Source: Neolewinella litorea (GTDB taxonomy: Bacteria > Bacteroidota > Bacteroidia > Chitinophagales > Saprospiraceae). Taken from it: DNA of 64,000 nucleotides. Position numbers and translations under genes: made by a program. Of this stretch, positions 1 through 64,000 are shown in pieces. The stretch is from NCBI RefSeq assembly GCF_004803465.1, contig NZ_SRSF01000002.1, forward strand, positions 1-64,000, written 5' to 3'. The notes under the pieces were generated by a model. The model saw nothing but the letters and a program-made list of their open reading frames with translations. It was not told where the DNA came from and searched no databases. Every line of letters starts with the position of its first letter. The stretch's first letter is position 1.

Positions 1-136
1 CTTCGGCCCGCCGTTTGTACTCGCGCACCGTGTTTTTGGACACGCCCAGGCGGGCGGCGGTGGCCTTGATAGAACCCAGCTGGTGCAGGGTCTGGAGAAT
101 GCGTCTGATCTGGTCCATGCGCTTGATTGTAGCCAC
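1..136 (-). CDS. istA: IS21-type transposase IstA, N-terminal fragment (continues beyond window)
   Basis: Reading on the minus strand from GTG at 136 (or ATG at 118), about 45 codons are open to the window edge. They encode a helix-turn-helix with the core KATAARLGVSKNTVREYKRR, which matches the N-terminal DNA-binding HTH of IstA transposases: recognition helix VSKNTV followed by basic residues. The catalytic DDE domain is not in the window. The coding start sits about 55 bases inside the last of the tandem end repeats, as expected for istA, which is transcribed inward from its own IS end. The GTG start is a guess; ATG 118 is equally possible. Confidence 0.7.
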   Translation of the reverse strand, partial: MATIKRMDQIRRILQTLHQLGSIKATAARLGVSKNTVREYKRRAE

Positions 137-189
137 GACGGGAGCGGTTGGTGATCGCTCAAGGTGGCAAAGCGCGCGGCTATCCGCCA

Positions 190-291
190 GGGGGTCAGAC
201 CTCCGGAATGTTTTCCACATTCTGGGGGGTCAAAGCTCCGGAATCAGGGGGTCAAAGGTTTTCGGAATAGGGGGGTCAGACCGATCGGAAT
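190..291. repeat. Four tandem IS21 end repeats
   Basis: Four copies of a 20-22 bp unit, each with a GGGGGTCA core and a CGGAAT end, at 190-209, 224-244, 247-268 and 270-291. Multiple internal repeats near each terminus are characteristic of IS21-family elements and serve as transposase-binding sites in that family. Binding here is inferred. Confidence 0.75.
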
Positions 292-292
292 A

Positions 293-406
293 TCCAGCGT
301 ACACCGCGTCGCTCTCGTGTTCCATCCGGAGTTCGTGGGCGTGCAGCCACAACTGCCGGTGACAGACGTGGTAGAGATTAATTAGCGTCGCGTTGATCGG
401 TCGCAT
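293..406 (-). pseudogene. cas4: cas4, N-terminal fragment truncated by IS21 insertion
   Basis: On the minus strand from ATG 406 the first ~38 codons read MRPINATLINLYHVCHRQLW and onward to VYAG. This matches the N-terminus of Cas4 exonucleases: the INATLINYY-like start, the first iron-sulfur cysteine in CHRxLWL, and the MEHESDxVY segment. At about 292 the frame runs into IS21 repeats, so the remaining ~130-150 residues, including the RecB-type nuclease core and the C-terminal cysteine cluster, are missing. An in-frame TGA upstream rules out an earlier ATG. The gene sits 96 bp after cas3 in the same direction, the usual place for cas4 in type I-B operons. The rest of cas4, and perhaps cas1, cas2 and the array, may lie beyond the IS. 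Confidence 0.8.
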
Positions 407-502
407 TTGTTGCGGGTTATAGGCGCAGGGGTAGACGGACGGAGAAATGCTTCAGCTCTGCTCTTCCTTCCTTTCACTGCACCTGCGGTCGCGCAAAATT
501 GA

Positions 503-3319
503 TTACATAATATTGTTGATTCCTCGGTCGAACTTATCCTGATCCAGCCCATCGGTGAGGCTATAAACTTCTCGGAAGTGTTGTAGATAATGGTAGCCGT
601 AAGCGCTTTTGTCAGTGTCGCAGAACTGAACTAGATGAAATAGCAACTCCTTAGTACTCATCAGGCTGAAGCTGAAGCGGCTCAGGATAGCGGCCATTCG
701 GCGGTAGTTATTCTGGTCGCGGATGAAGTCCCGCTTGCGCTTTTCGTCTTCCACTTCGGGGGGGTGAATGACGTTCAAGTAGGCTGTAAACACCTCCCCC
801 CCGTCCAGAGTATCGCCCGTTACATCCACCCCGAGCCCACCGAGAAAACTGAGCTCATCGGGGGTGAACAATAGATCGATGGAATCCGCCGTACTGCCTG
901 GCACCGCAAATGGAATCCGCAACGGCACGAACACCGTCTCGTTACGGCCCTCGATGAGCTGGAACTCTTCGTGCGCCTTCACAAAATCCAATTCCTGCAA
1001 GTGCCGTTCGTAGGTGATGATGTCCTTCAGCCCGGGTGTGTCTTCGAGGCCGTTGATGAAGCCAAAAACGTGCTTGTACAATTCATTAAATGACTTATCT
1101 CGTAGTAGCGACTTGTGCAACTCCTGGTGGTTCAAAGAGTCCTGGTTCCGCTTCTTAGCAAGGTGTTGGTATCGAAAGTCATTACCATAGATCACTTTTG
1201 GATCGTCACCGCTATAAAAAAGCCACAAGCGACAGCCCTCCTTTTTCACGTTGCGGTTGACGCGCCCTGCCAGCTGCTCGTCGCTGTCCGGCAAACTGAC
1301 GTGCTTAAAGCCGATGTCCATATCTAAATCGACACCCGCCTCGACGACCTGCGTGGTGATGAGTAGCACCCTACACAACCGCGTCTCGGCCCGCTTCAAG
1401 CGGTTAATGATCAGCCGCCGCTGCGGTTCCAAGATCGTCCCGGAAAGCAGGTGTACTTCATCAAAATAATCATCCTGGGCAAACAGGCGCTGGAATTGCG
1501 CTGCCGACAGCTTAAAGATGAACTCGACGATGACGAATACCCCTCTTTGGTTCGTACCCCGCCGGTAATTCTCGGCCTGCTCCCGCACGTGGCCGCTGAG
1601 GTCCTCCAAACTGATCGTCCGCCGGTTACCCCGCTCATCGTACAGTAGATCAAACTCAAATTGCACCCGCCCGGCAAAATTCGGGTTGCGCAGGTAGCGC
1701 TGAGCATCCGAGATCAGTTCGCGGAAACTATACGTTCCTCGGACCTCGCGGGGCAGTAAGGCATCCAACTTCGGTAACGTTGCGCTCATGATGACGAAGC
1801 GGCAGTTGAAGTGCCGGCCGAGGTGGTCCAGGTAGCGTGCCACCTTCGCCCAGTGCTTCGGGTCGTAAGCCTGTAGTTCGTCCAGAATCACGACCGAACC
1901 GGCCAACCGGTGGTAGACGTAGTTCGGCTCCTTCCAGTGGGTCGTCAGCCAGTTAAAAAAACGGACGTGTGTAACCAGCGCGACCGGGAAGTGGAAGAAC
2001 AGATAGCGCAGGTGATCTTCCCGCTCGCTGCCGTAGGTGGCGTCCACCTCCGTGCGCTCGCGTTCCTCTTTCACACTTTGGTAGGAGGCCTTTCCGTGAA
2101 TCTCAGCTACTTCGTGGGCTTCCAGACCGTAGACCTCTTTGAGTGCCCCCAGGGTTTGGGTGGCCAAAGTCGTGAAGGGAAAAACGTAGAGTAATTTGTT
2201 CAGGGTAGGATCCCGTTCGAGTAGCCGGGCGGCCACGAGCATGGAGATGTTCGTCTTGCCCCCGCCCGTCGGGGCTTCGAGGTAGTAGATACGATCGTCG
2301 GGGTAGCGGTCGAGTGTCCGTAGTGCCTCGACGGCCATTTCCTTGCGCAGCAGGTTCAGGTTGTCGTTCGTCCGTGCGGTGGGGAAGGTCAACTCGAAAT
2401 CTAGGTCCGCCGCTGCGGCGAAGATGGCGGCGTTGTAGTCGACGGAAGATTTGGCCTTGTCCACGATTTTTTGCCGCAGCGTGTCACCGATGACGCCGAA
2501 GTCGTCGAGCGGTGTTTGGTTCATGTAATCGCTGGTCGCCAGGTAATCCGAGGCCGTCAGCAGACTGAAATTGAGCTTGATAAGGGAGTGGAGGGCATAG
2601 GGGGCGGGGTTGGCCAATTCAACTAGCTTAAGTACTGTTCCTGTCCATTTATCCCAGCGATTTACTGGCAATGGTGTGGGATCAAAACCGTACAACTCAA
2701 TAAAGTACTTTACCTGGTTAAACCATTGCGGTTGGTACCACTCCTGCATCTTACGCTTCCCATAATCAGCCAGCTCAAACTGTCCTTTTGCGTGATGCTG
2801 GCAGATGGAATACGACAGCCCAAAAGTCAGCTGCATCAATAGGCTTTTCACCTCCCGTTCCGGTTGTCCAAAGGCGTGCGGCAAAAAATAGTGGACGTAC
2901 AGAAACGCACCCAGTTCGCTGTGTCCCTTCGAAGGGTAGAAAGGCACGGGATGCTCCCCACCGGGCCATTCCAAGTTGCTGAGCGACTGCCTCTGATAAT
3001 TGGGATTCGTCTTACCGAAGTCGTGAAATGCGAGGGCGGCGACGAAGAGTTTCTTAATGTGTGAACCCACTTCAGTGAACCGCTCGGGCGATAAACCATA
3101 GGAGGCTAAAAGTGTGGTGATCAAGTTGTCCACAACCGCTTCCAGATCGTGCGCCTTTGCCAAGTGGCCAAAGTATTTATGGACCAGACGCACATGGTCG
3201 GTCAGCGTTTCGTCCTTGACGTTTGCGCGCTGCGAAGTATGACCCAGGTACGTAGGGGTAGCCGCCGTAGCTGGAAGCAAGTCTTCCAACTCGGGAATAA
3301 TTTCCACAAAAGTTATCAT
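503..3319 (-). CDS. cas3: CRISPR-associated helicase/nuclease Cas3
   Basis: 938 residues, full length for a fused HD-nuclease/SF2-helicase Cas3, which unwinds and degrades DNA bound by Cascade. The HD domain is N-terminal, with candidate metal ligands H42, H99-D100 (FHDFGK), H133 and H175/H176. The helicase shows Walker A TGGGKT (351-356), the DEAH-box variant DELQ (480-483), SAT (512-514), then TTQVVEAGVDLD and a motif VI-like QLAGRVNRN. It is the last intact gene of the operon, one base after cas5. No frameshift or missing motif is visible, so interference could still work if crRNAs are supplied. Confidence 0.95.
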   Translation of the reverse strand: MITFVEIIPELEDLLPATAATPTYLGHTSQRANVKDETLTDHVRLVHKYFGHLAKAHDLEAVVDNLITTLLASYGLSPERFTEVGSHIKKLFVAALAFHDFGKTNPNYQRQSLSNLEWPGGEHPVPFYPSKGHSELGAFLYVHYFLPHAFGQPEREVKSLLMQLTFGLSYSICQHHAKGQFELADYGKRKMQEWYQPQWFNQVKYFIELYGFDPTPLPVNRWDKWTGTVLKLVELANPAPYALHSLIKLNFSLLTASDYLATSDYMNQTPLDDFGVIGDTLRQKIVDKAKSSVDYNAAIFAAAADLDFELTFPTARTNDNLNLLRKEMAVEALRTLDRYPDDRIYYLEAPTGGGKTNISMLVAARLLERDPTLNKLLYVFPFTTLATQTLGALKEVYGLEAHEVAEIHGKASYQSVKEERERTEVDATYGSEREDHLRYLFFHFPVALVTHVRFFNWLTTHWKEPNYVYHRLAGSVVILDELQAYDPKHWAKVARYLDHLGRHFNCRFVIMSATLPKLDALLPREVRGTYSFRELISDAQRYLRNPNFAGRVQFEFDLLYDERGNRRTISLEDLSGHVREQAENYRRGTNQRGVFVIVEFIFKLSAAQFQRLFAQDDYFDEVHLLSGTILEPQRRLIINRLKRAETRLCRVLLITTQVVEAGVDLDMDIGFKHVSLPDSDEQLAGRVNRNVKKEGCRLWLFYSGDDPKVIYGNDFRYQHLAKKRNQDSLNHQELHKSLLRDKSFNELYKHVFGFINGLEDTPGLKDIITYERHLQELDFVKAHEEFQLIEGRNETVFVPLRIPFAVPGSTADSIDLLFTPDELSFLGGLGVDVTGDTLDGGEVFTAYLNVIHPPEVEDEKRKRDFIRDQNNYRRMAAILSRFSFSLMSTKELLFHLVQFCDTDKSAYGYHYLQHFREVYSLTDGLDQDKFDRGINNIM

Positions 3320-3320
3320 A

Positions 3321-4115
3321 CTAGTTTAGTTGTACGATCCGTCCGTCGCTGAGATGAAACAGGTTCATCAAGTGCGCATCTGAGCCCCAGGTGAAGCTGG
3401 TGTAAACGTGTTGCCGTAGCCGGTACTGCCAAAGATCTTCGCGATATTCGGTCGGCAACTCTTCGACATAATAAAACGGTATTTCGTCACTGAAAAAGTC
3501 ATCCCCGGAGTCCAGCCGAGGAAAGCCACCATCCGGTTCGCGCACCAGCGTGGCTACCCGGTAAGGTTCCGTCGCGGTAAACGCTGTAGCGGCGTGCCGC
3601 ACCGTCTCCTCCGCCAGCCACCCGGCGGCGAATTCATTCTTACCGAAGTAGGGCAAAAATTCGGCCCGGCCCGTCATGAGCCGTTCGCCAAGTTCGGCTT
3701 GCAACCCGTCTTCGTCATCAATCAGCACGTAGCAGGTAAAGGCGGGTCCGACTGTCATCTGCTCCTTCAGAATCCAGTTGCCGCCCTGTTCCTGGCTGGC
3801 GTAGCCGACGCCGTTGTTGTACTCGACGGTGGCCGTAGCCCAGGCGGCGGGATTGGGGTCGGCCGGTGCTTGCGTGACGGGATGGGGCGCGGACGCGGGT
3901 GCAATGCCGATAGGTAAGGAGCCGAGCTTGTCCAAGTACTCCGGGCGCCGTCCCTTCTTCCGAAATCCATCCAGGCCTAGGATAGCCCCCAGGATACCGA
4001 GTAGAGCGGGCCGGTGCAGCATCCCGTAGCCGAAGACGATCCCATCGTTCGTATCCGGTTTACGGAAGAAGCCAAAGTCGGCCCGCAGGGTGAATTCAAT
4101 AATCGAGCGGGCCAT
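3321..4115 (-). CDS. cas5: Cas5, type I-B-like Cascade subunit
   Basis: 264 residues. The start MARSIIEFTLRADFGFFRKP followed by a GYGMLHRPALLGILGAILGL segment is typical of type I-B Cas5 proteins, where the RAMP-fold N-terminus is followed by a proline and glycine-rich helix that fixes the crRNA 5' handle. The gene is two bases after cas7 and one base before cas3, so translation is probably coupled. Subtype I-B is assigned from neighbours and from these motifs. No catalytic residue is expected, since Cas6 is a separate gene here. Confidence 0.88.
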   Translation of the reverse strand: MARSIIEFTLRADFGFFRKPDTNDGIVFGYGMLHRPALLGILGAILGLDGFRKKGRRPEYLDKLGSLPIGIAPASAPHPVTQAPADPNPAAWATATVEYNNGVGYASQEQGGNWILKEQMTVGPAFTCYVLIDDEDGLQAELGERLMTGRAEFLPYFGKNEFAAGWLAEETVRHAATAFTATEPYRVATLVREPDGGFPRLDSGDDFFSDEIPFYYVEELPTEYREDLWQYRLRQHVYTSFTWGSDAHLMNLFHLSDGRIVQLN

Positions 4116-4117
4116 GC

Positions 4118-5041
4118 TTAAATCAGGTTCTTTAGCTCCGCCCCGGCCGGTAGGTTGATGACCGCAGTGCTGGGCTCATGGTAAACCTCCACACGCTCGA
4201 TGGCGTCCTTAATGCCTTCCCGCGCCAGGAGGTCCGTTACCAGTTGTAGGTCGATCGTCTCGTCATCGCTTACTTGCACGAGCTCGACGAAGCTGGGTAG
4301 GACGAGTTGGGATTTGTCCTTCAGGGTTACCCAGAGCAACAGCGCCGTTTCCGTACCGCTCTTCGCCGTGCTGTCGTAATAAGTCGGCCCCTTACGAACG
4401 CCTTCCTTGATCTTTTCGACGTCCTCCCCGGTCAGCCCGGTCGCGCCGATGCCGTCAAGTTGGTAGTGCGCCGTAAGGTTGCTGGGGTTCAGACTGAGGT
4501 GGTGGGCGTAGTAGGCGCGGTCGATTTTGTATTGGGTGCCGAGGGTTGTTTGTTCCTTCTTATTCTTACCTTCTTCGTTATTTGCAAATGGCGAGCCAAT
4601 TTGTTCCGCATACACCTCACTAACTGGGTAGCGGTTTAGCCCATGACTTATTTGCAATGGCCCATGCAGGCTCATGCTCACCCCGTTCTTACTCGCAAAT
4701 GTTGCTCCGAACGTTCTGACATCGAGGCAGTCTAGAAGATTTTTGATAACCTCGGTTTTAGAAGTCTTCTTCTCAATTTTTGAGAATTTATGTTCATAGC
4801 TATCGTCTAATCCAAAAGGTTTGAGATTGTCATCGTAACGCTTCCAGTATAGCACATAGTCGCGCTCACCGGTTAGATGTTGCACCCAGTGGTTGCGGAT
4901 CAGATACTTCAGTGCCTTGTCTGTCGCGTAAGCCGTGCCATCGGGGAGAGTGCGCGGTCGGTGACTGAAGTCGGCATTGTAATTGGAGTTGACGGCTTTG
5001 ATAATGGCGCAGCCATAGGCGCGTTGGGAATATTGGTTCAT
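4118..5041 (-). CDS. cas7: Cas7, type I-B (Csh2-like) backbone subunit
   Basis: 307 residues. The segment DVRTFGATFA followed by SMSLHGPLQISHGLNRYP is the hallmark of the DevR/Csh2-type Cas7 RAMP proteins, which coat the crRNA as a helical filament. The N-terminus (RAYGCAIIKAVNSNYNADF) and the conserved TDKALKYLIRNHW stretch fit the same family. It lies 21 bases after the cas8-like gene and overlaps nothing. Length is normal for the family (about 290-320). Confidence 0.9.
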   Translation of the reverse strand: MNQYSQRAYGCAIIKAVNSNYNADFSHRPRTLPDGTAYATDKALKYLIRNHWVQHLTGERDYVLYWKRYDDNLKPFGLDDSYEHKFSKIEKKTSKTEVIKNLLDCLDVRTFGATFASKNGVSMSLHGPLQISHGLNRYPVSEVYAEQIGSPFANNEEGKNKKEQTTLGTQYKIDRAYYAHHLSLNPSNLTAHYQLDGIGATGLTGEDVEKIKEGVRKGPTYYDSTAKSGTETALLLWVTLKDKSQLVLPSFVELVQVSDDETIDLQLVTDLLAREGIKDAIERVEVYHEPSTAVINLPAGAELKNLI

Positions 5042-5062
5042 TTTTCTTGGGTATGAATGGGT

Positions 5063-7051
5063 TTATACTTCGGTAGTCAAGGTATCGCTTGCGTTTAGTA
5101 GTCGGTCTTGTTTACGGGCATAGTTGAAGTAACCGGACATTAGCAGCAATTGATTTACTTCATCATCGTTAGCATTTCCAAAGGCAGTTATTTCACCTAC
5201 CGCAACCTTGAAACGATTACTTTTATGAATGTGACCATATTGGTTCACGAGTTCAAAAAGTGCTTTGGCAAGTTTCTCCGCTGTTCTTATTCGAGTAAAC
5301 CGTACGAACTCGCTGTGCGGAATATTATCCGTCTGCATTTTGCCAAAGATGTACCGGATAGCTTGCCCCACCAAATAGGAAAACTCATCAGTATTTTCCA
5401 GATGAACCGGCTCGTGGTCATTCGATCGATCGACAACGCGCCGAAGCCGATCAGGTAGCTCGCGGATTGTTTGCTTCATAGTATTGGATGTTTGGTAGTC
5501 TCCATCAAAATGCGAAAAGAGACTAATTAAAATGTTTAGTTTGAGACGAATTTCAGCTTCTACTATTGTAGGATATGAAGCCGAACCATGTTGGTTAATC
5601 GAATACCGAATACTCGCTTGCATGATCTTCCGGAAAGCCGCTGCGGAGATCTGCCCCCGCTGCCCTTTATAGATGAAGTCGTAAAAACCCTGCCGGTAGG
5701 CCGCCACGGAGGCCATCACGCCGTCTTTCCCCGCCTTATTACTGAGTTCCGAAAACCACCGGCGGTCGACGATCTTGCGAAAGGCCTCCTTGCCTTTGCC
5801 GGGGGTAATCTTTACGATTAATTCATTGTCAAAAATGACCGGCAATAAATTGTCCTCCAGATCAAAAACGTTATTCAGCGGGCCGTAGCGGAAGCCCGTT
5901 CCTCCCTCTCCGGTTTGCGTCTCGGGCAGCAGGGGCTCGATACGCCAACCGGAATGGGAATCCGTGGTCAGCTCGTGGGAGTAGCGCGCCACCCGACCCC
6001 AGTCGAGGATCATTCCCCCAACGTAGTAAAACAAGACAAACTGCGCACGCCGCTCCGCCCCGAGTTTGAGGATGGATTTAATGACGTCCCGGTGTCGGTC
6101 GTCGCTTTTCTTACCGTACTCGCGTTGGACGAGCTCATCAAACTTCCGGTTCAGCGTTTCGGCCTGAGGGCCAACGAAGACTGGCAGCGGATTAGGAAAA
6201 ATTCCTCGATTCATCAACTCTTTAAACTGAATCAAAAGCACCGCATCATATACATCCACTTTTTTCCCTAAAGTCATGGGTGCCGTGATGTGCTTCAAGA
6301 AGGCTTTGTTATCGTTATAGGAGTTATATAGCGCTGGCGGTCCGATGTTATTCATTAGATTGTCCGTGACAGTCTCCACCAAATGGTCAGCAACAAAACC
6401 TTTTATAGAGATATATGACAGGTACGATTCTTCCAAATCGGATAACTCAACACCTAAATAAAATATAACATAGTCTTCATCGTATACAGATTGATATGCA
6501 TCCAAACTTTCAAGGAAGTCAATTAAGTTTTTTTCATCTTTTAAAAAATTCTCAAAAACTTCAACTTCTTGTTTCAACACATGGGACATATGTGTTTTAG
6601 CGGCTGAAAAAAAGTTGTCAAATCTATCAAAAATAGTGCGCTTGCTTTTTTCGTACTTGTAGCCTGAAATTTTCGTTTTCCCTCTGCCCGAAGGTTTTTT
6701 ACACGGTAGCGATTTTCGCTTGACTGCAAGTGTGTAAGGGGATATTGAAGACACCCCCTTTGTTGGACAGTCATATGATTTATTCATATCATTCTTCTTG
6801 CCCAGGTCTGGAAACCAAGAAAGCTGTCTTCTTATCTCGCAGTCCTGCATGAAGTCCGAAACCTTCGTGCCGGAGCGATACAACTCAAACTCAACTTCAT
6901 CTCGACGCCACTTTTTAAATGGTGATCTTCCTTCAGAATTCCTGACTAGAGGCAGTTTGATGTGCAATCCGGGTTTTGGTTTTATACCTAGGGTCTTTAT
7001 ATCTGGACTACCCAGTTGTCGTCTTGTAAATCTAGTTAGTTGCTCTATCAT
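5063..7051 (-). CDS. cas8b: Cas8b-like large subunit of type I-B Cascade
   Basis: 662 residues. The large subunit varies greatly between systems and few motifs can be named from sequence. The call rests on size, on position directly before cas7-cas5-cas3, and on general resemblance to Csh1/TM1802-type proteins (N-terminal segment to about residue 150 with scattered cysteines, then a long mostly helical region). Its role would be PAM recognition and Cas3 recruitment. The stretch at ~6280-6780 (residues ~90-260) is more AT-rich than the rest of the operon. The start ATG at 7051 is 43 bases after the WYL regulator stop. Confidence 0.72.
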   Translation of the reverse strand: MIEQLTRFTRRQLGSPDIKTLGIKPKPGLHIKLPLVRNSEGRSPFKKWRRDEVEFELYRSGTKVSDFMQDCEIRRQLSWFPDLGKKNDMNKSYDCPTKGVSSISPYTLAVKRKSLPCKKPSGRGKTKISGYKYEKSKRTIFDRFDNFFSAAKTHMSHVLKQEVEVFENFLKDEKNLIDFLESLDAYQSVYDEDYVIFYLGVELSDLEESYLSYISIKGFVADHLVETVTDNLMNNIGPPALYNSYNDNKAFLKHITAPMTLGKKVDVYDAVLLIQFKELMNRGIFPNPLPVFVGPQAETLNRKFDELVQREYGKKSDDRHRDVIKSILKLGAERRAQFVLFYYVGGMILDWGRVARYSHELTTDSHSGWRIEPLLPETQTGEGGTGFRYGPLNNVFDLEDNLLPVIFDNELIVKITPGKGKEAFRKIVDRRWFSELSNKAGKDGVMASVAAYRQGFYDFIYKGQRGQISAAAFRKIMQASIRYSINQHGSASYPTIVEAEIRLKLNILISLFSHFDGDYQTSNTMKQTIRELPDRLRRVVDRSNDHEPVHLENTDEFSYLVGQAIRYIFGKMQTDNIPHSEFVRFTRIRTAEKLAKALFELVNQYGHIHKSNRFKVAVGEITAFGNANDDEVNQLLLMSGYFNYARKQDRLLNASDTLTTEV

Positions 7052-7094
7052 GGTTCATTTTGTTGGTCCAAAGGTGGCGGCAAAGGGCACGCAA

Positions 7095-8036
7095 CTACTG
7101 CCCTCCCCCTAAATTCCCCAAAAATTTCTCCCCCGCCAACCGCAAATGCTCCACCAATTCCTGGGGCTCAACGACCTCGGTAACCTGGTGGTAATTGCCC
7201 ATCACGAAGTTCGTTAACCCGATAAAGCGGTGGTTGACGCGAGCCTCGAACACGTATTCGTCCGCGGTATCCCCGCTGGGCGTGAGGTAGGCTTTGGACA
7301 GGGGGAACTGCTCCACTAAAGCATTGTAGCCACCTACTTTCAGGCGCAGGTACACCGGAACGGTCCGGTTATCCACCACCCGGAACACGTCGCTGGTGTG
7401 TACGTGGTGCTTACCGGCGTTCGCCCAGGCCCGGTCGGTAGTCTCAACGCGGGCGAAGCGGGTCATCTTGAAGTGCCGGATGGCGTTCCGGTCCAGGTCG
7501 TAGGCGTGCAGTAAATCTTCCGAGGGTTCCAGGTGAAAGGGTTCGACGCTGCGGTCCATAACTTGGTCGGAGTTACTGGAACGGTAATCCCGCAGGATGA
7601 CAACGCGCTCGTCGACAATCGCCGTTTTTAAGGCCTCGACCTTGGTAAGGTAGGGGGCGCCCAGGTAGGCGTGGCCTAGTTTGCGGTAGTCGTACAGCGA
7701 CGCAAGCTTCTTCTTCAGGCGCTCCGCCCGCTTCCCGTTACGGTCGATCTGGTCGATGGCGGCGTAGAGTAGCTGCTGGTCCTCCGGCCCGAAGTGCAGC
7801 AGGTCGCGCAGTTGGCGGTAAGGCTGATTAATCCGAAAGTGGTAACGGTAGCGATTGTCCTGTTCGAGGATGAACCCGGCATTGCGAATGGCGATTACGT
7901 CGCGTTTGATGGTGTCCTCGGACACGTCAAACTGCCCCGCCAATTGACGCTTGGTCAGTCCGTGAGGGCGGTCCAGCAGCGCGACGAGCATCCTGAGGAT
8001 ACGCAAGCGCGTACCATGGTCGTGAGGGACGTTCAT
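7095..8036 (-). CDS. WYL-domain transcriptional regulator inside the cas operon
   Basis: 313 residues. The N-terminal ~60 residues form a DeoR-type winged helix (LTKRQLAGQFDVSEDTIKRDV), followed by a WYL domain (YRSSNSDQVMDRSVEPFHLE, then LLHAYDLDRNAIRHFKMTR) and a C-terminal WCX-like region. WYL regulators are ligand-sensing, with nucleic acids and nucleotides among known or proposed ligands, and are recurrently linked to CRISPR-Cas loci. It sits between cas6 (6 bases upstream) and the cas8-like gene, so it is co-expressed with the effector and probably autoregulates the operon. A palindrome 66-81 bases upstream of cas6 is a candidate binding site. Confidence 0.9.
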   Translation of the reverse strand: MNVPHDHGTRLRILRMLVALLDRPHGLTKRQLAGQFDVSEDTIKRDVIAIRNAGFILEQDNRYRYHFRINQPYRQLRDLLHFGPEDQQLLYAAIDQIDRNGKRAERLKKKLASLYDYRKLGHAYLGAPYLTKVEALKTAIVDERVVILRDYRSSNSDQVMDRSVEPFHLEPSEDLLHAYDLDRNAIRHFKMTRFARVETTDRAWANAGKHHVHTSDVFRVVDNRTVPVYLRLKVGGYNALVEQFPLSKAYLTPSGDTADEYVFEARVNHRFIGLTNFVMGNYHQVTEVVEPQELVEHLRLAGEKFLGNLGGGQ

Positions 8037-8042
8037 AATTAC

Positions 8043-8852
8043 TCAAATTTTCTTGCCTAACCCAAACCCCTGCGCATTCTGCCCGCCCCAGCCTACGGTA
8101 TACCCTAAATACTGAATAGTAGGAGGCGCGGTAAGTTCGAAGTCATATTGGTAACCAATAATACGTGTCTCGCCGGGGCGCCCCTTCTTAATGATTCGGG
8201 GTTTACGCCGTACATTGGAAGGTGGTGTTAATAGACGAAAAGCTATTTGTGAATCACCTATGTCATCGACCAATCCGTGTTCAGTTGCCGCTCGGTACTT
8301 ACGTTTCAGATTTTTGATAAAGTAATGGGTATATTCTTCATGAGTGGGTGACAAGTGGTCACTAGATAATCGCTCATCCCCCCCTTCTACGGGTTTACTG
8401 ACATAGACAGGTGTGATCAATCTGAACCTAGCACTGGGACTGTCAAAATTAACTTCTGGAAGCACCTCCACACCCGTTACTTTCAAGTCTAATACACCAT
8501 CTTCATTACCTATGCCGAACTGACTGTTCATGAAGGCACCAACTATAAAGTACTGTGCCGCACGATCAAGTAGGAATGATACTTCAAAACTTACTTTGCG
8601 GGCAAATACCTGAATACGGTGGCCTGAGAATTTCGACCACTTCTTTGGAACGTACAGATTAGAAAAGCAGAAGAATCGGAATACTTTATTAGGTTCACCA
8701 TCAAAGGAAAATCCCCGCTCATGAAGCATTTGCGCAAATTCAGGGTCAGCATCCGCTAGTCTATGGTAGATATAGCTACTCAGCTCATATTGATGATTGA
8801 GAGAAATATACTGACCAGGTCGAAGTACATCACAGGTGATTTTTAAACGCAT
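8043..8852 (-). CDS. cas6: Cas6 crRNA-processing endoribonuclease
   Basis: 269 residues. The protein begins with a RAMP strand (MRLKITCDV) followed by NHQYELSSYIYHRL and ends in the glycine-rich loop GWGGQNAQGFGLGKKI that defines Cas6. It would cut pre-crRNA within the repeats and, in type I-B, may stay on the 3' hairpin. A catalytic histidine is plausible at the NHQYELSS or YIYHRL segment but cannot be fixed by eye. This is the first gene of the operon. It is intact although no array is in the window. Confidence 0.92.
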   Translation of the reverse strand: MRLKITCDVLRPGQYISLNHQYELSSYIYHRLADADPEFAQMLHERGFSFDGEPNKVFRFFCFSNLYVPKKWSKFSGHRIQVFARKVSFEVSFLLDRAAQYFIVGAFMNSQFGIGNEDGVLDLKVTGVEVLPEVNFDSPSARFRLITPVYVSKPVEGGDERLSSDHLSPTHEEYTHYFIKNLKRKYRAATEHGLVDDIGDSQIAFRLLTPPSNVRRKPRIIKKGRPGETRIIGYQYDFELTAPPTIQYLGYTVGWGGQNAQGFGLGKKI

Positions 8853-8917
8853 ACTAGTGTGTGTGGCGGTGTATCAGATAAGGATGGACTAAGTTAAAAA
8901 GGGCAGTTGAACAGAAG

Positions 8918-8933
8918 CGCTATTTTAATAGCG
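8918..8933. promoter_or_regulatory. Perfect palindrome upstream of the cas operon
   Basis: CGCTATT and AATAGCG arms (8918-8924 and 8927-8933) flank a 2-base centre, 66 bases upstream of the cas6 start. A 16-bp palindrome suits a dimeric regulator such as the WYL protein encoded in the operon. It also abuts the IS1 fragment, so it could instead be debris from that element. Confidence 0.4.
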
Positions 8934-8934
8934 A

Positions 8935-9093
8935 CCAAACTTCCAAAACACGCTCATCTACCCCGACTGCGCTACCGGTAACATAGTCAAGAACGGCAAA
9001 ACCTATTACGGCAAACAGAATCACAAGTGCAAGGACTCCGGACGCCAGTTTGTTGCCTACAATCAACACACCATCACCGAAAAGAGAATATAG
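8935..9093 (+). pseudogene. IS1-family InsA-like zinc-finger fragment
   Basis: The plus-strand frame starting at 8935 encodes about 51 residues ending at TAG 9091-9093. The segment PDCATGNIVKNGKTYYGKQN and HKCKDSGRQFV match the N-terminal zinc finger of IS1-type transposases, where the usual pattern is CPxC then CxDCGxQF. Here the first cysteine is Tyr and the last is Ser, so the finger cannot bind zinc normally. No start codon is visible and the catalytic domain is absent. A minus-strand ORF over the same bases is therefore judged to be a shadow. Confidence 0.65.
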
Positions 9094-9137
9094 TGCCTCG
9101 GGTTTTCCTACCATGGGCCAAGTTAGTTAATTCAAAG

Positions 9138-9555
9138 TTAGGCGGCGTTTCGGTACCGCTGGATAGGTTTTACTCGGTCGATCCCCTGGTGATCCCGGTG
9201 GTGGAAGCGATGCAGCCACTCCTCGATTCACTGGTAAAGCTGGCGGCCGGCGTCGGCCGGATTCAGGAAGATATGTTAATAATTAATTGCACCCCAGAAG
9301 CGCTCGATATAGACCTTGTCCAGCGCTCTCCCCTTTCCGTACATGCTGATGGCGATGCCCTGCTCTTTAAGATAATTGACGTATTCTGTACAGGTAAACT
9401 GGCTGCCCTGTTCGTAGTTCAGGATCTCGGGGGTGCCGTGCTCGGCTACCGTCTGGCGGATCACCCACAGGCTTGCTTCCGCCGCCAGGTTGTTCGCCAA
9501 TCCCCAGATCACGATATAGCGCAAATTCACGTCGATAATGGCCGTCAGTCCTGGC
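9138..9555 (-). pseudogene. IS3-family transposase (OrfB) C-terminal remnant
   Basis: The minus-strand frame reads LTAIIDVNLRYIVIWG, then EQGSQFTCTEYVNYLKEQGI, then MYGKGRALDKVYIERFWGAI, which are the DDE-core landmarks of IS3/IS150-type integrases (second Asp region, here DQGSQF has become EQGSQF, and the final Glu in YIERFW). In-frame stops occur at 9276-9278 and again after LYQ, and reading through them restores the family C-terminus (IFLNPADAG, HRDHQGIDRVKP) up to the stop at 9138-9140. The N-terminal half is missing, replaced by a recombinase remnant near 9555. Non-functional. Confidence 0.8.
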
Positions 9556-9807
9556 CAGGTTCAGGAAGTTACCGTGCACTTCGACCATTCTTTTTTTCCC
9601 GGTCTTGCCCCCGGATGACGAAGTGGTCGACCTGGATCCGGCCCCACCGCAGCTGAAGATTGTCCCCATCCGGAGGCCGAAGTAAATCCCGGCGCCGATC
9701 AACAGGGCGGTGTTGTAGCGGCGGTCGGCCATCAGGCCCTTTATGAGGGTGTTGGCCTGGGTCCACCGGAGGGGGGCGGTGGCGCTTTTGCGTCTCGGTT
9801 TTGCCAT
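9556..9807 (-). pseudogene. Tyrosine recombinase/integrase 5' remnant with frameshifts
   Basis: From ATG 9807 (minus strand) the first ~50 codons, including LIKGLMADRRYNTALLIGAG and IYFGLRMG, match the start of the catalytic domain of Bacteroidota XerD-like integrases, with the first catalytic Arg in FGLR. The frame then slips: the homology LQLRWGRIQVDHFVIRG continues in the next frame, and GKTGKKRMVEVHGNFLNL is back in the first. Two compensating indels and fusion into IS3 debris at about 9555 make this a pseudogene. The remaining catalytic residues (His, Arg, Tyr) are absent. Confidence 0.65.
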
Positions 9808-10022
9808 CCTCTTAAGGGAAGGCCGGGAGGTTACAGAAACCGCCGGTCAGGCATGGAAACGTAACCTAAAAATCAAACAGCCGGACACTGTTTCGCTTAA
9901 CTATCTGATCACCAGTAAAGTAAGTGATTTTGCTAGGTTATACTTCTACACGAAGAGCAACCTACTATAGGGCATCTCCACAGGCATACCCTATCTTGTA
10001 TTCTCACCCTCTCTCACCTTCC

Positions 10023-11063
10023 ATGCGTGCGCCAATTTTTATATCTCTGCTAGCGCTCCCCATCACCAGCTGTATTTCCACTGAAGGTGAGGAGTATACC
10101 AACAAGAGCTTTTACATAAACGGAGAGGTCTCCGGTAGCTACTCCGACTGGATCTATTTGTTTTATGAAGATGTCAAGGATAGCATTCGCGTGAAAGACG
10201 GCCAGTTTTTCTTCACGGGCAAGCTCGACCATCCGGTACAGGCCTCCATCGTTCTAGCGGGCACCTCCACCTTGACCCGGATCTACCTGGATGGGGGGGA
10301 CAAAGTTGAGGTCACAGCCGATTATCAACTGCAGGGCGAGGAACCTAGTACGGTCAATACCCTGCAGAACGTAATCATCTCCGGCTCCGCATCACAGAAT
10401 CTTTATACTTCGATGCGGACGCGCTACATCGAGCTATCAAAAGCCGATAGTACCGGGCAACAAGTGTACGAACTCATGGCCCATCTGATCGATTCGACTG
10501 GTTCCCATCCGGCGGTTGGTACTCAGTTAGCTTCGGCGGCCATCTCTCCCGATGGGCTGACGGCGGCTCACCTCGACTCCCTGTACACCCGATTTGACAC
10601 GACGCGCATGGATGCGCAGGCCAAACAGGTGTACGCAGTTGGGATGGCCAATCGTATCCGCTACACAATCGGGGACACTTTCCCGGATATACCCATCCAA
10701 CGTCCCGACGGCACGCCAGCCTATCTTTCCGAGCTTCGTGGATTGCACGTTTATGTAGACTTCTGGGCTTCCTGGTGCACGCCATGCCGGCAGCAGCACC
10801 CCCGATTGTGGGAGATCGCGGATAAAATAGCGAATAGCAGTTTGGCGATCGTGAGTATCTCCATCGATCAGGACCGGGAGAAATGGCTTCGTGCTTCGGA
10901 GGAAGATAACGTAAGCTGGTCCAGCTACTGGGACGCTGAACATCGCCTAGAGGAGGATATGATAATCAAGGCAATCCCGAAGTCCTATGTACTGAACGAG
11001 TACGGTATAATCGTGGCGATTGATCCGGAAATTGAAGATTATCACGGGTGGACTGGTCTGTGA
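10023..11063 (+). CDS. TlpA-family thiol-disulfide lipoprotein (probable DUF4369 region)
   Basis: 346 residues from ATG 10023. The 33 upstream in-frame codons are dropped because this start gives a proper lipoprotein signal, MRAPIFISLLALPITSC, with a lipobox cysteine at 17. Residues ~30-120 look like the DUF4369 beta domain often found before TlpA domains in Bacteroidota (YINGEVSGSYSDWIYLF, DSIRVKDGQFFFTGKL). The C-terminal ~140 residues form a thioredoxin fold with YVDFWASWCTPCRQQHP, the CxxC redox site, and a cis-Pro region KAIPKSY. Likely a periplasmic disulfide reductase of unknown partner. The C-terminus stops soon after the last strand, slightly short for the family. Confidence 0.88.
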   Translation: MRAPIFISLLALPITSCISTEGEEYTNKSFYINGEVSGSYSDWIYLFYEDVKDSIRVKDGQFFFTGKLDHPVQASIVLAGTSTLTRIYLDGGDKVEVTADYQLQGEEPSTVNTLQNVIISGSASQNLYTSMRTRYIELSKADSTGQQVYELMAHLIDSTGSHPAVGTQLASAAISPDGLTAAHLDSLYTRFDTTRMDAQAKQVYAVGMANRIRYTIGDTFPDIPIQRPDGTPAYLSELRGLHVYVDFWASWCTPCRQQHPRLWEIADKIANSSLAIVSISIDQDREKWLRASEEDNVSWSSYWDAEHRLEEDMIIKAIPKSYVLNEYGIIVAIDPEIEDYHGWTGL

Positions 11064-11140
11064 TAGCGTATCACTTGACCTACTATCGTTTTCACCATTT
11101 GCCTTGATGTGCGTCAACAAACTGCCAAGCAGAAAAATTG

Positions 11141-11169
11141 CTGCAACACTATTACCATAAGTGTTGCAG
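11141..11169. repeat. Stem-loop, 9-bp arms
   Basis: Arms CTGCAACAC (11141-11149) and GTGTTGCAG (11161-11169) with an 11-base loop, 77 bases after the TlpA-like gene. No T-run follows on the plus strand, so it is not a standard terminator. It is followed by a C-rich CTCCCCTACCCCC tract. Confidence 0.55.
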
Positions 11170-11293
11170 GATTCGCCCCTCCCCTACCCCCAAGACCTAG
11201 CAAACTCCCCGTCAGTACATTATACTATCCGAAGAATCTGAAACACTACTAATGAAGTGTTCCCCATGCGCATCCGACACCGCGACAAGGCTT

Positions 11294-11344
11294 AGTGCCC
11301 GCAACCAGGGCACTCTTTCCGCTTCTGTACAACAAAAGCGGAAA
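11294..11344. repeat. Two adjacent stem-loops
   Basis: First hairpin: AGTGCCC (11294-11300) and GGGCACT (11308-11314). Second: TTTCCGCTT (11316-11324) and AAGCGGAAA (11336-11344). The second is followed by a CTCCCCTCTACCCCC tract resembling the one after the stem-loop at 11141. Function unknown. Confidence 0.5.
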
Positions 11345-11703
11345 TCAACTCCCCTCTACCCCCGCCCAAAATGATCACTTCTCGGTACAGATTGGCTTGT
11401 TTCGACGGAGTTGGTTTCGTGTTTTGTAATTGGAAATGAAAAAACGCCCCCTTTCTGCTGAACTCAAGGGCCCAATAAATGGCGAGCGCAAGACCTCGAT
11501 CGCAAGGACCGCCGCGCCTTACTAACCGCCACCCAGCGGCAGGAAGCTGCTACCGGGGTACTACTGCCAATTGTTTATCGTGCTGGGTGCCGCAGTTTCC
11601 CCCCTCCGCCACCCATGACATTAGGGCGGGGTAGGTTCGCATATTCTTTGTTGAATTAACTAACACAATCCACGTCTATTCCCGCTCTTCTCCCCATTCC
11701 TGC

Positions 11704-11726
11704 CGGGCTGCAAGCCCGACGGCCCG
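11704..11726. repeat. Solo REP-like hairpin
   Basis: CGGGCT-GCA-AGCCCG hairpin (11704-11718) followed by ACGGCCCG. The same hairpin and flank occur at the right edge of the REP array (near 26036-26058), so this is probably a dispersed member of that family. Confidence 0.5.
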
Positions 11727-11754
11727 CGACGCGTACGGCCACCATCCACCTTGC

Positions 11755-11778
11755 CCGGCACCTGCGCGCCGACGCCCC
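11755..11778 (+). repeat. Dispersed 24-bp GC-rich motif, copy 1
   Basis: Starts CCGGCACC and ends CGCCCC, differing at 2 of 24 positions from the window consensus of four copies. Lies 86 bases beyond the stop of the minus-strand subunit-3 gene. The core can fold with CGGC and GCCG arms. Confidence 0.5.
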
Positions 11779-11864
11779 GGTGTCGGTTGATGATGGTCGC
11801 TTGGCAGGGCCGCCCGTAGGTACTGCGGACTGAGCTGGACCTGCTGCCTTGTGTTTCGCGGCAT

Positions 11865-12413
11865 TCAGGCCCAGGCGTTTTCACCGTCGTAAGGAATACA
11901 TCCTTCGTAGCGGCCCGGGACGGGGTTGAAGCGGAGGGTTTCGGTAACGCCCGCCTCCGAAGTAAAGTAACCCCAAATCGTCAGCTCCTTCATCATGGTG
12001 AAGAAGTGCGGCTCCCCCTGCCCCTTCCCCCGCCGTGCCTCGGCATCGAACCCCTTCAGTAGATCTGTTTTTTGGGTTGCCGTCAATGCGGCGAACCCTC
12101 GTCCGAAGGTCTTACTGGCCGCTTCGTTGAGGGTGGACAGGCCGGCTACGAAGATTTCGGTCTCCCGCTCGTCGTAACAATCGTTGACGATGGTCACCAT
12201 AAAACTCCCTACCCCGGCGGCTTTCGCACCCGGCGACTGCTCCGTATCCGGCAGGATGGTTTCCCCGATCTCGTCCAGCAGGGCGGCATCCTTCGCGGTC
12301 AATGCGCTTTGTCCTTCGTTCTCCCGCGCACATCCCGACAGAAATACCTGGCTGCCGATGAGGGTCCCCCCCAGTATCGTTGCCGTAAGTGCCAGTGCTT
12401 CTCTTCTGTCCAT
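11865..12413 (-). CDS. Gluconate 2-dehydrogenase subunit 3-family lipoprotein
   Basis: 182 residues. The N-terminus MDRREALALTATILGGTLIG ending in LSGC carries a twin-arginine motif (DRREAL) and a lipobox, so the protein is probably Tat-exported and lipid-anchored. The body (LLDEIGETILPDTEQSPGAKAAGVGSF split over ~45-75, and FFTMMKELTIWGYFTSEAG near 140-158) matches the subunit 3 family that partners GMC-type FAD dehydrogenases such as gluconate 2-dehydrogenase and glucoside 3-dehydrogenase. It is the last gene of a cluster with a Gfo/Idh/MocA protein and a GMC oxidoreductase, which supports a periplasmic sugar-oxidising complex. Substrate unknown. Confidence 0.88.
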   Translation of the reverse strand: MDRREALALTATILGGTLIGSQVFLSGCARENEGQSALTAKDAALLDEIGETILPDTEQSPGAKAAGVGSFMVTIVNDCYDERETEIFVAGLSTLNEAASKTFGRGFAALTATQKTDLLKGFDAEARRGKGQGEPHFFTMMKELTIWGYFTSEAGVTETLRFNPVPGRYEGCIPYDGENAWA

Positions 12414-12441
12414 GGGTTCGTTCTTTGCGCAGGGCCGGCAA

Positions 12442-13521
12442 TTATTGTTTCCAAAGTTTGTACGGTCGGTCTACCTCGGTGGTGAACGGTAGCATCACCT
12501 TTCTCCCCGTACCCGCTGATGCATACGCGGCGAAGATCACTTCCAGTACGGCCTTTCCATCTTCTCCGGTCACGAGGGGCTTCCGGTCGTTCTTCACGCA
12601 ATCGACGAAATGCTCAAATTCCTGGGGGAAGCCGTAGTTCCAGATCTCTTCGTACATCGTATAGCTCCAGCCCACGGTATGCCCCGCTTTTTCTACCGCG
12701 TAGCCTACTCCGGTACTGCTGTAGGTCTTTATAGAATTGCCCTGGAGAACGTCGGCGTAAGCTACTCCCCCTGACCCGTGTATTTCCGCCCGGTCGTCCA
12801 TACCGCCCGGTTTCGTCCAGCTTTCTTCCATTACCGCTACCACGCCGTCCTCGAATTCGAGGATTACGATAGCATTGTCGTCACCGAGGGTCTTATCCTG
12901 GTGTACGCTCGTCATCATTTGGGCGTAGACGGACTTGATGGCCTTGCCGGGGTGCAGCCACCGGAAGAACTGTACGGCATGACACCCCATGTCCATAGTA
13001 ACCCCACCCCCGGAAAGATTTACGTCCCAAAAATGATCCGCGTGGGGACCGTCGTGTTTTTCGGATTGCTTGAAGAGTACCGGCCGCCCCAGGGCTCCCT
13101 CGTCCAGCAGTCCCTTCAGGCGAACGTACTTGGGGGTAAAGCAGAGTTCTTCCGCGTACATCAGCTTGACGTTCGCCCTATGGCACGCTTCGATCATCCG
13201 ATCCGCCTCTTGCAAGTTCAGACAAAGCGGCTTTTCCACTACCACGTGCTTGCCTGCTTTGGCCGCTTTAAGGGTAATGTCGCAATGCAGGTGATTCGGG
13301 GCCCCGATTACTACCATATCCAGGTCGGGCAGCGCCAGCATCCGGTCCAGGTCGGTGAAACTGCGGGGGATGTTGAATTTCTCCGCGAACGCCCTGGCGT
13401 GGCCCTCGGTGGGCGACATCACCGCCACGATCTCCGCATCCGCTACCCTGCCCAGCGCTTCGGCGTGGATGGTCGATATGAACTGCGAGCCTACCAGGCC
13501 CACCTTTACCTTGTCGTTCAT
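12442..13521 (-). CDS. Gfo/Idh/MocA-family NAD(P)-dependent oxidoreductase
   Basis: 359 residues. The N-terminal Rossmann fold begins KVGLVGSQFISTIHAEAL. This departs from the usual GxGxxG, with Ser at the second glycine. The family EKP motif is in VVVEKPLCLNLQEADRMIEA near 95-115, followed by the C-terminal alpha/beta domain (GGGVTMDMGCHAVQFFRWL near 170-190, with the candidate catalytic His in MGCHAV). No signal peptide, so it is cytoplasmic. Placed between a GMC oxidoreductase and a subunit-3 protein, it probably acts on a keto-sugar made by them, as in 3-keto-glycoside pathways. That role is inferred. Confidence 0.9.
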   Translation of the reverse strand: MNDKVKVGLVGSQFISTIHAEALGRVADAEIVAVMSPTEGHARAFAEKFNIPRSFTDLDRMLALPDLDMVVIGAPNHLHCDITLKAAKAGKHVVVEKPLCLNLQEADRMIEACHRANVKLMYAEELCFTPKYVRLKGLLDEGALGRPVLFKQSEKHDGPHADHFWDVNLSGGGVTMDMGCHAVQFFRWLHPGKAIKSVYAQMMTSVHQDKTLGDDNAIVILEFEDGVVAVMEESWTKPGGMDDRAEIHGSGGVAYADVLQGNSIKTYSSTGVGYAVEKAGHTVGWSYTMYEEIWNYGFPQEFEHFVDCVKNDRKPLVTGEDGKAVLEVIFAAYASAGTGRKVMLPFTTEVDRPYKLWKQ

Positions 13522-13536
13522 AGTGAAGGGGATGGG

Positions 13537-15228
13537 TTACAAGATTCCGCGTCTGAATTGATCGGCCGCATACGTCGCGGCGCGGGCCGTGAGCGCCATA
13601 TACAAAATGGACGGGCTCTGATTTCCCGTACTCGTCATACAGGCCCCGTCGGTCACGAAGACGTTCCGGCATTCGTGTAACTGGTTGTGTTCGTTGAGGA
13701 GGGAGGTGCGCGGGTCCTTGCCCATTCTTACGCCTCCCATTTCGTGAATATCCAGGCCGGGTGCCTGCTCGTTGTCGTAGGAATACAGATCCGTACAGCC
13801 CATCTTCTCCAGCATCTTGCGGCTTTCCTCCAGGAAATCGGCAATCATCTTTTCGTCGTTCTCGTCGTACCCCACTTCCGTGACCAGCAGGGGAATGCCC
13901 CAATCGTCGGTCTGCTCCTTACTCAGGTATACCCGGTTCGACGCTTTGGGGATGGTTTCCCCCTGCATGTACATGTAGATCCGCCAGTCGCCGGGTTTGC
14001 TGAGCCGGTGCTTGAAGTCCGCCCCAAGTTGCGGGAGTCCGTCTGCAACCTTTTCCGCCCGGTTGCGGTAGGCGCCGGTGAAGATCGTATAGCCGCCCAT
14101 AAAGTCGGCATCTCTCTCCCCCAGGTTCCGGTAGTTAGCGATGATGCATTCCGTAGGCCGCGACCCGTAATAATACTTATCCCGATACCCGGGCATGGTA
14201 CCGCCCGCCCCCGCCCGGTAGTTATGGAAAGCAACGTACCTGCCCAGTAGATCGTGATCGTTGCCCAGGCCGTCGGGGAAGCGGTCAGACCGGGAGTTGA
14301 GCAGGATCAGGTTGGTATTCAGGGCGGATGCCGTCACGAAGATGATCCGCGCCCGGAAGGTAATTTCCTCCTTCGTATTCGTGTCAATGACCTTGACCCC
14401 CGAGGCTTTGCCCGTGGCCTCGTCGTATAGAATGGAGTGGACTACGGAAAACGGCCGCAAGGTCAGGTTGCCGGTCTTCTCCGCCCAGGGCAGGGTCGAG
14501 GCATTGGTACTGAAGTACCCCCCGTACGGGCAGCCCCGCATGCACAGGTTGCGGCACTGGCACTGCCCACGCCCCTGCTGAAGATGGATTTCCTGCGGAA
14601 CGGTCACCTGCGCCCACCGGCCCTGAACCAGGTGCCGGCCCGGAAAATGGTCGCGGAGGGTATCACGCATGTGTTCCTCTACGCAGTTCAGTTCGAAGGG
14701 CGGCAGAAATTCTCCGTCCGGCATGGCTTCCAGGCCGTCGTCGTTGCCGCACACGCCAATAAAGCGCTCGACGTGGGCATACCAGGGGGCCACGTCTTCG
14801 TAGCCGATGGGCCATTCTATTCCGTAACCGTGCTTTTTCGGGGCCTGAAATTCGTACGCGCTCCACCGCTGACAAGCCCGTCCCCACGTAAGCGACTTTC
14901 CGCCTACCTGGTAGCCGCGGATCCAGTCGAAGGGCTTTTCCTGGATGTAGGGGTGATCGGCGTCCCTGATGAAAAAGTGTGCCGTATCCTCTCCGAACCC
15001 CGCGGCTTTGGAGATCAAGGGATTCTCTTCGTAGAACGCCTTCGTCATCTGCCCCCGGTGCTCGAATTCCCAGGGGTTCATTGTCATTGTCGGATAGTCC
15101 TTAATGTGCCGTACATCCCTTCCCCTCTCCAGCACCAGGGTTTCTAACCCCTGCTCGCACAGCTCCTTGGCCGCCCAGCCGCCCGCTATGCCCGAACCGA
15201 CGACAATCGCATCAAATTCAGTTCTCAT
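13537..15228 (-). CDS. GMC-family FAD-dependent oxidoreductase
   Basis: 563 residues. FAD-binding GSGIAGGWAAKELCEQGLET at 12-31 and the C-terminal GMC signature with the catalytic His in DIHEMGGVRMG, then NVFVTDGACMTSTGNQSPS. A cysteine-rich insert, CQCRNLCMRGCPYGGYFST, near 225-245 resembles the iron-sulfur-like cysteines seen in GMC partners of subunit-3 proteins. It lies 15 bases before the Gfo/Idh/MocA gene and is the first of the cluster. No signal peptide; if it acts in the periplasm it would be carried by the Tat substrate subunit. Probable sugar or glycoside dehydrogenase, substrate not determinable. Confidence 0.9.
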   Translation of the reverse strand: MRTEFDAIVVGSGIAGGWAAKELCEQGLETLVLERGRDVRHIKDYPTMTMNPWEFEHRGQMTKAFYEENPLISKAAGFGEDTAHFFIRDADHPYIQEKPFDWIRGYQVGGKSLTWGRACQRWSAYEFQAPKKHGYGIEWPIGYEDVAPWYAHVERFIGVCGNDDGLEAMPDGEFLPPFELNCVEEHMRDTLRDHFPGRHLVQGRWAQVTVPQEIHLQQGRGQCQCRNLCMRGCPYGGYFSTNASTLPWAEKTGNLTLRPFSVVHSILYDEATGKASGVKVIDTNTKEEITFRARIIFVTASALNTNLILLNSRSDRFPDGLGNDHDLLGRYVAFHNYRAGAGGTMPGYRDKYYYGSRPTECIIANYRNLGERDADFMGGYTIFTGAYRNRAEKVADGLPQLGADFKHRLSKPGDWRIYMYMQGETIPKASNRVYLSKEQTDDWGIPLLVTEVGYDENDEKMIADFLEESRKMLEKMGCTDLYSYDNEQAPGLDIHEMGGVRMGKDPRTSLLNEHNQLHECRNVFVTDGACMTSTGNQSPSILYMALTARAATYAADQFRRGIL

Positions 15229-15578
15229 AAGCCTTTCCCTTACGTCTGCCGCATTCTTCCCATGCCGGAACTTCGGGCTTTAAGCTAAGCTTTTTCCGTA
15301 AGTAAAGTCCGCTTTATTGCCCTTTTCCGCTGTCGATCGGCCCGTACCTGTTGGTGGCGCTCTCGTCTTCCGTTTCCAGCTAAAGGCTTAAAAATTCTCG
15401 GAATCGGAACCCGCCACCACGGACTCGATGCCACCGGATGGCGTAGGTGTCCGGTACCGTGACCAGTCGGATGGTGCCCCGATCCGCTGCCTTGCTGCCC
15501 AATCTTGAGCGGAATGGTGCGGATCACGGTTGTAGGGGGATGTTTTACCACGCCCCGGCACCCGCGCTCCGCCGCCCC
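15229..15578. other. Gene-free stretch upstream of the GMC cluster
   Basis: 350 bases. An 88-residue minus-strand ORF (15285-15551) is arginine/histidine-rich with no recognisable motif and is not annotated as a gene. The right end carries copy 2 of the dispersed 24-bp motif. No terminator or clear promoter was seen. Confidence 0.5.
15555..15578 (+). repeat. Dispersed 24-bp GC-rich motif, copy 2
   Basis: One difference from the window consensus (GCT for GCG in the middle). It ends one base before the stop codon of the small minus-strand membrane gene at 15579, so it lies immediately downstream of that gene. Confidence 0.5.
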
Positions 15579-15776
15579 CTATCCTTCTTTTTTGGCGAAC
15601 CGGCCGCGTAATCCGAGGGCCAGCCCCAGGCAGACCACGATCAGCACCACGTTGTAGTACCAGGGCATGTTGCCCCCGAACACGCCGTACTTGAGGCCAA
15701 AGTAGCTGCCGAAGTAGACGAGGCTCATGAGTAGGAAGAGACCGATGCCGGGCTTGTCCTTTCTAATCGGTTCCAT
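15579..15776 (-). CDS. Small two-helix membrane protein
   Basis: 65 residues with two hydrophobic helices (about 11-31, GIGLFLLMSLVYFGSYFGLK, and 38-57, WYYNVVLIVVCLGLALGL), a short hydrophilic N-terminus and a basic tail. It overlaps the end of the preceding gene by 14 bases, which suggests translational coupling. The family is not recognised. Real coding is supported by the clean two-helix pattern, the matching architecture of its neighbour and the conserved-looking overlap. Function unknown. Confidence 0.6.
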   Translation of the reverse strand: MEPIRKDKPGIGLFLLMSLVYFGSYFGLKYGVFGGNMPWYYNVVLIVVCLGLALGLRGRFAKKEG

Positions 15777-15990
15777 GCGGGGGGTATTTTTTGAGGTCGC
15801 GGCGGCGATACTGCCACAGGGCCACCTCGGCCAGGATCACCGCGACAATGAGCGCGACCCACTGCTGCTGGCTCATCTCGTTGCCGAAGACGAGGTACTT
15901 TACCACGAAGTAGACCAGAACGGGCACCCAGGCCAGGGCGGCGTGAAATTTGCTCCTGTGGCGCTGGCGGTTGTCTTCCATGGGGGGCAA
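15763..15990 (-). CDS. Small two-helix membrane protein
   Basis: 75 residues (ATG 15990, or 15981 for MEDNRQRHRS). A basic N-terminus is followed by two hydrophobic helices (about 19-37, AALAWVPVLVYFVVKYLVF, and 44-60, WVALIVAVILAEVALWQ) and a basic tail. Its topology parallels the next gene, so the two may be a paralogous or paired unit. A strong inverted repeat lies just upstream of the start. No family recognised. Confidence 0.6.
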   Translation of the reverse strand: MPPMEDNRQRHRSKFHAALAWVPVLVYFVVKYLVFGNEMSQQQWVALIVAVILAEVALWQYRRRDLKKYPPHGTD

Positions 15991-15999
15991 AAATAAAGA

Positions 16000-16022
16000 G
16001 ACCCAGGCAAATTGCCCGGGTC
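16000..16022 (-). terminator. Strong inverted repeat followed by T-rich tract (minus strand)
   Basis: GACCC and GGCAA arms pair with TTGCC and GGGTC (16000-16022). On the minus strand the stem is followed by TCTTTATTTTTG, so it may end transcripts from the HTH gene at 16300-17322. It also lies only 10 bases before the small membrane gene start at 15990, so attenuation of that gene is possible. Confidence 0.5.
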
Positions 16023-16299
16023 CTTAGTTATACGACTGTGTTGTCCACAGCGTCTCTCATGAAAAATAAACCTAATTCTTTGTTCCTTGCGCCTGTGGGG
16101 CTTAGAACTACCGCTAAGATACGGTCTTTTCTTTTTATCGTATTTGGCATTTTATGCTACAGCATACATGCCAGATTATCGAATATCAATAAGGCTGTCG
16201 TTTTCGGCCGTTTGGTAGAATAGACGCCCGGGGGTCATCAAATGTTTGATCGGGGGGTCGAATTTATTTTTTTTAACACATTTATCGTTTCCGCTAAGC
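16023..16299. other. Gene-free stretch with IS21-end-like motifs
   Basis: No credible gene. Near 16230-16264 two GGGGGTC blocks flank the palindrome ATCAAA-TG-TTTGAT, and the second is followed by GAAT. This echoes the repeats at the IS21 end at positions 190-291 and may be an old IS trace, but no transposase remains. Confidence 0.35.
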
Positions 16300-17322
16300 T
16301 CAGAATACCGATTGCCCCACCTTGATTCGCTGTTCGTGCTGGCGGATCAGGCCGCGAAGGTAACCAAAGTATTGGGCCGCGTACTTGCCGGACTCCGCGT
16401 GGAGGGCGTTCCCGTGTTCTACCAGGTTGTCGAACCAGTGCTGCACCTCCTCGCACAGTTCCCGGTCGGAAGTGGCCACGTAGTTGGGGTTGACCAGGGT
16501 GGTGAAGAGGAAGGGGCGGATATTGGACTTCACCAGGACCACGTTGCTGGTGTTGGAAAGCTCGTTGTGGTACACCCGGAAGTCGGAACTGTTGAGACTG
16601 GGCGCGCCGCCCAGGGGAAAGCGCTTGCCGGTACGCACCATCGCTTCCAGGTGATCCACGATTTTATACAATTCCATAAAAATGCGCTCCGGGTCCCGCG
16701 CGTCGGCAAACTTCCCGATCTGGGCCATGTAGTTGACCTGCCGCAGGGTGACGTCCAGCACGCCGATCGACCAGAGCTCGCGCGACGGGAGGCTGTAGTG
16801 GTCGCGGATCGTATCCTCGACCAGCCGGTGCAGCGGTTCGGCGATCAGTTCGGTCGAGAAACTGAGGTTCTTCCACTTGCTCAGGTTCCAGGTGGTGATG
16901 CCGAACATGAAGATCTTGAAGCTGCGCAGCACGGGAGTGGAAAGCTCGTAGTACATCGGCAGTTCCGGCGAGGCGAAATCGAAACTTGCCCCCGGCAGCC
17001 GCTTCAATTGCTCCCAGCGGTTGTGCAGTTGAACGAAGTAGTCGAACTCATTCTCGATCGGCCGGCGGTCGTCGGGGTAACGCAAACTCGGTATCCGACC
17101 CTCCGGCCGGCTGCTGAGGTCCGTGCGGAGGTGGTAGATCTCCGCCAAACGCATCATCTCATCGGCCGTCAGGGCCGTATCGCCCCGCAGCCTGCGGTAC
17201 ACCGCGTCGCGCCCTACGTGCAAATCCTCCGCCACCGCGGCCACCAGGGCGCTGCGGGAGGAAAATCGTTCGGAAAGACGCTCAAAAAACTGGTGTTGAT
17301 AACTCTGGTTCGCCTCGTTCAT
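16300..17322 (-). CDS. HTH-domain protein of unknown function
   Basis: 340 residues. The first ~65 residues contain an HTH-like segment (LVAAVAEDLHVGRDAVYRRL, then TADEMMRLAEIYHL), similar to those at the start of Bacteroidota regulators with a large helical C-terminal region. The rest shows no recognisable catalytic motif and no membrane segment. It is divergent from the dnaE-like/dinB cassette with 434 bases between them, so it could control that promoter, though nothing proves this. The DNA-binding role is predicted from the N-terminus only. Confidence 0.65.
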   Translation of the reverse strand: MNEANQSYQHQFFERLSERFSSRSALVAAVAEDLHVGRDAVYRRLRGDTALTADEMMRLAEIYHLRTDLSSRPEGRIPSLRYPDDRRPIENEFDYFVQLHNRWEQLKRLPGASFDFASPELPMYYELSTPVLRSFKIFMFGITTWNLSKWKNLSFSTELIAEPLHRLVEDTIRDHYSLPSRELWSIGVLDVTLRQVNYMAQIGKFADARDPERIFMELYKIVDHLEAMVRTGKRFPLGGAPSLNSSDFRVYHNELSNTSNVVLVKSNIRPFLFTTLVNPNYVATSDRELCEEVQHWFDNLVEHGNALHAESGKYAAQYFGYLRGLIRQHEQRIKVGQSVF

Positions 17323-17464
17323 TTTTTTGTTCGCTGTTCATAGTAAAGCCGGGGCGAGCCAAAAAGCCCGCCCAATAAGAAAAGACCAATACTGCAATAA
17401 CCTTTACGCTATACGTCAAGTTAGGGCATTGCCACGAAGCGAACTGTTGTTTTTGTATAATTTT

Positions 17465-17483
17465 AAAACAAATTATTTGTTTT
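17465..17483. promoter_or_regulatory. Palindrome overlapping the -33 box of the polymerase promoter
   Basis: AAAACAAA (17465-17472), TTA, TTTGTTTT (17476-17483): perfect 8-bp arms. The right arm contains the TTTG taken as the -33 element of the dnaE-like/dinB promoter. A site here would block RNA polymerase, as expected for a repressor operator. Which protein binds is unknown. Confidence 0.45.
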
Positions 17484-17507
17484 ATCGTTGATCCTCACGT
17501 TACTTTG
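17476..17507 (+). promoter_or_regulatory. Bacteroidota-type promoter for the dnaE-like/dinB cassette
   Basis: TTTG (17476-17479), 20-base spacer, TTACTTTG (17500-17507), one mismatch from the TAnnTTTG -7 consensus. Transcription would start near 17513, about 245 bases before the first gene. Confidence 0.45.
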
Positions 17508-17756
17508 CTGCTGAAGCCTTGAATTTGTTACGAATGCCCAGGTCATCAGGATATGGCCCGGGCCCGCTTTAACAGCTTTATTTTTTGCCGCGGCCCCCCG
17601 GAACCGTCTTTTTGTTTTAACTCATACTCACGAAACATGTACTTTCTACCCCACCCGGACGGGGGGGGCGGGGTGTCCTCTTCTGGGCCGGCCCGCTCCC
17701 CGCATGCCCCTTGCGCCGGTTCTCCGGCATCCGCCCCCCTACCCAACTGAGTCGGC

Positions 17757-20700
17757 ATGCACCTCAGTTGTCATACCTCCTTCAGCTTTCGCTACGGCGT
17801 ACTTGGGCCCCGTCAGCTGGTCGAGAAGGCCGCCGCCTGGGGCGTCGAATGCCTGGCCCTGGCCGACAACAACAGCACCAGCTGCGCGGTGGAGTTTGTC
17901 AACTGCTGCCGGGAGTTCGGCATCAAGCCCATCCTCGGCATCGGCTTCCGCAGTGAAGACGGGCAGTGGCTCTACACGGGCCTGGCCCGCAACGCCACGG
18001 GCTGGTACCAGCTCTGCCGCTTCCTCAGCGAACACTCCCTGGCGGAGCGGCCCCTGCCCACCGTGCCGCCGCGGATGGACGACGTCTGGATCATCTATCC
18101 CCGCCTCTGTAAGCCCATCCGCGACTTTCGCGACAACGAACTGCTCGGCATCCGGCCCCAGCACGTCAACCGGCTGTTCAGCCACGAGCTGCGCCACCAC
18201 CAGCACAAACTCGTCGTACTGGCCCCCGTAGTGGCCATCACCGAGGAAGATTACGAGCTCCACCGGACGCTGCGGGCGATCGACCTGAATACCGTCCATA
18301 CCAAGCTCACCCCCCGCGACCTGGCCAAGCGCGGCGACCGCCTGCTGCCCCCCGATACCCTGCGGCAATTCTACCGCCCCTACCCCGCCATCCTGCGCAA
18401 CACCCAGCGCATCATCGACTCCTGCACCGCCGAACTGGAGACCGGCCTGCAGATCAACCGGCAGACCTTCACCGGCTCCAAGGAAGGCGACTACCAGCTC
18501 CTCGAGAAACTGGCCCTCTCGGGCGTGGCCCGCCGCTACCCGCCCGGCCCCCGCTTCCAGCGCGCGCGCCTGCGTACCGAACGCGAACTGGCGGTGATCC
18601 GCAAGCAGGACTTCTGCCCCTATTTCCTCATCACCTACGACATCGTCCGCTACGCCCGCTCGGCCGGCTACCAGCACGTGGGCCGCGGCTCCGGCGCCAA
18701 CAGCATCGTGGCCTACTGCATCGGCATCAGCGACGTCGACCCCCTGGAGCTCGACCTCTACTTCGAGCGCTTCATCAATCCGTACCGCGCCAGTCCGCCC
18801 GATTTCGACATCGACTTCAGCTGGGACGAGCGCGACGACGTCACCGATTACATCTTCAAGCGCTACGGTCGCGAGTACACCGCCCTGCTGGCCACCTACT
18901 CCACCTTCCAGGGGCGGGCGGCCCTGCGCGAGACGGCCAAGGTGCACGGCCTGCCCAAGGAGGAGATCGACGCCCTCGTCCGCGACCCCCACGGCCGCGC
19001 CGCCGAAGATCCGAAGGCCCGCACCGTGGTCGACATCGCCCGCCGCCTCGTGGGCCTGCCCAATCACCTCGGCATCCACGCCGGCGGGGTGCTCATCACC
19101 GAGCGCCCCATCTACTACCACACCGCCCAGCGGCTCATGCCCAAGGGCTTTCCGGTAGCCCACTGTGATATGTACCACGCCGAGGATATGGGCCTGCACA
19201 AGTACGACGTACTGAGCCAGCGCGGACTCGGGCACCTGCGCTCCGCCGCCGACCTCGTGTACCGCAACCACGGCAAGACGGTCGACCTGCAGGCGCTGGA
19301 CGCCATCAAGCAGGACCCCCTGGTGCGCAACATGCTCCGCAGCGGCCGTGCCCTGGGCTGCTTCTACATCGAGTCGCCGGCCATGCGTGGCCTGCTCACC
19401 AAGCTGGGCTGCGACAACTACGTCCACCTCGTGGCCGCCAGCAGCATCATCCGGCCGGGCGTGGCCAAGTCGGGCATGATGAAGGAGTACATCCGCCGCT
19501 ACCACCACCCCCACAGCTTCGAGTACCTCGACCCCGTCTTCGCCGAGCACCTCGGCGAGACCTTCGGCATCATGGTGTACCAGGAGGACGTGATGAAGAT
19601 CGTCCACCACTTCGCCGGCCTCGACCTCGACGAGAGCGACGTGCTGCGCCGCATCATGTCGGGCAAAAAGCACAACGGCGACACCCTGGAAAAGCTGCAG
19701 GAGAAGTTTTTTGCGGGCGCGCGGGTGCGGGGCCACTCACCGGAGAAGGCCGCGGAGGTATGGCGCCAGGTAGAAAGCTTTTCCGGTTACTCCTTTTGCA
19801 AGGCCCACTCGGCCAGCTTCGCGGTGGAAAGCTTCCAGAGCCTCTACCTGAAGGCGTATTACCCCCTGGAATTCATTGTGGGCGTGATCAACAACTTCGG
19901 CGGCTTCTACAAGACCGAATTCTACGTTCACGAGGCCCGCCTGGCGGGGGCCGCCATCCACGCGCCCTGCATCAACGCCAGCGGCTACCTGACCGACCTG
20001 CGGGGTACCGATCTCTACCTGGGCTTCATCCACCTCAAGGGCGTATCCGAGCAACTGATCCACCGCACCGTCCTGGAGCGCCACCGGGCGGGGGCGTTCC
20101 AGGACCTGGCCGACTTCTGCGCCCGCGTCGACGTGGAAAGCAGTCAGTTGGAACTGCTGATCCGCATCGGGGCCTTCCGCTTTACCGGCAAGCGCAAATC
20201 GGAGCTGCTGTGGGAGAAGAACGCCGTCTTCAACCCCCGCCTGCGCCGCGAATCCTCTCTGGATCTCTTCGTTACCGTGGCGCCCGAACCCGACTTCTAC
20301 CTCGACGCGGCTCCCAATCACCGGCCGAACCACCCCCTGAGCGGCCACGAACTGGACCAGGCCTTCGACGAGCTGGAACTGCTGGGCTTCCCCCTCTGCT
20401 CCCCCTTCTGGCTGGCGGTACCCGACGACAACGACCCCTCGGACAATGTGCCCGCGCCGTGCCACGACGAGGCAGCCGACCGCCCGCACGCGAATTCCTG
20501 GGGCCTGCCCCGCACCTGCACGGAGCCGCCGCCCCATCCCCTGCAGCACGTACCCGACCACGGCACCACGGAGTTGCTCGGCTACTTCGTCTGCGACAAG
20601 GTGGTGCCCACCGTAAAGGGCGAACGCATGAGTTTCGGTTGCTGGTTGAGCGAGCAGGGACAGTACTTCGACAGCGTACACTTCCCCGATGCCTACCTGC

Positions 20701-20897
20701 GCTACCCCTTCCGCGGAGCGGGCGTCTACCGGCTGGCCGGCAAGGTGACCCGCGAGTTCTCCTTCCCCAGCCTGGAAGTGAGCCGCATGGAACGCCTCCC
20801 CTACTTGCGCGACCTCCGCTTCACCGACGACCGCTCCCCACCCCCGGACCCGCCGCCCCCCAGCCGCCGGGAGAAATTGAGCCCCCAGCCCCATTGA
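17757..20897 (+). CDS. DNA polymerase III alpha subunit, short DnaE2/ImuC-like
   Basis: 1046 residues, shorter than a replicative DnaE and in the range of error-prone DnaE2/ImuC. The N-terminal PHP domain is degraded: the HxH pair is SCH (LSCHTSFSF) and the DH pair is DN (ADNNST), so metal binding and proofreading are unlikely. The palm is intact with GRGSGANSIVAYC near 318-330 and the catalytic aspartates in PDFDIDF (D349, D351). A clamp-like LDLF motif sits near 828-831. It is followed at 52 bases by dinB, so the two probably form an inducible lesion-bypass cassette. No imuA or imuB is visible. Start ATG 17757 is the first in the frame that gives the PHP domain. Confidence 0.85.
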   Translation: MHLSCHTSFSFRYGVLGPRQLVEKAAAWGVECLALADNNSTSCAVEFVNCCREFGIKPILGIGFRSEDGQWLYTGLARNATGWYQLCRFLSEHSLAERPLPTVPPRMDDVWIIYPRLCKPIRDFRDNELLGIRPQHVNRLFSHELRHHQHKLVVLAPVVAITEEDYELHRTLRAIDLNTVHTKLTPRDLAKRGDRLLPPDTLRQFYRPYPAILRNTQRIIDSCTAELETGLQINRQTFTGSKEGDYQLLEKLALSGVARRYPPGPRFQRARLRTERELAVIRKQDFCPYFLITYDIVRYARSAGYQHVGRGSGANSIVAYCIGISDVDPLELDLYFERFINPYRASPPDFDIDFSWDERDDVTDYIFKRYGREYTALLATYSTFQGRAALRETAKVHGLPKEEIDALVRDPHGRAAEDPKARTVVDIARRLVGLPNHLGIHAGGVLITERPIYYHTAQRLMPKGFPVAHCDMYHAEDMGLHKYDVLSQRGLGHLRSAADLVYRNHGKTVDLQALDAIKQDPLVRNMLRSGRALGCFYIESPAMRGLLTKLGCDNYVHLVAASSIIRPGVAKSGMMKEYIRRYHHPHSFEYLDPVFAEHLGETFGIMVYQEDVMKIVHHFAGLDLDESDVLRRIMSGKKHNGDTLEKLQEKFFAGARVRGHSPEKAAEVWRQVESFSGYSFCKAHSASFAVESFQSLYLKAYYPLEFIVGVINNFGGFYKTEFYVHEARLAGAAIHAPCINASGYLTDLRGTDLYLGFIHLKGVSEQLIHRTVLERHRAGAFQDLADFCARVDVESSQLELLIRIGAFRFTGKRKSELLWEKNAVFNPRLRRESSLDLFVTVAPEPDFYLDAAPNHRPNHPLSGHELDQAFDELELLGFPLCSPFWLAVPDDNDPSDNVPAPCHDEAADRPHANSWGLPRTCTEPPPHPLQHVPDHGTTELLGYFVCDKVVPTVKGERMSFGCWLSEQGQYFDSVHFPDAYLRYPFRGAGVYRLAGKVTREFSFPSLEVSRMERLPYLRDLRFTDDRSPPPDPPPPSRREKLSPQPH

Positions 20898-20949
20898 CCC
20901 CTTGACCCCTTGACTAATTGACCCCTTGACCCCTTGACCCCTTGACTAA
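20894..20949 (+). repeat. 8-bp tandem repeat between dnaE-like gene and dinB
   Basis: Seven perfect-length octamers fill the whole gap: TTGACCCC twice, TTGACTAA, TTGACCCC three times, TTGACTAA. The first unit contains the polymerase TGA stop (20895-20897) and the last supplies the first A of the dinB ATG (20949). Each octamer holds TGA and the 8-bp period puts stops in all frames. Copy-number change would alter the gene spacing. Confidence 0.85.
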
Positions 20950-22082
20950 TGTACCAAAGAGCCATTCTACACCTGGATATGGATGCCTTCTTCGCCTCCG
21001 TGGAGATCAAAAAGAACAGTGCCCTGGCCGGCCTTCCCCTTTTGGTGGGCGGCGTGGGCGGTCGTGGCGTGGTCACCTCCTGCAGTTACGAGGCGCGGCG
21101 CTACGGCATCCACTCGGGCATGCCCATGGCCGTGGCCCTGCGGCGTTGCCCCGATGCGCGCACCATCCGGGGCGACTACGAGAGCTACGAGCAGCACTCG
21201 GCCATCGTGACCGAAATTATCGCTGAGGAGGGACCGGTATTTGAGAAGGCCTCCATCGACGAGTTCTACGTGGACATGACGGGTATGGACCGCCACGTCG
21301 GCTGCGTGAAGTGGAGCGGGGAACTGCGGCAGCGCATCATCCGGGAGACGGGGCTGCCGCTGTCGGCCGGACTGTCGGTCAACAAGCTCGTATCGAAGGT
21401 GCGGGCCGGCGAGGCCAAGCCCAACGGCTCGGGCTGGGTGGCGCAGGGTGCCGAGCGGGCCTTCCTGTCTCCCCTGCCGGTGCGCAAGATCCCCAGCATC
21501 GGCGCGGTGACGGCCCGCAAGCTGAGCCTGATGGGCATCCGCAAGGCGGGCACCCTGAGCCAGGTACCGGTGGGCCTCCTGGAACGGGAGTTCGGCAGTA
21601 TGGGCCGCGAGTTTCACCGCCGCGCCAACGGCATCGATCACCGTCCGGTAGTGCCCTACAGCGAGCGGAAGTCCTTCTCCTCGGAATGCACCTTCCAGAC
21701 CGACACCATTGACGTGGAGTTCTTGCTGCGCAAGCTCCGCCACCTCACGGCTCAGCTGGCCTTCGACCTGCGCCGGGCCGGTCGGCTCACCGCCCGCGTG
21801 ACGGTCAAGATCCGCTATACCGACTTCAACACCTACACCCGCGCCCGCCGCATCGACTACACGGCCCACGACCAGCAGCTCGTCCCGGTGGCCGAAACCC
21901 TCTTCCGCGAACTCTTCACCCGCCGGCAGTGCATCCGGCTCATTGGCGTACGCTTTGACCTGCTGGCCAGCGGCCACACCCAGCTAGACCTCTTCACCGA
22001 CACCCAGGAAAACAGCCGCCTGCTGCTGGCCCTGGACAAGGTGCGCACCCGCTTCGGAAAAGACGCAGTAGCGGTCGGCTGA
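20949..22082 (+). CDS. dinB: DNA polymerase IV (DinB), Y family
   Basis: 377 residues. Catalytic residues are all present: D10 in HLDMDAFF, and D104-E105 in ASIDEFYVD. The steric-gate region (FFASVE), the little-finger domain and a canonical clamp-binding motif QLDLF (345-349) follow. It synthesises across damaged DNA, usually at low fidelity. Placed directly after a DnaE2-like polymerase, it takes the position of imuB in other mutasome cassettes, but unlike ImuB its active site is intact. Ends at 22082, just before a 26-bp palindromic repeat array. Confidence 0.95.
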   Translation: MYQRAILHLDMDAFFASVEIKKNSALAGLPLLVGGVGGRGVVTSCSYEARRYGIHSGMPMAVALRRCPDARTIRGDYESYEQHSAIVTEIIAEEGPVFEKASIDEFYVDMTGMDRHVGCVKWSGELRQRIIRETGLPLSAGLSVNKLVSKVRAGEAKPNGSGWVAQGAERAFLSPLPVRKIPSIGAVTARKLSLMGIRKAGTLSQVPVGLLEREFGSMGREFHRRANGIDHRPVVPYSERKSFSSECTFQTDTIDVEFLLRKLRHLTAQLAFDLRRAGRLTARVTVKIRYTDFNTYTRARRIDYTAHDQQLVPVAETLFRELFTRRQCIRLIGVRFDLLASGHTQLDLFTDTQENSRLLLALDKVRTRFGKDAVAVG

Positions 22083-22091
22083 CCGTACAAA

Positions 22092-22210
22092 GCGGCCTCC
22101 GGCCGCGAGAGCAAAATGCGGCCTCCGGCCGCGAAAGCAAGAAGCGGCCTCAGGCCGCGAAAGTAAAATGCGGTCTCAGACCGCGAAAGCAAAACGCGGC
22201 CTCCGGCCGC
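22092..22210. repeat. Five-unit 26-bp palindromic repeat array
   Basis: Palindromes at 22092-22106, 22118-22132, 22144-22158, 22170-22184 and 22196-22210, exactly 26 bases apart, joined by spacers like GAAAGCAAAA. Stems are GCGGCC/GGCCGC, but unit 4 has GCGGTC/GACCGC, a paired change on both arms. Loops vary (TCC or TCA). The array sits between the convergent ends of dinB and the M28 peptidase. Confidence 0.85.
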
Positions 22211-22233
22211 GCCCCCCATCCAAACCTTCCCAA

Positions 22234-23625
22234 TCACTCAGTCCCCCGAGGAATCAAAGTAGAAGGAAACACCACCACGCTCTCATTACCATCTTCCCCG
22301 ACGGAAGACACCCCAAAAAAGTAATTATCCACCACCACGTTCTCCAGCGTATGTCGGAGCTGCCCGGCCGGTACGAACACCTTATGCTCCCAGCGCGGCG
22401 AGGTGGTTAGCCGCCAGTGGACGTAATATCCCGCAATGGGGGTGTTGGTTTCGGGCTTCTCCCAGCGTAGGCGGGTGCTGGGTTCCACGGCGCCGCCGAT
22501 CATGACCAGGGGCGGGGGCGGGGGTGCGGCGGCCAGTCCGGCCAGGGAGATAGCATTCACGCCGGTGAGCTTGGCGGCGTAGGGGAAATTGACGTGCTCG
22601 AGCTTGTCGCCGTATTCAATACCGTCTTCTGTGCGGATATCCTGGTGTTGCTGGGTATAGTTTTCGTGGGTTTCCATGATGCGGACGCCGGGGATGCCCG
22701 CGTCGTTGAAGGGCCGGTGGTGGCCGCCGCGGCCGAAGCGGTCGAGGCGGTAGACCATCATGGGTTCGAGGTTGGTGGTGTACTGCCGCGTCTGCGCGTC
22801 GATGTAGCGGGCGAGCTGGCGACTGGGGCCGTCGACCTCCCCGCCGAAGAAGCGGCGGTAGATGTTCTTGCGCTCGTCGTTGACGTCATCCGGGTAGTAG
22901 GGCTCGGAGAAGATGCGGAAACTGGTATTATCGGTGACGCCGTCGACGCCGGTGATGTTGCCGATCATGTCGTTGTTGAGGGTGCCCATCAGGTTCCAGC
23001 CCTTTTCCTTTACCCAGTCGGCCATGCCCTTGCCGCCGAAGAGGCCCTGCTCTTCGCCGCTCAGTCCTACGTAGAGGATAGATCCGGGGAATTCATACTG
23101 CGTCAGTACGCGGGCCGCTTCCAGGGCTCCGGCCATACCACTGGCGTTGTCGTTGGCTCCCGGGCTGTCGCTGGTGCCGTCGAGGGGGTCGCTGACGCGG
23201 CTGTCGATATCGCCGCTCATCATGATGAAGCGGTTGGGGTCGCGGGTGCCGCGCTGCACGGCGATGACGTTGACCACCCAGGTATCTTCCTTGATCCGGC
23301 TATCGGGGTCGCCTTCGACGAGGTTGCGCTGGTACATCACTTCCAGGCAGCCGCCGCAGGCGGCGCTGATGCGCTGGAATTCGTCGTAGATCCAGCGGCG
23401 GGCGGCGCCGATGCCGCGGGTGTCGCTGGTGGTATCGCTGAGGGTATGGCGGGTGCCGAAGTTGACCAGCGTGGTGATGTCCTGCTCGATGCGGGCGGGA
23501 TCGGGGGCGTCGGCGATGTCGTACATCCGCGGATCGGTGGCCGGCGGGGGGCTCACGGGTTGGGCGGATTGGGCGCCGGCGTAAGCGGCGGGCAAAAGCA
23601 GAAGGGAAAGGAGGTAGTGGCGCAT
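22234..23625 (-). CDS. Secreted M28-family zinc metallopeptidase
   Basis: 463 residues with an N-terminal signal peptide (MRHYLLSLLLLPAAYAGAQS). M28 aminopeptidase landmarks are present: GDIDSRVSD (metal ligand region), GANDNASGMAGALEAARVL with a bridging Asp near 160, SGEEQGLFGG with the catalytic Glu, NNDMIGN, and GGHHRPFNDAGIPGVRI with the final His ligand. A C-terminal fibronectin-III-like region (RLRWEKPETNTPIAGYYVHW) follows. It probably trims peptides in the periplasm or outside the cell. Convergent with dinB. Confidence 0.88.
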   Translation of the reverse strand: MRHYLLSLLLLPAAYAGAQSAQPVSPPPATDPRMYDIADAPDPARIEQDITTLVNFGTRHTLSDTTSDTRGIGAARRWIYDEFQRISAACGGCLEVMYQRNLVEGDPDSRIKEDTWVVNVIAVQRGTRDPNRFIMMSGDIDSRVSDPLDGTSDSPGANDNASGMAGALEAARVLTQYEFPGSILYVGLSGEEQGLFGGKGMADWVKEKGWNLMGTLNNDMIGNITGVDGVTDNTSFRIFSEPYYPDDVNDERKNIYRRFFGGEVDGPSRQLARYIDAQTRQYTTNLEPMMVYRLDRFGRGGHHRPFNDAGIPGVRIMETHENYTQQHQDIRTEDGIEYGDKLEHVNFPYAAKLTGVNAISLAGLAAAPPPPPLVMIGGAVEPSTRLRWEKPETNTPIAGYYVHWRLTTSPRWEHKVFVPAGQLRHTLENVVVDNYFFGVSSVGEDGNESVVVFPSTLIPRGTE

Positions 23626-23662
23626 TGGTTTAACTTGAGGGGGCCGTCAAGATAGCTAACCC

Positions 23663-24076
23663 ATGAAATACCGCCTCTCCGTCGTGCTGCTGTTGCTCTT
23701 CCTGGCCCACGTGCTCAAGGGGGTCGGAGATACCCTGCAGTTCCACTACGAAAGTTCGCCCTACGCCGACCTGGGCAACACGTCCTTCTGGAACCCGGAG
23801 CAGTCGTGGAAAGCCAAATACGCCTCCGATCCTACCGGAGAACCGCTGCGCCCGCTGCGAGAGAAATTTCCCGGCTCCACTACCCTCTTTGTGGCTACCA
23901 CCGACGCCTGGCACCTGAGCCAGAGTCTGCAGTACGCCTGTATCCGGCTGGCCGTTTGCCTGCTGGCGGTGCCCCTCCTGGGGTGGCGGGGCGGGTGGGC
24001 GTACGCGGGGCTTTACGCACTGATTTGGGTGGTGCAGGCCGCCGGTTTTCACTTGGCGTACACCTGGTTTGGGTAG
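23663..24076 (+). CDS. Small integral membrane protein of unknown function
   Basis: 137 residues. Hydrophobic segments at ~5-20 (SVVLLLLFLAHVLKGV), ~87-103 and ~106-130 (GWAYAGLYALIWVVQAAGFH) suggest two or three membrane spans with a soluble loop that contains TTDAWHLSQSLQY. Similar small proteins occur in Bacteroidota but no function is known to me. It is divergent from the M28 peptidase (37 bases apart) and its end runs directly into the REP array. Confidence 0.7.
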   Translation: MKYRLSVVLLLLFLAHVLKGVGDTLQFHYESSPYADLGNTSFWNPEQSWKAKYASDPTGEPLRPLREKFPGSTTLFVATTDAWHLSQSLQYACIRLAVCLLAVPLLGWRGGWAYAGLYALIWVVQAAGFHLAYTWFG

Positions 24077-24088
24077 GTGATGGCCCGG

Positions 24089-24600
24089 GTAGTCGGCGCT
24101 GTGCGCCGGCCGGGGAAAGCAGCAGTAAGAAATGTTGGCATTGAGCTACCGGGATGTAAAGGCCGCGCGATAGGTTTTACCATCAGGCCACAGGCCCGAC
24201 GGCCCGCGTAGTCGGCGCTATGCGCCGGCCGAGGAAAAGAAGCAGTGAGAAACGTTGGCATTGGGCGGCCGGGATGAAAGGCCGCGCGATAGGTTTTACC
24301 GCCGGGCCACAGGCCCGACGGCCCGGGCGGCCCGGGTAGTCGGCGCTGTGCGCCGGCCGAGGAAAGAAGTAGTGAGAAACGTTGGCATTGGGCGGCCGGG
24401 ATGAAAGGCCGCGCGAAAGGTCTTCACGTCAGGCCACAGGCCCAACGGCCCGCCGAACGGGTAGTCGGCGCTGTGCGCCGGCCGAGGAAAAGAAGCAGTG
24501 AGAAAAGTTGGCATTGGGCGGCCGTGGCGTAGGACGCGCGGCAAATCTTCACGCCGGGCCACACGCCCGATAGCATGTGGCAAAAACTAGAGGCAGTTAC
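24089..24600. repeat. REP array, left block (four units)
   Basis: Four units begin with GTAG followed by the hairpin TCGGCGC-TGT-GCGCCGG at 24089, 24208, 24336 and 24461 (spacings 119, 128, 125). Each unit continues with a conserved AGAAACGTTGGCATTGGG tract and ends in a second hairpin of the form GGGCC-ACA-GGCCC. GTAG before an imperfect palindrome is the diagnostic form of RAYT-linked REP elements. The block lies downstream (3') of the transposase gene. Confidence 0.88.
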
Positions 24601-24605
24601 CATCT

Positions 24606-25283
24606 CTAGCTCGACAGCCGCCCAGTAAACATCTCTAGCAATTCCGGATGCACAAAGGTGTGTGGCCACTCCTCCCAATCCCATACTAGGCCCGCGGCTA
24701 CAGGGTTACGCAGGACATACCACATCACCCGCATGAATTTCCCGTCCCTGATGCGCCGGTCGAAAAAATCAGCTTCCCAAAAGGGATGACCGGTACGCCC
24801 AAGCAACTGGTTTGCCAACCTGGCGGTATGACTTTTATGACGACCCACAAGCCGGCCAAGGTCCATGGTTTCAGTATCACAATGGTCTGCGCGGATCACC
24901 GCGTGGACATGGTTTCCCATGACGCAAACCGCATAGGGAAATACATCTCCCGCAATCGCCAGATACTCCCAGGAATCCAAAACGATGCGGGCCACCCTAC
25001 CATCCATAAGATGAAAAGGCCCGTGGCTTGTTTCGTGAAGGGCCCGATCCAGTTGGCGTTCGTACTTGGCATTTATCCCATTTTGCCGGTCGCGCTCGAC
25101 CGACGAGCGCACGGCGGGCGGCAACTCGATCAAGTCCGCCTCCAGGGCCGCGAGTTTACGTCGTCGCCAGGTTACCAATTCCTCTACCCTTTTCTGCGGA
25201 ATGCTTCCCGCCAAGCGGTAAGTAAGATGTATAGGATCGAACCCGAGACAATCGTGGGGCAACCAGTTGGGCATGGCAAACAT
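24606..25283 (-). CDS. REP-associated tyrosine transposase (RAYT, Y1 family)
   Basis: 225 residues. The HUH motif is in YAVCVMGNHVHAVIRA (H125 and H127), and the single catalytic tyrosine is Y189 in VMWYVLRNPVAAGLV, matching the Y1 transposase/TnpA-REP family. C-terminal FWEADFFDRRIRDGKF also matches. These enzymes cut and rejoin single-stranded REP DNA at the GTAG tetranucleotide and are domesticated single-copy genes. Here it is flanked on both sides by GTAG-hairpin arrays, so they are very probably its substrate. Start is uncertain: ATG 25283 or ATG 25274 (MPNWLP); the latter matches the usual family start better. Confidence 0.93.
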   Translation of the reverse strand: MFAMPNWLPHDCLGFDPIHLTYRLAGSIPQKRVEELVTWRRRKLAALEADLIELPPAVRSSVERDRQNGINAKYERQLDRALHETSHGPFHLMDGRVARIVLDSWEYLAIAGDVFPYAVCVMGNHVHAVIRADHCDTETMDLGRLVGRHKSHTARLANQLLGRTGHPFWEADFFDRRIRDGKFMRVMWYVLRNPVAAGLVWDWEEWPHTFVHPELLEMFTGRLSS

Positions 25284-25429
25284 AATTTACCCGTAATTTT
25301 AAACTTTTTGTTTGTTTTTCCAAATTACTGGGTTGCTTTATGGTTTGTCCGCCGAGATGCTCCGGGCGGTCAGCGCTGCCTGCCGGTTGAGAAAGGTATT
25401 GTATTGCGTTATCCCCATGGGCGCGTGAC

Positions 25430-26061
25430 ATGTTTTACTGGCGGGCCACAGGCCCGACGGCCCGGGTAGTCGGCGCTATGCGCCGGCCGAGGAAAAGAAG
25501 CAGTGAGAAACGTTGGCATTATGCGGCCGGGATGAAAGACCGCGCGACAGGTTTTACCGTCAGGCCACAGGCCCGACGGCCCGGGTAGTCGGCGCTGTGC
25601 GCCGGCCGAGGAAAAGAAGCAGTGAGAAACGTTGGCATTGGGCGGCCGGGATGAAAGACCGCGCGACAGGTTTTACCGCCAGGCCACAGGCCCGACGGCC
25701 CGGGTAGTCGGCACTGTGCGCCGGCCGGAAAAAGAAGCAGTGAGAAACGTTGGCATTATGCGGCCGGGATGAAAGACCGCGCGACAGGTTTTACCGCCAG
25801 GCCACAGGCCCGACGGCCCGCCGAACGGGTAGTCGGCGCTGTGCGCCGGCCGGGGAAAGCAGCAGTAAGAAATGTTGGCATTGGGCTGTTGGGATGAAAG
25901 GCCGCGCGATAGGTTTTACCGCCGGGCCACAGGCCCGACGGCCCGCCGGCGCTGTGCGCCGGCCGAGGAAAAGAAGCAGTGGGAAATGTTGGCGTTGGGC
26001 TGCTGGGGCGTAGGCCGCGCGGCAAATTTTAACGTCGGGCTGCAAGCCCGAAGGCCCGGGG
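25430..26061. repeat. REP array, right block (five units)
   Basis: Units begin with GTAG plus hairpin at 25466, 25585, 25704 and 25829 (spacings 119, 119, 125), and a fifth that lost its GTAG begins near 25948. The block starts with a GGGCCACAGGCCC hairpin near 25443 and ends with CGGGCT-GCA-AGCCCG near 26036. It lies upstream of the transposase. The ~150 bases between the gene and the array carry AT-rich DNA where its promoter must be. Confidence 0.88.
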
Positions 26062-26118
26062 AGGAGGTTCAAAATCACTTTACCGCTTACCTTACTCCCT
26101 TACTTACCCCCGAACCAC

Positions 26119-27762
26119 ATGAAGCGCTACCTCTTCCCCCTCGCACTCCTGCTCCTGACGGCCACCGCGGCCACGGTTGCGGCCATTTCCGCCGACCAGG
26201 TGAAAGCCGCCGCCGCCGTGCTCGGCATCGACTTCCTCGACGATGAGGAGATCGAACTGATGCTGCCCGACCTGGAGGAGAACCTCGCCGCCTTCGACAC
26301 GATCGGCAAGACGGAGATTCCGAACAGCCTCTCCCCCGCCCTGGTCTTTAGTCCCGTCCTGCGCCCGGGTCAGCTGCCTACGGATACCACCGTTACGGCA
26401 CCCGCGACCCCGCCCGAATTGTTAACGGGAGAAAACCCCCTGTTGAACCTGGAATGGGCCACGGTGGAAGAACTGGCCACCCTGATCTACACCCGCCAGA
26501 TCAGCAGCCGCGCCCTCACGGAATTCTTCCTGGATCGCCTAAAGAAGCACGACCCCGCCCTGCATTGCGTCATCACCCTCACCGAGGAACGCGCCCTGGC
26601 CAAGGCCGACGCGATGGACGCCGAACTCGCCGCCGGCAAATACCGCGGCTACCTGCACGGCATCCCATACGGCGCCAAGGACCTGCTCGCCGCCCGCGGC
26701 TACCGCACCACCTGGGGCGCCAAGCCCTACGAGGGACAAACGATCGACGAAGACGCCGCCGTGATCCAGCAACTCGACGCGGCCGGCGCCGTACTCTGTG
26801 CCAAACTCAGCATGGGCGCCCTGGCCTGGGGCGACGTGTGGTTCGGTGAAATGACCCGCAACCCCTGGAATGTGGGGAAAGGCAGCAGCGGTTCCTCGGC
26901 CGGATCGGCCAGCGCCGTGGCCGCCGGACTGGTACCTTTCGCCATCGGCACCGAGACCCTGGGCAGCATCGTGAGCCCCAGCACGGTCTGCGGCACCACC
27001 GGCCTGCGGCCCACCTTCGGGCGCGTCTCTCGCCACGGAGCCATGGCACTGAGCTGGTCGATGGACAAGATCGGCCCCATCACGCGCTCGGCTACCGACG
27101 CCGGACTGGTACTGGCCGCCATTGCACATTACGACCCGCGGGACGCCCACGCCATCCCGGCCGGCTTCCAGTTTACGCTGCCCGACAACGCACCTACGAC
27201 CAAGCGGATCGGCTACCTGAAGGGCAGCTTTGCCGGTGATTACGATTTTGCCGCCAATGACTCCATAGCCCTCAACGAGCTGCGCAAACTCGGTTACGAA
27301 CTGGTAGAGATAGAACTGCCGGACGCCCCCGACATTGGCTTCATCCTCAACGTGGAAGCGGCGGCCGCCTTTGAATCGCTGACCCGCAGCGGCGACGACG
27401 ACCTCCTCACGCGGCAAGTGCGCAACGCCTGGCCCAACAGCTTCCGGACCGCCCATTTCGTGCCCGCCGTGGCCTACGTACAGGCCAACCGCCTGCGGCG
27501 CGAACTGATGCAGGAGATGGACCGGCTCTTCACCGAGCACGAAATCGACGTCTACGTCAATCCGAGCTGGAACTCAAGCAGCCTCTTCATTACCAATATG
27601 ACGGGTCACCCCTCGCTGACGGTTCCCAACGGCATGCACGAGGGCACGCCCACGAGCATCACTTTTACCGGTCGGCTATTCCACGAGCAGGATCTGATCA
27701 ACGTGGGCCGGGCGTACCAGCGCGCTACGCGGTGGGATGAACTTCACCCTGAGGCTTTTTAA
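26119..27762 (+). CDS. Amidase-signature hydrolase with signal peptide
   Basis: 547 residues. An N-terminal hydrophobic signal (MKRYLFPLALLLLTATAATV) suggests export. The amidase signature is clear: catalytic Lys in HGIPYGAKDLLA near 176-187, GKGSSGSSAGSASAVAAG near 252-270 (cis-Ser), and GTETLGSIVSPSTVCGTTGL near 275-295 with the nucleophilic Ser. It cleaves amide bonds, but the substrate cannot be told. Its last 38 bases overlap the convergent rdgB gene. Confidence 0.9.
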   Translation: MKRYLFPLALLLLTATAATVAAISADQVKAAAAVLGIDFLDDEEIELMLPDLEENLAAFDTIGKTEIPNSLSPALVFSPVLRPGQLPTDTTVTAPATPPELLTGENPLLNLEWATVEELATLIYTRQISSRALTEFFLDRLKKHDPALHCVITLTEERALAKADAMDAELAAGKYRGYLHGIPYGAKDLLAARGYRTTWGAKPYEGQTIDEDAAVIQQLDAAGAVLCAKLSMGALAWGDVWFGEMTRNPWNVGKGSSGSSAGSASAVAAGLVPFAIGTETLGSIVSPSTVCGTTGLRPTFGRVSRHGAMALSWSMDKIGPITRSATDAGLVLAAIAHYDPRDAHAIPAGFQFTLPDNAPTTKRIGYLKGSFAGDYDFAANDSIALNELRKLGYELVEIELPDAPDIGFILNVEAAAAFESLTRSGDDDLLTRQVRNAWPNSFRTAHFVPAVAYVQANRLRRELMQEMDRLFTEHEIDVYVNPSWNSSSLFITNMTGHPSLTVPNGMHEGTPTSITFTGRLFHEQDLINVGRAYQRATRWDELHPEAF

Positions 27763-28333
27763 GGTAATCCTCCAGCTTGGCCATGGCACGGGCGCGGTGA
27801 CTGAAGCGCACCTTTTCGTCTTGCGTCATCTGGGCGAAAGTGCGTCCGTCCCCTTCCGCGGGAACGAAAATGGGGTCGTAGCCAAAACCGTCGTGGCCGA
27901 TGGGAGCCGTCGCGATCCGGCCTTCGCACTCCCCTTCAAACAGGTGCTCCGCATCCCCTTCTATCAGGCAGATGACGGTGCGGAAGCGGGCTAGTCGATC
28001 CTTGCGGTCGGCCAGTTCGGACAGTAATTTCTGGTTGTTGTCGTCGGCGCTGCGTTGGGGGCCGGCGTAGTGGGCAGTATCGACGCCGGGCGCGTGGTCC
28101 AGCGCGTAGACTTCCAGTCCGGTGTCTTCGCTGAAGCAGTCGTGGCCGTAGCGGCTTTTCACGTGCCGTGCCTTCAGGCGGGCGTTACCTTCCAGCGTAT
28201 CCGCCGTTTCGGAGATCTCTTCGGTACAGCCGATCTCCTGCAGGCTGAGAAAGGCGTAGCGGTCGCCCAGCTGGCGTTTGACCTCGGCGATCTTGTGGGG
28301 ATTGTTGGTCGCGAAAACGAGTTGTTGCTTCAT
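27725..28333 (-). CDS. rdgB: XTP/dITP diphosphatase (RdgB/HAM1 family)
   Basis: 202 residues from ATG 28333. The start is chosen because MKQQLVFATNNPHKIAEVKR is the universal beginning of the family; 29 upstream in-frame codons are not conserved and reach into the SRP RNA terminator. Motifs TLEGNARLKARH, FSEDTGLEVYALDHAPGVDT and GHDGFGYDPIFVP are intact. It hydrolyses non-canonical purine triphosphates to keep them out of DNA and RNA. It sits just downstream of the SRP RNA gene and shares its direction. Confidence 0.95.
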   Translation of the reverse strand: MKQQLVFATNNPHKIAEVKRQLGDRYAFLSLQEIGCTEEISETADTLEGNARLKARHVKSRYGHDCFSEDTGLEVYALDHAPGVDTAHYAGPQRSADDNNQKLLSELADRKDRLARFRTVICLIEGDAEHLFEGECEGRIATAPIGHDGFGYDPIFVPAEGDGRTFAQMTQDEKVRFSHRARAMAKLEDYLKKPQGEVHPTA

Positions 28334-28397
28334 ACGGCAACATAAACGTTGCGGCGGCGCGCAGGTGCTGCGAATTTGCCGAAAGGGCAAAAAAAAT

Positions 28398-28488
28398 GGG
28401 CAAGCACACCAGTCGCTCAACCTCCTACCCTTGCTGCATTTCTGCCCTGGGGGGATTCAGAAGGAGCTGACCGTGTGCCGCCCAAGCC
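28398..28488 (-). ncRNA. ffs: Small signal recognition particle RNA (4.5S-like)
   Basis: About 91 bases. The 5' GGGC-GGCACAC strand pairs with 3' GTGTGC-TT-GCCC, and inner GTC-AG-CTCCT pairs with AGGAG-GTTGAGC-GAC. The apical hairpin is CAGGGCAGAAATGCAGCAAGG: GCA-GAAA-TGC with the conserved asymmetric AGCAAGG side, the Ffh-binding element. The 3' end is followed by a run of eight Ts (28389-28396), a natural terminator. A perfect -7 box lies 2 bases upstream of the proposed 5' end, so the true start may be a few bases inside. Confidence 0.85.
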
Positions 28489-28489
28489 A

Positions 28490-28520
28490 CAAAGGTACAT
28501 TCGGATGGTAAGAATTACAA
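28490..28520 (-). promoter_or_regulatory. Promoter of the SRP RNA gene
   Basis: On the minus strand, TTG (28518-28520), a 20-base spacer and a perfect TAnnTTTG box TACCTTTG (28490-28497). Confidence 0.7.
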
Positions 28521-28554
28521 TTTCCGAAGTACATTTTATCTAGTGGATTATACC

Positions 28555-29283
28555 CTAGCTGATCAGGTTGCCGTCGTCGTCCCACTCGGCGGTGATGGTA
28601 CGGCGGGACTGGTCCACGTACTTCGGCAACAGTTCCTCATCGTAGGCTAGGCCGTGCTTGTCCAGGACCTCCTGCGGCACCCCGTCCCAGACGTTCGGCT
28701 GGTTGCCGACGTAGCCGAGATAGTCGATCCCCGGCTTGCTGGTAAAGAAGCCGGTGATGACCATGAAGCGCATATGGTCGAAGAAGCGGACGCCGGGCGC
28801 CATGGGGTGCAGGGGCTCGTCTTCGATCACTTCGGGATAGGCGATATCGTCGACAAGGGCGATCTGCTCTTCGGGACTGGCTTCGATGAAGGCCTTGCCG
28901 TCGTAGCGTTTGCTGCTCTCGGCGTTCAGCCAGGCCAGGCCGCCGCGCAGCCGCGTCTGGTGGACGGTGGGCTGGTCCTTGGCCATGAACTCGATGAAGT
29001 CCACCACCCCGGTATCGGTGGCTTTCGGGTGATCCTCACCGGCGGGAACGATAATATCCGCGAGCACCCCGATCGTCTCCAGTTCAAAGTCGCTGAAGAA
29101 TCGCTGATCGCGGAGGAGCTCTTCCCGCTCGGCTTCCCAGGCGGTGCGCAGGCCGTATCCCGTGTTTTCGGGTTCTACGGCGGAGGCGGGTACCGGGTCG
29201 TCGTTGCGGCAGCCGGTCTGGGTGAAGATCGCGGTGCCAACGGCGCCGCCCAGCAGTGTTTTTAGTGTTTTGCGGCGATCCAT
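28555..29283 (-). CDS. Gluconate 2-dehydrogenase subunit 3-family lipoprotein
   Basis: 242 residues. The N-terminus MDRRKTLKTLLGGAVGTAIF followed by TQTGC is a twin-arginine signal with a lipobox. The body (LETIGVLADIIVPAGEDHPK, FFDHMRFMVITGFFTSKPGI) matches the subunit 3 family. It ends one operon with a GMC oxidoreductase whose stop overlaps its start by one base. It is longer than the paralogue at 11865 and has an extra C-terminal ~45 residues. It would tether or escort the GMC subunit in the periplasm. Confidence 0.88.
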   Translation of the reverse strand: MDRRKTLKTLLGGAVGTAIFTQTGCRNDDPVPASAVEPENTGYGLRTAWEAEREELLRDQRFFSDFELETIGVLADIIVPAGEDHPKATDTGVVDFIEFMAKDQPTVHQTRLRGGLAWLNAESSKRYDGKAFIEASPEEQIALVDDIAYPEVIEDEPLHPMAPGVRFFDHMRFMVITGFFTSKPGIDYLGYVGNQPNVWDGVPQEVLDKHGLAYDEELLPKYVDQSRRTITAEWDDDGNLIS

Positions 29284-31001
29284 CAGATATTCATTTTTTT
29301 GAGTTCGGACACGATGTGCTCACTGTTGCGCATGGCCAGTGCCAGGATGGTCCAGGTAGGGTTCTTGTCGGCCTGCGAGGCGAAGGTGCCGGCGTCATTG
29401 ACAAATACGTTGGGCACGTCGTGCAGACGGCCGTACTTGTTGGTCACACTGTCGCGCGGGTCGTCGCCCATCCGCGTCGTACCTACTTCGTGGATGATGG
29501 CGCCCGGTGCGAGCAGGCCGTAATCTTCCTCATAGGTGCGCTCCGGGGTCAGGACCGTGCCGCCCATATCGGTCATGATGGACCGGAAGGTTTCCTGCAT
29601 GTGCTTGGCCTGCAGACGCTCGTGATCGGTCCATTTGTAGTGGAAACGCAGGGTTGGAATGCCCCACTCGTCGACGCCGGTGGGGTCGATCTCGCAGTAG
29701 TTGTCGTAGAGGGCCACGGATTCCCCGCGTCCGGCCATGTAGAAGTAGGCGCCGTAGACTTCCTTCATCTCCTTGAGCAGTGGATTGCCGTAGCCACCAA
29801 CCTTGTAGTTGAGGAGTTTCTGGATCTCCTTGTGGCCGCCGCCGAAACCGTACATCGGCATACCCATGGACCCGCCCATTTCGATGTGGTAGCCCCGCGG
29901 GAAGTCGAGTTTCTTGTTGTCGCCCCACCATGGAGAGTAGACGTGCATGCCACCCATTCCGTCTTCGTTGTAGCGCGTCCGGTTCATCAGGCTGGGGATA
30001 AAGCCCGAGATGCCGGCACCGGTGCTGTCGTGGAGGTAGCGCCCCACGGTACCGCTGCTGTTGCCGAGCCCGTTCGTTTGTCCCTTCATCCGGGAATTGA
30101 GTAGCAGGCGAGCGGTTTCACAGGCCGAGGCGGCCAGGACGATCACCTTACCCTTTACCTCGTACTCACGACGGTCGTCCTTGCTGACGTAGCTGACCGC
30201 GGTGGCCTTGCCGGTATCGTCGGTCATGACCTCACGGGCCATGCAGTTCACGAGCAGGTCGATCTGCCCGCCGTGTTTCATGGCCGGAAAGATCAGGCAG
30301 CTGCCGGCGCTGAAGTCGGCGTACACCGCACAGGATCGACTGCACTGGGCGCAGTAGAAGCATACGCCGCGGTCCTCATTGAGCTTCTTGGTGAGCATCG
30401 ACATCCGCGAGGGGTACACCGGTACGCCGTTGGCCCGAGCGGCCTTGGTGTAGAGGAGTTCCGAAAGGCGCGGTTTGGGCGGCGGCAGAAAGTAGCCGTC
30501 GGGGTCGTTGTGGAGGCCTTCGTTGGTACCGGTGACACCGATGAGTTTATCGACCCGGTCGTAGTAGGGTTTGATCTCCTCGTAGGTGATGGGCCAGTTG
30601 GCGCCGAGGCCGTCGAGATCCTTGCGGTGAAAGTCATCGGGGCCGAAGCGCAGGCTGATGCGCCCCCAGTGGTTGGTACGCCCGCCGAGCATGCGGGAGC
30701 GGAACCATTCGAAGCGGGTATCCCCGACCGTAGCGTAGGGTTCGTTGGGCAGTTCCCAGCCGCCGAAGGCGGCGTTGTAATCGCCGAAGGGCCGGGTCGT
30801 GGAAGCGCCGCGTCGCGGGCTTTCCCAGGGCCACCGCAGCTGGGTCTTCATGTCTTTGTCGGCCGGATCAAAGTAGGGTCCGGCCTCGATAATGGCCACC
30901 TTCAGGCCATTTTCGGAAAGGATTTTGGCGGACATACCCCCACCGGCGCCGGAACCGACGATGACGACGTCGTATTCCTTATCGTTCTTCTTGATTTGCA
31001 C
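29283..31001 (-). CDS. GMC-family FAD-dependent oxidoreductase
   Basis: 572 residues. FAD-binding VVIVGSGAGGGMSAKILSEN at 12-31; GMC active site with His in HEVGTTRMGDDPRDSVTN and the C-terminal NPTWTILALAMRN; and a cysteine cluster CFYCAQCSRSC near 213-223 as in GMC proteins that partner subunit-3 lipoproteins. Overlaps the next gene by one base. Upstream it is separated from the SusC/SusD operon by a strong terminator, so it probably has its own promoter. Likely an oxidoreductase acting on sugars or glycosides. Confidence 0.9.
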   Translation of the reverse strand: MQIKKNDKEYDVVIVGSGAGGGMSAKILSENGLKVAIIEAGPYFDPADKDMKTQLRWPWESPRRGASTTRPFGDYNAAFGGWELPNEPYATVGDTRFEWFRSRMLGGRTNHWGRISLRFGPDDFHRKDLDGLGANWPITYEEIKPYYDRVDKLIGVTGTNEGLHNDPDGYFLPPPKPRLSELLYTKAARANGVPVYPSRMSMLTKKLNEDRGVCFYCAQCSRSCAVYADFSAGSCLIFPAMKHGGQIDLLVNCMAREVMTDDTGKATAVSYVSKDDRREYEVKGKVIVLAASACETARLLLNSRMKGQTNGLGNSSGTVGRYLHDSTGAGISGFIPSLMNRTRYNEDGMGGMHVYSPWWGDNKKLDFPRGYHIEMGGSMGMPMYGFGGGHKEIQKLLNYKVGGYGNPLLKEMKEVYGAYFYMAGRGESVALYDNYCEIDPTGVDEWGIPTLRFHYKWTDHERLQAKHMQETFRSIMTDMGGTVLTPERTYEEDYGLLAPGAIIHEVGTTRMGDDPRDSVTNKYGRLHDVPNVFVNDAGTFASQADKNPTWTILALAMRNSEHIVSELKKMNI

Positions 31002-31120
31002 GGATCGTGGTTAGATGAAAAGGTAAGATAGGAATCGGTTGCAGATATCCATGACGTTGCGGCCATTCCCGGCAAAAACCTTCGTCGGCCGGCCGTTACC
31101 GAAAGCGATAAAAGCAAAAT

Positions 31121-31147
31121 GGGGCACCTTCCGACGGAAGGTGCCCC
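31121..31147 (-). terminator. Terminator of the SusC/SusD operon
   Basis: GGGGCACCTTCC (31121-31132), GAC loop, GGAAGGTGCCCC (31136-31147): perfect 12-bp stem. On the minus strand it is followed by ATTTTGCTTTTATC. It lies 29 bases beyond the stop of the operon lipoprotein. Confidence 0.85.
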
Positions 31148-31175
31148 ATGGCGTAAGCTATACCGGGAGTGCCGG

Positions 31176-32162
31176 TTAGTTCTTGGTAAATACGAGGCTG
31201 AAGTCACGACCCGCAACGCCACAACCTCCATCGGTGGCACCGAAGTCGGTGTACTCGATGGTGAAGCTGGAGTCATCGGTCAGGGAGAAGGGAGCCGTAC
31301 CTTTCTGGGTGGCGGCGATCGATCCTGATCCGCAACCGGCACCGGAGTCGATGGCGGTAGAGCGGACTTCATTACAGGCGAAGTCGAGCGTTACGGTTCC
31401 TCCATTGAAGTTGTAACCGGGGGCCACGTAGACGCCAACGTCAAACGTCCGGCGGGTAGTAGATCCGGCCACCGTGCTCAAGGTGACGGTGCGCGAGAAG
31501 GGCTCGTTACCGAGGGCCTGCACGGGTGCGCCGAATAGCGCGAACTCATCGTATACGTAACCGTAGGTGATGGTGTACTCACCGGAGAACCGGTCGTCGG
31601 GCAGCGGGCAGGTAGCATTGATGTTGAAGTCAAAGATGCCACCGAAGGCGCTGGTGACGGCCGAAGTCGAGTTGGCCGAGCCGAACACGCGGCCGTCCTC
31701 CTTGACCACCTCCGTTTTCACCTGGAAGCGATCACCGGAAAGTACCGAATCGATGGGCACGCCCACGAAGGCGGCGACTTCCGAGAAGGGGATGGAAACG
31801 TCTACGCCGAGGTTACCGTTGGGTCCGGCGCGGAAATCGGAGGGCTCGTACGTCTTGAACAACTTCGATTCCGTGGAGTAATCCTGACGGCCACCCGCGG
31901 TGCTGTTGTCGTCAAAAGCCACGTAGATGTTGTATTGGGCAACGTCCTCGCCGCCGGCGTTGTCGACGAAGTCGACTTCCATTTCGTAGGCGGAGGTGGC
32001 GAGATTAGCCAGGTCAAATTCACCGGCCCGCAACTCTACAAGGCGGGGGAAGGCACCGAACAGAAGGGTGTCCTGGGTCACAATTGGAGTCTTTTCCGGG
32101 TCGGCACAACCGGCTACCACGAGCGCGATCAGGGCCAGGAAAAGCAATGATTTATGGAACAT
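31176..32162 (-). CDS. Lipoprotein of a SusC/SusD operon (function unknown)
   Basis: 328 residues. The N-terminal signal MFHKSLLFLALIALVVAGC is a lipobox signal (C19). The rest is beta-rich with no catalytic motif (repeated strands such as FSGEYTITYGYVYDEFALFG). It follows SusD on the same strand, the position where SusE/F-type glycan-binding surface lipoproteins are found, but I do not recognise a SusE/F domain. It is likely on the cell surface and helps capture the substrate of the pair. A hairpin in the 71-base gap from SusD may set its expression separately. Confidence 0.75.
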   Translation of the reverse strand: MFHKSLLFLALIALVVAGCADPEKTPIVTQDTLLFGAFPRLVELRAGEFDLANLATSAYEMEVDFVDNAGGEDVAQYNIYVAFDDNSTAGGRQDYSTESKLFKTYEPSDFRAGPNGNLGVDVSIPFSEVAAFVGVPIDSVLSGDRFQVKTEVVKEDGRVFGSANSTSAVTSAFGGIFDFNINATCPLPDDRFSGEYTITYGYVYDEFALFGAPVQALGNEPFSRTVTLSTVAGSTTRRTFDVGVYVAPGYNFNGGTVTLDFACNEVRSTAIDSGAGCGSGSIAATQKGTAPFSLTDDSSFTIEYTDFGATDGGCGVAGRDFSLVFTKN

Positions 32163-32175
32163 ATTTTATGTTTTA

Positions 32176-32205
32176 GCCTTCCCGGCCCGGCAGAGCCGGG
32201 AAGGC
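32176..32205 (-). promoter_or_regulatory. Intergenic hairpin between SusD and the lipoprotein
   Basis: GCCTTCCCGGC (32176-32186) and GCCGGGAAGGC (32195-32205) form an 11-bp stem with an 8-base loop. It sits 13 bases before the lipoprotein start and 28 after the SusD stop. No T-run follows on the minus strand, so it more likely protects or partly terminates the mRNA than ends it. Confidence 0.55.
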
Positions 32206-32233
32206 AGCAGATTAAGTTAGGTTAGCGCTACTA

Positions 32234-33949
32234 CTAGTAGTTACAGCTGGCATCGTTGGTATCCCAGAAAACGGGTTCGGTGAAGGATGCCTTCTGGGTA
32301 GCGTTCAGGTTGCGGTTGATGTGTACCGAGGGGTACAGGGCCGAACGGATGAAGCTGCCCGGGTTAGGATCGATTCCCGGCTGAACGTCCATGGGCAGAC
32401 AGGTCCGGCGGTACAGGTTGTACGCTTCCAGTCCGTTGCCGTACAGGGCGATGAGATACTCACGGGCCACGATGGCGAGTTTGCCGGTATCGTCGGCATC
32501 CTCGTATTCCTCCATGACGTACTCGATGTACTCTTCGACGCTTTCGTCACCGGCGTAGGTGTCGGCAATCGTTACGGTCACCGGAGTGGTGGCGATAACG
32601 GTACCTCCGTCAACCAGGCTTTCGAAAGAAGTCACGCGGTCGAACGACAGCTGGATAGCTTCCTTCAGCAACTCCCCGGCGTCGCCGTCGTAGTTGCCCG
32701 TCAGCGCGGCCTCGGCCAGGATGAAGTGGGTGAACGATGCCTGCCAGATCGGCTCGATGCCGGCACCCAGGGCGCCGTCGGTACCACCGTTCTGTACGGT
32801 CTCGTTGGTCTGACCGTCGTCGTAGCGTCCGCCTGCAGGGTAGAGTCCGAAGACCGTACGGTACTGTCCGTCTGGCGGAATACCGGAACCATTCAGGTGA
32901 TCGCGTCCGAAGTAACCCAGGCTGTAGCTGCCGAGGCAGTAGGGCATATCCTCACTTACGGCTTCGTACCAGGGTGGGATAACGTCGGGGTTCGGAACGG
33001 CGGTGAAGATGCAGTCGAAAGCGTTGGGGTCGTCTTCTACGGCGTCGGGGAAGATGTTCTTGTCCTGACGGAAGAAGTAGTAACGCGTGCGGGGATCAAT
33101 GAAGCCCTTCGATTCGGCCATCAACCACATGTACCAATTGGATTGGTACACCCCGTCGTCGTCCTCGTAACTGTTGTTGTAGAAGGGGTGACGGTTGTTG
33201 GGGTTGTTACGGTTGCTGCCGTAGTGCCATTCGAAGTTCTCGTTGTTCTCGTCGATGATGTCACCGGCGTCAACGATACTTTGTACGGCGCTTCCTCCGC
33301 CTACGAGGCGGGTGGTAACGGCGTTGCGCAACTTCAGCGTCCGGGCCAGGGTAGCCCAGTCTTCAGCACTGCCTCCGTAGAAGTTGTCGAAAGCAAGCTC
33401 GAAATCATCAGCACCTTCCAGCTGAGCGATAGCTTCGTCCAGCAGCGCGTTGGCACTGGCGTACACTTCCGCTCCGGGGGTCCGGGTCGGGTTGGTGATC
33501 TGGTTTTCGCTGTTGCCCTGTCCGGCTTCGTCGAAGGGAACGTCGCCGAAGAGGTCGGCAAACTGCATGTAGCCGTAGGCTTTCATGATTTTGACCGAAG
33601 CGGCGGCGGCGTCCTGCCCCAGGGGCTCAGCCAGTGCGATGAAGGCGTCGGCGTCCGGAAGGAAGCCAGCGTAGAAGGCTTCCCACATTCCGTCGAACTC
33701 CGTCGGCTGATGGGTGGCGGTATAGGTAAAACCTCCGGTTTCAGCGTCCATGCGGGCCAGTCCGGCAGCAAAGAAGTACGGGTCGTTCTGGACGTCGTTG
33801 AAGGTCAGTTGAATGCTGTTGTACAGCGAGGAGGCATCGGCCTGGTCGGGCGAAACTCCGTTGGGGTTGACCAGTAGTTCGTCCAGGTCGGTGCAGGCTG
33901 CAACCGACAGTACCGAGACTACCAGTAAACATTTTTTAAACAAGTTCAT
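32234..33949 (-). CDS. SusD/RagB-family nutrient-binding outer-membrane lipoprotein
   Basis: 571 residues. Lipobox signal MNLFKKCLLVVSVLSVAAC (C19) followed by the SusD helical TPR-like region (LLVNPNG, YNSIQLTFNDVQ, AYGYMQFADLFGDVPFDEA) and a C-terminal loop-rich lid. It sits on the cell surface as the lid over the SusC barrel. Its partner is the adjacent SusC (35 bases upstream). Sequence places it in the SusD-like group but does not tell the substrate; no glycoside hydrolase or peptidase is in the operon. Confidence 0.93.
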   Translation of the reverse strand: MNLFKKCLLVVSVLSVAACTDLDELLVNPNGVSPDQADASSLYNSIQLTFNDVQNDPYFFAAGLARMDAETGGFTYTATHQPTEFDGMWEAFYAGFLPDADAFIALAEPLGQDAAAASVKIMKAYGYMQFADLFGDVPFDEAGQGNSENQITNPTRTPGAEVYASANALLDEAIAQLEGADDFELAFDNFYGGSAEDWATLARTLKLRNAVTTRLVGGGSAVQSIVDAGDIIDENNENFEWHYGSNRNNPNNRHPFYNNSYEDDDGVYQSNWYMWLMAESKGFIDPRTRYYFFRQDKNIFPDAVEDDPNAFDCIFTAVPNPDVIPPWYEAVSEDMPYCLGSYSLGYFGRDHLNGSGIPPDGQYRTVFGLYPAGGRYDDGQTNETVQNGGTDGALGAGIEPIWQASFTHFILAEAALTGNYDGDAGELLKEAIQLSFDRVTSFESLVDGGTVIATTPVTVTIADTYAGDESVEEYIEYVMEEYEDADDTGKLAIVAREYLIALYGNGLEAYNLYRRTCLPMDVQPGIDPNPGSFIRSALYPSVHINRNLNATQKASFTEPVFWDTNDASCNY

Positions 33950-33984
33950 ATTCAGTTGCTTGTTTTCGTTTTCGTTTGGTTTGA

Positions 33985-36900
33985 TTAGAAGGTGAGGGTC
34001 AGGTTAGCACCGTACTTCTTGGCGGTAGGACCGGTCAGGAAGTCGAAGCCACGTCCGTTTCCAACGCCCAGGGAAAGCACTTCGGGGTCGAAGTTTACGC
34101 CTTCGGGGAAGTTGGGGGCGTTGTAAAACAGGTTCTCACCGGAAACCCGCAGGCTGATCGATCCGAAGGGGGTACGCTCAAGCAAGCTGGCGGGTAGTGC
34201 GTAGCTCAGGGCTACTTCGCGCAAACGAACAACGGTTCCGTCAAAGATCGAGCCTTCATCGGCATTGAAGTAGGCATCGAAGAAGTAGTCACCGGCGTAA
34301 CCCTGGATGTTGTTGGGGTTGCCTTCACTGTCTTCTCCTTCGAGGATCAGCGGGAGGAAGCGGTCAAATTCGGTATCGGTGGTCAGACCACGCGCCAGCA
34401 TGGTGGCGGTCGTTACGGAGTAGATATCACCACCGTCGGTGTAGCTCCACTGGAAGAAGAAGCTCAAGCCCTTGTAGCTGATGGTGTTCAACCAGTTCAT
34501 GGTGTAGTTCGGGTTCGGATCACCGATGATGTCGATGTCGTTACCGGGCTCGTACGAACCGGAGTTGTTCACCAGCAGTCCACCATTGGGGCCGCGCTGG
34601 TAGGGAATACCCTGGATGACGCCGAAGGGCTGGCCGGGGATGGCGAAGTTGCCCAGGTTGGAGAAACCCGCAAAGGCAATTTCTTCCACGCCGTCGGTCA
34701 GGCTTTCTACAATGTTCTTGTTTCTCGTAAAGTTCAGCGTAGCGTCCCAGGTGAAGTCGCCCTTGAAGGGAACGAGGTTCAGCTGTGCTTCGATACCCTT
34801 GTTGGATACCTCGGCGGCGTTGATCTGGGTGGTGGTGTAACCGCTGGCGGGGTCAAGCGGCAGGTCGACCAGCAGGTCGCTCGACTGCTTGTCGTAGAGA
34901 CTTACGTCGATTCCCACGCGGTTGTTGAAGAAACGACCTTCCACGCCGAATTCAAGTTCGCCGATGAGTTCGGGCTCCAGCAGGCGGTTGCCGAGGCGGT
35001 TGCTTACGGCGTTGATGTTCAGCGGGGTGCCGCCGGGGGTCTGGGAAACGTTGGTTCCCGAGCCGAGGATGGCACGCGTGGTGTAGGGGTCGGGGAAACG
35101 GGCCGAAGAACCGTAGCCGGCACGCAGCTTCAGGTAGTTCAGTACCCGGCTGCCCTGCAGGCTTTCGAATGCATCGGTAGGCACGAAGCTGACGCTGACC
35201 GAGGGGTACAGGATGGAACGCTGGTCGGCCTCCAGGGTGGAGCTCCAGTCGTTACGGGCCTGAGCCGTCAGGTAGAGGTAGCGGTTGAATCCGGCGGTAA
35301 GGCTGGCGTATACACCGCGGTAGGCTTCATCCTGGATAGACTGGAAACCGTTGTGCTCGATGAAGTTGTCCTGGGTGAACAGGTCAAAGATGAATTGATT
35401 GGTGCTGTTTACGCCGACCAGATCGAATTTGTCGATCCGTTCGTTGTAGCCAACCACACCACTCAGGTTGAAGGCATCGCTCAGGTCGGTATCGAAACTG
35501 ACGTTGAAAACGTGGTCGACGATGGTATTCCGCCGGGTGGTGCTGAGCAGTACACCGTCGGGGATCTGGCTACCACCACGGTTGATCTCGCGGCGGTTCT
35601 CCTGAGTGTAGGCGTCGACGCCGATCCGGTACTGGGCAGTGAGCCAGTCGGTCAGGTCGTACTGAAGGCCTACGTTACCGAAGTAGCGGTTGACGACTTC
35701 CTTGTCAAACATGTTGTTGACACCCCAGAGCGGGTTCTGGATGGCGGAGCCGCGGCGGTAGTACACCTGGCTTCCGTCGATGGGGTTCTGGAATGGCAGG
35801 CCGACTAGGTCGATCGAGCGCGGCGTGTACAGAACGTTGGCAAATACGGAAGCGTCACCACCGGAGGGGTTGGATCCGTAGTTGAACGAGGCGGGGGGTG
35901 CCTGACGGTCGCTGCTCACGATGTTCAGGCTGGTCTGGATGCGGAGTCCGTTGTCCAGGGTGACCTTACCACCTACGCCGGCGTTGTGCTTCTGGTAGAA
36001 GTTGTTGGGCGTAAAGCCGGTATCGTCCAGGTGGCTGTAGTTGGCGTTGAAGCTGATGCCGTTACCGAAGTTACGGTCGACGCTGACGCTGGTGTTGAGC
36101 ACCGTTCCGGTGTTGAAGAACTCGGTTACGTTATCGTACGGCTTGTAGTCGTAGCGGGCACCTTCATACTCGGGAAACGCTTCGTTGTAGCGGTCCTGGT
36201 CGAGGGGGTGCTCTACAGTTCCGTCTTCGGCGATGCCGTTCTGTCCGCGTACGTCGAAGGCGGGTCCCCAGTTGGAGAAGAACCATCCGAAGTTGCCGGA
36301 GAATCCGTTACCGTAGGTGTTCTGGTAATCGGGAAGGTTGGCTACCTCGGTACGGGCGACGCCCTGGGTTACGCTAACCTCGAAGCCTTTCTGGGCTTCG
36401 GATCCACCCTGACCGTTCTTGGTCGTCACCAGGATAACGCCGTTGGCACCCTGCTCACCGTAGAGTACGGTAGCGGAGAGGCCTTTAAGGACGTTGATCT
36501 CGGCGATGTTGTTCGGGTCAAGGTCGAGGAAGCGGCTGGAGGCCGTTGCTCCCCCCTGACGGGAACCGAGGTCGGAGTTGGTGTTGGAGTTGAACGGTAC
36601 ACCATCCACTACGAACAGCGGCTGGTTGGTGCCGTTGATCGAGCTGTAACCCCGGATGATGATGTTCGTACCCGATCCGGCGATACCAGAAGTCTGGGTG
36701 ATGTCTACGCCTGCTGCCTTGCCGCGGAGGATACGTCCCACGTCCGATTCGACGCGGTTCTCCACCTGGCCAGAGCCGATGGTGGCGACGGAGTAGCCCA
36801 GGGCTTTTTTCTCCTTACGGATACCCAGGGCGGTTACGACCACCTCATTGAGCTGGCTGGCCGACTCGCTGAGTTCGATGGTTACCTCGCTGGAGATACC

Positions 36901-37152
36901 ATCTACAGGGTATTCGAGGGTGGAAAAGCCGGTGTAGCTTACGATAAGGAATTCGGCCGGCGTGGGCACTTCGAGGGCAAACTTGCCGTCGATGTCAGTT
37001 ACGGTACCGGAAGTGGTACCCTTGACTAAAATAGAAGCGCCAATCAGGGGCTGGCCGGATTTATCCGTCACCGTACCGCTGATCGTCCGTTGGGCCATGG
37101 CTATGCCAAAGGCGAAACAGACGAAGGCAATCACTAGTGAAAGTCTTCTCAT
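33985..37152 (-). CDS. SusC/RagA-family TonB-dependent outer-membrane transporter
   Basis: 1055 residues. Signal peptide (MRRLSLVIAFVCFAFGIAMA), a carboxypeptidase-regulatory-like domain near 22-100 (ISGTVTDKSGQPLIGASILV), then a TonB-box-like region, the plug domain (NEVVVTALGIRKEKKALGYS, IIIRGYSSINGTNQPLFVVDG), and a long beta-barrel ending in the C-terminal aromatic strand YGANLTLTF. It imports the nutrient captured by SusD using TonB energy. It leads the operon from a well-formed promoter with a ~205-base leader. Confidence 0.94.
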   Translation of the reverse strand: MRRLSLVIAFVCFAFGIAMAQRTISGTVTDKSGQPLIGASILVKGTTSGTVTDIDGKFALEVPTPAEFLIVSYTGFSTLEYPVDGISSEVTIELSESASQLNEVVVTALGIRKEKKALGYSVATIGSGQVENRVESDVGRILRGKAAGVDITQTSGIAGSGTNIIIRGYSSINGTNQPLFVVDGVPFNSNTNSDLGSRQGGATASSRFLDLDPNNIAEINVLKGLSATVLYGEQGANGVILVTTKNGQGGSEAQKGFEVSVTQGVARTEVANLPDYQNTYGNGFSGNFGWFFSNWGPAFDVRGQNGIAEDGTVEHPLDQDRYNEAFPEYEGARYDYKPYDNVTEFFNTGTVLNTSVSVDRNFGNGISFNANYSHLDDTGFTPNNFYQKHNAGVGGKVTLDNGLRIQTSLNIVSSDRQAPPASFNYGSNPSGGDASVFANVLYTPRSIDLVGLPFQNPIDGSQVYYRRGSAIQNPLWGVNNMFDKEVVNRYFGNVGLQYDLTDWLTAQYRIGVDAYTQENRREINRGGSQIPDGVLLSTTRRNTIVDHVFNVSFDTDLSDAFNLSGVVGYNERIDKFDLVGVNSTNQFIFDLFTQDNFIEHNGFQSIQDEAYRGVYASLTAGFNRYLYLTAQARNDWSSTLEADQRSILYPSVSVSFVPTDAFESLQGSRVLNYLKLRAGYGSSARFPDPYTTRAILGSGTNVSQTPGGTPLNINAVSNRLGNRLLEPELIGELEFGVEGRFFNNRVGIDVSLYDKQSSDLLVDLPLDPASGYTTTQINAAEVSNKGIEAQLNLVPFKGDFTWDATLNFTRNKNIVESLTDGVEEIAFAGFSNLGNFAIPGQPFGVIQGIPYQRGPNGGLLVNNSGSYEPGNDIDIIGDPNPNYTMNWLNTISYKGLSFFFQWSYTDGGDIYSVTTATMLARGLTTDTEFDRFLPLILEGEDSEGNPNNIQGYAGDYFFDAYFNADEGSIFDGTVVRLREVALSYALPASLLERTPFGSISLRVSGENLFYNAPNFPEGVNFDPEVLSLGVGNGRGFDFLTGPTAKKYGANLTLTF

Positions 37153-37455
37153 GCTAGTTGAAGTTTTAGTTGATTACTTAGTCTCAATGGTTACAAAATA
37201 TGGTTAGCGACAAGGGGGCAAAGGCCCGCAGTGATTCGAAGGGATAGGTGGATGGAGTACTGCTGAGTTGATTACGTAGGCAGCGGTGGATTTTTATACT
37301 AGTAAGGCATGCACGTCATGCGAATTCAACCTACGGTGACGGGAACAATTCCCCGAAAGATGAACGCAAAGTTAAATTATTTCGCTGCCTGAACAACCAT
37401 TAATTTAATTTCTTGCTCCTTTCCCGTCGGACTTACCCTTTATTTGGTCAATTCC
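37153..37455. other. SusC operon leader and promoter region
   Basis: 303 bases. Contains the SusC promoter and its ~205-base untranslated leader, and beyond it the short gap to the pdxJ stop. A small hairpin GCATG-CACGT-CATGC lies near 37307-37321. No gene seen. Confidence 0.5.
37367..37396 (-). promoter_or_regulatory. Promoter of the SusC/SusD operon
   Basis: On the minus strand, TTG (37394-37396), a 19-base spacer and a perfect TAnnTTTG box TAACTTTG (37367-37374). This is the standard Bacteroidota house-keeping promoter form. Start of transcription would be near 37360. Confidence 0.75.
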
Positions 37456-38199
37456 CTACTTCACTTCATCGATTTTTTCAGCCCCCCGACTCAGCCGCTG
37501 CAGGTACAGCTGAATCGTGTTGGACAAACCGTAGTAAAGGGCGTCGCTGATGAGGGCATGACCGATGCTTACTTCCTGTAAATCAGGTAGTTGCTGGGAA
37601 AAGTAGGCCAGGTTATCAAGGTTCAGGTCGTGGCCGGCATTGATGCCGAGTCCGAGTTCTGCGGCCCGCCGGCTGGCGGCGGCAAAAGGCGCGACGGCGG
37701 CCGCGCGGTCGCTTCCGTAGCCGTTGGCGTACGGACCTGTATAAAATTCTATGCGATCGGTTTCAATGGCAGCCGCCCCCTCGAGGATGGCGGGATCCGG
37801 GTCTACGAAAATCGACGTTCGGATACCACCCTCCCGCAGCCGTGTGATTATGTCGCGCAGTTCATTCTTCCGACCAATGGTATCCCATCCGTGGTCGCTG
37901 GTGAGTTGTCCGGGTTCGTCGGGTACGAGGGTAACCTGATCGGGTTGCGCGGCCAGCACGACCCGCAAAAACTTCTCTGAGGGGTAGCCCTCGATGTTGA
38001 GCTCCGTGGTCACGGCCTCTTTCAGTGCGGCTACGTCGTCGTAACGGGCGTGACGCTGGTCCGGCCGGGGGTGAATGGTAATGCCCTGCGCCCCGAAGCG
38101 CTCGCAGTCGGTGGCTACGCGGACAAGGTCGGGGTAATTGGCCCCGCGGCTGTTGCGGATGAGGGCTACTTTATTAAGGTTGACGGAAAGACGGACCAT
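37456..38199 (-). CDS. pdxJ: Pyridoxine 5'-phosphate synthase PdxJ
   Basis: 247 residues, normal length. It joins 1-deoxy-D-xylulose 5-phosphate and 3-amino-2-oxopropyl phosphate to make pyridoxine 5'-phosphate. Family motifs: LSVNLNKVALIRNSRG, ITIHPRPDQRHAR (catalytic His and Arg), NIEGYPSEKF, VTLVPDEPGQLTSDHGWD and GINAGHDLNLDNL (His). No PdxA neighbour in the window. Starts at ATG 38199. Confidence 0.96.
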   Translation of the reverse strand: MVRLSVNLNKVALIRNSRGANYPDLVRVATDCERFGAQGITIHPRPDQRHARYDDVAALKEAVTTELNIEGYPSEKFLRVVLAAQPDQVTLVPDEPGQLTSDHGWDTIGRKNELRDIITRLREGGIRTSIFVDPDPAILEGAAAIETDRIEFYTGPYANGYGSDRAAAVAPFAAASRRAAELGLGINAGHDLNLDNLAYFSQQLPDLQEVSIGHALISDALYYGLSNTIQLYLQRLSRGAEKIDEVK

Positions 38200-38301
38200 A
38201 TAATTGGTTTAGGGTAGTCGCTAATGTAGCACCTGACCCGCAGTCTGCGGCCACGATAGACGGGGATAGAAACCGGACCGGCTCGCTTCATTTCTCTCTA
38301 G

Positions 38302-38325
38302 CCGGCACCCGCGCGCCGGCGCCCC
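38302..38325 (+). repeat. Dispersed 24-bp GC-rich motif, copy 3
   Basis: Differs at one position from the consensus. Here the CCGGC and GCCGG arms (38302-38306, 38315-38319) pair fully with an 8-base loop. It lies six bases beyond the stop of the minus-strand NYN gene at 38332. Confidence 0.5.
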
Positions 38326-38331
38326 CCTGCC

Positions 38332-39600
38332 CTACTCCTCTTCCCCTTCGTCTAGGGCCATGAGTCGGTCGGCCTGGTCGGGATTGCCGGTCAGGGCCAG
38401 TGAAAGGGCCGTATAGTCCAGGGGCTCCTCGAGATTGTTACCAATGCGGGCCAGCATAAGCTCGAAGTAGCGGTCTTCAATATCGGCCAGCCCGGTAATC
38501 TCGTCGTGGAAGCCGATGGTGTCATCGACGGAGGGGCGGAACAGAAAGCATTTGAAGAGTACCTGCCGCACCTTCTTCACCTCGGTCATGGACAGCGTCG
38601 GGAAATCTTCCCGCAGCAGACGCAGGCACTCCTGGTCGATCTCGGAGAAAGAGTGAAAGGTGATGTTGTCGACAAGGAAACTGGCGTAGACGTCAATGCC
38701 CTCCCACATGATCACTGGATCGGGCATGCGGATGCCCTGCTGACCGGCCACCCGCAGGTAGTAGGCCGCCAGTTGTTCGGGATTGCGGTCGCGATCGGTC
38801 GTAGTGGCGGCGGGTTGGGTGGTACCCGTCAGCAGACGGTATTCCGGCTCCTGTTCGCCTTCCCGGTGGCGCCGTTCGAGCAAGTCGGACTGGTCACGCA
38901 GAAAGTGGCTGAAGGCCTCGTAGCCGATAAGTCCCTCGTCGAAATCCGGATCCTGCCGGATAATGGCGGGTTTGATGCGCACCTGCTGGATCCACTCCGT
39001 ACCGTAGTAGTGTGCCAACTGGTTCATGGCGGCGGTGAGGAGGGTGCGGGCGCGTTCCGCGTCCAAAGAAACACTGTCGAGGGGGCCGGTGTAAAGTTTA
39101 CGGCACCCGAGGCGGTGGTAGAACTTGAAGTCGTCGCAGCTCTCGATCCAGAAGTTGTCCGTGACGTCTTCCACCCCGACGCCGATGAGGCGTGACCCCT
39201 GGTCGTGGATAATCTGCCGCAGTTGGCGGTATTCGCTACCGCCACCGATGATGAGGATCAGGTCCGCGCGCTCGGGCGATTGCAGGTGGGAGGTGACGTC
39301 GACCGTCAGCTGGCGGTTGATGGAGGTATTGCCAAGCTTGTTGGGGAAGAGTTGGATCAGTTCTACCGGTGCTTCGCTGAGCACCTCGGCGTAGCCGGTG
39401 AAGGGTCGCCAGTCGGCGTACAGGCGATTGAGCACCACCTGGCCAACTTCATCGGCGTACGACAGCAGGCATTCCACGTCCACCACTTCCGGCTGATCGA
39501 CCGTCGGTGAAACACGGTACGGGTTGCCGTCGTTGGCCGCAGTGAGCAGGGTCTCGTGCAGCTGGGTAAAATCCCAGAATATGGCTATGCTGTCAGGCAT
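38332..39600 (-). CDS. NYN-domain putative ribonuclease with helical C-terminal region
   Basis: 422 residues from ATG 39600 (nine upstream codons dropped so that the protein starts MPDSIAIFWDFTQLHETL, the usual beginning of the domain). NYN/PIN-like acidic residues are in IFWDF, VDVTSHLQSPERADLILIIG (second aspartate) and GVGVEDVTDNFW. Such proteins (LabA/DUF88-like) are predicted RNA nucleases. The C-terminal ~200 residues show two similar segments with PDVxMWExI or ISFHDEIxxL-like pattern and may be binding domains, which I cannot name. It is between pdxJ and a sigma factor, all minus strand. The Asp set should be checked for completeness. Confidence 0.7.
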   Translation of the reverse strand: MPDSIAIFWDFTQLHETLLTAANDGNPYRVSPTVDQPEVVDVECLLSYADEVGQVVLNRLYADWRPFTGYAEVLSEAPVELIQLFPNKLGNTSINRQLTVDVTSHLQSPERADLILIIGGGSEYRQLRQIIHDQGSRLIGVGVEDVTDNFWIESCDDFKFYHRLGCRKLYTGPLDSVSLDAERARTLLTAAMNQLAHYYGTEWIQQVRIKPAIIRQDPDFDEGLIGYEAFSHFLRDQSDLLERRHREGEQEPEYRLLTGTTQPAATTTDRDRNPEQLAAYYLRVAGQQGIRMPDPVIMWEGIDVYASFLVDNITFHSFSEIDQECLRLLREDFPTLSMTEVKKVRQVLFKCFLFRPSVDDTIGFHDEITGLADIEDRYFELMLARIGNNLEEPLDYTALSLALTGNPDQADRLMALDEGEEE

Positions 39601-39910
39601 GTACGATGGAAATGTTGGATCCAACACCTAAATGGCAGTGCTTGCTGGCGGTCCCGCTAAATGGAAGGCCGGGGGCCACAGGGGCGTTTGCTCGGCCAGG
39701 CGGATGCCCGGCGATTACGCCTCAGACTGCTGCACGGATACGGGGCATAAAGCCCTGCCAGGGTGCAGCCAAACCAAAAGCAAAAGCAAAAGTTACTGGA
39801 TCTTAGTCGTTCTTAGTGTATAAAATAACTCAGTGTAAGTTACAACCTATAACAACTGTACCACACACTTAGTGGCAAAAATACAATAATTACCGTACAA
39901 CGCCGGAAAT
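39601..39910. other. Gene-free stretch before the NYN gene
   Basis: 310 bases, AT-rich at its right end. A TATTTTTG box on the minus strand at 39876-39883 fits the -7 consensus, but no TTTG lies at the right distance. Direct repeats of AAAGC near 39776-39792 are short and unexplained. Confidence 0.4.
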
Positions 39911-40459
39911 TTAAGCGACGCTGCTTCGTTCGCGCATAATTTCCTCGTACATCTTCTGCAATTTCTTGCGGGCGAAGAAAATGCGCGACTTGATTGTACC
40001 CAGTGGGCTGCCGAGTTGCTCGGCGATCTCGTCGTACTTGTAGCCCTGGTAGGCCATCAGGAAAGGCACGCGGAAATCGTCGGGCAGGCGATCGACGAGC
40101 TCCTGGAGTTCGTTGAAGGTCACCTCGCTTTCGCCGTCGTTGAGGACGGTCTTGTTTCCGCTGTTGATATAGTAGTTGTTGGGAGTCTGATCGATGATCA
40201 GGTTGCGCCGGACCTTCTTGCGGTAATTATTGATGAATATATTCCGCATAATAGTGACGGCCCAGGCCTTGAAGTTGGTGCCGGGGTTATACTTCTCCGC
40301 ATTGGTCATGATGCGCAGGGCGGTATCCTGATAGAGGTCTTCGGCGTCGTTCATATTGCCGGTCAGCTTGAGGCTGAAGGCGCGCAGGCTATTGGTGATG
40401 GTGGATAATAAATCTTGAATATCTTTCTGTTGTTGCTTAGTTGCAGTCATCTTCTTCAT
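39911..40459 (-). CDS. ECF-type RNA polymerase sigma factor
   Basis: 182 residues. The start is placed at ATG 40459 (ATG 40450 also possible) because the promoter lies within the 47 upstream in-frame codons. Region 2 has AEDLYQDTALRIMTNAEKYN and NFKAWAVTIMRNIFINNYRK; region 4 has LPDDFRVPFLMAYQGYKYDE and IAEQLGSPLGTIKSRIFFAR. No anti-sigma gene is adjacent. The tail (MYEEIMRERSSVA) is short and plain. Confidence 0.92.
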   Translation of the reverse strand: MKKMTATKQQQKDIQDLLSTITNSLRAFSLKLTGNMNDAEDLYQDTALRIMTNAEKYNPGTNFKAWAVTIMRNIFINNYRKKVRRNLIIDQTPNNYYINSGNKTVLNDGESEVTFNELQELVDRLPDDFRVPFLMAYQGYKYDEIAEQLGSPLGTIKSRIFFARKKLQKMYEEIMRERSSVA

Positions 40460-40482
40460 CTTGTGCCTGTCAAATTTTTTTA

Positions 40483-40514
40483 CAAAACTAATCTTCCCAG
40501 CGTCGATTTGCAAA
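40483..40514 (-). promoter_or_regulatory. Promoter of the ECF sigma gene
   Basis: On the minus strand, TTTG (40511-40514), 20-base spacer, TAGTTTTG (40483-40490), a perfect TAnnTTTG box. It fixes the gene start downstream of about 40475. Confidence 0.65.
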
Positions 40515-40656
40515 TAATGACGGGCGGTTGTACCCTGAAATTCTGCAAATTTCGTACCAAAAGCCTCATAAAACGTAGCTACAGTAAAAAAATTTGACAT
40601 AGAGCAACTATCATCGTCATCAAAGTGTAAACTAGGCGTACCAGCTCACGGAACAA

Positions 40657-41178
40657 ATGAAAAACAAGGACTCTGCTCTCACTACCCTCTCCGAGGAGGC
40701 TCAGTTACCCAATTTCATTGCTTCAAACCTGCGCCTGCTCCGAAAACAGGCGGGTTGGTCGCAGACGGAACTGGCCGAAAAGGTGGGCCTGAACCGCGGC
40801 AACATCGCCAGTTACGAGAGTGGTTCCGCCGAGCCCAGCATCTGCAAATTGCTGCGTATCAGCAACCTGTTCGACATCTCCACCCGGGATTTTACCCGTC
40901 TGGACCTCAGTGATTCCGCCGAACTGGCCTTGGCCCGCAGCAAACGGCAGGCCGAACAGGTGGAGCGTTTCGACGCCTACCGCAAGCGCAAGGCCGAACT
41001 AGACCACCTCATCAGTTCTTCCTATGACCTCTTCCGTTACAAACGGGAATCGCTTGACAAGCCCTGTAAGGAGGCTGAACTTTTCGCCGGACATTACCTT
41101 CAGTTGCTCGAACTGAGTCGACAGTTACTGAAAGAGCACGAAAGCCTGCTGGGCGAACTGGGCTGTCAGGAGCATTAG
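40657..41178 (+). CDS. XRE-family HTH regulator
   Basis: 173 residues. An XRE/Cro-type HTH occupies about 20-75 (LRLLRKQAGWSQTELAEKVG, NRGNIASYESGSAEPSICKL), and the rest is a helical, charged tail with coiled-coil character (LARSKRQAEQVERFDAYRKR, LLELSRQLLKEHESLLGELG) that probably mediates dimerisation. It is divergent from the ECF sigma gene with 197 bases between them. Followed at 27 bases by a DMT transporter gene. Targets unknown. Confidence 0.88.
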   Translation: MKNKDSALTTLSEEAQLPNFIASNLRLLRKQAGWSQTELAEKVGLNRGNIASYESGSAEPSICKLLRISNLFDISTRDFTRLDLSDSAELALARSKRQAEQVERFDAYRKRKAELDHLISSSYDLFRYKRESLDKPCKEAELFAGHYLQLLELSRQLLKEHESLLGELGCQEH

Positions 41179-41205
41179 ACACGCTGACAGTACCTTCCTG
41201 ACACT

Positions 41206-42093
41206 ATGGCGTATACCGAAGAGCGGGCTTACCTCGAGCTCCACCTGGCCGTTTTCCTGTGGGGTTTTACCGCCATCCTCGGCGACCTGATCCAACTCTC
41301 CGCCCTTACCCTCGTCTGGTGGCGGGTGTTACTTACCTCCCTGAGCCTCATTTTTTTCGTGCGCATCCACCGCGTGATCGATGAACTGGGCTGGCGACGT
41401 TTCGGACTCCTGGCGGGTATCGGCGTTATCGTCGCCCTCCACTGGGTCACCTTCTATGGAGCCATTAAACTGGCCAACGCCAGCATCGCGCTCATCTGCA
41501 TGGCCACCACTTCCCTGTTCTCGAGCCTCCTCGAGCCCCTCATCGTCGGTCGGCCCTTTCGCTGGTTTGAGCTCCTGCTCGGACTGTTCATCCTGCCCGG
41601 TATCTGGTTGGTGGTCGACGGCGTCGACACCGCCATGAACATAGGCATCGGCGTCGGACTGCTGTCGGCCGCCCTGGTATCCGTCTTCACTTCCCTCAAC
41701 AAAAAGTACATCGGCAGCAGCAATCCGCAGCGCATCACCTTTATCGAACTGGGGGCCGCTACCCTCTTCCTGACGCCATTCCTCATCCCCTTCGGCGGGG
41801 AACATTTCTGGCCGGCACCGCTCGACTGGTTCTACCTGCTGGTGCTGTCGCTGCTCTGCACTACGCTGACCTTTTTTCTCTCACTGCGCTCCCTCAGTAA
41901 GCTATCTGCCTTCGCCTCCAACCTGACGGTCAACCTCGAACCGGTGTACGGCATATTCCTGGCTTACTTTCTGCTCGACGACGCCCAGGAACTCAGCCCC
42001 ACCTTCTACTGGGGCGCACTGCTGATCATGGCCTCCGTTTTCGGCTATACCGCCGTGATGCGTCAATTGCGGCGGCGGCAATTACTCACCTGA
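41206..42093 (+). CDS. EamA-family (DMT superfamily) transporter
   Basis: 295 residues. Ten predicted transmembrane helices in two EamA repeats (start LAVFLWGFTAILGDLIQLSA, with a Trp/Gly pair WWRVLLTS; second repeat after about residue 150). The pairing with an upstream XRE gene suggests regulated efflux of a metabolite, substrate not determinable. Its last 12 bases overlap the convergent TMTC-like gene. Confidence 0.9.
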   Translation: MAYTEERAYLELHLAVFLWGFTAILGDLIQLSALTLVWWRVLLTSLSLIFFVRIHRVIDELGWRRFGLLAGIGVIVALHWVTFYGAIKLANASIALICMATTSLFSSLLEPLIVGRPFRWFELLLGLFILPGIWLVVDGVDTAMNIGIGVGLLSAALVSVFTSLNKKYIGSSNPQRITFIELGAATLFLTPFLIPFGGEHFWPAPLDWFYLLVLSLLCTTLTFFLSLRSLSKLSAFASNLTVNLEPVYGIFLAYFLLDDAQELSPTFYWGALLIMASVFGYTAVMRQLRRRQLLT

Positions 42094-43920
42094 ATCCGAC
42101 CGCTGTTGCCGTAGCTGTTGCCGCGCAATCTCCAGGTTGCGTTGTGCGCCTTCGTTATCAGGGTCCAGGCGCAGCGCCCGGGAAAAATAGTCGACCGCCA
42201 TTTCCGTGCGTCCGCTCATCCCGTGCACCAGCCCAAGCAGGCGTACGGTCTCATAGTTGTCGCGATCCAGCGTTTCCGCCTGTTGCAGGTAGCCGAGCGC
42301 GGCGTTCAGGTCGTTACGTTCTTCTCCGGCTACACGGCCCGCGCGTTGCAGGGCGATCACCAGATTTTGGTCCACCGTGGCCCGATCTACTCCCCAGGTG
42401 GCGGCGGCGTGGTAGTCGGCTATGGCTTCATCATACCGGTCCTGCAGCAGCCGCGCGTTCCCCCGCAGCAAATAGGCATTACCGTACCGTGGGTGGATGG
42501 CCAGTGCGTCGTTGAGGTGGTCTTCGGCGGTGCTCAACAGGGTGGTTTGCGCGGCGCGCCTTTCTTCGGGCACAGACTGGTAACGGTCGAGCCGGGCACC
42601 CGCCGCGGCGTTCAGCAACTTGGCGCTGCGCGGTTGCCGTTTCAGGTCGGTGGTGAAGAGGGTGTAGTTATCCTGCCACGCGGGGTTGCGCTGCACGGTC
42701 AGGACCGACCAGATCACCACCACCGCCGGCAACAGCCAGCGACCGGGCGGCCAGCGACACAGTCCCGCCGTCAATGCCAGTACGAAACCCAGCGAGGGCA
42801 TGAACAGGAAGCGCTCGCTCAGGAATGTCCCCACGCTGAAGAACAGGTTGCTCACGATCGACAGCGTAAGCATATACAATAGTACCCCCACCGCGATGAG
42901 GCTATGGCGCGAACGCAGGTTCCGGGCCGACCAGAAGAGCAGGGCCAGGTGGCACAGCAAACTTATCCAGACAAGCGGGTCGAGCCACTCCTTGATTTCA
43001 ATGGCGGCTGGATAATAGTCGTGCACGAGGTTCGTGGGGAAAAAGAGCAGTTTGAGGTACAAGAGCGCGGTGAACAATACCGTGGGCATCCGCTCGAGAA
43101 AAGACAGCGCGACCAGCTGCCCATTGTCTTCCCGCAGGAAAGGATTATTCATAAGTTCCAGGGCGGGGTCGCCCAGTGAGATGCCAATCACGGCAAAGCG
43201 CAGCGCGAGATAGGCTACGGCCGCCACTGCCACGGGAATAAGGTGACGGTACCCACCCCGCCCCCGGGCGTAAAGCATCAGGGATATGACCGCCAGAAAG
43301 GTGATGGCGTTTTCCTTCGCCAGACATCCCAGAAAAAACAACAAAAAGGCCAGCGCACCCTGCCACCAGTTGGCTCCGACACGCGCCATGCGCAGCACCA
43401 GCCACGCGCTGCCCGCCGCGCCGGCCAACGCCAGGATTTCGTCCCGGCCCTTGATGTTGGCCACGGCTTCGGTGTGAACGGGGTGGGCGGCGAAAAGGGC
43501 GGCGGCGGCGAAGGCCGTCCACCAAGGCACTGGGTACCCCCGCTGCAGCTCCCGCACCATGCCCAGCAGCACCACGGAGAGCAGACCGTACCACAATACG
43601 TTTAGCAGGTGATACAGGAAGGGGCCAGGCGCCCATTCCCCCTCCAGCGCGAAGAGGGCCGGCGTGAGGGGGCGGTAGCGCCCACCGGCCACGAGGGCTT
43701 CCCGATCGCGCTCTCCGAAGAATCCGTAAAAGGTGTCGTGCGTAAACAGATCGGCCCATCCGGCCACGCCCCGTTGCACTACGGTGTTGTCGGTGATCAC
43801 GATCGCGTCGTCGAGTACGAAGTCGTGGCCCAGCGTATTGACGTAGAGCAGGCAACTGAACAGGAACAGGGCGGCGGCCTGCACCGCCGGACGACGGTAC
43901 CAGGGCAATTCGGTCGGCAT
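42082..43920 (-). CDS. Multi-spanning membrane protein with C-terminal TPRs (TMTC-like)
   Basis: 612 residues from ATG 43920 (MPTELPWYRR). The N-terminal ~400 residues have about ten membrane helices, with a DD motif in NTLGHDFVLDDAIVITDNTV typical of GT-C-like enzymes and TMTC proteins. The C-terminal ~200 residues are TPRs (AIHPRYGNAYLLRGNARLLQ, RAGRVAGEERNDLNAALGYL, MAVDYFSRALRLDPDNEGAQ). In animals TMTCs are O-mannosyltransferases; this bacterial role is not shown. It may glycosylate exported proteins. Confidence 0.75.
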   Translation of the reverse strand: MPTELPWYRRPAVQAAALFLFSCLLYVNTLGHDFVLDDAIVITDNTVVQRGVAGWADLFTHDTFYGFFGERDREALVAGGRYRPLTPALFALEGEWAPGPFLYHLLNVLWYGLLSVVLLGMVRELQRGYPVPWWTAFAAAALFAAHPVHTEAVANIKGRDEILALAGAAGSAWLVLRMARVGANWWQGALAFLLFFLGCLAKENAITFLAVISLMLYARGRGGYRHLIPVAVAAVAYLALRFAVIGISLGDPALELMNNPFLREDNGQLVALSFLERMPTVLFTALLYLKLLFFPTNLVHDYYPAAIEIKEWLDPLVWISLLCHLALLFWSARNLRSRHSLIAVGVLLYMLTLSIVSNLFFSVGTFLSERFLFMPSLGFVLALTAGLCRWPPGRWLLPAVVVIWSVLTVQRNPAWQDNYTLFTTDLKRQPRSAKLLNAAAGARLDRYQSVPEERRAAQTTLLSTAEDHLNDALAIHPRYGNAYLLRGNARLLQDRYDEAIADYHAAATWGVDRATVDQNLVIALQRAGRVAGEERNDLNAALGYLQQAETLDRDNYETVRLLGLVHGMSGRTEMAVDYFSRALRLDPDNEGAQRNLEIARQQLRQQRSDSGE

Positions 43921-43994
43921 GTGGCGAAGATAGCGGCCCGTCACGGCAACCCAAGCGCGGGCCCCGTCGTTGGAACGGTCTACAACACTACCCT

Positions 43995-44843
43995 ATGTCC
44001 CGACCCCTCATCCTGGTAACCAACGACGACGGCATTACCGCCGGCGGCATCGCGGCGCTGGTCAGCGTAGCCAAAGAATTCGGCGACGTGCTCGTCGTGG
44101 CACCCGACAGCCCCCAATCGGCCCAGGGCCACGCGATCACCATCAGTGTACCGGTATTCGTACGGGAAAGCGACGCCCTCGGCGAAGACGTGGAAGCCTA
44201 CGAGTGCAGCGGCACACCGGTCGACTGCGTGAAACTGGCCAAAAGCGTATTGCTCAACGGCCGCACCCCGGACCTGTGCCTGTCCGGCATCAACCACGGC
44301 AGCAACGCCGCCATCAATATCCTGTACAGCGGCACCCTCTCCGCCGCGATGGAAGCCAGCCTGGAAGGCATCCCGAGTATCGGATTCAGTTTCCTGAACT
44401 ACCGGGCCGACGCCGACTTCACCCCCTGCCTGCCCTACGTGCGCCACCTGGTCGATTTCGTACTCACCAACGGCATGGCCGAGGGCAGCCTCTTCAACGT
44501 CAACATTCCCGACCTGCCCGCCGACCAGATCCGCGGACTGAAAGTATGCCGGCAGGCCGAAGCCCGCTGGGTGGAAGAATATACCCGCTCGGAAGACCCC
44601 CGCGGCCGCCCCTACTACTGGCTCACCGGCCGCTTCGTCAACGAAGACGAGCGCACGGACACCGATGCCTACGCCCTGCAGCACGGCTACGTGTCACTGG
44701 TGCCCAGCCTGCACGACCTGACGAACCACCGGGCCCTCACCAGTCTGCAAACGATCGAGGCCAGCCTGCAGCCGCAGGGGCTGGAAACGACGGCGGCATC
44801 CGACAACGGAGAAGCCCCCCACCAGCAACTCGAGCAATTCTAG
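43995..44843 (+). CDS. surE: 5'/3'-nucleotidase SurE
   Basis: 282 residues, slightly long for SurE. Metal-binding N-terminal LVTNDDGITAGGIAAL and VVAPDSPQSAQGHAITI, then CSGTPVDCVKL and SGINHGSNAAINILYSGTLS, all family signatures. It dephosphorylates nucleoside 5'- and 3'-monophosphates and polyphosphate in stress. The C-terminal ~25 residues are polar and unconserved. Its stop overlaps the next convergent gene by four bases. Confidence 0.95.
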   Translation: MSRPLILVTNDDGITAGGIAALVSVAKEFGDVLVVAPDSPQSAQGHAITISVPVFVRESDALGEDVEAYECSGTPVDCVKLAKSVLLNGRTPDLCLSGINHGSNAAINILYSGTLSAAMEASLEGIPSIGFSFLNYRADADFTPCLPYVRHLVDFVLTNGMAEGSLFNVNIPDLPADQIRGLKVCRQAEARWVEEYTRSEDPRGRPYYWLTGRFVNEDERTDTDAYALQHGYVSLVPSLHDLTNHRALTSLQTIEASLQPQGLETTAASDNGEAPHQQLEQF

Positions 44844-45133
44844 CCGTTAAGTAATTCCCGACCATAGTAGAAGAACCATGCCGCAGCCAGGATCATCACG
44901 CCGATGACCAGTCCCTTCAGGCTGCGGGTGCGGTAGGTGCGGCGAAATACGTTCATGGGGAGGATGTTCAGACAGATGGCCATCAGCGCCAGGGTCCGCG
45001 GGCGGAATACGATTTCCCGGCCGGCGCCCGCCGTCAGCCACTCGCCCAGCTGCAGGAAAAGGCCATAAGCGACGACGGAAACGAAAATGGAGACGGCCAG
45101 GCCGATCCAGAGGTGATCATTACGGGGGACCAT
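44840..45133 (-). CDS. Small membrane protein of unknown function
   Basis: 97 residues from ATG 45133 (16 upstream codons include an atypical start). Three hydrophobic segments: WIGLAVSIFVSVVAYGLFLQ, a middle one (TLALMAICLNILPMNVF) and GLVIGVMILAAAWFFYYG. The central NVFRRTYRTRSLKG loop is basic. No family name can be given. Convergent with surE and overlapping it by four bases. Confidence 0.65.
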   Translation of the reverse strand: MVPRNDHLWIGLAVSIFVSVVAYGLFLQLGEWLTAGAGREIVFRPRTLALMAICLNILPMNVFRRTYRTRSLKGLVIGVMILAAAWFFYYGRELLNG

Positions 45134-45266
45134 GCAGAAAATCTTTTGCTTGGTAACGACCCAGCCGGCGCTACCGTTCATCCGGCCCGCGCGCCCGCCG
45201 GTCGATACCCGACCACCTTATCTTTCGGCCAGCGTAACTTAGACTCTCAACACGTGTTCACCGACC

Positions 45267-46016
45267 ATGCGCAAGAAGCTATCCGACTACGCCAAGAAGA
45301 CCCTCAAAGATTCCATCATGACTCCCGATCAGAAGAGCGATAAAGACGCTCACGCCGGCACCATAATCCGCAACCACGTCATCTGGAGCATGGGCGCCAG
45401 CTACGTGATCCCCCTGCCGGTGGCCGACGTCTTCGCGGTTTCCGCCCTGCAACTCGACATGATCCGGCAACTCTGCCGCGTCTACCATATCGACTTCGCC
45501 GAAACCCAGGGCAAGGCCCTCGTCACCTCCCTCACCACCAGTGCGATGACCAAAGCCGGCGCGCGCAGCCTCATCAAGCTGATTCCCGGTATTGGTACCG
45601 TCATCGGCGGGGTCACGACAGCCGTACTTAACGGGGCCAGCACCTACGCCCTGGGCGAGGTCTTCCGCAAGCACTTCGGTTCTGGCGGCACCTTCCTGGA
45701 CTTCGACACCGACCGGCTGAAGAAGATGTACAACGAGAAGTTCGAAAAGGGGAAGGACGTTGCCCGCCAGTGGAAACAGGAACAGGCCCAGGACATTGTA
45801 CCCCCTCCCCCACCGCCGGCCCCCGCCCCGCACACGCCCGAACGTCCCCAGCCGCCGACCGCTACGGCGGCGCCCACTCCACCGCCACCTCCCGCGGCCA
45901 AGGCCCACGAGGCGGAAGACAATATTCGCAAGATTCGGGAACTGGCCGAAATGCGCGCCCAGAACATCATCACCGAAGAAGAATTCCAGGCGATGAAAAA
46001 GCGCATCATCGGATAG
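45267..46016 (+). CDS. DUF697-like protein with proline-rich linker and C-terminal SHOCT-like helix pair
   Basis: 249 residues. Residues ~30-150 match the DUF697 membrane-associated domain (GASYVIPLPVADVFAVSALQ, then LIPGIGTVIGGVTTAVLNGA). Then a 45-residue proline-rich stretch (VPPPPPPAPAPHTPERPQPP and more) leads to a SHOCT-like C-terminus (IRKIRELAEMRAQNIITEEE). SHOCT motifs mediate self-association and often end Bacteroidota membrane proteins. Function unknown. Gap of ~85 bases from the preceding divergent gene. Confidence 0.75.
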   Translation: MRKKLSDYAKKTLKDSIMTPDQKSDKDAHAGTIIRNHVIWSMGASYVIPLPVADVFAVSALQLDMIRQLCRVYHIDFAETQGKALVTSLTTSAMTKAGARSLIKLIPGIGTVIGGVTTAVLNGASTYALGEVFRKHFGSGGTFLDFDTDRLKKMYNEKFEKGKDVARQWKQEQAQDIVPPPPPPAPAPHTPERPQPPTATAAPTPPPPPAAKAHEAEDNIRKIRELAEMRAQNIITEEEFQAMKKRIIG

Positions 46017-46037
46017 GAAATAGGAAAAGTCTTCGCG

Positions 46038-46934
46038 TTACCGCTGCTTGCCCAGGGTGAGGTTGCCAAAGGTGACGCTCGCCGTTATGGTGCCGCTGCG
46101 TTCGCTGTTCGGACCGATCTGTACCCGGCGCCATTCACTGGTGCGGTCGAGTTCGATGAGTTGCCGGTTGTCCGGCACGCGCAGCTCACCGTTGTTGCTC
46201 GACAGTTCGTACGCCAGCCCCTCCCCGCCTACGGGCTCGTAGATCGTCACGTTGCTCTTGTCGGCGTTCACCCGCATGTCGCGCATGTTTACGTTCGGAC
46301 TGAGTAGCAGCTCGCCGTACTGGGCGTTGATGGTAAAGGTGCCGCCGACGTCGAGCAGGCTGATATCCGAGCGCCGGGCATTGATGACCACGTTGCCGTC
46401 GATCTTCTCCCCCACGATATCTCCGAAGCGGGTGCGGATGTCCAGCAGCCCCTGCACGTTGTCGATGTTGATGGCCGAGAACTCACCGTTGATCCGGAGC
46501 CGGTTCCGCAGGTTACTGATGGTGGCTCCCCCGAAGTGGCTCTTGAGGTACACCGGGCATTCCTCCGGGAGGATGATGTAGTACTCCACGGTCAGTTCGC
46601 TGGCCGGCTGCCGCTGTTGGTCCTTCCGGCGGTTCTTCAGGAAGATTTTCTGGCCGGCTACCTCGGTGAGGAATTCCAGGTTCTCCAGATCGCTCTTTGC
46701 CTGCTCCAGTCGGGCGTGGCGGGCGGTCAGCACCACGCGTACACTGATCTTCTGCTTGGTCCAGGTCTCGACGTAGATCTCCGCCTTTTCCCCCTCCACG
46801 GCCAGTTCGCTGCCGGTCGAGTAGGCGTAGGTATCCTCGATGGTCTTGGTCACCACCTCGCGAACTTCATTTTGGGCGCGGACGCAGGTGCAGGGCAACA
46901 GTGCCAGGAGCAGTAGGATCAGGCTGGTACGCAT
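46038..46934 (-). CDS. DUF4097-like beta-helix protein, exported
   Basis: 298 residues with a signal peptide (MRTSLILLLLALLPCTCVRA). The rest reads as repeated strands of the kind seen in DUF4097/adhesin-like proteins (LRINGEFSAINIDNVQGLLD, FGDIVGEKIDGNVVINARRS, FTINAQYGELLLSPNVNMRD). It is the last of a sigma / anti-sigma / this-gene run on the minus strand and would be an envelope protein regulated with that stress system. Function unknown. Confidence 0.72.
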   Translation of the reverse strand: MRTSLILLLLALLPCTCVRAQNEVREVVTKTIEDTYAYSTGSELAVEGEKAEIYVETWTKQKISVRVVLTARHARLEQAKSDLENLEFLTEVAGQKIFLKNRRKDQQRQPASELTVEYYIILPEECPVYLKSHFGGATISNLRNRLRINGEFSAINIDNVQGLLDIRTRFGDIVGEKIDGNVVINARRSDISLLDVGGTFTINAQYGELLLSPNVNMRDMRVNADKSNVTIYEPVGGEGLAYELSSNNGELRVPDNRQLIELDRTSEWRRVQIGPNSERSGTITASVTFGNLTLGKQR

Positions 46935-46940
46935 ATACGG

Positions 46941-47543
46941 TTACAGTTCTACGATGATGCGGCGATACACGTCGTCCCTCTCCCGTTCGATCTCGGCCAG
47001 CTGGCGCACGATCGTGGCGTCTTCGCCGTAGGCCACCAGCATGGCTTTCACTTCTTCCCGTGCGGAGGTGAGTTCATCGAGTTCTTGCCCCAGGTTGTTC
47101 AGGTGGGGTTCGTTGCGGGCGCGCACCACTTCGCGTGCGCGGTTGAAGCTGGATTCATCGTCGTCCCAGTCGGCCACTACCGGCACCGGCGCTGCCTCCT
47201 GGTGGTAGGCATACGAGACCTCGGGACCCTGGTTACCGAGGTAGAGCCCCACCACGGCGAGCAGCACTACCACGACCGCGGCGGCCAAAGCGGCAAGCCG
47301 CAGGCCCGTGGTGCGGATCACGGCGTGCGGAAGCCGGGGCGGCCGTTCCAGGTCGCGGCTCAGCGCGTTCCATACCTGCGCCGGCGGGGCGTAGGTGGGC
47401 AGGCGGTCGGCCAGGGGGCGTTCCGATGCTCCGGCGGACCTGTCCAGGCCGTCGTGGATGGCATCCCAGCATTCGTCGCCGGGACGGTATTCGGGCAGCT
47501 GGTCCAGTGCCCAACGCAGTCGGTCGTAGTTCTTCTCTTTCAC
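46941..47543 (-). CDS. Membrane anti-sigma factor
   Basis: 200 residues. It starts with four bases of overlap with the sigma gene, the standard coupling of sigma and anti-sigma. One hydrophobic helix (GLRLAALAAAVVVVLLAVVG, near 104-126) separates an N-terminal cytoplasmic part (YRPGDECWDAIHDGLD) from a C-terminal periplasmic part with a coiled-coil tail (LDELTSAREEVKAMLVAYGE). No zinc-binding HxxxCxxC is visible, so it is not a ZAS type. The role is inferred from position and topology. Confidence 0.75.
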   Translation of the reverse strand: MKEKNYDRLRWALDQLPEYRPGDECWDAIHDGLDRSAGASERPLADRLPTYAPPAQVWNALSRDLERPPRLPHAVIRTTGLRLAALAAAVVVVLLAVVGLYLGNQGPEVSYAYHQEAAPVPVVADWDDDESSFNRAREVVRARNEPHLNNLGQELDELTSAREEVKAMLVAYGEDATIVRQLAEIERERDDVYRRIIVEL

Positions 47544-48055
47544 ACGTAAGCCTTTAGGAATTCGCGTAATTTTTTCTTGGCGTAGAAGAGCTGACTTTTG
47601 CTGGTTCCTACCGTAATGCCCAGCATATCGGCAACCTCCTGGTGTTTATACCCTTCCACTTCGACGAGGACAAAAACGGCGCGGTAGCCGTCGGGCAGGC
47701 GCTGAATGGCCCGTTCGAGGTATTCCACGTCCAGGGCGGTGTGGCCCCAGTCCACTTCCTCGTCGGCGTAGTTCAGCGGCAGCTCATCGTGCTGGGGCTG
47801 TCGCCGAAGCCGATTGAGGGCCGTGCGGACGATGACCACCTTCATCCAGGCACCGATCGTACTCTCGCCCCGGAAGGTATGCAGCTTCTGAAATACCTTC
47901 AGGAAGCCTTCCTGCAGTGCGTCGTTGGCCAGGTCGAAGTCACCGCAAATTCGGTAGCAAGCCGTATACATCGCCCGATTGTACCGGTCGTACAATTCTT
48001 TCTGGGCCCGACGGTCCTGGCGGCGACAGGCCTCGATGAGTTCGGCTTCCGTCAT
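47540..48055 (-). CDS. ECF-type RNA polymerase sigma factor
   Basis: 171 residues from ATG 48055 (MTEAELIEACRRQDRRAQKE, the usual family start; 18 upstream codons dropped). Region 2: FDLANDALQEGFLKVFQKLH and GAWMKVVIVRTALNRLRR. Region 4: LPDGYRAVFVLVEVEGYKHQ and EVADMLGITVGTSKSQLFYA. It is coupled to the anti-sigma gene downstream. It would respond to an envelope signal and control, among others, its own operon. Confidence 0.92.
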   Translation of the reverse strand: MTEAELIEACRRQDRRAQKELYDRYNRAMYTACYRICGDFDLANDALQEGFLKVFQKLHTFRGESTIGAWMKVVIVRTALNRLRRQPQHDELPLNYADEEVDWGHTALDVEYLERAIQRLPDGYRAVFVLVEVEGYKHQEVADMLGITVGTSKSQLFYAKKKLREFLKAYV

Positions 48056-48114
48056 CCGGGCGGGGGTTGGGTTGGGGATAAGTTTACGGTTGGTCAAATC
48101 ACGTATCATACAGA

Positions 48115-48150
48115 GAGCGCTCTGCTCCCAGGGAGGGGGGCAGAGCGCTC
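48115..48150. terminator. Strong hairpin between outer-membrane protein and sigma genes
   Basis: GAGCGCTCTGC (48115-48125) and GCAGAGCGCTC (48140-48150), 11-bp arms. It is 28 bases beyond the stop of the porin-family gene on the minus strand. Only a weak T-rich tail follows (TCTGTATGATACG), so termination is plausible but not typical. Confidence 0.55.
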
Positions 48151-48178
48151 GGGGTTGGTTCGGGGATATGAAAATCTC

Positions 48179-48811
48179 CTAGAAACGGTAGGCCACGGTT
48201 CCAATCCAGCGCTTCGGGGCCTGGTCGATACGGAAGGAACTACCGTCCACGGTGAAGGTCTCACCGTACTTGCCCAGGTTTCCGTCGTAGCGTACGTCGA
48301 AGGTCAGTGGGCCGATGTCGATGGAACCGCCGAGCGCGTAGCCCATATTGAAGGTCTCGAAAGTACGGTCGATGCCCTCCTGGTCCGACAGATCGCTGGT
48401 GCTGGAGAGAAAGAAATGGCCCACCGGTCCGGCATTCAGGCGCAGGAAGGCCAGCTTGTAGCTCAGCAGTACCGGCACATTCACGTCGTTGTAGCGCTCG
48501 TCAAAGATGACGGAAGAGTTATCCTCCGGGTCGTCGATCCGGTAGTTGTTCTTGGCGCTGTTGAAGGTAACCTCCGGTTGCAGCGAAAGCTTTTCCCCGA
48601 GGGGGATGCGCAGGAGGGCGCCGAACTGAAACCCGTAGTCGGCGTCTTCCAGGGCGAACATCAGATCCTGGCGGCCTTCACGGTCAACACTGAAAGATTC
48701 CCCTTGCAGGGACTGGGTGGTGAGGCCGGCTTTCAAGCCCAACTCAATCTGGGCAAACGAAAGGCCGCTCAGTAGCAGCAGCGGCAAAAGCAGGGCAATG
48801 CGGTTTCTCAT
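48179..48811 (-). CDS. Outer-membrane beta-barrel (porin-family) protein
   Basis: 210 residues from ATG 48811 (11 upstream codons dropped so that the signal peptide MRNRIALLLPLLLLSGLSFA starts properly). The body has alternating beta strands (IELGLKAGLTTQSL, FQFGALLRIPLGEKLSLQPE, VTFDVRYDGNLGKYGETF) and ends with an aromatic strand RWIGTVAYRF, as in OmpW/outer-membrane-beta-barrel families. No enzymatic motif. It is upstream of the sigma/anti-sigma run but separated by a hairpin. Confidence 0.85.
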   Translation of the reverse strand: MRNRIALLLPLLLLSGLSFAQIELGLKAGLTTQSLQGESFSVDREGRQDLMFALEDADYGFQFGALLRIPLGEKLSLQPEVTFNSAKNNYRIDDPEDNSSVIFDERYNDVNVPVLLSYKLAFLRLNAGPVGHFFLSSTSDLSDQEGIDRTFETFNMGYALGGSIDIGPLTFDVRYDGNLGKYGETFTVDGSSFRIDQAPKRWIGTVAYRF

Positions 48812-48965
48812 ATCAGGGTTGCTTTGGTTGGTGATTAAGCGCAAAACCCGCCCATGGAATTGTACGTCAAGCGTTAAGACGCCCTTAATCCGTGGTTCGG
48901 ACGGCTTACCTCCTTAACAAATGTATCCGCTCAATTGCTCATTGTTTTGCGTTCCCGACCTGGCG

Positions 48966-51242
48966 TTACGAGTTGCTGAACCAGACGCCGAGACCTTCAC
49001 CGTATTCATCGGTCACTACCCGGTGTAATTGCACCTCGGCCGGGCGCTGCACCCGCGTATCCGCCCGCTTGGCGATTTTGACGACCAGTTGCTGTTCGCC
49101 GTACACCCTACGGAAAGCCAGCATCGCGTCGCCCTCCGAAAGCGGTTCGTAGCTGGCCGCGCTGAAGAAGTCGGGGTGGTCGCGCCGCAGTTGGATTAAC
49201 AGGCGCAACAGCCGTGCTTTCTGGGCGGGGGCGTACTTGTCCCTGGCTTTCTCCTTCAGCCACTGCCGGCGGAGGGTGTAATCCACCGGGCGGCGGTTGT
49301 CCGGGTCCACGAAACTCAGGTCCCAGCTTTCGGTACCCTGGTACACGTCCGGGTTGCCGGGGGCGGTACACTTGAGGATCACCTGGGCGAAACTGTTGTG
49401 CCGCGTCTGGGGCCAGATGGTCTTCAGCAGGTTTTCCAGGTGGGTGCGCAGGTCGTTATCGTCGAGCAGTCGGTCGGCGAGATCCTTCAGCCCCTGCTCG
49501 TATTCCAGGTTGGGCTCGGCCCAGTCGCTCATTTCCTTGCCTTCCCGCACGGCCTTTTCCAGGTAGCGGTGCAGGCGGTCGCGCAGATCTGCCTCCTCGA
49601 TTGATTCGTGCAGGGGATACCCCGCCACGAGGCTTTGCAGCACGAGGTATAGGCCGCGCGGGCGTACTGGCCCGAGATCCAGGCGTTTGTGGGCCAGCAA
49701 TACGAACGAGCGCCATTCCCCTGGATAGAAAGTGAGGGCCTGAAGGAACGCCCGACCGTCCTCCCCGCGTTTCGTGTCGTGCGTGGCCGTGGCGTTCATG
49801 GTGGTGGCGGGCCGGTCCTTGATGAACTGGTGGAAGGCTCGCACCGAGAGCCGGTCGCCCGGATCGGCCGAGCCGCCCACTTCGTTGAGGTGGGCCTGCC
49901 GCCAGAATTGATAGAAGGTGGTGTCTTCCACGCCCTTGGCCATCAGGGGGCCGCTAAGCTGCTGGGTGCGTTGCAGGTATTCCAGGCTTTCGCCCGAGAA
50001 ATCCTGGTGCGCCAACCAGTTGACCCAGGTGAGCACCGCGCGGCCCTGCTCCGGGGCGTACAGCGAGACCGCCGTGGCCGCCTCCATACAGACGGCCAGT
50101 TCGTGGTCGGTAAGTCGACCGCCGTGGGGATAAATTCGGTACACCGGGAAGGCCGCCAGCCAGTGGGCCAGCGTATCGCGGAAGTCGGTCCGCAATTCAT
50201 CCGTCAGCAGGGGATTCCAGCGGCGCACGAGGTTATCGAGTTCGCCGTTGAAGTGCTCGCGCACCAGCATCAGTTTGTTCCGGAACACCAGTTCGGGATA
50301 GGAAGGCAGCGGCTCCCTGGTCAGTTCCTCGTAGAGGTCGCTGAAGCTGTTGCCGGTCTCGTCGTCGGTCAACAGGCGGTTCACGGCGGCCAGGAAGTCG
50401 TAACCCGTGGTGCCCTCTACGGGCCAGTCGGCGGGCAGTTGCTCGCCGGGTTCGAGAATCTTCTCCACGTAGATACCAATGTCGGGCCCCACGGATTTAC
50501 GCAGTCGCTGCAGGTAGGCAGTCGGGTCCAGCAAGCCATCTACGTGGTCAACGCGCAAGTGTTGTATGCGGCCGGCCCTGACGTCAGCAAAGGTCCGGCG
50601 GTGCAGATCCTGGTACACCTGTTCCTCCTCCGTGCGCATGCCGATGAGCTGGTTGACCGTGAAGAAGCGGCGGTAGTTGATGAAATCATTCACCCGCTGC
50701 CAATGGACGGGCTGCACGGGTAGTGCTCCATCGGCGGTCGAGGCGCGATCGGCGTCGACGGCTTCCCAGTGATCGTCGTAGACTTTCACCCCACCCTGGT
50801 AGTAGGAAAGTTGACCCTCCTTTTCCACCGCTTCGGGCTCATCGCCCAGTACGGGGAGCATCATGCGGCCGGGCAGCCGGGGGTGCTCCCAATCGATGTC
50901 GAAGTGACCGGCGTACTTGCCTTTCGGCCCCTCGCCTATCACGGTCTTGAACCACACGTTCTCGTGGGTCAGGGCGGTATGGTTCGGAACGATGTCCTGC
51001 ATGTAGGACATCCCGCGGCGTCGTAGCTGGCTGTGCAGCTCCTCCCATTCCGCCTCGGTGGTGATCTCCGGGTTAAGGTGCTCGGGGTCGGTAACGTCGT
51101 ATCCGTGGGTGCTGCCGGTGGTGGCCGTCAGGATGGGGCTTCCGTATACGGTATCGATACCGAGATCGTGCAGATAGTCCAAGATACCGATCAGGTCATT
51201 GACCGTAAATCCGGCGTGGAATTGTATGCGGTAGGTCGTCAT
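48966..51242 (-). CDS. treY: Maltooligosyl trehalose synthase
   Basis: 758 residues. It converts the reducing end of maltodextrin to trehalose, the first step of the TreY-TreZ route. GH13 motifs: MTTYRIQFHAGFTVNDLIGI at the start, DIVPNHTA (conserved region I), RVDHVDGLLDP with the nucleophile Asp, YVEKIL with the acid/base Glu, and TATHDTKRGED near 470-490. The next gene, treZ, is 5 bases upstream, so they form an operon. No treX in the window; glycogen-derived substrate is inferred. Confidence 0.95.
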   Translation of the reverse strand: MTTYRIQFHAGFTVNDLIGILDYLHDLGIDTVYGSPILTATTGSTHGYDVTDPEHLNPEITTEAEWEELHSQLRRRGMSYMQDIVPNHTALTHENVWFKTVIGEGPKGKYAGHFDIDWEHPRLPGRMMLPVLGDEPEAVEKEGQLSYYQGGVKVYDDHWEAVDADRASTADGALPVQPVHWQRVNDFINYRRFFTVNQLIGMRTEEEQVYQDLHRRTFADVRAGRIQHLRVDHVDGLLDPTAYLQRLRKSVGPDIGIYVEKILEPGEQLPADWPVEGTTGYDFLAAVNRLLTDDETGNSFSDLYEELTREPLPSYPELVFRNKLMLVREHFNGELDNLVRRWNPLLTDELRTDFRDTLAHWLAAFPVYRIYPHGGRLTDHELAVCMEAATAVSLYAPEQGRAVLTWVNWLAHQDFSGESLEYLQRTQQLSGPLMAKGVEDTTFYQFWRQAHLNEVGGSADPGDRLSVRAFHQFIKDRPATTMNATATHDTKRGEDGRAFLQALTFYPGEWRSFVLLAHKRLDLGPVRPRGLYLVLQSLVAGYPLHESIEEADLRDRLHRYLEKAVREGKEMSDWAEPNLEYEQGLKDLADRLLDDNDLRTHLENLLKTIWPQTRHNSFAQVILKCTAPGNPDVYQGTESWDLSFVDPDNRRPVDYTLRRQWLKEKARDKYAPAQKARLLRLLIQLRRDHPDFFSAASYEPLSEGDAMLAFRRVYGEQQLVVKIAKRADTRVQRPAEVQLHRVVTDEYGEGLGVWFSNS

Positions 51243-51247
51243 AGTGC

Positions 51248-53017
51248 TCAGGCAATAGCGGCAAACCCCCAGGCGGGGAGTTCCAGATGATTGTTCTCCA
51301 GCGTCGCCCCGTTGGAGGCCAGCAACAGTTCGGTGCTGTCTACCTCGATGGACAGGGGTTCGTCTCCGTAATTTCCGCAGGCGGTGAAGGCGCCGCCGCG
51401 GATGTTCCAGGTGATCAGGTTGCCGGCGCGGTCAACGGAGATGTCGGCAAAGGAATGGTCTCCCCCTCCGGCGGACCGCAGCTGCAGGGCTTCCCGGTAG
51501 AAGCTGGCGATCCGTTCATCGGGTTGCCAGCTCAGTTTGGCCGACGCGAAAGTTTCGGTGGCCTGGGGGTCGGGTACGTGGTGGCCTTCGGTCTGAAACG
51601 CCGCGAACTCAGCGGCCCGCCCCTTGCGCACCGCCTGGATGAGCTCGGGGTCGCCGTGGTGTACGAAGTAGGGAAATGGCCGCTCCTCGCCGTACTCCTC
51701 CCCCATGAAGATCAGGGGCGTGAAGGGCGACAACAGGTAGGTAGCGGCCCCAAGGAGGTACTTGTCGGGGCCGATGGTGGAGATCAGCCGGTCACCTTCC
51801 ATGCGGTTGCCCACCTGGTCGTGGTTCTGGAGAAAGACTACCATCTGCGCCGGGCGGATATCATTGGCGGGTCTGCGCCCGAAATTGCGCTTGCGGTGGG
51901 GGGAGTATTGTCCGGTGTACACGTAACCGTCTTTCAGGGCTTTGGCCAGCTGCTCCACGTGGCCGAAATCTTCGTAATAACCCCGGGCTTCGCCGGTCAG
52001 CAGACCATGGATGGCGTGGTGGAACTCGTCGACCCACTGTCCGGACATCCCGTAACCGCCACGTTTCCGGCTTTGCAGGTAGCGGGGTGCGTTCAGGTCG
52101 CATTCGGCAATGGTGACCAGGGTGCGGTCTTGCTCTTTTCCGATGCGATCGGCCAATTCGGAAACCTCTTCCAGGAAATGTTTGGCGGAGTAATCCTTGA
52201 TGGCGTGTACCGCGTCAATCCGCAGTCCGTCGGCACCGTACGCTTCCAACCACAGCCGCACGTTCTGCAGCCAGTAGTTGCGTACGCCGTCGGCGTGGGC
52301 GTCGTCGAAGTTTATGGCCGCGCCCCAGGGGGTGTGGTGCTTTTCCGTGAATATGGGAAAGAATGCGGGCAGGTAGTTGCCTTCCGGGCCGAGGTGGTTG
52401 TAGATCACGTCGACGAGCACCGCGATGCCCCGTTCGTGGGCGGCATCTACGAAGCGACGAAAATCTTCCGGTCGCCCGTAGGCCTGGAAAAGGGCGAAGG
52501 GCAGGACGCCGTCGTACCCCCAGTTGCGTTCCCCGCTGGTCTGGTTCAGGGGCATAATTTCCAGCATGGTGACGCCCAGGTCACGCACGTAATCCAGTCG
52601 CTCGGTAGCGGCCGCGAAGGTTCCTTCTTCAGTAAAAGTGCCGATGTGTAATTCGTAGATCACGGCTTCGGAGAGCGGTCGGCCGCGCCAGTTGCCCGGC
52701 TCCACGGGGGGTAGATCGACGACCTCGCTCTTACCGTGTACGCCGTCGGGTTGGTAACGGCTGGCGGGATCGGGATAAAGTTTGTCGCGTTTGCCATTAT
52801 GGTAAAAACCATAGGCGGTTCCCGCCGGGGCCTCAACGGCATCCGAAATCAGATATCCGTTCGTTTCGGGCTGCATCGGGAACAGGGTGGGTTGCCCGTC
52901 GCGGAACAGCACGAGCTCTATTTTCTTGGGGAGCGGAGCCCAGAGTCGGAAGCGTCGTTTTCCGTCCTGCTCCGGGGCAAGGGCGCCCAGGGGGAGGTAG
53001 GGGAAGGTATCGGTCAT
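51248..53017 (-). CDS. treZ: Maltooligosyl trehalose trehalohydrolase
   Basis: 589 residues. It releases trehalose from the TreY product. It starts with a CBM48-like N-terminal domain (KRRFRLWAPLPKKIELVLFR) and has the GH13 set: VDVIYNHLG, GLRIDAVHAI (nucleophile Asp), TIAECDLN (Glu acid/base) and FLQNHDQVGN. A C-terminal beta domain ends it. It precedes treY by 5 bases. The pair makes the compatible solute trehalose. Confidence 0.94.
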   Translation of the reverse strand: MTDTFPYLPLGALAPEQDGKRRFRLWAPLPKKIELVLFRDGQPTLFPMQPETNGYLISDAVEAPAGTAYGFYHNGKRDKLYPDPASRYQPDGVHGKSEVVDLPPVEPGNWRGRPLSEAVIYELHIGTFTEEGTFAAATERLDYVRDLGVTMLEIMPLNQTSGERNWGYDGVLPFALFQAYGRPEDFRRFVDAAHERGIAVLVDVIYNHLGPEGNYLPAFFPIFTEKHHTPWGAAINFDDAHADGVRNYWLQNVRLWLEAYGADGLRIDAVHAIKDYSAKHFLEEVSELADRIGKEQDRTLVTIAECDLNAPRYLQSRKRGGYGMSGQWVDEFHHAIHGLLTGEARGYYEDFGHVEQLAKALKDGYVYTGQYSPHRKRNFGRRPANDIRPAQMVVFLQNHDQVGNRMEGDRLISTIGPDKYLLGAATYLLSPFTPLIFMGEEYGEERPFPYFVHHGDPELIQAVRKGRAAEFAAFQTEGHHVPDPQATETFASAKLSWQPDERIASFYREALQLRSAGGGDHSFADISVDRAGNLITWNIRGGAFTACGNYGDEPLSIEVDSTELLLASNGATLENNHLELPAWGFAAIA

Positions 53018-53021
53018 GGAA

Positions 53022-54467
53022 TCAGCGGTTTTGGAGACGGTAGGCGAACTGAAGCGCTTTTTTGGTCCATTTGGAGAGCAATCGCTTTTGTGCGCGGTCG
53101 CGGGCGGGCTTCTGGTTGATGCGACTTCCTACCGGGTAAGCGTAGATTTTGTTCGTCAGTTTACCGTAATCGAGATCGAGTTGGTGGAGCAATAGCAGTT
53201 CCTGGATCATCTCCCCGGCACCGGGTGCGACCATGGTTCCCCCGAGCACCTTGGCGCTTCCAAATGCGGGCTTGCTGAGGTACAGTATAAGGATGCCTTC
53301 CCGGTAGTCGGCGGCCACGGCGCGATCGTCGTGCGCGAAGGTTTGCTCGATGGTCTCGTAAGCGGTACCGGCCTCTTGCAACTGCCCGGGGGTGAGGCCA
53401 AAAGTGGCTACTTCGGGGTCGGTGAAGGTGACCCAACTGAAGTTCTTTAACTGGTGCTTGCGGTCGACCGGGCTGAGCAGGTTCGTCCAGAGGTCGGTGT
53501 TGTGCTTCTCCGCTCCGTGGCTGAACATCTCCCGGCCGTAAGCATCGCCCACCGTGAAGATATCCTTATTAGTGGTGCGGTAATAGGCGTCGGTAATAAT
53601 GTCGCCGTCTTTGGTGTAGACGCCCGCGAGTTCCAGGCCGAGGCCGGCCGTGCGCACCTGCCGGCCGATGGCCACGGCCAAATGGCTGAAGGTCAGAGTA
53701 CCTTCCGGTACCCCCTCCGTAACCAGCTCGGCGATGTGCGCATCCCGGAACCGTTTTATTTCGGTATGGTGTCGGATCGCCACCCCTTCGTCCCTCAGTC
53801 TGCTTTCCAGCACCGCGGCGGCGGCGGCGGGGTCGTTGTCCAGCAGGCGGTCGCCCCGGTTCAGCATAGTGACGGCGCTGCCAAGGCGCCGGAAGGCCTG
53901 GGCTATTTCACAGGCGTTCGGTCCGCCGCCGACGATCACCAGGTGGTCGGGCAATTCATCGAGTTCCGAGAACATGGATTCGTTGTCGTATTGCTTCACC
54001 AGATCCGCGCCGGGCACTGCAAGGTGGCGGGGCCGGGAACCGGTGGCCAGTACGATCCGGGGCGCGGTGAGCCGCTTGCCGTTCACGCTTACTTCGTGGC
54101 GGCCGGTGAGCATTGCTTCCCCGACGATGCAGTCCAGCCCGTATTCCTGCTGCAGGTAGTCGGGCGATTCGTGCTTGCGGATGATATCCTGCCGCTCGTG
54201 GATATAGGTCATCACCCGGCTGAAATCCGCCTTGCCGGAAACCTCCAGCCCGAAGCGGCTCGCCTTGCGTGCACCGGCGAACTGGGCCGCCACGTGCAGG
54301 AGGGCCTTGCTGGGCACGCAGCCGTAGTTGAGGCATTCGCCGCCGTAGTCTTTAACGGTCTTGTCGATGAGGGCGACCTTGAGTCCGATAGCGCCGCCGA
54401 ATCCGGCCGCTCCGAGTCCACCGGAGCCGGCGCCAATCACGATCAGGTCGTGGGTATAATCTGCCAT
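53022..54467 (-). CDS. Pyridine nucleotide-disulfide oxidoreductase (mercuric reductase-like)
   Basis: 481 residues. FAD-binding LIVIGAGSGGLGAAGFGGAI, redox-active disulfide in GGECLNYGCVPSKALLH (cysteines near 43 and 48), NAD-binding VIVGGGPNACEIAQAFRRLG and C-terminal dimer domain. There is no HExHPTxxE near the C-terminus, where LLLLHQLDLDYGKL takes its place, so it is unlikely to be the lipoamide dehydrogenase of a 2-oxoacid complex. Mercuric-reductase-like members of unknown substrate are common. It lies 4 bases upstream of treZ in the same direction and may be co-transcribed. Confidence 0.85.
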   Translation of the reverse strand: MADYTHDLIVIGAGSGGLGAAGFGGAIGLKVALIDKTVKDYGGECLNYGCVPSKALLHVAAQFAGARKASRFGLEVSGKADFSRVMTYIHERQDIIRKHESPDYLQQEYGLDCIVGEAMLTGRHEVSVNGKRLTAPRIVLATGSRPRHLAVPGADLVKQYDNESMFSELDELPDHLVIVGGGPNACEIAQAFRRLGSAVTMLNRGDRLLDNDPAAAAAVLESRLRDEGVAIRHHTEIKRFRDAHIAELVTEGVPEGTLTFSHLAVAIGRQVRTAGLGLELAGVYTKDGDIITDAYYRTTNKDIFTVGDAYGREMFSHGAEKHNTDLWTNLLSPVDRKHQLKNFSWVTFTDPEVATFGLTPGQLQEAGTAYETIEQTFAHDDRAVAADYREGILILYLSKPAFGSAKVLGGTMVAPGAGEMIQELLLLHQLDLDYGKLTNKIYAYPVGSRINQKPARDRAQKRLLSKWTKKALQFAYRLQNR

Positions 54468-54503
54468 ACCCTCACAAGACCGACACCGGGTGTATTGTTT
54501 GCT

Positions 54504-57164
54504 TTAATCGGCGGCGCGCACCAGGTCCTTCAGTTCCTGCAACTTCATCATGCACTCGATCGGCGTCATATTATTGATGCTTACCTGGTCGAGCAGCTCC
54601 CGCAGGCGGCCCGCGGTCGGATCGGCGGTTTCAAAGATGCTCAGTTGCATCGCATCGGCGCTGAGGGTATTCGGCGTTACGTGGGGTGCGGTGGGCTGTC
54701 CGGTCTCTCCCTCGTGGGGGTCTACCTCTCCGGTGATGTGCTGCTGTTCCAGCTGGGTGAGGATATTTCCGGCGCGGGCAACGATTTCTGCCGGCATGCC
54801 GGCCATGCGGGCGACGTGGATACCGAAGCTGTGCTGACTGCCCCCGGGGACCAGTTTGCGCAGGAAGATGATCCGGTTGCCGTGCTCCTTGATGGCGATC
54901 GAGTAGTTGTGCACCCGGGGCAGGCTTGCGGCCAGTTCGTTGAGTTCGTGGTAGTGGGTAGCGAACAGGACCTTCGGCCGGGCGCGCCCGTTGTTGTGCA
55001 GGTATTCGGCGATGGCCCAGGCTATGGAGATACCGTCGAAGGTGCTCGTGCCGCGGCCGATCTCGTCCAGGAGGATGAGGCTGCGGTCGGTGATGTTGTT
55101 CATGATCGAGGCCGTCTCGTTCATCTCCACCATGAAGGTGGATTCCCCGCTGCTGATGTTGTCGCTGGCCCCCACCCGCGTAAAGACGCGGTCCACGATA
55201 CCGAGGCGCGCGCGTTTGGCAGGAACGAAGCTGCCCATCTGGGCCAGCAGGCAGATGAGGGCGGTCTGCCGGAGCAAGGCCGATTTACCCGCCATATTGG
55301 GCCCGGTGATCATAATGATCTGCTGGTCGTCGGGGTCGAGCCGCACGTCGTTGGGTACGTACTGCTCCCCCACTTCCAGCTGCCGCTCGATGACCGGGTG
55401 CCGCCCGGCTTCGATCTCGAGGTCGCGCTCAGCGTGCATTTCCGGTTCCACGTAGCGGTCGCGGTTGGCCACCTTGGCAAAACCTAGCAGGCAATCCACC
55501 TGCGCGAGTACACCGGCGTTGCGTTGCACCGGTCCGATGTACTGGTGCAGCCAGGCTACGAGTTCTTCGTAGAGTTCTTCCTCCCGCTGCAGGATCTTTT
55601 CCTCGGCGTGGAGAATCTTGTCTTCCAGCACCTTCAGTTCCTCGGTGATGTAGCGCTCGGCACTGGTCAGGGTTTGCTTGCGCGTCCATTCCGGCGGCAC
55701 GGCTTTCTTGTACTTATTGGTTACCTCCAGGTAGTAGCCGAAGACGTTGTTGAAGCCGATTTTCAGGCTGCTGATGCCCGTGCGCTCCGATTCCCGTTGC
55801 TGGATGGCGGCCAGGCGGCTTTTGCCGTTGCGGGTCACGTCGCGCAGCTCGTCCAGCAGCTCGTCAAAGCCATCGGCGATGACGCCGCCCTTGCTAAGGT
55901 TCACGGCCGGCTCCTCCCGTAACTGTCGATCGATGGCGTCACATACGTCGGGCAGGGGATCCAGTTTTTCCCCCATGGCGGCCAGCACGTCGCTGCCCGC
56001 CTCCAGCAACAGTTCGCGAATGGGTTCCATGGCGCAGAGGGCACGGCTCAGGGCACGGATTTCGCGGGGGTTGACCTTCCCCAAGGGGACCTTGGAAATC
56101 AGCCGCTCTACGTCGCCGATCTGCTTCAGCGAAGTGTCCAGGTCCTGCAACAGCGGCGGCGACTGCACGAATGTCCGGACAGCCTCGTGCCGCTCCCGGA
56201 TAGCCTTCATGTCCTTGAGGGGCAGGACTACCCACTTCCGCAGCAGGCGACCACCCATGGGCGTGACCGTCCGGTCGATGATGTTTACCAGTGGTACACC
56301 GTGGTCGTGGGGACTGTAGATCAGTTCCAGGTTTCGGATCGTAAAGCGATCCAGCCATACGTAGCGGTCGTTCGCCAGGCGGCCGATCCGGTTGATGTGC
56401 TTCAGGTTGCGGTTCTCGGTGGTCTCCAGATAGTGCAGGGTAGCTCCGGCGGCGATCTTGGCCCGCTCCAGCTCCTCTATCCCGAATCCCTTGAGGCTTA
56501 TGGCCTGGAACTGTTTAAGCAGCTTCTCCGTGGTATAGTCGGGCGTAAAGACCCATTCGTCGAGCGGCGAGAGGTAAAAGCGATCGCCGAAGAGCTGCTC
56601 GAAGTCCTTGCGCCGGTCCTTGCTCAGGAGCACTTCCTTGGGCTGGAAGCTCTGCAGCAGCTTGTCGATGTAGTCGGTACTGCCCTCGGCGACCAGGAAT
56701 TCACCCGTACTCAGGTCGAGCAGACTTAGTCCGCATGGGTCCTTCCGGCTCCGCCCCGGGGCCACGCTGGCCAGAAAATTGTTGCTGTTGTGCTCCAGCA
56801 ATTGGTCGTCGACGGCCAGGCCCGGAGTCACGATTTCGGTAACCCCCCGCTTGACGATCTTCTTGTCCTTGGAGGGCTTCTCCAGCTGCTCGCAGATGGC
56901 CACCCGGTAACCCGCCCGTACCAGTCGGGGCAGGTAAAGGTCCACGCTGTGGTAGGGAAAGCCGGCCAGTTCCACGTCGCTGCCGCCGTTGTTGCGGCTG
57001 GTCAGGGTGATCCCGAGCACCTGGGCGGCCTTTACCGCGTCTTCGCCGAAGGTTTCGTAGAAGTCGCCCACGCGAAACAGGAGCAAGGCCTCGGGGTGCT
57101 TGGCCTTCACCTTGTTGTACTGCGCCATCAGTGGGGTGACTTTCTTCGACTTGCTGTTGGCCAC
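54504..57164 (-). CDS. mutS: DNA mismatch repair protein MutS
   Basis: 886 residues, full length. Mismatch-sensing GDFYETFGEDA (Phe-X-Glu as FYE) near 31-41, the lever/clamp region in the middle, and the ATPase with TGPNMAGKSALLRQ near 620, SGESTFMVEM and LLDEIGRGTSTFDG. A clamp-binding-like motif QLSIF lies near the C-terminus (ADAMQLSIFETADP). It binds mismatches and starts repair with MutL, which is not in the window. Confidence 0.97.
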   Translation of the reverse strand: MANSKSKKVTPLMAQYNKVKAKHPEALLLFRVGDFYETFGEDAVKAAQVLGITLTSRNNGGSDVELAGFPYHSVDLYLPRLVRAGYRVAICEQLEKPSKDKKIVKRGVTEIVTPGLAVDDQLLEHNSNNFLASVAPGRSRKDPCGLSLLDLSTGEFLVAEGSTDYIDKLLQSFQPKEVLLSKDRRKDFEQLFGDRFYLSPLDEWVFTPDYTTEKLLKQFQAISLKGFGIEELERAKIAAGATLHYLETTENRNLKHINRIGRLANDRYVWLDRFTIRNLELIYSPHDHGVPLVNIIDRTVTPMGGRLLRKWVVLPLKDMKAIRERHEAVRTFVQSPPLLQDLDTSLKQIGDVERLISKVPLGKVNPREIRALSRALCAMEPIRELLLEAGSDVLAAMGEKLDPLPDVCDAIDRQLREEPAVNLSKGGVIADGFDELLDELRDVTRNGKSRLAAIQQRESERTGISSLKIGFNNVFGYYLEVTNKYKKAVPPEWTRKQTLTSAERYITEELKVLEDKILHAEEKILQREEELYEELVAWLHQYIGPVQRNAGVLAQVDCLLGFAKVANRDRYVEPEMHAERDLEIEAGRHPVIERQLEVGEQYVPNDVRLDPDDQQIIMITGPNMAGKSALLRQTALICLLAQMGSFVPAKRARLGIVDRVFTRVGASDNISSGESTFMVEMNETASIMNNITDRSLILLDEIGRGTSTFDGISIAWAIAEYLHNNGRARPKVLFATHYHELNELAASLPRVHNYSIAIKEHGNRIIFLRKLVPGGSQHSFGIHVARMAGMPAEIVARAGNILTQLEQQHITGEVDPHEGETGQPTAPHVTPNTLSADAMQLSIFETADPTAGRLRELLDQVSINNMTPIECMMKLQELKDLVRAAD

Positions 57165-57200
57165 GGGGAGGGGGTTTTCGGGAGGGCGAAGGTAACAAAC

Positions 57201-58544
57201 CTACCCCACCAGCCGGTAGGCGCGTGCCGCTTCGTTAAGGGTAAGCCGGGGTGCGCCGTCTGCTTCCGGGCGATTCAGGATGGCGCAACCGACCGCGCAT
57301 GTCGTGCATCGGGTGGCTTCGCAGTAACTCGACTTCAGTTCCAGCAGGGCCTGGGTTTCGGCCGCCGACCGCGCCGGCCACCCCAGGCGGTTCCAGCGGG
57401 TGATCACGGCGTTGTTTTCGGGGGGCAGGGCCTCCAGCAAGGCCAGGGCCCGGTCGTGGTACCGGTCATCGGTGCGCAGGCGCGCGTAGGTGAAGTAGGC
57501 CGGCGCTACCGCGTTGATGAGTAGCGAACGCACGGCCGCCGCCCCCAACCGGCCCGTACGTCGGTCGGCGGTCGCGCCGAAACGAAAGTGTTCGCGCCAG
57601 TAATTGCTCAGGCTGACGCAGAACATATTCTCCAGTTCCCGCTCGTCGGCGGCCGCCAGCGCCTTTCCGAAAAGTTGTCCGCTGCGGTGGTAAAGACACG
57701 CCAGTTGGGCGATGCGCACCGTCGGGAAGTTGTTGGGTCGCATCCGCAGAAAACGCCAGGCGGTGGCAGGCAGGGGGGTGAGTTGATATTTTGTCCGGAG
57801 CAACTGGTATTCCCGGCGCAGTTGACCGACGTAGGGGGCCTCTTCCGGGGCGGGTTCGGGTAGCAGGCCAGATTGCCCGAAAAGCAAGGCCTCCAACTGC
57901 AAAAGGCTATGCTTGTGTTTCTGCAGAATGCGCAGTGGCAGCGAACCGGCGAGCATCTCCATGGCTTCTCCGTTCACCTTGCCGCCCATCACGCGGGCTA
58001 CGGCGTGGTAGAAGGCCGCTTCCCAGTCGCGGCCCGTTGCTTCCAGGCGCTGGGCGAAGCGTTCCGACCGTCGGATAAGCCGCTCGGCGAGCACGCGCTG
58101 CAACCAGAGGGTGCGGACCGGCTCGGGTACGGCGGATAACTGCGTCTGGCACGGCACCCAGTATTCGTTGTGCAACAGGCGCCAGTACCGGTTTCGCGCG
58201 CCGGCGGGAATGCGGTGGCGCAGCTCCAGACAGGGGATGCGGCTGCCGTCGCGACGATACACGGGGCGGTCTTCTTCCAGCACGACGTGGAGGATTACGC
58301 CGTCATAGGCCGGGTCCTCGTGGTGGCCGTGATCGTACCACTCACTGCTGCGCAGGTGCATTTCCACCTTTCCGGCCCAGTGCAGGCCATCGAGCTGAAT
58401 ACGGGCATCGTCGAAATCGGGGCCGGCGTGGATATTGTGAATTCCAAACTGCTGGATGGTCAGGGGCTGGCCCTCGGTGGTCCGCAGGTCGCGCAGTTCA
58501 AAGCGCGCCAGCCGCCAGAGGTAGTGGAGGAAATCTTCTCGCAT
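57201..58544 (-). CDS. DUF2851-family protein
   Basis: 447 residues. The first ~120 residues are typical of DUF2851 (LWRLARFELRDLRTTEGQPL, NIHAGPDFDDARIQLDGLHW, GKVEMHLRSSEWYDHGHHED, YDGVILHVVLEEDRPV). This domain is widespread and near-universal in Bacteroidota, of unknown function. A C-terminal cysteine set (YCEATRCTTCAVGCAILNR) near 420-435 may bind a metal or cluster. Sits between mutS and dihydrofolate reductase. Confidence 0.88.
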   Translation of the reverse strand: MREDFLHYLWRLARFELRDLRTTEGQPLTIQQFGIHNIHAGPDFDDARIQLDGLHWAGKVEMHLRSSEWYDHGHHEDPAYDGVILHVVLEEDRPVYRRDGSRIPCLELRHRIPAGARNRYWRLLHNEYWVPCQTQLSAVPEPVRTLWLQRVLAERLIRRSERFAQRLEATGRDWEAAFYHAVARVMGGKVNGEAMEMLAGSLPLRILQKHKHSLLQLEALLFGQSGLLPEPAPEEAPYVGQLRREYQLLRTKYQLTPLPATAWRFLRMRPNNFPTVRIAQLACLYHRSGQLFGKALAAADERELENMFCVSLSNYWREHFRFGATADRRTGRLGAAAVRSLLINAVAPAYFTYARLRTDDRYHDRALALLEALPPENNAVITRWNRLGWPARSAAETQALLELKSSYCEATRCTTCAVGCAILNRPEADGAPRLTLNEAARAYRLVG

Positions 58545-58595
58545 TTCTCAAAGTGGTTAAAACGTCAAACAATTTGACATAAATAACCGCTTTTT

Positions 58596-58603
58596 CAAAG
58601 TTA
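58596..58603 (-). promoter_or_regulatory. Possible -7 box upstream of the DUF2851 gene
   Basis: TAACTTTG on the minus strand at 58596-58603 fits TAnnTTTG and lies 52 bases before the start. No TTTG is found at the usual distance. A GTCAAA-CAA-TTTGAC palindrome (58564-58578) lies between it and the start. Confidence 0.35.
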
Positions 58604-58618
58604 CGCAACTTTTTGTTT

Positions 58619-59113
58619 CTATTTTCTCACCCAGCGGCTGAATCGATAGGCGTATTCATTCTTCGGGTCTGGCCGGTGAGCTTCGCTCCACACCTCACAC
58701 CATTCGTCGGCCGGCAGGGTCGGGAAGAAAGCATCGCCACCTTCCACTTCCGTACCCACTATGGTCTGGTACACGGTGGTGGTCACGGGCAGGGCCGCGC
58801 GGTACAGTTCTCCGCCGCCGACGATGAACGATTCTTCCGCTTCAGTTACGGCGGGGTGGCCGAGGGCTTCCCGCAAGCTGTGGACGACCACCGTTCCGGT
58901 AGCCGTGAAGAAGGGGTCGCGCGTCAGCACGATGTTCGTGCGGTTGGGCAGGGGGCGGCCGATACTGCGGAATGTCTTGCGGCCCATGATGACGGGGTGG
59001 CCGCTGGTCATCCGTTTGAAGTACTTCAGGTCGGCCGGCAGGTACCACGGAATTTCACCGTCCTTGCCGATGGTGCCCAGGCGGTCGGTGGCTACAATGG
59101 CGGAAAGTTGCAT
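58619..59113 (-). CDS. folA: Dihydrofolate reductase
   Basis: 164 residues. It reduces dihydrofolate to tetrahydrofolate. Motifs: LSAIVATDRLGTIGKDGEIP, WYLPADLKYFKRMTSGHPVI, MGRKTFRSIGRPLPNRTNIV and IVGGGELYRAALP. The conserved acidic residue after the WxLP loop is present (D29 region). No thyA neighbour in the window. Start ATG 59113. Confidence 0.96.
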   Translation of the reverse strand: MQLSAIVATDRLGTIGKDGEIPWYLPADLKYFKRMTSGHPVIMGRKTFRSIGRPLPNRTNIVLTRDPFFTATGTVVVHSLREALGHPAVTEAEESFIVGGGELYRAALPVTTTVYQTIVGTEVEGGDAFFPTLPADEWCEVWSEAHRPDPKNEYAYRFSRWVRK

Positions 59114-59134
59114 GCGGGAAAGGTACGCCGCAAA

Positions 59135-60292
59135 TTAGCCGAGGCCAAAATCCTGCTCGCCCAGTTCTTGCCGTCGTTGCCGCAGGCGGGCGTCGATTTC
59201 GGCCTTTTTCTCGGCGATGTCGGCGGTGGTCTCGTACACCCCTACCTCGGTATGGTAGCGGATCCGGTTCCGGAGGCGGGCGGAACGCACGGCAATGGTA
59301 TCCTCGGCTTCCGCGGCGAACCCGTGCTCGTACTCCGCCAGGAGGTGGTCGTAGGGCCCCGCCGGCGCAATGAGTTTGGTGAAGATCGGCGCCGTCTCGA
59401 TGGCGATGAACAGCAGCGTCACGAACAGTACGGCCAGGGCCACGGCGCGGCTGCTCTGGCTGAGCCGGTCCAGGGCGCTGATGCGGGCGGCAATGCCCCC
59501 GTAGTCGCCGCGCTCGAGTTCCGCGATTTCGCGGTCAACGGCCGACCGCAGCACCGCTACCTGCGATTGTTTTTCCTCGATGAGGGGCTCATGGGTAGCT
59601 CGCGTGGCGTCGAGTTCCGCCTGGGCGTCGGCGGCGGCCTGTTGCTTGGCCCGGTAAATGGGTCCCATATTACGGATGCGTGATCCACCACTGCCGTCGG
59701 CTTCGGCGAGGGCGGCGGCCTGGGCAGCGTCGCGGGCGGCGGTCTTCTCCTCCAGGTCAGCGCGCAGCGACGCGAGTTCCCCGGCGTAAGCGGTCATCCG
59801 GTCGGCGTAGCGATCACGGATCACGGCTTCCTGCTCCTGAAAGACCTCCTGCTCCATGACAATGAGCTCGGCTTCAATCTCCTTACCAAAAATCTTGAGC
59901 TCCAGGGGTTTGGCGATGACCACCGCCAGCAGCACCGCCATACCGAGCCGTGGCAGGGCAACGGCCAGGTTGGAAAAGAAGCCCCGCGTCCGCTTCATGC
60001 TGGAGACGATGTAGCGGTCCAGATTAAAGATCATCAGGCCCCAGATGATGCCGAAGACCACCGCCAGCCAGTAGCTATCGAAGATCGTATACATCGCGTA
60101 TCCGGCCGACAGAAATGCCATGACGCCCGTAAAGAAAATGGTGCCGCCGATGCCCAAATATTTGTTTTCCTCGGTCGGGACGCGGTCGAGCATATCACGG
60201 TCAACACCGGAGCAAAAGAGAAAAAAGGATTTGAGTTGGTTCACGAGCTGAAGGATTGAGGGAATGAACGAATGGATCATTAAAATAGGCAT
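59135..60292 (-). CDS. DUF4407-family membrane protein
   Basis: 385 residues from ATG 60292 (ATG 60280 is equally possible; the long upstream ORF is not conserved). Four hydrophobic segments in the pattern of DUF4407: GIGGTIFFTGVMAFLSAGYA, YWLAVVFGIIWGLMIFNLDR, LPRLGMAVLLAVVIAKPLEL and, after a long charged coiled-coil (EEKTAARDAAQAAALAEADG, then EKQSQVAVLRSAVDREIAEL), ALAVLFVTLLFIAIETAPIF. Function unknown in the literature I know. Divergent from priA. Confidence 0.85.
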   Translation of the reverse strand: MPILMIHSFIPSILQLVNQLKSFFLFCSGVDRDMLDRVPTEENKYLGIGGTIFFTGVMAFLSAGYAMYTIFDSYWLAVVFGIIWGLMIFNLDRYIVSSMKRTRGFFSNLAVALPRLGMAVLLAVVIAKPLELKIFGKEIEAELIVMEQEVFQEQEAVIRDRYADRMTAYAGELASLRADLEEKTAARDAAQAAALAEADGSGGSRIRNMGPIYRAKQQAAADAQAELDATRATHEPLIEEKQSQVAVLRSAVDREIAELERGDYGGIAARISALDRLSQSSRAVALAVLFVTLLFIAIETAPIFTKLIAPAGPYDHLLAEYEHGFAAEAEDTIAVRSARLRNRIRYHTEVGVYETTADIAEKKAEIDARLRQRRQELGEQDFGLG

Positions 60293-60384
60293 CCGCCGGT
60301 GGAGCCCCGACTTTATTGGATCAACCAAGGAAGAAGTCTGACCAGCCGCAACCACACCACCCGGCGGGCATTCCGGAAAAATTC

Positions 60385-60408
60385 CCGGCACCCGCGCGCC
60401 GCCGCCCC
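60385..60408 (+). repeat. Dispersed 24-bp GC-rich motif, copy 4
   Basis: Matches the consensus exactly. It sits in the divergent gap between the DUF4407 gene and priA, about 14 bases upstream of a TATATTTG box at 60422-60429, i.e. where the -33 element of a priA promoter would be. Confidence 0.5.
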
Positions 60409-60421
60409 GGTTTGCGCTGCT

Positions 60422-60429
60422 TATATTTG
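60422..60429 (+). promoter_or_regulatory. Probable -7 box for priA
   Basis: TATATTTG fits TAnnTTTG, 26 bases upstream of the GTG start. No TTTG lies 19-20 bases further upstream; that position is inside the dispersed GC-rich motif. Confidence 0.4.
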
Positions 60430-60454
60430 CAACAAATTATTTTAATTTACCTCA

Positions 60455-62929
60455 GTGACGCGCAGCGCAGATACGCACAGGGTGGAAAGTGGAACGGTGT
60501 ACGCCGACGTGGTGCTGCCGCTGTCGCTGGCCCAGACCTACACCTATACCGTCCCGGAAGAATACGTCGGCATACTGCGGGAAGGGCAGCGCGTGGAAGT
60601 GCAGTTCAGCCGCAACAAGCACTACGCGGGGATCGTGAGAAAGCTGCACGGCACGGCCCCCGGCTTCAAGACCCGCCCGATCCTGAGCGTCATTGACGTG
60701 GAGCCCCTCCTTACCCGCCGGCAACTGGAACTTTGGGACTGGATCGCCGACTACTACTGCTGTACCCTCGGCGAGGTGATGACCGCCGGCCTGCCCAGCC
60801 ACCTGAAGATGGCCAGCGAGACCATCATCACGCTCGGGCCCCTGTTCAGCGACGACATAACCGAACTGAACGAAGACGAGTACCTCGTGGTGGAGGCCCT
60901 GACGCTACAGTCGGAGCTCTCGCTCAAGGACATCCGTGACATCCTCCAGCGCAAGACCGTCTACCCCGTCATCCGCAGCCTGCTGGACCGCCACGTCATC
61001 CTGCCCAAGGAACACTTCGTAGATCCCTATAAGCCCCTGGAGATCAAGTGCGTACGCTTTGGCCCGTCCTGCCGCACCGAAGCCGAGCAGATTGCCGCCT
61101 TCGACAAAGTGGCGCGCTCCGAGAAGCAAACGGCCGTGCTCCTGGAATACATCCAGTACAGTCGCACCCAGCCCTACGTCCGGCGGGCCGACCTTTCCAA
61201 GCGCACCGGGGCCTCCGACGCGGTAATCAAGGCCATGGTCAAGAAGGACATCTTCGAATTTTACGACCGCGAGATCAGCCGCATCGGTGGGGAAGAAGCC
61301 GTGGCCGAACCCGGTGCGCTGAGCCCCCATCAGGTGGAAGCTCTGGGCGCGGTGCGCGGGTGCCATGCCGAGGGGAAGACCGCCCTGCTGCACGGGGTCA
61401 CCGGATCGGGCAAGACCAGGGTCTACCTGGAGCTCATGCAGGAGGTCATCGAGCGCGGGGAGCAGGTGCTGTACCTCCTGCCCGAAATCGCCCTGACGGG
61501 GCAGATTATCAAGCGGCTGCAGCGGGTACTTGGCGACCGGATCATGGTGTACCACAGCCGCCTCAACAATATGGAACGGGTGGAGATCTGGAAGGCGGTG
61601 CTCTCGGGCAAGACCTCCGTGGTGGGACCGCGCTCGGCGCTTTTCCTTCCCTTCACCCAACTCGGGCTGGTGGTGGTGGATGAGGAGCACGACCCCTCCT
61701 TCAAGCAGCACGACCCCAATCCGCGCTACAACGGCCGTGACGTGGCCCTGTACCTGGCCCGCCAACACGGCGCGCGGGCCGTGCTCGGCAGTGCCACGCC
61801 CAGTCTGGAGAGCTGGGAAAACGCCCGCAGCGGCAAGTACGGCCTGGTGACGATGACCGAACGCTTCGGCGGCACGGCACACCCCGAGATCGTCGTGGCC
61901 GATAGCCGGGAGACCGACGAGAAAGGTGCCCACCACCCCTTCTTCACCCCTACCCTGCTGGCGGCCATGCGGCGGACCATCGAGCGGGGGGAGCAGGTGA
62001 TCCTGTTCCAGAACCGCCGCGGCTTTGCGCCCGTGTACTTCTGTCCGACCTGCGAGTGGACGGTGGAGTGCGTCAACTGCGACGTTAGCCTTACCTACCA
62101 CAAATACCAGCACCGCCTGCGCTGCCACTGCTGTGGCTACGCCACTCCCCCGCCGGAACACTGCCCGGCCTGCGGGGAGGTACAACTAAAGCTGAGCGGT
62201 ACTGGAACGGAGAAGATCGAGGACGAGCTGAAGATCTTTTTACCCGAAGCGCGGATCGCCCGCATGGACCTCGACACTACCCGTGGCAAGAATGCGCTGG
62301 GTAAGCTCATCGACCAGTTTGAGGTCGGCGAGCTCGACGTACTGGTGGGGACGCAGATGGTGACCAAGGGCCTGGATTTCGCGCGGGTAGGATTGGTGGG
62401 CGTCATCAGTGCCGACCAGTTGCTGCGGTTTCCGGATTTCCGGGCCGACGAGCGCGCCTTTCAACTGATGCTGCAGGTGGCCGGACGAGCCGGGCGGCGC
62501 GACCGCCGGGGGCAGGTGGTGATCCAGGCCCACGAGGGAAGCCACCCCGTGCTTACCGACGTACTGGCGGCCGACTACGACAACTTCATCCGCCGGGAGG
62601 CCGGCAACCGGCAGCAGCACCGTTTCCCGCCCTACGGGCGCATGATCCGCATCCAACTGCGGCACCCACGGCGCACCACCGTAGAGGAGGGCGCCAAACT
62701 TCTGGGTAAGTGGCTGGCCCACTCGCTCGGTGAGCGGCTGGAGGGCCCCTTCGAGCCCAGCGTGGCCCGCCTGCGCACCTATTACTTGCAGGACATGGTG
62801 ATCCGTCTTTCCCCCGCCCCGGCGGAAGGGCAACGGGTCAAGGACCTTATTCGCCGGGCTACGGGCAAACTCGCTACGGAGAAAGGTCTGAGTGGCGTCC
62901 GGGTAGTGGTTGACGTAGACCCGTACTGA
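60455..62929 (+). CDS. priA: Primosomal protein N' (replication restart helicase PriA)
   Basis: 824 residues from GTG 60455 (no in-frame ATG near the conserved start). PriA 3'-DNA-binding domain at the beginning, then helicase: Walker A GVTGSGKTRVYLE near 313-325, DEEH near 409, GSATPS, and zinc-binding cysteines in CPTCEWTVECVNCD and CHCCG, CPACG (residues ~530-575). Motif VI region VAGRAGRRDRRGQ is intact. It reloads the replicative helicase at stalled forks, which complements the polymerase cassette elsewhere in the window. Confidence 0.95.
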   Translation: MTRSADTHRVESGTVYADVVLPLSLAQTYTYTVPEEYVGILREGQRVEVQFSRNKHYAGIVRKLHGTAPGFKTRPILSVIDVEPLLTRRQLELWDWIADYYCCTLGEVMTAGLPSHLKMASETIITLGPLFSDDITELNEDEYLVVEALTLQSELSLKDIRDILQRKTVYPVIRSLLDRHVILPKEHFVDPYKPLEIKCVRFGPSCRTEAEQIAAFDKVARSEKQTAVLLEYIQYSRTQPYVRRADLSKRTGASDAVIKAMVKKDIFEFYDREISRIGGEEAVAEPGALSPHQVEALGAVRGCHAEGKTALLHGVTGSGKTRVYLELMQEVIERGEQVLYLLPEIALTGQIIKRLQRVLGDRIMVYHSRLNNMERVEIWKAVLSGKTSVVGPRSALFLPFTQLGLVVVDEEHDPSFKQHDPNPRYNGRDVALYLARQHGARAVLGSATPSLESWENARSGKYGLVTMTERFGGTAHPEIVVADSRETDEKGAHHPFFTPTLLAAMRRTIERGEQVILFQNRRGFAPVYFCPTCEWTVECVNCDVSLTYHKYQHRLRCHCCGYATPPPEHCPACGEVQLKLSGTGTEKIEDELKIFLPEARIARMDLDTTRGKNALGKLIDQFEVGELDVLVGTQMVTKGLDFARVGLVGVISADQLLRFPDFRADERAFQLMLQVAGRAGRRDRRGQVVIQAHEGSHPVLTDVLAADYDNFIRREAGNRQQHRFPPYGRMIRIQLRHPRRTTVEEGAKLLGKWLAHSLGERLEGPFEPSVARLRTYYLQDMVIRLSPAPAEGQRVKDLIRRATGKLATEKGLSGVRVVVDVDPY

Positions 62930-62932
62930 TCC

Positions 62933-63685
62933 TTACTGTTCGTGGGCACTTCTGACCCGTCCGGCGCTGCTGGTATCCGACACCACGTCGGAGGGGTTGC
63001 CCGAGTAGCGCACCACGCCGGCACTGCTGGCGTCGGCGCGCAGGGTATTGCGCGCGTGTACGGCCACGCTGGCCGCGCTGCTGACGTTGGCCACGGCGTC
63101 GTCGGCTTCCAGCCCACCCGCATCGATGCTGCTGGCGCTGCTGGCGTCGGCGGTCACCCGGCTGGCGGACCCCTTGACCATAATCTGTCCCGAGCTGCTG
63201 GCGTCCAGGTCTACCCGTTTTCCGGTAAACTGCAGATCGATCAGGGCGGAGCTGCTCACGTCAAGCGATAAATCCTCGCCGCTGAAAGGTGTCTTGCCGA
63301 TTACACGCGAACTGCTGGAGGCGTCGATGGACTCGAGGCGCGGCAGGGATACGAAGACCCGGATGTCTTCCGTGGATTTGAAGTTGGCGTCGTCCGAGAA
63401 TTTGATGTGCAGGGTTCCGTTGATGACTTTTGTTTCGATAAAATCCTGGAGGTTGCTTTCCGCCTCGACGCGAACGTCGAAGGAGCCGCTCTCCGTCAGT
63501 TCGACGCGGAAGGAGCAGCAGGCGCTCACGCCGGTAAAGCCGTCGAGGTTTCGGGATTGCGTGACCAGGTCACCGTTTCCCTGTACCCGGTCGCGCTTGT
63601 TGAACCAACTCCCGTTGTTCACTTCCATCTGGGCGGCCAGGGGGGTAAGCAGGAGGATAAACAGCGATGTGATGATGATTTTCAT
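62933..63685 (-). CDS. Head-GIN domain (DUF2807) exported protein
   Basis: 250 residues from ATG 63685 (MKIIITSLFILLLTPLAAQM, a good signal peptide; the longer ORF is dropped). After it come the GIN-domain strands that repeat with serine/aspartate-rich turns (FTGVSACCSFRVELTESGSF, IDASSSSRVIGKTPFSGEDL, VSSAASVAVHARNTLRADAS), typical of DUF2807. The family is abundant in Bacteroidota and probably binds or scaffolds at the envelope; function is unknown. Convergent with priA, 3 bases apart. Confidence 0.88.
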   Translation of the reverse strand: MKIIITSLFILLLTPLAAQMEVNNGSWFNKRDRVQGNGDLVTQSRNLDGFTGVSACCSFRVELTESGSFDVRVEAESNLQDFIETKVINGTLHIKFSDDANFKSTEDIRVFVSLPRLESIDASSSSRVIGKTPFSGEDLSLDVSSSALIDLQFTGKRVDLDASSSGQIMVKGSASRVTADASSASSIDAGGLEADDAVANVSSAASVAVHARNTLRADASSAGVVRYSGNPSDVVSDTSSAGRVRSAHEQ

Positions 63686-63778
63686 AGTCTTGTTTTGCTT
63701 GGCACCGTAGGGACGAATGTACGGGCAGTGGGTTGCACCGGTCAACATCTTTTTTAGCGGGGGAACGTTAAGGGCAGC

Positions 63779-64000
63779 ATGTCTAGACTCGTTTTTCTAC
63801 TGGCCCTGATGCTGTTTTTGGATGGGTACGCTTTTCTGGCATTGCGGTCGTGGCTCAGCCGCTACTCGCGCAGCGTGCGGTACACCGGTTACAGCCTATA
63901 TTGGTTGCTTACGGCGGGAGCCCTGGCCTACACCTTGTTGAACGTTTTCGACTGGAACGACAACTGGTCGAAGAACCTGCAGACCTACGGTCGTGCGGCC
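63779..64000 (+). CDS. Membrane N-terminus of a probable metallophosphoesterase (partial)
   Basis: An open frame from ATG 63779 to the window edge encodes 74 residues: a hydrophobic helix (LVFLLALMLFLDGYAFLAL), a basic turn and a second helix (YSLYWLLTAGALAYTLLN). This pattern resembles the membrane anchor of Bacteroidota metallophosphoesterases, but the catalytic domain is beyond the window and no metal motif is visible. Tentative. Confidence 0.45.
   Translation, partial: MSRLVFLLALMLFLDGYAFLALRSWLSRYSRSVRYTGYSLYWLLTAGALAYTLLNVFDWNDNWSKNLQTYGRAA

Follow-up and report, generated by a model that had tools for sequence, protein, structure and literature searches.

The window, a stretch of 64,000 nucleotides, is bases 1-64000 of contig C12 of the Neolewinella litorea genome, which is assembled in 39 contigs (4.40 Mb). 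On its minus strand lies an open type I-B CRISPR operon that reads cas6, a WYL-domain regulator, cas8b, cas7, cas5, cas3 and then the start of cas4. In this order, and all on the minus strand, the window holds cas6 at 8043..8852 (PF01881, 72.3 bits), the regulator within the operon at 7095..8036 (PF13280, 36.1 bits), cas8b at 5063..7051 (PADLOC Cas8b, 184.1 bits; matched by no Pfam or NCBIfam model), cas7b at 4118..5041 (PF05107, 129.7 bits), cas5b at 3321..4115 (NCBIfam TIGR02592, 88.4 bits, under its cut-off of 97) and cas3 at 503..3319 (PADLOC Cas3b, 685.8 bits). The Pfam, NCBIfam and PADLOC matches bear out an earlier, sequence-only reading of this DNA, which had proposed a type I-B operon with open interference reading frames. 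Directly beyond cas6, at window positions 9276-9530, stands the remnant of an integrase-core transposase (PF00665, 30.0 bits, under the cut-off of 32.6).

An IS21-family end within cas4

The 5' part of cas4 occupies positions 297..406 of the minus strand and comprises 36 codons and 2 nt, including a cysteine at residue 15. The match of PF01930 to window positions 293-406 on this strand (32.4 bits, cut-off 22.7, E 1.2e-7, profile positions 2-34 of 160) is well beyond chance, confirming that the fragment is cas4 as had been read; no NCBIfam model matched the 5' piece alone. Comparison of three IS ends sets its boundary: the flanks of contigs C12, C4 and C1 diverge before TGGATATTCC (cas4 sense), placing the first IS base at window position 296 and the insertion site in codon 37. 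The sequence-only reading had counted 38 cas4 codons and let the element begin at about 292. The element is indeed there, with its exact start four bases off, and native cas4 is a little over one codon shorter than claimed.

Positions 1..296 of the minus strand are the left end of an IS21-family element that runs off the contig. It holds a putative N-terminal part of istA, pointing in the same direction as the cas operon (2..220, minus strand, with a provisional start), of which 73 residues are present; their helix-turn-helix matches PF13384 at 23.2 bits, just under the cut-off of 24.6. Four spaced GGGGGTCA..CGGAAT units lie at about 190-292, placed by eye, three of them also grouped computationally. 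The ends of the element are TGGATATTCC.../...GGAATACGCA. IS21-family elements carry several repeats within their ends and produce target duplications of 4-8 bp. We find istB, repeats within the left end, and 6-bp duplications at two of the three end pairs in the genome; the four-repeat IS21 end that had been noticed in the window thus stands, given the four units and IstB at the partner end.

The partner end, the adaptation genes and the array

The right end of the element is found on contig C5 (locus L003), which opens with this other IS end, followed by cas4 from base 300, cas1, cas2 and a CRISPR array. Here IstB is represented by its C-terminus (PF01695, 64.7 bits, profile positions 174-234 of 238). 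Genome-wide, PF01695 detects the element's IstB only at three right ends, each time over these last 61 positions of the profile; one further match (33.6 bits) lies at another place on C1. A diverged right-end remnant (79%) lies at about 1803-1968 of L191 (contig C35) and is absent from the PF01695 matches.

The 3' piece of cas4 (C5:295-687) matches PF01930 at 115.8 bits over profile positions 33-159 (cut-off 22.7; positions 30-159 in the genome-wide search), and taken alone it scores 55.8 bits with NCBIfam TIGR00372, below the cut-off of 65. Behind it lie cas1 (L003 705-1712 plus stop; TIGR03641, 405.1 bits versus a cut-off of 304.1) and cas2 (L003 1719-1979), assigned by PADLOC as Cas1b and Cas2b, with both models matched across their whole length. 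A scan for promoters and terminators over L003 1-2200 gave 0 and 2 sites, no excess over shuffled sequences. With these genes and the array, the profile matches account for a complete type I-B set (cas6, cas8b, cas7, cas5, cas3, cas1, cas2) except for a whole cas4.

The array (L003 2191-6846) contains 71 repeats of 30 nt and 70 spacers. All 71 repeats are in the forward direction and none in reverse, the repeat is absent from the rest of the genome at up to 3 mismatches, and a reversed control returned 0. Sixty-five of the 71 are identical to the query repeat; of the six variants, five are the array's final repeats, which suggests that the leader adjoins cas2. Two pairs of spacers are similar, 28/59 (L003 4003-4038 and 6048-6085) and 61/65 (L003 6181-6217 and 6446-6483), as though the array had twice sampled one position in related invaders. 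Searches for protospacers in phage records (E 0.05) gave no match to the array, and exact scans of viral contigs with four patterns covering 6 of the 70 spacers (the pairs 28/59 and 61/65, and spacers 1 and 20) gave none either. Within the genome itself nothing convincing was found, the best matches outside the array being 21 nt long at E 0.787, and the spacers matched neither the two IS ends, nor the window, nor L003 6851-16000 at up to 7 substitutions. As no protospacers were found, no PAM can be read. Spacer length dates nothing about the insertion: the means of the leader-side and far halves, 36.06 and 36.11, are alike.

A target duplication shared by the two halves

On C12 the element is directly preceded by GTACGC in cas4 sense (window 297..302, minus strand), and the same six bases directly follow it on C5 (L003 300-305), a duplication within the 4-8 bp that had been predicted. 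When the three left ends (C12, C4, C1) are paired with the three right ends (C5, C7, C3), a common 6-nt repeat occurs in only two of the nine pairings, C12-C5 and C4-C7; the other seven, including C1-C3, have none. For a given pair, six bases in common would occur by chance about once in 4096. The left ends are identical over 292 nt and the right ends differ by one mismatch in 295 nt, which points to a recent insertion.

The sequence-only reading had also suggested that the rest of the adaptation module might be displaced beyond the IS. The remaining cas4 frame, cas1, cas2 and array do lie behind a matching IS end that is flanked by GTACGC as well; since no sequence spans the element and IstB is seen as a C-terminal part only, we infer both the length of the IS and the present-day contiguity of C12, the IS and C5, one IS apart. 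The same lack of spanning sequence, with C12 and C5 both ending inside a repeated element, is what an assembly artefact would produce, with contigs broken at the repeat and an uninterrupted cas4 in the living cell. Such a break by itself, however, would not place IS bases in cas4, and on each contig nearly 300 nt of IS stand inside the gene, bounded by the same 6-nt repeat. We regard an artefact as highly improbable.

Joining the flanks of C12 and C5 at the duplication yields a single cas4 frame of 170 codons. In its present state the frame of the 5' piece continues for 22 IS codons to a stop, and in the 3' piece the first available start is a GTG at L003 364 (residue 57), which would give 114 aa. 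The earlier reading would have been undermined by a complete cas4 elsewhere, and a PF01930 search of the whole genome at E 0.001 detects the two cas4 pieces and no further cas4. A search of PDB sequences for Cas4 at E 0.001 found no match.

Conservation of cas4 among relatives

Related cas1 loci, taken as the best 80 of 190, all have a cas4 match no more than 2 kb upstream of cas1. In 79 of these 80 cas4 is in one piece, covered from residue 6 or less to residue 164 or more; stops in two of them, at residues 166 and 168, are the gene's end. Of the 38 columns that reach at least 90% conservation in the same 80 loci, the joined N. litorea cas4 carries the consensus residue in 36. Cys15 is present in 79 of 79 relatives; Asp64, Glu75, Lys77, Gln89, Tyr93, Cys154 and Cys157 occur in all 80, and Cys163 in 79. 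Residues 64, 75, 77, 89 and 93 we take, from the known motifs, to be the Cas4 nuclease residues. The IS parts Cys15 from these five and from the cysteines at 154, 157 and 163. Cas4 proteins are described, in the available extract of the source, as combining a four-cysteine Fe-S module with nuclease motifs (PMC5704561). The DNA still encodes all four cysteines and the nuclease residues, but the IS divides them, so that no single polypeptide contains them all. Judging from these features cas4 would be a broken gene and not a working member of the Cas4 family (PF01930).

Could Cas4 function nevertheless survive, by complementation between the pieces, by frequent excision of the IS, or by the 3' piece acting alone, so that adaptation continues? 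The 3' piece retains residues 64, 75, 77, 89 and 93 and three cysteines, its GTG start would give the 114-aa product, and neither the frame nor the conserved residues have decayed further. Against this, Cys15, found in every one of the 79 relatives compared (best 80 of 190 loci), sits in the other piece, and a recent insertion would account for the intact residues just as well; we consider survival of function unlikely.

A draw of 298 genomes from the family, whose loci overlap the set of 80, contains 35 genomes (N. litorea included) with a related Cas1 at E 1e-30, for which 30 loci were returned. Of the 29 loci besides our own, 27 carry an unsplit cas4, which in four of them has a stop at residue 166; of the remaining two, L124 has cas4 in two frames and L136 has no cas4 within 1.5 kb. 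The draw lists five genomes of the same genus, none of which has a related Cas1 at E 1e-30. Such patchiness would suit a CRISPR locus that was already dead when the IS struck it. This too seems very unlikely: the other cas reading frames are open and match their families, and the repeats are exact in 65 of 71 cases, with five of the six variants at the array end.

Other copies and other split cas4 genes

The copy of the element at C4-C7 splits an mcrC-like gene (L192 6748-7797 and L193 300-626) with the 6-nt duplication GACGAG. The piece on C4 covers PF10117 positions 1-285 (210.2 bits), that on C7 positions 286-318 (24.4 bits, cut-off 23.9). The gene stands behind an McrB-like gene in a McrBC-like operon; the NCBIfam McrB and McrC models score below their cut-offs, and PADLOC gave no match for the mcrC pieces. 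McrC being a nuclease, both targets with a clear duplication, cas4 and the mcrC-like gene, probably encode defence-system nucleases; a target bias toward defence genes cannot be claimed from two sites. In the third pair neither end is in a defence gene: the C1 end (L194) lies just past a CAAX-protease-like ORF and the C3 end (L195) in a DDE transposase gene. The lack of a common repeat there is likely due to at least one rearrangement or lost end.

The 80th of the related cas1 loci, L089 of Indibacter alkaliphilus LW1, opens within an IS21-like end. The N-terminal part of its cas4 is on another contig, TGGATA ends stand on both sides (L175 1-170 reverse; L176 1-433), and the repeat AGAG is found at the same codon, residue 49 in N. 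litorea cas4 numbering; the strict end-to-end repeat is 3 nt, and 4 nt with a one-base shift. Between cas4, cas1 and cas2 of this genome are two similar-looking ORFs of 130 aa (L176 475-867 and 2018-2410), which we take to resemble four-helix-bundle proteins. In a draw of 395 genomes from the phylum, 51 (N. litorea included) match cas4. One of them, G596, has cas4 over two contigs (L172, L173) with ends TGAGCACACCGGAG/ACCGGAATACTCA and the 5-nt repeat CTAAC; the Indibacter and G596 elements are IS21-like by their end motifs only. In another, G619, cas4 stops at a contig edge with no IS end visible, and two short alignments (G575 and G355) belong to open frames of 188 and 177 aa and were counted whole. 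A draw of 395 genomes from the class gave 21 with a cas4 match, 15 of them new relative to the phylum draw and none split. The insertions lie at different sites, near residues 37 and 49 and, as judged by eye, at about 121, hence no hot spot is seen. From these comparisons, IS21-like splitting of cas4 appears to be rare but recurrent.

For cas1, none of the 61 Cas1 matches in the phylum draw at E <=1e-60 lies over two contigs; one that looked partial (G421) reads on. A further genome, G581, shows only the last third of cas1 (residues 225-336; L189 1695-2027). In G083, from the family draw, the contig breaks off at Cas1 residue 175, and no IS end can be seen there. The numbers are too small to claim an excess of IS insertions in cas4 over cas1. 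Many of the best 80 of 190 loci are unmatched by the divergent N. litorea Cas8, Cas7, Cas5 or Cas3, and for those genes no break rate is given.

Discussion

We propose, with a probability of roughly 80%, that an IS21-family element transposed into the sole cas4 of a type I-B operon, and that Cas4 was thereby lost, interference and memory being kept and uptake lost or altered. A multicopy istA-istB element would have entered codon 37 of cas4 and produced the 6-bp target duplication. No working Cas4 would then be made, because the insertion separates Cys15 from the nuclease residues and from cysteines 154, 157 and 163, the 5' piece stops in the IS, and the 3' piece is startless before residue 57. 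Interference by the 70 stored spacers would continue, whereas the uptake of new ones would be lost or deprived of PAM and orientation control. Since istAB has the same orientation, read-through from it may still transcribe cas1 and cas2. The event is probably an ordinary gene inactivation.

Cas4 controls the PAM and orientation of new spacers, as known from other subtypes. In the type I-B system of Haloarcula hispanica, according to the available part of the report, deletion of cas1, cas2, cas3 or cas4 each abolished spacer uptake, and a plasmid-borne gene restored it (PMC3936756). That cas4 deletion was deliberate, whereas here Cas4 was probably lost to a natural insertion. In Haloferax volcanii, also type I-B, spacers taken up naively under overexpression of Cas1, Cas2 and Cas4 lacked a consensus PAM, as the accessible text of the study has it (PMC7521656), so a missing PAM preference alone would not prove Cas4 loss. 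By analogy, the 70 stored spacers should still serve interference in this strain, with none being added, or with new ones added without the PAM and orientation control of Cas4; impaired acquisition, as the sequence-only reading proposed, is plausible.

The locus resembles the known Bacteroidota type I-B systems (Cas1b, Cas2b, Cas3b, Cas8b) in gene content, in Cas1b, in the 30-nt repeat and in the array beside cas2; here, however, cas4 is split by an IS. IS21 insertion in a CRISPR locus is already in print: an extract of the Xanthomonas citri study describes an ISRso19-like IS21-family element in a CRISPR array, recognised by inverted repeats at contig ends (PMC6889575), whereas here cas4 was struck. 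Bacteroides fragilis DCMOUH0017B has a 67-spacer array with cas1, cas2 and cas4 and an IS21-type transposase upstream of cas1; only these three cas genes adjoin the array, and the extract at hand states no split of cas4 (PMC5704556). Our literature search, including the accessible portions of PMC8865420, PMC5704556, PMC6889575, PMC9944170, PMC3718332 and PMC5704561, found no earlier report of an IS insertion in cas4, which does not prove that there is none.

A wider reading is that IS21-type elements repeatedly silence cas4 and other anti-invader nucleases (McrC) without loss of stored immunity. Selection would favour such a "memory-frozen" state, arising again and again, because incoming elements are spared or self-acquisition is limited. 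This reading draws on three cas4 copies in three genomes, split at three sites by IS21-like ends, and on the N. litorea element in an mcrC-like gene; we think it quite unlikely to be correct. Regardless, the N. litorea locus offers a clean natural knock-out of cas4 in a Bacteroidota type I-B system whose other cas genes are open, useful for asking whether memory is written without Cas4 and whether PAM or orientation then goes wrong. The recurrent IS21-like insertions in cas4 suggest that loss of adaptation with interference kept may be a repeated state.
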